From Gemmatimonadota bacterium (GTDB lineage Bacteria; GCA-2686955), in contig NYZA01000264.1 in NCBI GenBank assembly GCA_002686955.1, forward strand, positions 1-9,969: a stretch of DNA of 9,969 nt, in the 5' to 3' direction. The position numbers were made by a program, and so were the translations under genes. Under the pieces are notes generated by a model. It saw only the letters and a list, made by a program, of their open reading frames with translations. It did not search any database and was not told the origin of the DNA. Of the stretch, positions 1 to 9,969 are shown piece by piece. How positions within the stretch are numbered: the stretch's first letter is position 1; every line of letters begins with the position of its first letter.

Positions 1-180
1 CTCCGCGAAGCTCATCTCGGGGAAGGCGTTGCGGCCCACGCTGCAGTGGCGGCAACGCAGGTTGCAGGTGTCGGTGAGGGCCAGACCCCCGACCAGCGGC
101 GGCCGTCGTCGCCGCAGGCCCGCGCGCAGAAAGTACGAGGAGCCCCACCGCAGCCCGCCGAGCGCGAGGCCGAGCTTCAC
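1..180 (-). CDS. Radical SAM protein, N-terminal part (runs off the window)
   Basis: The reverse strand from a GTG at 178-180 encodes 60 residues before the window edge. Residues 40-47 read CNLRCRHC, the CxxxCxxC motif that binds the 4Fe-4S cluster in radical SAM enzymes, preceded by LALTD, a typical first beta strand of the core. A short Arg-rich segment comes first (about residues 22-26). The GTG is the first possible start after an in-frame TAG at 202-204. Its GTG overlaps the TGA of the upstream small gene as GTGA, which implies translational coupling. The family makes a 5'-deoxyadenosyl radical from S-adenosylmethionine; the substrate here cannot be told because the C-terminal part is outside the window. 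The family assignment is firm, the specific reaction unknown. Confidence 0.85.
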   Translation of the reverse strand, partial: MKLGLALGGLRWGSSYFLRAGLRRRRPPLVGGLALTDTCNLRCRHCSVGRNAFPEMSFAE

Positions 181-464
181 GGATCGTACCTGTGCATCTC
201 GCTAGACTGGCCGGCGACCTTGCAGCGGAACACCGTCGACCACCACCGCTGCTCGATCAGCACCTCGACCGGGATCCTGGTGCCGTCACTGTCGATGACG
301 CCGTGCAGGATGAAGAGCCCGTAAGTCCCCAGCAGCTGGTCCTGCTTGGCTCCGTCGATGATGAGCGAGTACTCCATGGTGAAGAACAGCGATCGTTTCT
401 CCACACGGATCTCATGTCCGTCGTAGCTGCAGGCCCTGTGGACGGAGAATCGAGTCTCTTTCAT
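177..464 (-). CDS. Small conserved-looking protein of unknown function, 95 aa
   Basis: I do not recognise this protein. I chose the ATG at 462-464 because GGGAGG lies 7 bases upstream of it on the minus strand; a longer reading to 698 has no such site and an unconvincing N-terminus. The product is mixed charged and hydrophobic, with alternating patterns (FTMEYSLIIDG, GLFILHGVIDSDG, IPVEVLIEQRWW) that suggest a small beta-rich globular domain. There is no signal peptide or membrane segment. Its stop overlaps the start of the radical SAM gene (GTGA), so the two are very likely co-transcribed and coupled, making this a candidate partner of that enzyme. It does not look like a RiPP precursor: no leader/core division, no Cys-rich or Gly-rich tail. 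Presence of the gene is well supported; the role is not. Confidence 0.7.
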   Translation of the reverse strand: MKETRFSVHRACSYDGHEIRVEKRSLFFTMEYSLIIDGAKQDQLLGTYGLFILHGVIDSDGTRIPVEVLIEQRWWSTVFRCKVAGQSSEMHRYDP

Positions 465-727
465 GGCCACACCTCCCGGTGAGTCTACCACCCCGTACGG
501 CCCCGCGCAGGCCGGATTGTGCAGGATTGCCGCACCTCGACTGAACCACGGGGGGTCCCACTCCAGAGAGCCGAGCCGCGTGCCGCCCTTCCACGAAAGG
601 CGAGGGAACAACAGCCCACGCTCCGCGTGGTGCCGGGCCACTGCGCAGGCGCTACTCAGCCCACATTGTTCACCGAAGCGGCTATCCGCTTGACGCAAGT
701 GCCGCCGCGGCCTGGCATGGCGCCCTC
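465..727. other. Divergent intergenic region
   Basis: About 260 bases lie between the minus-strand small gene and the plus-strand transposase fragment. No convincing gene is present; short open frames on both strands lack ribosome sites and domain signal. A weak promoter-like pair on the plus strand is TTGACG at 690-695 and TGGCAT at 713-718 (17-base spacing), but the second box is only 10 bases before the ATG at 728, so it is doubtful. I could not identify a terminal inverted repeat for the insertion element. Confidence 0.4.
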
Positions 728-1060
728 ATGAGCACCGAGCCCCGACCTGAGGCGGGCGTCGACTACCCCCGCACGTTCCACGAGCTCGACACCTGGTCCA
801 GCACCGAGGATTCCTTTCGCGCCTACCTGCGCCGCCTTCGGTGGCCCGGAGGATTCCATTGCCCGCGGTGCGGAGCTCGCACGGACCCGTGGACGACCGC
901 GCGTGGGTGCTTGCACTGCCGGTCTTGCGGAGGGGAGGCATCCATCACCGCTGGCACGATTTTCGAGGGAACAACGAGGAGCAAGTCGATCGTGGTCGTG
1001 GCCGCTCAGTGCCGGCCTCGCGGAGCCTTAAGCTCGCGAACGTTGCCGGGCCAGTGGTAG
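728..1060 (+). pseudogene. IS1595-family (ISXO2-like) transposase, N-terminal fragment
   Basis: The first about 84 residues match the N-terminus of IS1595-type transposases: a YPRTFHELDTWSSTEDSF start, a zinc ribbon with CPRC (Cys45, Cys48) and CRSC (Cys64, Cys67), then SITAGTIFEGT, the conserved stretch that follows the ribbon in this family. Full-length members run to roughly 300 residues and carry a DDE-type catalytic domain after this point. Here the similarity stops near base 980; the remaining residues to the TGG/TAG at about 1060 are unrelated and lie antisense to a sigma-54 activator fragment. No catalytic residues remain, so the fragment cannot move itself. It marks a past insertion or rearrangement. 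Confidence 0.8.
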
Positions 1061-1110
1061 CTCTGGCAGGCGTGCAGGGCCTCCGCGCTGGGGGACGTTT
1101 CGGGGGGACG
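1006..1110 (-). pseudogene. Sigma-54 activator (NtrC-type AAA+) remnant
   Basis: On the minus strand bases 1030-1053 encode WPGNVREL, preceded by SAEALHACQSYH. This is the signature near the end of the sigma-54 interaction AAA+ domain (usually ...L..Y.WPGNVREL...). The matching frame stops soon after, at 1006-1008. In a neighbouring frame the next bases read ALSGHDHDRLAP, which would suit the segment that normally follows, so a frameshift is likely. I see no Walker motifs or GAFTGA loop upstream, so only a small part of the gene survives. The chance of WPGNVREL arising at random is very small. The fragment abuts the truncated transposase, suggesting that a rearrangement joined the two. Confidence 0.6.
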
Positions 1111-1388
1111 CGGGGAGCATTTGACGATAACGCAATCAGCGCTGTGCCGTACTTGGGTCCGCGAGGGAGCATTTTGGGGGAGGACGGAGTATTGGTCTTC
1201 AATCGCCGTCAGCTCGTAACCAGGCACGCCCCGTGGCTCCGCATCGCCCGAACTTCCCGCCCTGTGTGCGCGCAAGGCGGACTGCTCCGCGCGCCCCAGG
1301 GGATAGGCATCGTGGCTGATTCGTAGGTTGCGCTGATCGTCGCCGCGGAAGAGCTGAGGGCCTCTGTGACAATCTTATCAACGCGATA
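1111..1388. other. Gene-free decayed stretch
   Basis: Roughly 280 bases with no recognisable gene. Open frames on both strands are short, rich in Arg/Pro/Ser, and lack ribosome sites. It may be further decayed remains of the sigma-54 activator gene, but no domain motif could be found to show this. Confidence 0.4.
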
Positions 1389-1416
1389 CTTGCAAAAAGT
1401 CCAGTTCGACTGCAAG
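1389..1416 (+). promoter_or_regulatory. Inverted repeat upstream of the ATPase gene
   Basis: CTTGCA at 1389-1394 and TGCAAG at 1411-1416 form a 6-base inverted repeat with a 16-base centre, ending 10 bases before the ATG at 1427. The position suits an operator or a structure in the 5' untranslated region. The downstream protein carries a helix-turn-helix-like segment, so autoregulation is possible. A short repeat of this kind can also be chance. Confidence 0.3.
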
Positions 1417-1426
1417 ATCTGCAACC

Positions 1427-2626
1427 ATGTGGTTCAAGAGAGAGTTACGAGAGACATTGGCGCGCTTGGTCGACACCAGACCGGTCGTCGTGGTCACGGG
1501 GCCGCGACAGGCCGGCAAGACCTCGTTGGTACGCCGCGCCTTCCCGGGCTACCGCTACGTCAGCCTGGATCTGCCTACGCTCGCCGCCCAAGCCGAGGAT
1601 GCGCCCGCGGAGTTTTTGCACCGCCATCCCCCGCCTTTGATCGTCGATGAGGTGCAATATGCGCCGGGGCTGTTCCGGCACCTCAAGCGCGAGGTCGACG
1701 CGAGGCGCTCTCGGAATGGCCAGTTCGTGCTCACTGGATCGCAGAAGTTCAACCTTCTGCAAGGAGTATCCGACTCTCTCGCCGGACGCACCGCGATCTT
1801 GGAGCTCGAGCCGCTCTCCTGCCGCGAAATCCTGCGTGGCAAGCCGCGGGTGGGGCTGGACGATCTTCTGCTGCGGGGAGGGTTCCCCGAGCTTCAAGCG
1901 GTCGATGGTCTGCGGGCGGACGAGTACTTCGCGGCCTACGTGGCGACATATTTGGAGCGCGATCTTCGGTCGCAGCTCAATGTGGGCAACCTGCGCGACT
2001 TCGATCGTTTCCTGCGCGCTTGCGCCTTGCGCTCGGGGCAGCTGCTGAACAAGTCGGAACTGGCGCGTGATATCGGCATCAGCCCGACAACAGCCAACAC
2101 CTGGCTCTCGGTTCTCGAGGCGTCCAACCAGGTCGTGTTGCTGGAGCCGTGGTTCAACAACGCCACGCGCTCCATGACGAAGGGCCCCAAGCTCTACTTG
2201 GCCGATACCGGCTTGCTCTGTTTCCTCATCGATATCCTGTCGGTGGATGAGCTGCACCGCTCGCCACTGCGCGGGGCAATCTGGGAGACTTTCGTTCTGA
2301 TCGAGCTGCGCAAGCGATGGCGCAGAGCGCGACCGGCTGGGCGCGTGCACTTCTGGCGTGACCGCCAGGGCGAGGTCGATTTCCTGCTCCATCAGGGAGG
2401 CAGGTTCCAGGCCCTGGAGGCGAAGTGGAGCGAGCACCCGAGCCCTCGCGACGGCAAGGGCTTCGAGCGGCTCGAGCGCTTTCTGGGGGCGGCCGCGCTG
2501 ATCTCGCGCAATATCGTCTGTCGGACGACGGAGCCCTTCCCGATCGTAGCGGGGCTCGGGGCGATGGGGATCCACGACGCCTGGTTCGAGGGAGATCAGG
2601 GCGCGGATGAAAGAAGGCGGGACTGA
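1427..2626 (+). CDS. ATP-binding protein, AAA_14 / DUF4143 family
   Basis: This 399-residue protein has the standard architecture and length of the AAA_14-DUF4143 ATPases. Walker A is GPRQAGKT (25-32), Walker B LIVDE (71-75), and a sensor-like TGSQ follows at 103-106. Residues about 205-231 (NKSELARDIGISPTTANTW) form a winged-helix-like segment. The DUF4143 part starts around YLADTGLLCFL (257-267) and ends in a nuclease-like fold with D318 in GEVDFL and EAK at 331-333, the D...ExK pattern of PD-(D/E)xK enzymes. The family is widespread, often in several copies per genome, and its biological role is unsettled. No strong ribosome site precedes the ATG. The gene stands alone between decayed DNA and a convergent gene, and looks intact. 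It has no visible signal or membrane segment, so it should be cytoplasmic. Confidence 0.93.
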   Translation: MWFKRELRETLARLVDTRPVVVVTGPRQAGKTSLVRRAFPGYRYVSLDLPTLAAQAEDAPAEFLHRHPPPLIVDEVQYAPGLFRHLKREVDARRSRNGQFVLTGSQKFNLLQGVSDSLAGRTAILELEPLSCREILRGKPRVGLDDLLLRGGFPELQAVDGLRADEYFAAYVATYLERDLRSQLNVGNLRDFDRFLRACALRSGQLLNKSELARDIGISPTTANTWLSVLEASNQVVLLEPWFNNATRSMTKGPKLYLADTGLLCFLIDILSVDELHRSPLRGAIWETFVLIELRKRWRRARPAGRVHFWRDRQGEVDFLLHQGGRFQALEAKWSEHPSPRDGKGFERLERFLGAAALISRNIVCRTTEPFPIVAGLGAMGIHDAWFEGDQGADERRRD

Positions 2627-2660
2627 AGCTGTGAGGGACCTTCCCCCGATCCACAACTTT

Positions 2661-2681
2661 TGACAGTATCTCAGGCTGTCA
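2661..2681. terminator. Weak stem-loop between convergent genes
   Basis: TGACAG (2661-2666) and CTGTCA (2676-2681) form a 6-bp stem with a 9-base loop in the short gap between the convergent ATPase and caspase genes; its right arm contains the caspase gene stop. On the plus strand the bases that follow are only moderately T-rich (CTCTTTTT at 2690-2697), so termination is possible but weak. Confidence 0.3.
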
Positions 2682-4499
2682 GCTCTTGCTCTTTTTCCGG
2701 TTCTTCTTCGCCTTTCGCGCCATCCAGGGTACGCGGGCCTTCACGATTCGCGCCGGTCCGAGAAGTTGGGGATGCTGGGAGTAACCCATCGCCTGAATTG
2801 TGTCGGCGGCTTTCAGTACCAAGTTCTCAAAGTTGACATTTTCCCGGCGCCGGAGCGCCGAGACGAGCGAGTAGGTGAACGCACCGTACGAAATCGCCCC
2901 GTGACGGTACTCGTAGGCGAGCTCCTCCTCGGCGCAGGCTTCCAAGATGACGGGCAGGTACGGGCCGATGGGCTCCGCTGACTCCTTGAGCGCCCGCTCG
3001 TATGTCTGATGGTCCGTTCTTCGGAGCGCCGCCGCGCGCCCCAGGCGAGCGGTTCTCCGGTCCTTGCCGAAGAAGCCGCGCGACACGTCGTCCTCTGTGG
3101 AGAAGCCTGGGTCCAGCGGTTCGAGCTTCCGCTGCTCCCAGGTCTCTGTGGCCACGTCCCAGCGAAGCCCGCGGTGCCGGATGTCGTCGGGGGGGTTGAG
3201 GCCTCTTGCCTTGGGAGCCCCGGCCCGGTGGATCCCTCCTGAGTGGCAGCAGTCGAATACCATCACGAAGCCGGTTTCATACGGCAATTGCGCATAGAGA
3301 TCGAAAATCTGATCGTCGGTCACGCAGGTTTCGGGGGACCAATCGAAGTCCCACGGGACCAGTGTCTCGTCCATCCGATCGATCGAATCCCCCATCCCGT
3401 AGGTGGGGAGCTGCGCTCCGTGCCCGCTGTAGAAGAAGAACAACACATCGTTCGGCCGCGGGTCGTCCACGAGCCAGTCGAGTCGCTCGATGATTCCCTG
3501 CGCGGTCGCGCGTCTGTTCAAGCAGACGCGGATCTCCTGGGCTGCGAATCCACACTCTTGCAGCGCTTCGCTCATCAGAAATACGTCGTTCACACAGCCC
3601 GCGAGGCGGTCGGACTCGGCCGGGTACTCATCGATCCCGACGAGCAGTGCGCGACGGTGCAGCTTTCGTTTGGGAGCACGAGTGGGTGAGCCGAAGAGTG
3701 CTCGGTAAGCGGGCTTCCCCGCTGCCCTCGACCTGCCGGCGGCGATCTGAGCGAGCGGCTCCCAGAGCAAGGCCCGAGTCGCTCGATGCTCGAGATAGTG
3801 CGTCGCCGAGTGATCCAATACTCCCTTGATGTCGAAGGATGTCTCGATTTGGCAGAAGTCGGATCGGCCGGGGAATCGAATCGGGGAGGTGAAGACATCG
3901 TCCTCCTCGTTGTACAGATGGCGCCACTGCGCGACCGGAGGCATCTCGAGCCTGCCGGGCGTGAGGTTTGCGCGGACGAAGGCGTTGCCGAGCTGAGACC
4001 CCAGCGTGACATAGTGGAGCCGTCGCAACGCCGGCTCGTGTTTGGCCGCGTCTCCATGAGTGATCGCGTTGTACGTCACGAGCGATCCCAAACTGTGGGC
4101 CAGAACGACATCGGGCCGTTGCTCCTCCAGCGCGGCGAGCACCATTGCCCGCGTGTCTTTCCGGAACCCCTCGTCCTCCAGCCAGGCGACGACGCAGCCC
4201 GCGTGCCTGCGAAGGAACTCACTGATGCCGCGCGGATCGCGGGCACCACGGGCGCGCGCACGGCTCCCGAAGATCGACGTGGCTCCGCTTCGCAGGAGCT
4301 TGTAGACGGCGACCGTCGCTTCCCACGCAGAGATGTCCACTTTCTCGAAAATATGATCGTAACTCAGGAACCGGAATTCGAGTTCGATCCCCGGGACATC
4401 GGGGAATGCGCGACGAACCGTCGCCTCCCATTCTTCCTTCCAAGGCAGATGACGGTGATCACCAAGACCATGAACCCCGAGCATGCGGAGCTTGCCCAT
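2679..4499 (-). CDS. Alpha/beta-hydrolase-like domain fused to a type I metacaspase-like domain
   Basis: This 606-residue protein has two enzymatic parts. Residues 1 to about 255 look like an alpha/beta hydrolase: GVHGLGDH (8-15) resembles the oxyanion-side strand and loop, AHSLGS (134-139) gives a nucleophile elbow with Ser136 (first Gly replaced by Ala), D200/D201 could be the acid, and H230 or H234 in DHSATHYL the catalytic His. Residues about 280-590 are a Peptidase C14 caspase domain: RALLVGIDEY (283-292), the His motif YSGHG with H360, a MDETLVPWDF segment typical of type I metacaspases, and DCCHSG (416-421) with C418 as the likely nucleophile. The p10-like end (EACAEEELAYEY...GAFTYSL, 520-544) is present. 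Metacaspases usually cut after Arg/Lys; an Arg-rich insert (about 425-510) could be self-cleaved. The tail is Lys-rich. No signal peptide. GGAGG lies 6 bases before the ATG. Domain calls are firm, substrates unknown. Confidence 0.9.
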   Translation of the reverse strand: MGKLRMLGVHGLGDHRHLPWKEEWEATVRRAFPDVPGIELEFRFLSYDHIFEKVDISAWEATVAVYKLLRSGATSIFGSRARARGARDPRGISEFLRRHAGCVVAWLEDEGFRKDTRAMVLAALEEQRPDVVLAHSLGSLVTYNAITHGDAAKHEPALRRLHYVTLGSQLGNAFVRANLTPGRLEMPPVAQWRHLYNEEDDVFTSPIRFPGRSDFCQIETSFDIKGVLDHSATHYLEHRATRALLWEPLAQIAAGRSRAAGKPAYRALFGSPTRAPKRKLHRRALLVGIDEYPAESDRLAGCVNDVFLMSEALQECGFAAQEIRVCLNRRATAQGIIERLDWLVDDPRPNDVLFFFYSGHGAQLPTYGMGDSIDRMDETLVPWDFDWSPETCVTDDQIFDLYAQLPYETGFVMVFDCCHSGGIHRAGAPKARGLNPPDDIRHRGLRWDVATETWEQRKLEPLDPGFSTEDDVSRGFFGKDRRTARLGRAAALRRTDHQTYERALKESAEPIGPYLPVILEACAEEELAYEYRHGAISYGAFTYSLVSALRRRENVNFENLVLKAADTIQAMGYSQHPQLLGPARIVKARVPWMARKAKKNRKKSKS

Positions 4500-4529
4500 G
4501 CGACGCCTCCAGATGAATTGATGGATCGA

Positions 4530-4546
4530 GTCTAGTCAAAATAGAC
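4530..4546. promoter_or_regulatory. Short inverted repeat in the divergent promoter region
   Basis: GTCTA (4530-4534) and TAGAC (4542-4546) flank a 7-base AT-rich centre, about 30 bases upstream of the caspase gene start. On the minus strand TTGACT within it could serve as a -35 box. The site could be an operator shared by the divergent genes; the match is short and may be chance. Confidence 0.2.
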
Positions 4547-4558
4547 CGTCCCGCGGAA

Positions 4559-4587
4559 TTGTGTCGCGCGAGATTCCGGCCTAGAAT
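4559..4587 (+). promoter_or_regulatory. Candidate sigma-70-type promoter for the metzincin gene
   Basis: TTGTGT (4559-4564) and TAGAAT (4582-4587) are spaced by 17 bases. The -10 box matches the consensus at five of six positions, the -35 at three. It would give a leader of about 110 bases before the ATG at 4702. This is the best promoter-like pair in the 200-base divergent gap. Confidence 0.35.
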
Positions 4588-4701
4588 GTGAATGTACGCC
4601 TCGATGCCTGGAAGGCCCCGGCATTTCGCAGGCGTAGACATGGGTCGTCGATGTGAGGCCGGAAGCGACCACTCCATCGATCAGACGAAGGGAGCCTCAG
4701 C

Positions 4702-5724
4702 ATGGCCAACGCACCGAAGATGTGTTTCGATAGGATTTTGCCGCGGGATCTCGCTCGGCCCGCGAGGCTCGTTCGAGGGTATCGGCCCGGCCGGGACCGC
4801 GCGATATCGCTGATCGGCAAGCAGTGGGTCAACGGGAGCACGATCTCCATCAGCTTTCTGGACGGCACGCAGGAGCAGAAAGAGATGGTGCGCAGTCACG
4901 CGCCGGAGTGGACCGAGTACGCGAATCTGCACTTTCAGTTCACCGAGAACCCGGTCGCCCAGATCCGAGTGACGTTCGACGCGTCCGACGGCGCGTGGTC
5001 GTATGTCGGAACCGACAATCTCGATATCCCGCTCCACGCCGCCACCCTCAACCTGGGTTGGCAAGACGAAGGTGTGATCCTGCACGAGTTCGGCCACATG
5101 ATCGGACTCAGCCACGAGCACCAAAATCCCGGCGGCGGCATGCAGTGGAACGAGGCCAGAGTCATCGCGGACCTCCAGGGGCCTCCGAACTACTGGACAG
5201 AGGCACAGATCCGCCACAACGTGCTCGACAAGTACAGTGCCGACCAGCTTCACGGTACCGAGTTCGACCCCGAATCGATCATGCTGTACGCGTTCCCGGC
5301 GGACTGGACGACCAACGGCTTCGGCACCGAGGAGAACGAAGAGCTCTCCGAGATGGACAAAGAGTTCGTGCGAGCCGCCACGATGTATCCACGCACCGCT
5401 GGGCCGGCCGATGACGACATCGTGGAGCTGCGGGTAAGTGCGGCGACATCGGCCTCGATTGGGCAGGCGGGCGAGGTAGACGAGTTCAAGTTCGAGGTGA
5501 CATCACGGGGTGCCCACGTCATCCAGACGACCGGCACGACCGACGTGTTCATGACCCTCTTCGGGCCGAACAGCAAGACCGTGAAGCTGGCCGAGAACGA
5601 TGACAGCGGGGCAGGCAGGAACGCTCTGATCCGCGCCGACCTCACGCCGGGCACCTACTACGTTCAGGTGCGGCACTACAGCCCGATCGGAATGGGGGAC
5701 TACAGCATCGCAATCCAGCGATAG
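4702..5724 (+). CDS. Metzincin-type zinc metalloprotease with C-terminal PPC-like domain
   Basis: This 340-residue protein carries the extended zinc motif HEFGHMIGLSHE (128-139): ligands H128, H132 and H138, general base E129. The Met-turn follows at SIMLY (192-196, M194, Y196), placing it among astacin/matrixin-like metzincins. The catalytic domain spans about residues 35-230. Residues about 238-340 form a beta-rich domain with DEFKFEV, VFMTLFGPN, LAENDDSG and GTYYVQVRHYS, the pattern of the pre-peptidase C-terminal (PPC) domain. The N-terminus starts MANAPKMCFDRILP and shows no signal peptide or membrane segment, yet PPC domains are usual in secreted proteases, so release may need lysis or an unusual export route. 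AAGGGAG lies about 8 bases before the ATG. The gene diverges from the caspase fusion and is followed by a PLD-like gene. The family call is firm; substrate unknown. Confidence 0.92.
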   Translation: MANAPKMCFDRILPRDLARPARLVRGYRPGRDRAISLIGKQWVNGSTISISFLDGTQEQKEMVRSHAPEWTEYANLHFQFTENPVAQIRVTFDASDGAWSYVGTDNLDIPLHAATLNLGWQDEGVILHEFGHMIGLSHEHQNPGGGMQWNEARVIADLQGPPNYWTEAQIRHNVLDKYSADQLHGTEFDPESIMLYAFPADWTTNGFGTEENEELSEMDKEFVRAATMYPRTAGPADDDIVELRVSAATSASIGQAGEVDEFKFEVTSRGAHVIQTTGTTDVFMTLFGPNSKTVKLAENDDSGAGRNALIRADLTPGTYYVQVRHYSPIGMGDYSIAIQR

Positions 5725-5735
5725 GCGCCTGCAAC

Positions 5736-5792
5736 GAAACAGCCGTGCCGGTTCGTGCCCGGAACCGGAGCGCGGAACGGCATGGCTGTTTC
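5736..5792 (+). terminator. Long stem-loop between metzincin and PLD-like genes
   Basis: GAAACAGCCGTGCCG (5736-5750) pairs along its full 15 bases with 5778-5792, with one G-U pair. Inside the loop CCGGTTC (5748-5754) can pair with GAACCGG (5762-5768), competing with the last 3 bp of the outer stem. It begins 11 bases after the metzincin stop and is followed by a loosely T-rich stretch (CCATTTTG, 5796-5803). It could be an intrinsic terminator or an attenuator that lowers expression of the downstream gene. The T-tract is interrupted, so function is uncertain. Confidence 0.5.
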
Positions 5793-5818
5793 CGTCCATT
5801 TTGTCGGAGTGAGGGGAC

Positions 5819-6729
5819 ATGAGAGTCAGAAAGAGCAAGAGCGGCGTCGCCGTGCGCGCCATCGCCGGAACCCATGTCGTGATCCTCGGCATGAACGCAT
5901 CGAAGACGGCCCGCAAGGAGCTTCTGGGCTTCGCGATCCACCGGGAGGACAAGACCGAAAACGAGCACTTCTGGCTGCGGGGGATGAAGACTTTTCTAGA
6001 GGTCGTTCCGATCCAGCTCCCGGGCGAACACCACTCTCTGCTCGAGCACCCCGCGCAGACCTTTCGCTGGGCGGACTACACGGCCAAACCGGGGCACCAG
6101 TATGTCTACACTGTCGTGCCGATGCGCGGAACACCGAAGGCCCTGGTTCAAGGCACGGGCGTCCCCGTCGAGGTAGCGACGGAGACCGAAGGCGACACGA
6201 GCCAGACCCACGATGTGTACTTCAATCGCGCAGTGGCGGGTTCGCAGGCCTACGCGCGGCGCTTCGGCAACGTGAAACCGAACAAACTGCCCACCAGCGA
6301 GCAGGCCGATGCGTATGCCTGCCTTTCACGCGGTCTCGAAGAAGCGATGACCGCATTCATCGGTCGCGCGAAGAGTTCCAACTTCGCACTGCGCGCAGCG
6401 GTCTACGAGTTCAATCATGAGGCCGCGTTGATGGAGTTCAAGAAAGCCAAGCAGGCCGGGGCCGACGTGCAGATCGTCTACGACGCCAAGAAGAAGGGCC
6501 CGAAGGCGAAGACCGTGGCGACACTCGAGTGGCGGACATCTATCTGGGGGAGTTCATGCGGCTGTTCAGCCACCACTATTTCAGGCAGGTGATCGAGTCC
6601 CAGGCCGGAGAGTCGGATGCGCCCGTCGCGCTCTATCTGACCCCGAACGATTCCTGGACGAGCCGCTACTACAAGCCGTACTCCGTGAAGCTGAAAGAAC
6701 GGCTTCTCTATTCAGGCTCGACGAGCTGA
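5819..6729 (+). pseudogene. Phospholipase D-like protein with catalytic core deleted
   Basis: The frame opened by the ATG at 5819 (GGAG 9 bases upstream) encodes the N-terminal half of a PLD-superfamily protein: a beta-sandwich-like region (LLGFAIHRED ... FRWADYTAKPGHQYVYTVVP), then VYFNRAVAGSQAYARRFG, LSRGLEEAMTAFIGRA and LRAAVYEFNHEAAL...VQIVYDAKKKG, which leads up to the first HKD motif. The match ends near 6515. From 6529, in another frame, comes VADIYLGEFMRLFSHHYF ... LTPNDSWTSRYY ... KLKERLLYS, the conserved C-terminus of the same family. Everything between, including both HxKxxxxD motifs, is absent, so a deletion of perhaps 200-300 codons has also shifted the frame. Intact relatives, as I recall them, run to about 500-600 residues. 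The first frame ends at 6592 in unrelated sequence. Any product would be catalytically dead. Confidence 0.85.
6515..6538 (+). repeat. Short direct repeat at the PLD deletion junction
   Basis: GTGGCGACA (6515-6523) and GTGGCGGACA (6529-6538) are near-identical and lie exactly where N-terminal and C-terminal PLD homology meet. Short direct repeats are common at deletion endpoints, so this fits deletion by slippage or microhomology-mediated joining. Confidence 0.5.
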
Positions 6730-6775
6730 CCCTCATCCATACCGTTCCTCCAGCTCCAGTATTGCCGTTGGATCT

Positions 6776-6800
6776 CCGATGATCGTCAGGCGATCACCGG
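6776..6800. repeat. Small hairpin downstream of the PLD remnant
   Basis: CCGATGATCG (6776-6785) and CGATCACCGG (6791-6800) form a 10-bp stem with a 5-base loop and one mismatch, which becomes a G-U pair on the minus strand. There is no T-tract on either side, so it is not a standard intrinsic terminator. Confidence 0.45.
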
Positions 6801-6828
6801 TTCGCAGAACTGTGTCGCTTCGTGGAAT

Positions 6829-7015
6829 GATAAGGGTACGCGCAAGAATAACTTGTCATTTGGCATCCCATCTGCACCACAATCGGCCGATCGGCGAGCT
6901 CCGAAATTCTCGACATAGCCGGACCATTCCTACGGTTTCGGTACTCACCAATCGACCAGATCTGCGGCACATCTGGGCGCCAAGATGACAAGTTATTCTT
7001 GCGCGAACCCTTATC
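6829..7015. mobile_element. 187-bp imperfect palindrome, MITE-like or structured RNA
   Basis: The outer 31 bases at each end (6829-6859 and about 6985-7015) are inverted copies with a single mismatch, starting GATAAGGG and ending CCCTTATC. By hand alignment the pairing goes on inward with substitutions and small gaps to CCGAAA (6901-6906) opposite TTTCGG (6935-6940), leaving a loop of about 28 bases. No transposase is encoded. TA dinucleotides lie at both edges, compatible with (but not proof of) a TA target-site duplication as in IS630/mariner-type MITEs. The right edge coincides with the first base at which beta-helix coding homology starts, as expected for an insertion into that gene. Most inner differences preserve G-U pairing in a minus-strand transcript. 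I could not name the parent element. Confidence 0.65.
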
Positions 7016-7652
7016 CGGTTCTGATCAACTGCACTATCGTCAACAACTTTGCGGGAGGTGGCGGCGGGGGGTTCGCACTTTTTCACGATTGCTCACCCAG
7101 TTTTCAAAACTGCATTATCACTGCCAACTCGGCAAACCTCGGCGGCGGTGTTTCATGTTGGTCGTCTTCGACCGATTTCAGAAACTGTACGATCGCCGGG
7201 AACAGCGCCGAAGATGGCGGCGGGATCAGCTGCTGGAGCGACTGGATGAGCACCCCCGCCGAACCGGTCCTCACCAACGGCGTTCTATGGGGCAACACTC
7301 CCGGCGCTGTCTACTACGACCCCGACGACCCCGGCTAGCCCGTGTTCACCTTCTGCGATATCGAGGGCGGCGGCTGGTACGGCACCGGCACAATCGACGC
7401 CTATCCGATCTTCCGCTCTCGCGCCGGCTTCGACTAACTGCTCGCCCCGGGTTCCCCTGCATCGACGCAGGCGACCCCACCATCGAAGACGGCATCTCCG
7501 ATTGGCACTCTCGGTGGCCACGCTGGTATCCAAACAGTGCTCCGTCCGACATGGGCGCCTACGGCGGGCCCGGCAACACCGGTTGGCGCCGGGCAACGCT
7601 ACCGCGCCGATCAGAGCGTGAGGTGAAGCCCGTCGACCAGAATCCCCGGTAG
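6985..7652 (+). pseudogene. Right-handed parallel beta-helix protein, C-terminal remnant
   Basis: From about 7015 the plus strand encodes beta-helix coils: PVLINCTIVNN, SFQNCIITANSANLGGGVSCWSS, DFRNCTIAGNSAEDGGGISC, VLTNGVLWGN. The characteristic end follows, with FCDIEGGGWYGTGTIDAYPIF, then PCIDAGDPTIEDGISD and SDMGAYGGPGNTGW. The frame is broken three times: TAG at 7336-7338, TAA at 7435-7437, and a one-base loss in the C-run at 7454-7457 that moves reading into the frame ending at 7652. Such proteins are normally much longer, exported surface or extracellular proteins; here the N-terminus and signal peptide are missing, cut off by the palindromic element. A stretch at 6793-6828 reading ITGSQNCVASWN in the same frame may be a leftover coil on the other side. 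Homology ends near 7587; the last bases overlap the neighbouring gene's 3' end. Confidence 0.85.
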
Positions 7653-8942
7653 CAGCCAGCTCTGGGTCGTTCGTCCCTCGTAGGTATCCGTATCGAAGAG
7701 GCGCTCTCGCTCTCGGGTCAGCTCGAGCATGTTGGCGCCGAAGATATTGTAGAGGGTCTCGTCGAAGCGCATGGCCGGCAGCGGGGCGACCAGCTCTCCG
7801 TCTTCCACCCAGAACGAGGCGAATCGGGTCATGCCGGTGACACGGGCGGCGGCTCGGTCGGACCAGTTCAAGTACCAGAGCCTTTGCAGATAGAGACCCC
7901 GGTCGAGCTCGGCCAGAATCGTCTTGGCTGATCGCTCTCCGGCACCGATCTCCAGCGATTCCGGGAACTCGCCTTCGTTGGCGCCGTTGGTCGTTGCTCC
8001 GTACTCGAGTGCGCTGCGAGGCGACACGAGTGGTTCGCCGGGGAGCCCTCCATCGATCAAAGCGACCCGGGACGGTCGAATGAAACCCTGGCCGTCGAAT
8101 CCTGGCGCGGTTCCTTGCGAGGTGCTCTCGTACAGGTTCACTCGGGAGTCGAGTGGGGCCTCGCCGTCCCAGAAGTGCAGCAGGGGAGAGGTCTTGGTTC
8201 GGATCCCTTCGAGCCCGAAGCCGCCCCAACAGGTGAGCATCATCAATTCCGCCACCGCGGCTGGCTCGAGGAAGGCGCGATAGGCGCCCGGTTTCACGTC
8301 GCGTGGTGGACGCGCCAGCAGATCCAGCCGTTTCGCACCCTTCTCCATCTCGCGCCGAAGTGCGTCCGGATCCCAATCGAATCCCGCGTAGGAGTCCTTG
8401 ATCCCTTTGTCGGCGTGGTGGTAGAGGGTCCATTCGAAGTTGAAAGAGTCGCTTGAAAACCAGTTGCGCTGCCCGAAGGAGTTGGCGAAGCCGCGGTGGA
8501 CCGCGCCCGCCGCGTAGATGCCGACGAGGTCGTAGCTTTCGGCGGTGTCGAGAACGATCGCCAACGCGTCTTCGCCCGCGGGTAGATCGCGGCGATCCAC
8601 CCGCTCGGTCGACCGCACTTCAGTGGAGTAGAGAAGGTGGGGGTCCTCGGGCAGGTGGGGCAGGCGTTCGCGCAGACGGTCGAGCTCTTCGTCGAGCAGG
8701 CGCCGGTCCTCCTCCGAATTGCCGCTGAGTGTAAGAGCGCTCCCCGCGTGACGTTTGCCGTCGATCAGCTCCACATAGAAAGAATGATCCTGGACCGACC
8801 CCGCCTGTCGCACTTTCCCCTCGGTCAAGCGCGCGAAATCCGACTCTTCCCCGCGGTATTGCGCGAGAAAGACCTCTTCTCCGCGAATTCTCCTTTGCAG
8901 ATGGTCGGCGAGGGTATCAAAACTGCTTCGGTGCTGATCCAT
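7611..8942 (-). CDS. TldE/PmbA-like metallopeptidase partner subunit
   Basis: This 443-residue protein belongs to the TldD/PmbA family. It lacks the HExxxH zinc motif, as expected for the TldE (PmbA) side of a TldD/TldE heterodimer. Family-like segments include VALIDGGLPGEPLVSPRSA, LWYLNWSDRAAARVTGMTRFASFWVEDGEL and MRFDETLYNIFGANM near the C-terminus. The heterodimer degrades or processes unfolded peptides in the cytoplasm, for example microcin B17 precursor and CcdA in E. coli. Two adjacent ATGs are possible. The second (8940-8942) is 6 bases after GGAGG and makes a TGATG junction with the TldD stop; the first (8943-8945) is only 3 bases from GGAGG and gives an ATGA overlap. Either implies coupling to TldD. 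The sequence looks intact, with no signal peptide. Confidence 0.88.
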   Translation of the reverse strand: MDQHRSSFDTLADHLQRRIRGEEVFLAQYRGEESDFARLTEGKVRQAGSVQDHSFYVELIDGKRHAGSALTLSGNSEEDRRLLDEELDRLRERLPHLPEDPHLLYSTEVRSTERVDRRDLPAGEDALAIVLDTAESYDLVGIYAAGAVHRGFANSFGQRNWFSSDSFNFEWTLYHHADKGIKDSYAGFDWDPDALRREMEKGAKRLDLLARPPRDVKPGAYRAFLEPAAVAELMMLTCWGGFGLEGIRTKTSPLLHFWDGEAPLDSRVNLYESTSQGTAPGFDGQGFIRPSRVALIDGGLPGEPLVSPRSALEYGATTNGANEGEFPESLEIGAGERSAKTILAELDRGLYLQRLWYLNWSDRAAARVTGMTRFASFWVEDGELVAPLPAMRFDETLYNIFGANMLELTRERERLFDTDTYEGRTTQSWLLPGILVDGLHLTL

Positions 8943-9969
8943 CATGCTCCTCCGAAAACCTGGACATCGCTGAAGAGACAGGGGGGTGTGGAATGGCCGA
9001 CATGGATCGACTGGTTCGGCTCCCCCTTACCACAGTAGGGGGTCCCGAGCATCTCGACCGTGTCGGCGCACCCCACCATTTCGAGGTGTCGCCAGAAAGT
9101 GGCGCTGATGCCGCGATAGTTCGGCTTCTTCACGACCTGAGTTAAACGACCATTCTCGATGAGCCGGCCCCACTCGCAACCGAACTGGAACTTGCGCCGA
9201 GAGTCATCGATCGACCAGGAACAGTTCGAGCGCATGTAGATGCCTCGCTCAACGGCTGCGATCATCTCCTCGAGTGTGGAGTCGCCCGGCTCCAAGTTGA
9301 GGTTCGCCATCCGGTCGATCGGCGGGCGCGCCCAGCTGCTGGCCCGACAGGAGGCGACACCGGGGAGTCCGGAGCGCGCCTGGGACGTGACGCCACCGAG
9401 GAGTCGCACGAGAACGCCGTCTTCAATAATGTGTTGCCGCTGCGCGCGCATCCCCTCGTCGTCGTAGCTGTAGCTCGCGGCTTCGCCGACGACCCCGGGA
9501 TCGAAAGTGATGTTGAGCAGTTCGCCGCCGTAGCGGTAGCTGCCCACCATCTCGGGAGTGACGAAGGTGGTCCCCGCGTAGTTCCGCTCGTCGCCCAGCA
9601 CACGATCGAGCTCCAAGGGGTGGCCGATCGACTCGTGGATCTGCAAGTAGGCCTGATCCGGCGCGATCAGCAAGCTCATGACTTCGCTCGGGCAATCCGG
9701 GGCCTCGACGAGCTCGAGCACCTCTTCGCGCATTTCCCGGGCGCTCGACTCGAAGCGGAGTTGGCGCAGCACTTCCATCCCTCCCTGGCGCAAGCTCCCG
9801 AATCCGGAAGATCGCGTCACCGTGTCGCCGCGGGCATGGGCGGCCACCCACACTCCCGGTGTCGTCAGGACGTTTCGCTGAGCCACGCGGCCGCCGTCGG
9901 AGGTGAGATAGAGGCTGTCGTTGGTGGTGTGCTGAAACGACGTGTATTGGTCCACCAGGCGCTCATCAC
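8942..9969 (-). CDS. TldD-like zinc metallopeptidase (5' end outside the window)
   Basis: The frame is open to the window edge, so the start lies beyond it; a GTG at 9953-9955 is an internal codon. The zinc motif HESIGH (HExxxH) is encoded at 9620-9637, followed by PLELDRVLGDE. Near the C-terminus PYCGKGEPNQ (Cys codon 9032-9034) matches the position of the third zinc ligand (Cys454 in E. coli TldD). Other family-like parts are TTNDSLYLTSDGG near the N-terminal side, FDPGVVGEAASYSYDDEGMRA, and PYCGKGEPNQSIHVGHSTPP. TldD is the catalytic half of the TldD/TldE heterodimer, whose barrel admits unfolded chains. Its stop codon overlaps the TldE start, so the pair is one transcription unit read leftwards. 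About 341 residues are visible; full proteins are usually around 470-480. Confidence 0.92.
   Translation of the reverse strand, partial: DERLVDQYTSFQHTTNDSLYLTSDGGRVAQRNVLTTPGVWVAAHARGDTVTRSSGFGSLRQGGMEVLRQLRFESSAREMREEVLELVEAPDCPSEVMSLLIAPDQAYLQIHESIGHPLELDRVLGDERNYAGTTFVTPEMVGSYRYGGELLNITFDPGVVGEAASYSYDDEGMRAQRQHIIEDGVLVRLLGGVTSQARSGLPGVASCRASSWARPPIDRMANLNLEPGDSTLEEMIAAVERGIYMRSNCSWSIDDSRRKFQFGCEWGRLIENGRLTQVVKKPNYRGISATFWRHLEMVGCADTVEMLGTPYCGKGEPNQSIHVGHSTPPCLFSDVQVFGGA

Follow-up and report, generated by a model that had tools for sequence, protein, structure and literature searches.

A lipase-like hydrolase and a metacaspase on one chain

The stretch of DNA analysed here (the window, 9969 bases, one entire contig of a 4.28-Mb draft MAG) encodes at 2679-4499 a protein of 606 aa in which an N-terminal alpha/beta hydrolase is joined to a C-terminal metacaspase. 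Such a fusion in one polypeptide had been proposed in a sequence-only reading of the window, and is borne out by a single ORF, a match to PF00656, 12 relatives of the hydrolase that share its triad, and a domain model that matches lipases; the strand of the gene, absent from that reading, is minus. The pairing of caspase and hydrolase is already known as separate genes, and the single-chain form is what differs. It is tentatively suggested, at somewhat less than even chances, that the protein acts as an effector complete in itself, whose metacaspase would release or activate the lipase-like hydrolase by cutting after Arg or Lys, an account favoured by the intact catalytic residues of both domains, the lipase-type fold, the recurrent adjacency of related hydrolases to caspases, and the existence of a second fusion. 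Prediction of the partnership goes back to 2020 and is based on gene neighbourhoods; no experiment on the role of the hydrolase or on its control by the caspase was found in the papers searched. With both enzymes on one chain, a 1:1 pair is guaranteed and candidate cleavage sites are defined, which makes the question directly testable.

The fusion gene is an uninterrupted ORF with an ATG start, 6 bases behind a Shine-Dalgarno sequence (GGAGG, 4506-4510, minus strand), and the codon-position pattern of G+C is alike in its two halves (GC3 of 0.75 vs 0.80). It forms a single transcription unit, with a convergent 3' neighbour (1427-2626, plus strand) and a divergent 5' neighbour (4702-5724, plus strand), and in this isolated position the protein must either be self-sufficient or act in trans. 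No transmembrane segment was detected in the 606 aa, the hydrophobic stretches being too short for a membrane helix, and on this criterion the protein is taken to be cytosolic. Neither a sensor domain nor a STAND ATPase nor a VMAP was found in the chain or beside it.

Catalytic domains

The lipase-like alpha/beta-hydrolase domain (residues 1-255; 3735-4499, minus strand) was defined using a 12-row alignment, an AlphaFold model and VIA-align. The nucleophile elbow AHSLGS lies at residues 134-139, where the earlier reading had placed it, and its serine, Ser136 (4092-4094), sits between strand 131-135 and helix 137-148 of the domain model. The plausible Asp and His partners that had been claimed for this serine can now be named as Asp200 (3900-3902), which follows strand 191-195, and His230 (3810-3812), which precedes helix 232-236, both on the minus strand like the nucleophile. 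The three residues stand in triad order and are without variation across the 12 relatives, as well as in a 5-row alignment, from which the Ser-Asp-His triad of the fused hydrolase appears complete. Modelled alone with the 5-row alignment, the domain reached a pLDDT of 72 and a pTM of 0.78, the full-length model being poor (pLDDT 54). The top VIA-align rows were alpha/beta hydrolases (Z 14.3 to 10, over 157-218 residues), with the DDHD domain of Nir2 closest (Z 14.3, 212 residues), followed by LCAT (13.0), lysosomal phospholipase A2 (LPLA2, 12.6) and a lipase of B. subtilis (11.4). Structure prediction of the N-terminal part alone thus agrees with the fold assumed from the letters, lipases being best in VIA-align and Foldseek alone giving zero matches at E<0.001. 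A Pfam search of the domain was without match at E<=0.1, and the 12 relatives gave weak matches to Abhydrolase_6 (9/12) and PGAP1 (8/12). Since Pfam is blind to this hydrolase, Pfam-based surveys of metacaspase architectures would score such proteins as metacaspase-only. The best reading of the N-terminal half, resting on the model, is a lipase-like acyl hydrolase.

The metacaspase (Peptidase C14) domain occupies residues 282-590 (2730-3656, minus strand), as delimited by PF00656 (residues 282-579, E=2.4e-29), solved metacaspases and Foldseek. The best sequence matches among solved structures, up to E=2e-24, were TbMCA2, AtMCA9, yeast and Candida metacaspase 1, and AtMCA4, and Foldseek searches with the model likewise returned solved metacaspases (metacaspase 9 and Yca1). 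The His/Cys pair that had been read from YSGHG (residues 357-361) and DCCHSG (residues 416-421) was recovered as His360 (3420-3422) and Cys418 (3246-3248), which align with H158 and C213 of TbMCA2 and are invariant in 13 metacaspases. The S1 pocket of TbMCA2 is formed by C92, D95, S156 and D211 (PMC4357240), for which the alignment gives C302, D305, S358 and D416 as counterparts, and dyad and pocket together are invariant or nearly so among the 13 metacaspases aligned. Because the pocket residues are kept, the fused metacaspase is expected to cut after Arg or Lys. It is quite probable that both domains are catalytically competent.

Activation by calcium, which the earlier reading had put forward for testing, receives weak and divided support from the alignment. 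Three of the four Ca2+ ligands of TbMCA2 (D173, D189 and D190) have equivalents in the window protein (D377, D395 and D396), but the position of the fourth, D220, is held by R425, as it is by R or K in most bacterial relatives, and the Armatimonadota fusion described below retains one ligand of four, the equivalent of D395. Control by Ca2+ as a conserved trait of the fusions is therefore unsupported. Compared with the C14B metacaspases (TbMCA2, AtMCA9 and Yca1), the fused enzyme shares the dyad, the equivalents of the S1 pocket and the overall fold, but adds the N-terminal hydrolase and an insert of ~50 aa containing RLGRA, and its Ca site is incomplete.

Rarity and origin of the fusion

A second fusion with the same domain order was found in the MAG of Armatimonadetes bacterium isolate FIMBRI1 (G153:C38, the same as L031 and L090), where it encodes 623 aa, is 36% identical to the window fusion from end to end, and overlaps an upstream peptidase M15 gene. 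It is the only one in 291 Armatimonadota genomes searched, and no further fusion was found in a cross-domain sample of ~385 genomes, in 113 genomes of the same class or in 251 of another phylum; a scan of viral sequences with the fused domains was also without match. The estimate of rarity comes from genome searches of these samples, the window's own phylum being represented by two species in the collection, and searches in phyla with 3-8 genomes are uninformative in this respect. A contig scan with poor peptide patterns returned the Armatimonadota fusion alone, which is no measure of rarity. In the sample covered, the single-chain fusion is rare and patchy, and no description of it was found in the papers searched (supplements, subscription papers and architecture databases lay outside the scope). 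The possibility raised earlier, that the fusion is a very common and already described architecture, is thus half borne out: the pairing is on record as separate genes (PMC7159879), but the single-chain form is rare.

The two-gene arrangement has been reported for VMAP caspases, which always occur with a neighbouring alpha/beta-hydrolase gene and for which joint action was suggested (Kaur et al. 2020, PMC7159879). Relatives of the window hydrolase directly adjoin caspase-fold genes at 11 of the 14 plasmid loci and 2 of the 3 viral-contig loci opened. These include plasmids of Hymenobacter (L010), Sinorhizobium (L011, L015 and L022), Rhizobium (L014), Bradyrhizobium (L018) and Agrobacterium (L019); loci of Streptomyces and Embleya, with caspase-VMAP-M2 (L008, L016 and L017) or a caspase-like-NACHT-WD40 protein (L021); and viral contigs carrying a prophage pair (L092) or a caspase-STAND-WD40 protein (L093). 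A caspase neighbour is absent at plasmid loci L009 and L020, and the L012 locus is incomplete. In the cross-domain sample, the majority of the distant chromosomal relatives have no caspase nearby, and the many chromosomal hydrolases of this kind indicate that a caspase is no obligatory partner of the hydrolase.

The window fusion resembles these systems in part. It combines the same two superfamilies as the VMAP ternary systems (PMC7159879), and its hydrolase is related to the Streptomyces hydrolases beside caspase-VMAP-M2; those systems, however, consist of separate genes with MoxR, vWA and VMAP partners, whereas the fusion is one chain with none of these nearby, and its caspase, a canonical metacaspase, branches elsewhere in the tree. 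Membership of a VMAP ternary system was rejected, the MoxR AAA ATPase, the vWA protein and the VMAP all being missing from the ORFs of the window. In the plasmid and prophage pairs (L010, L011, L014, L018 and L092), a caspase-fold protease likewise adjoins a homologue of the window hydrolase that shares its invariant triad, but in separate genes, with a caspase of a divergent clade that has a long C-terminal region, and with a hydrolase identity of 20-25%. A rare lipase-bearing type of metacaspase, with a GDSL lipase and an amidase, is known from Chitinophaga pinensis (PMC3501461). It combines the activities of a metacaspase and a lipase in a single polypeptide, as predicted for the window fusion, but its GDSL/SGNH fold belongs to another lipase superfamily that is not homologous to the window hydrolase, and it has the extra amidase. 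No direct connection with the LypABC lysis system was retained, since the LypABC peptidase is trypsin-like.

In the hydrolase tree, the two fused hydrolases form one clade (100/99) on a long stem. The two fused caspases also form a clade (SH-aLRT 100), nested among stand-alone metacaspases (99) and apart from the operon-paired caspases, in a tree made by a quick method, with long-branched paired rows and with a stand-alone set collected using the fused caspase as query. That the fused caspase is an orthologue of the operon-paired caspases is unsupported by this tree, with the same reservation on method and branch lengths. Nine of the 10 neighbourhoods of the nearest stand-alone metacaspases are without a hydrolase relative, and the tenth has a weak match at some distance. 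The nesting of the fused caspases with stand-alone metacaspases, away from the paired ones, points to a coupling that arose separately, and the fusion is probably a capture independent of the operon pairs. Caspases of different lineages thus probably acquired such a partner on more than one occasion, and this repetition argues for a functional pairing.

Proposed mode of action and alternatives

The interdomain linker (residues 253-282; 3654-3743, minus strand) was identified by composition and by alignment with the sister fusion. That it is Arg-rich, as the sequence-only reading had it, holds in terms of composition (9/30 R/K, permutation p=0.013), but the whole protein is Arg-rich and two further segments are as basic. 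At the junction ahead of the caspase domain, R278, K279 and R283 are retained in the sister fusion, and the remaining linker sequence is poorly conserved between the two. An insert of ~50 aa between p20 and p10 (about residues 460-510; 2970-3122, minus strand), where model confidence is low, carries RLGRA (residues 485-489; 3033-3047, minus strand), a candidate cleavage or docking motif; insert and motif are present in both fusions and missing from the nearest stand-alone metacaspases in the 13-metacaspase alignment. The chain ends in a very basic tail (residues 588-606; 2682-2738, minus strand; 47% R/K). TbMCA2 has processing sites at K55, in the N-terminal part, and at K268, in the p20-p10 region, and by this analogy the junction and the insert of the fusion are natural candidate cleavage sites. 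A mutant of TbMCA2 in K55 and K268 is named in PMC9622860.

That the hydrolase is switched on by caspase cleavage, as the sequence-only reading had considered, is an inference that fits the S1 pocket, the R278/K279/R283 cluster and the RLGRA insert. The chain would be held as a zymogen in the resting cell until a trigger, possibly Ca2+ or stress or infection, activates the metacaspase, which would mature itself by an Arg/Lys cut within the RLGRA insert and also cut the basic linker ahead of the caspase domain. The lipase-like hydrolase, so released or unblocked, would attack an acyl ester, most likely in a membrane lipid, leading to growth arrest or cell death. A protease that switches on a partner effector has a precedent in the canu caspase-nuclease system (PMC12799240), in which cleavage by a caspase unlocks a hydrolytic effector encoded alongside it. 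Unlike the fusion, canu consists of separate genes with an MBL-fold nuclease, Ig-like domains and a CanB partner, and membership was rejected, the MBL-fold pro-nuclease and the Ig domain being missing from the window. In its most specific version, as a caspase-gated one-protein (phospho)lipase of a new lineage, which a metacaspase captured independently of known operons and whose self-cleavage at the fusion-only insert would bring about death or arrest of the cell that makes it, the proposal is rather unlikely to hold in every part.

The strongest competing explanation, itself unlikely, is that the two domains are effectors on one chain without proteolytic control, fused only for co-expression and co-localisation. 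The intact state of both catalytic sites agrees with it, as do the poor conservation of the linker and the occurrence of the two proteins elsewhere as separate genes in either order, which indicates that tethering is unnecessary. On the other hand, an unregulated cytosolic lipase and protease would be toxic, and it is the basic residues flanking the caspase and the RLGRA insert that both fusions have kept, not the rest of the linker. The hydrolase may instead be a sensor or regulator that, upon binding or processing a lipid or acyl signal, gates a metacaspase executioner. Type I metacaspases have their regulatory prodomains at the N-terminus, the place that the hydrolase takes here. Related hydrolases moreover adjoin caspases in NTPase-regulated systems (PMC7159879); yet the full triad is conserved, which mere binding would not need, and close stand-alone metacaspases work without a hydrolase, so that this role is considered improbable. 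To a housekeeping enzyme of stress response or lipid maintenance, unrelated to conflict or cell death, a similarly low probability is assigned. The short contig is without a visible defence island and has ordinary TldD/PmbA genes among its genes, and non-death roles are attributed to many metacaspases in literature cited in PMC4933709, but the very patchy distribution (1/291 Armatimonadota genomes, none further in the cross-domain sample), the recurrent plasmid-borne caspase-hydrolase pairs and the match of the neighbouring ATPase to PADLOC PDC-S01 speak against it. That two genes were joined by an assembly or frame error, or that the ORF is spurious, might be suspected in a whole short contig of a draft MAG, but an unrelated assembly from another phylum encodes a protein that has its domains in the same order and is similar over its full length; with an uninterrupted ORF, a ribosome-binding site and uniform codon usage in addition, an artefact is so improbable that it was discarded. 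The reading in which the metacaspase would unlock the hydrolase is considered the likeliest of these.

Neighbouring genes

Weak hints of a defence context are present on the 10-kb contig. The convergent neighbour of the fusion gene (1427-2626, plus strand) encodes an AAA_14/DUF4143 ATPase that matches the PADLOC candidate defence family PDC-S01 (E=2.8e-95). Adjoining it at 728-1326 (plus strand) is an IS1595-type transposase remnant, recognised by a zinc-ribbon match and split across frames, a sign of past mobile-element activity. The divergent neighbour (4702-5724, plus strand) encodes an astacin-like metallopeptidase with a PPC domain, and is followed by a phospholipase-D-like ORF (5819-6920, plus strand) that seems to run on in other frames past ~6540 and 6729 and to be a decayed or mis-assembled gene. 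Two ordinary TldD/PmbA-type metallopeptidase genes (7611-8945 and 8942-9967, minus strand) overlap by 4 bases.

Several loci with separate genes also have features of their own. The caspase-hydrolase pairs of L019 (3302-8200) and L022 (1549-4384) adjoin plasmid repABC genes, and in L019 two caspase genes lie end to end behind the hydrolase. On the rhizobial plasmids L011 and L014 (~4495-7634), the pair is followed by a conserved set of genes that includes a C1-family peptidase and, in L014, an annotated I42 inhibitor-type protein. In L073 (5022-8153, minus strand) the hydrolase relative adjoins a C25 gingipain-type peptidase, likewise of the caspase clan; this pair is missing in two sister genomes, where a cyclase-like gene is found instead. 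On the viral contig L092 (2698-9362), caspase and hydrolase genes overlap by 4 bases and are followed by an apparent type I restriction helicase subunit, and on the phage-like contig L091 a hydrolase relative (4992-5657) lies, without a caspase, between tail/lysis genes and the terminase.
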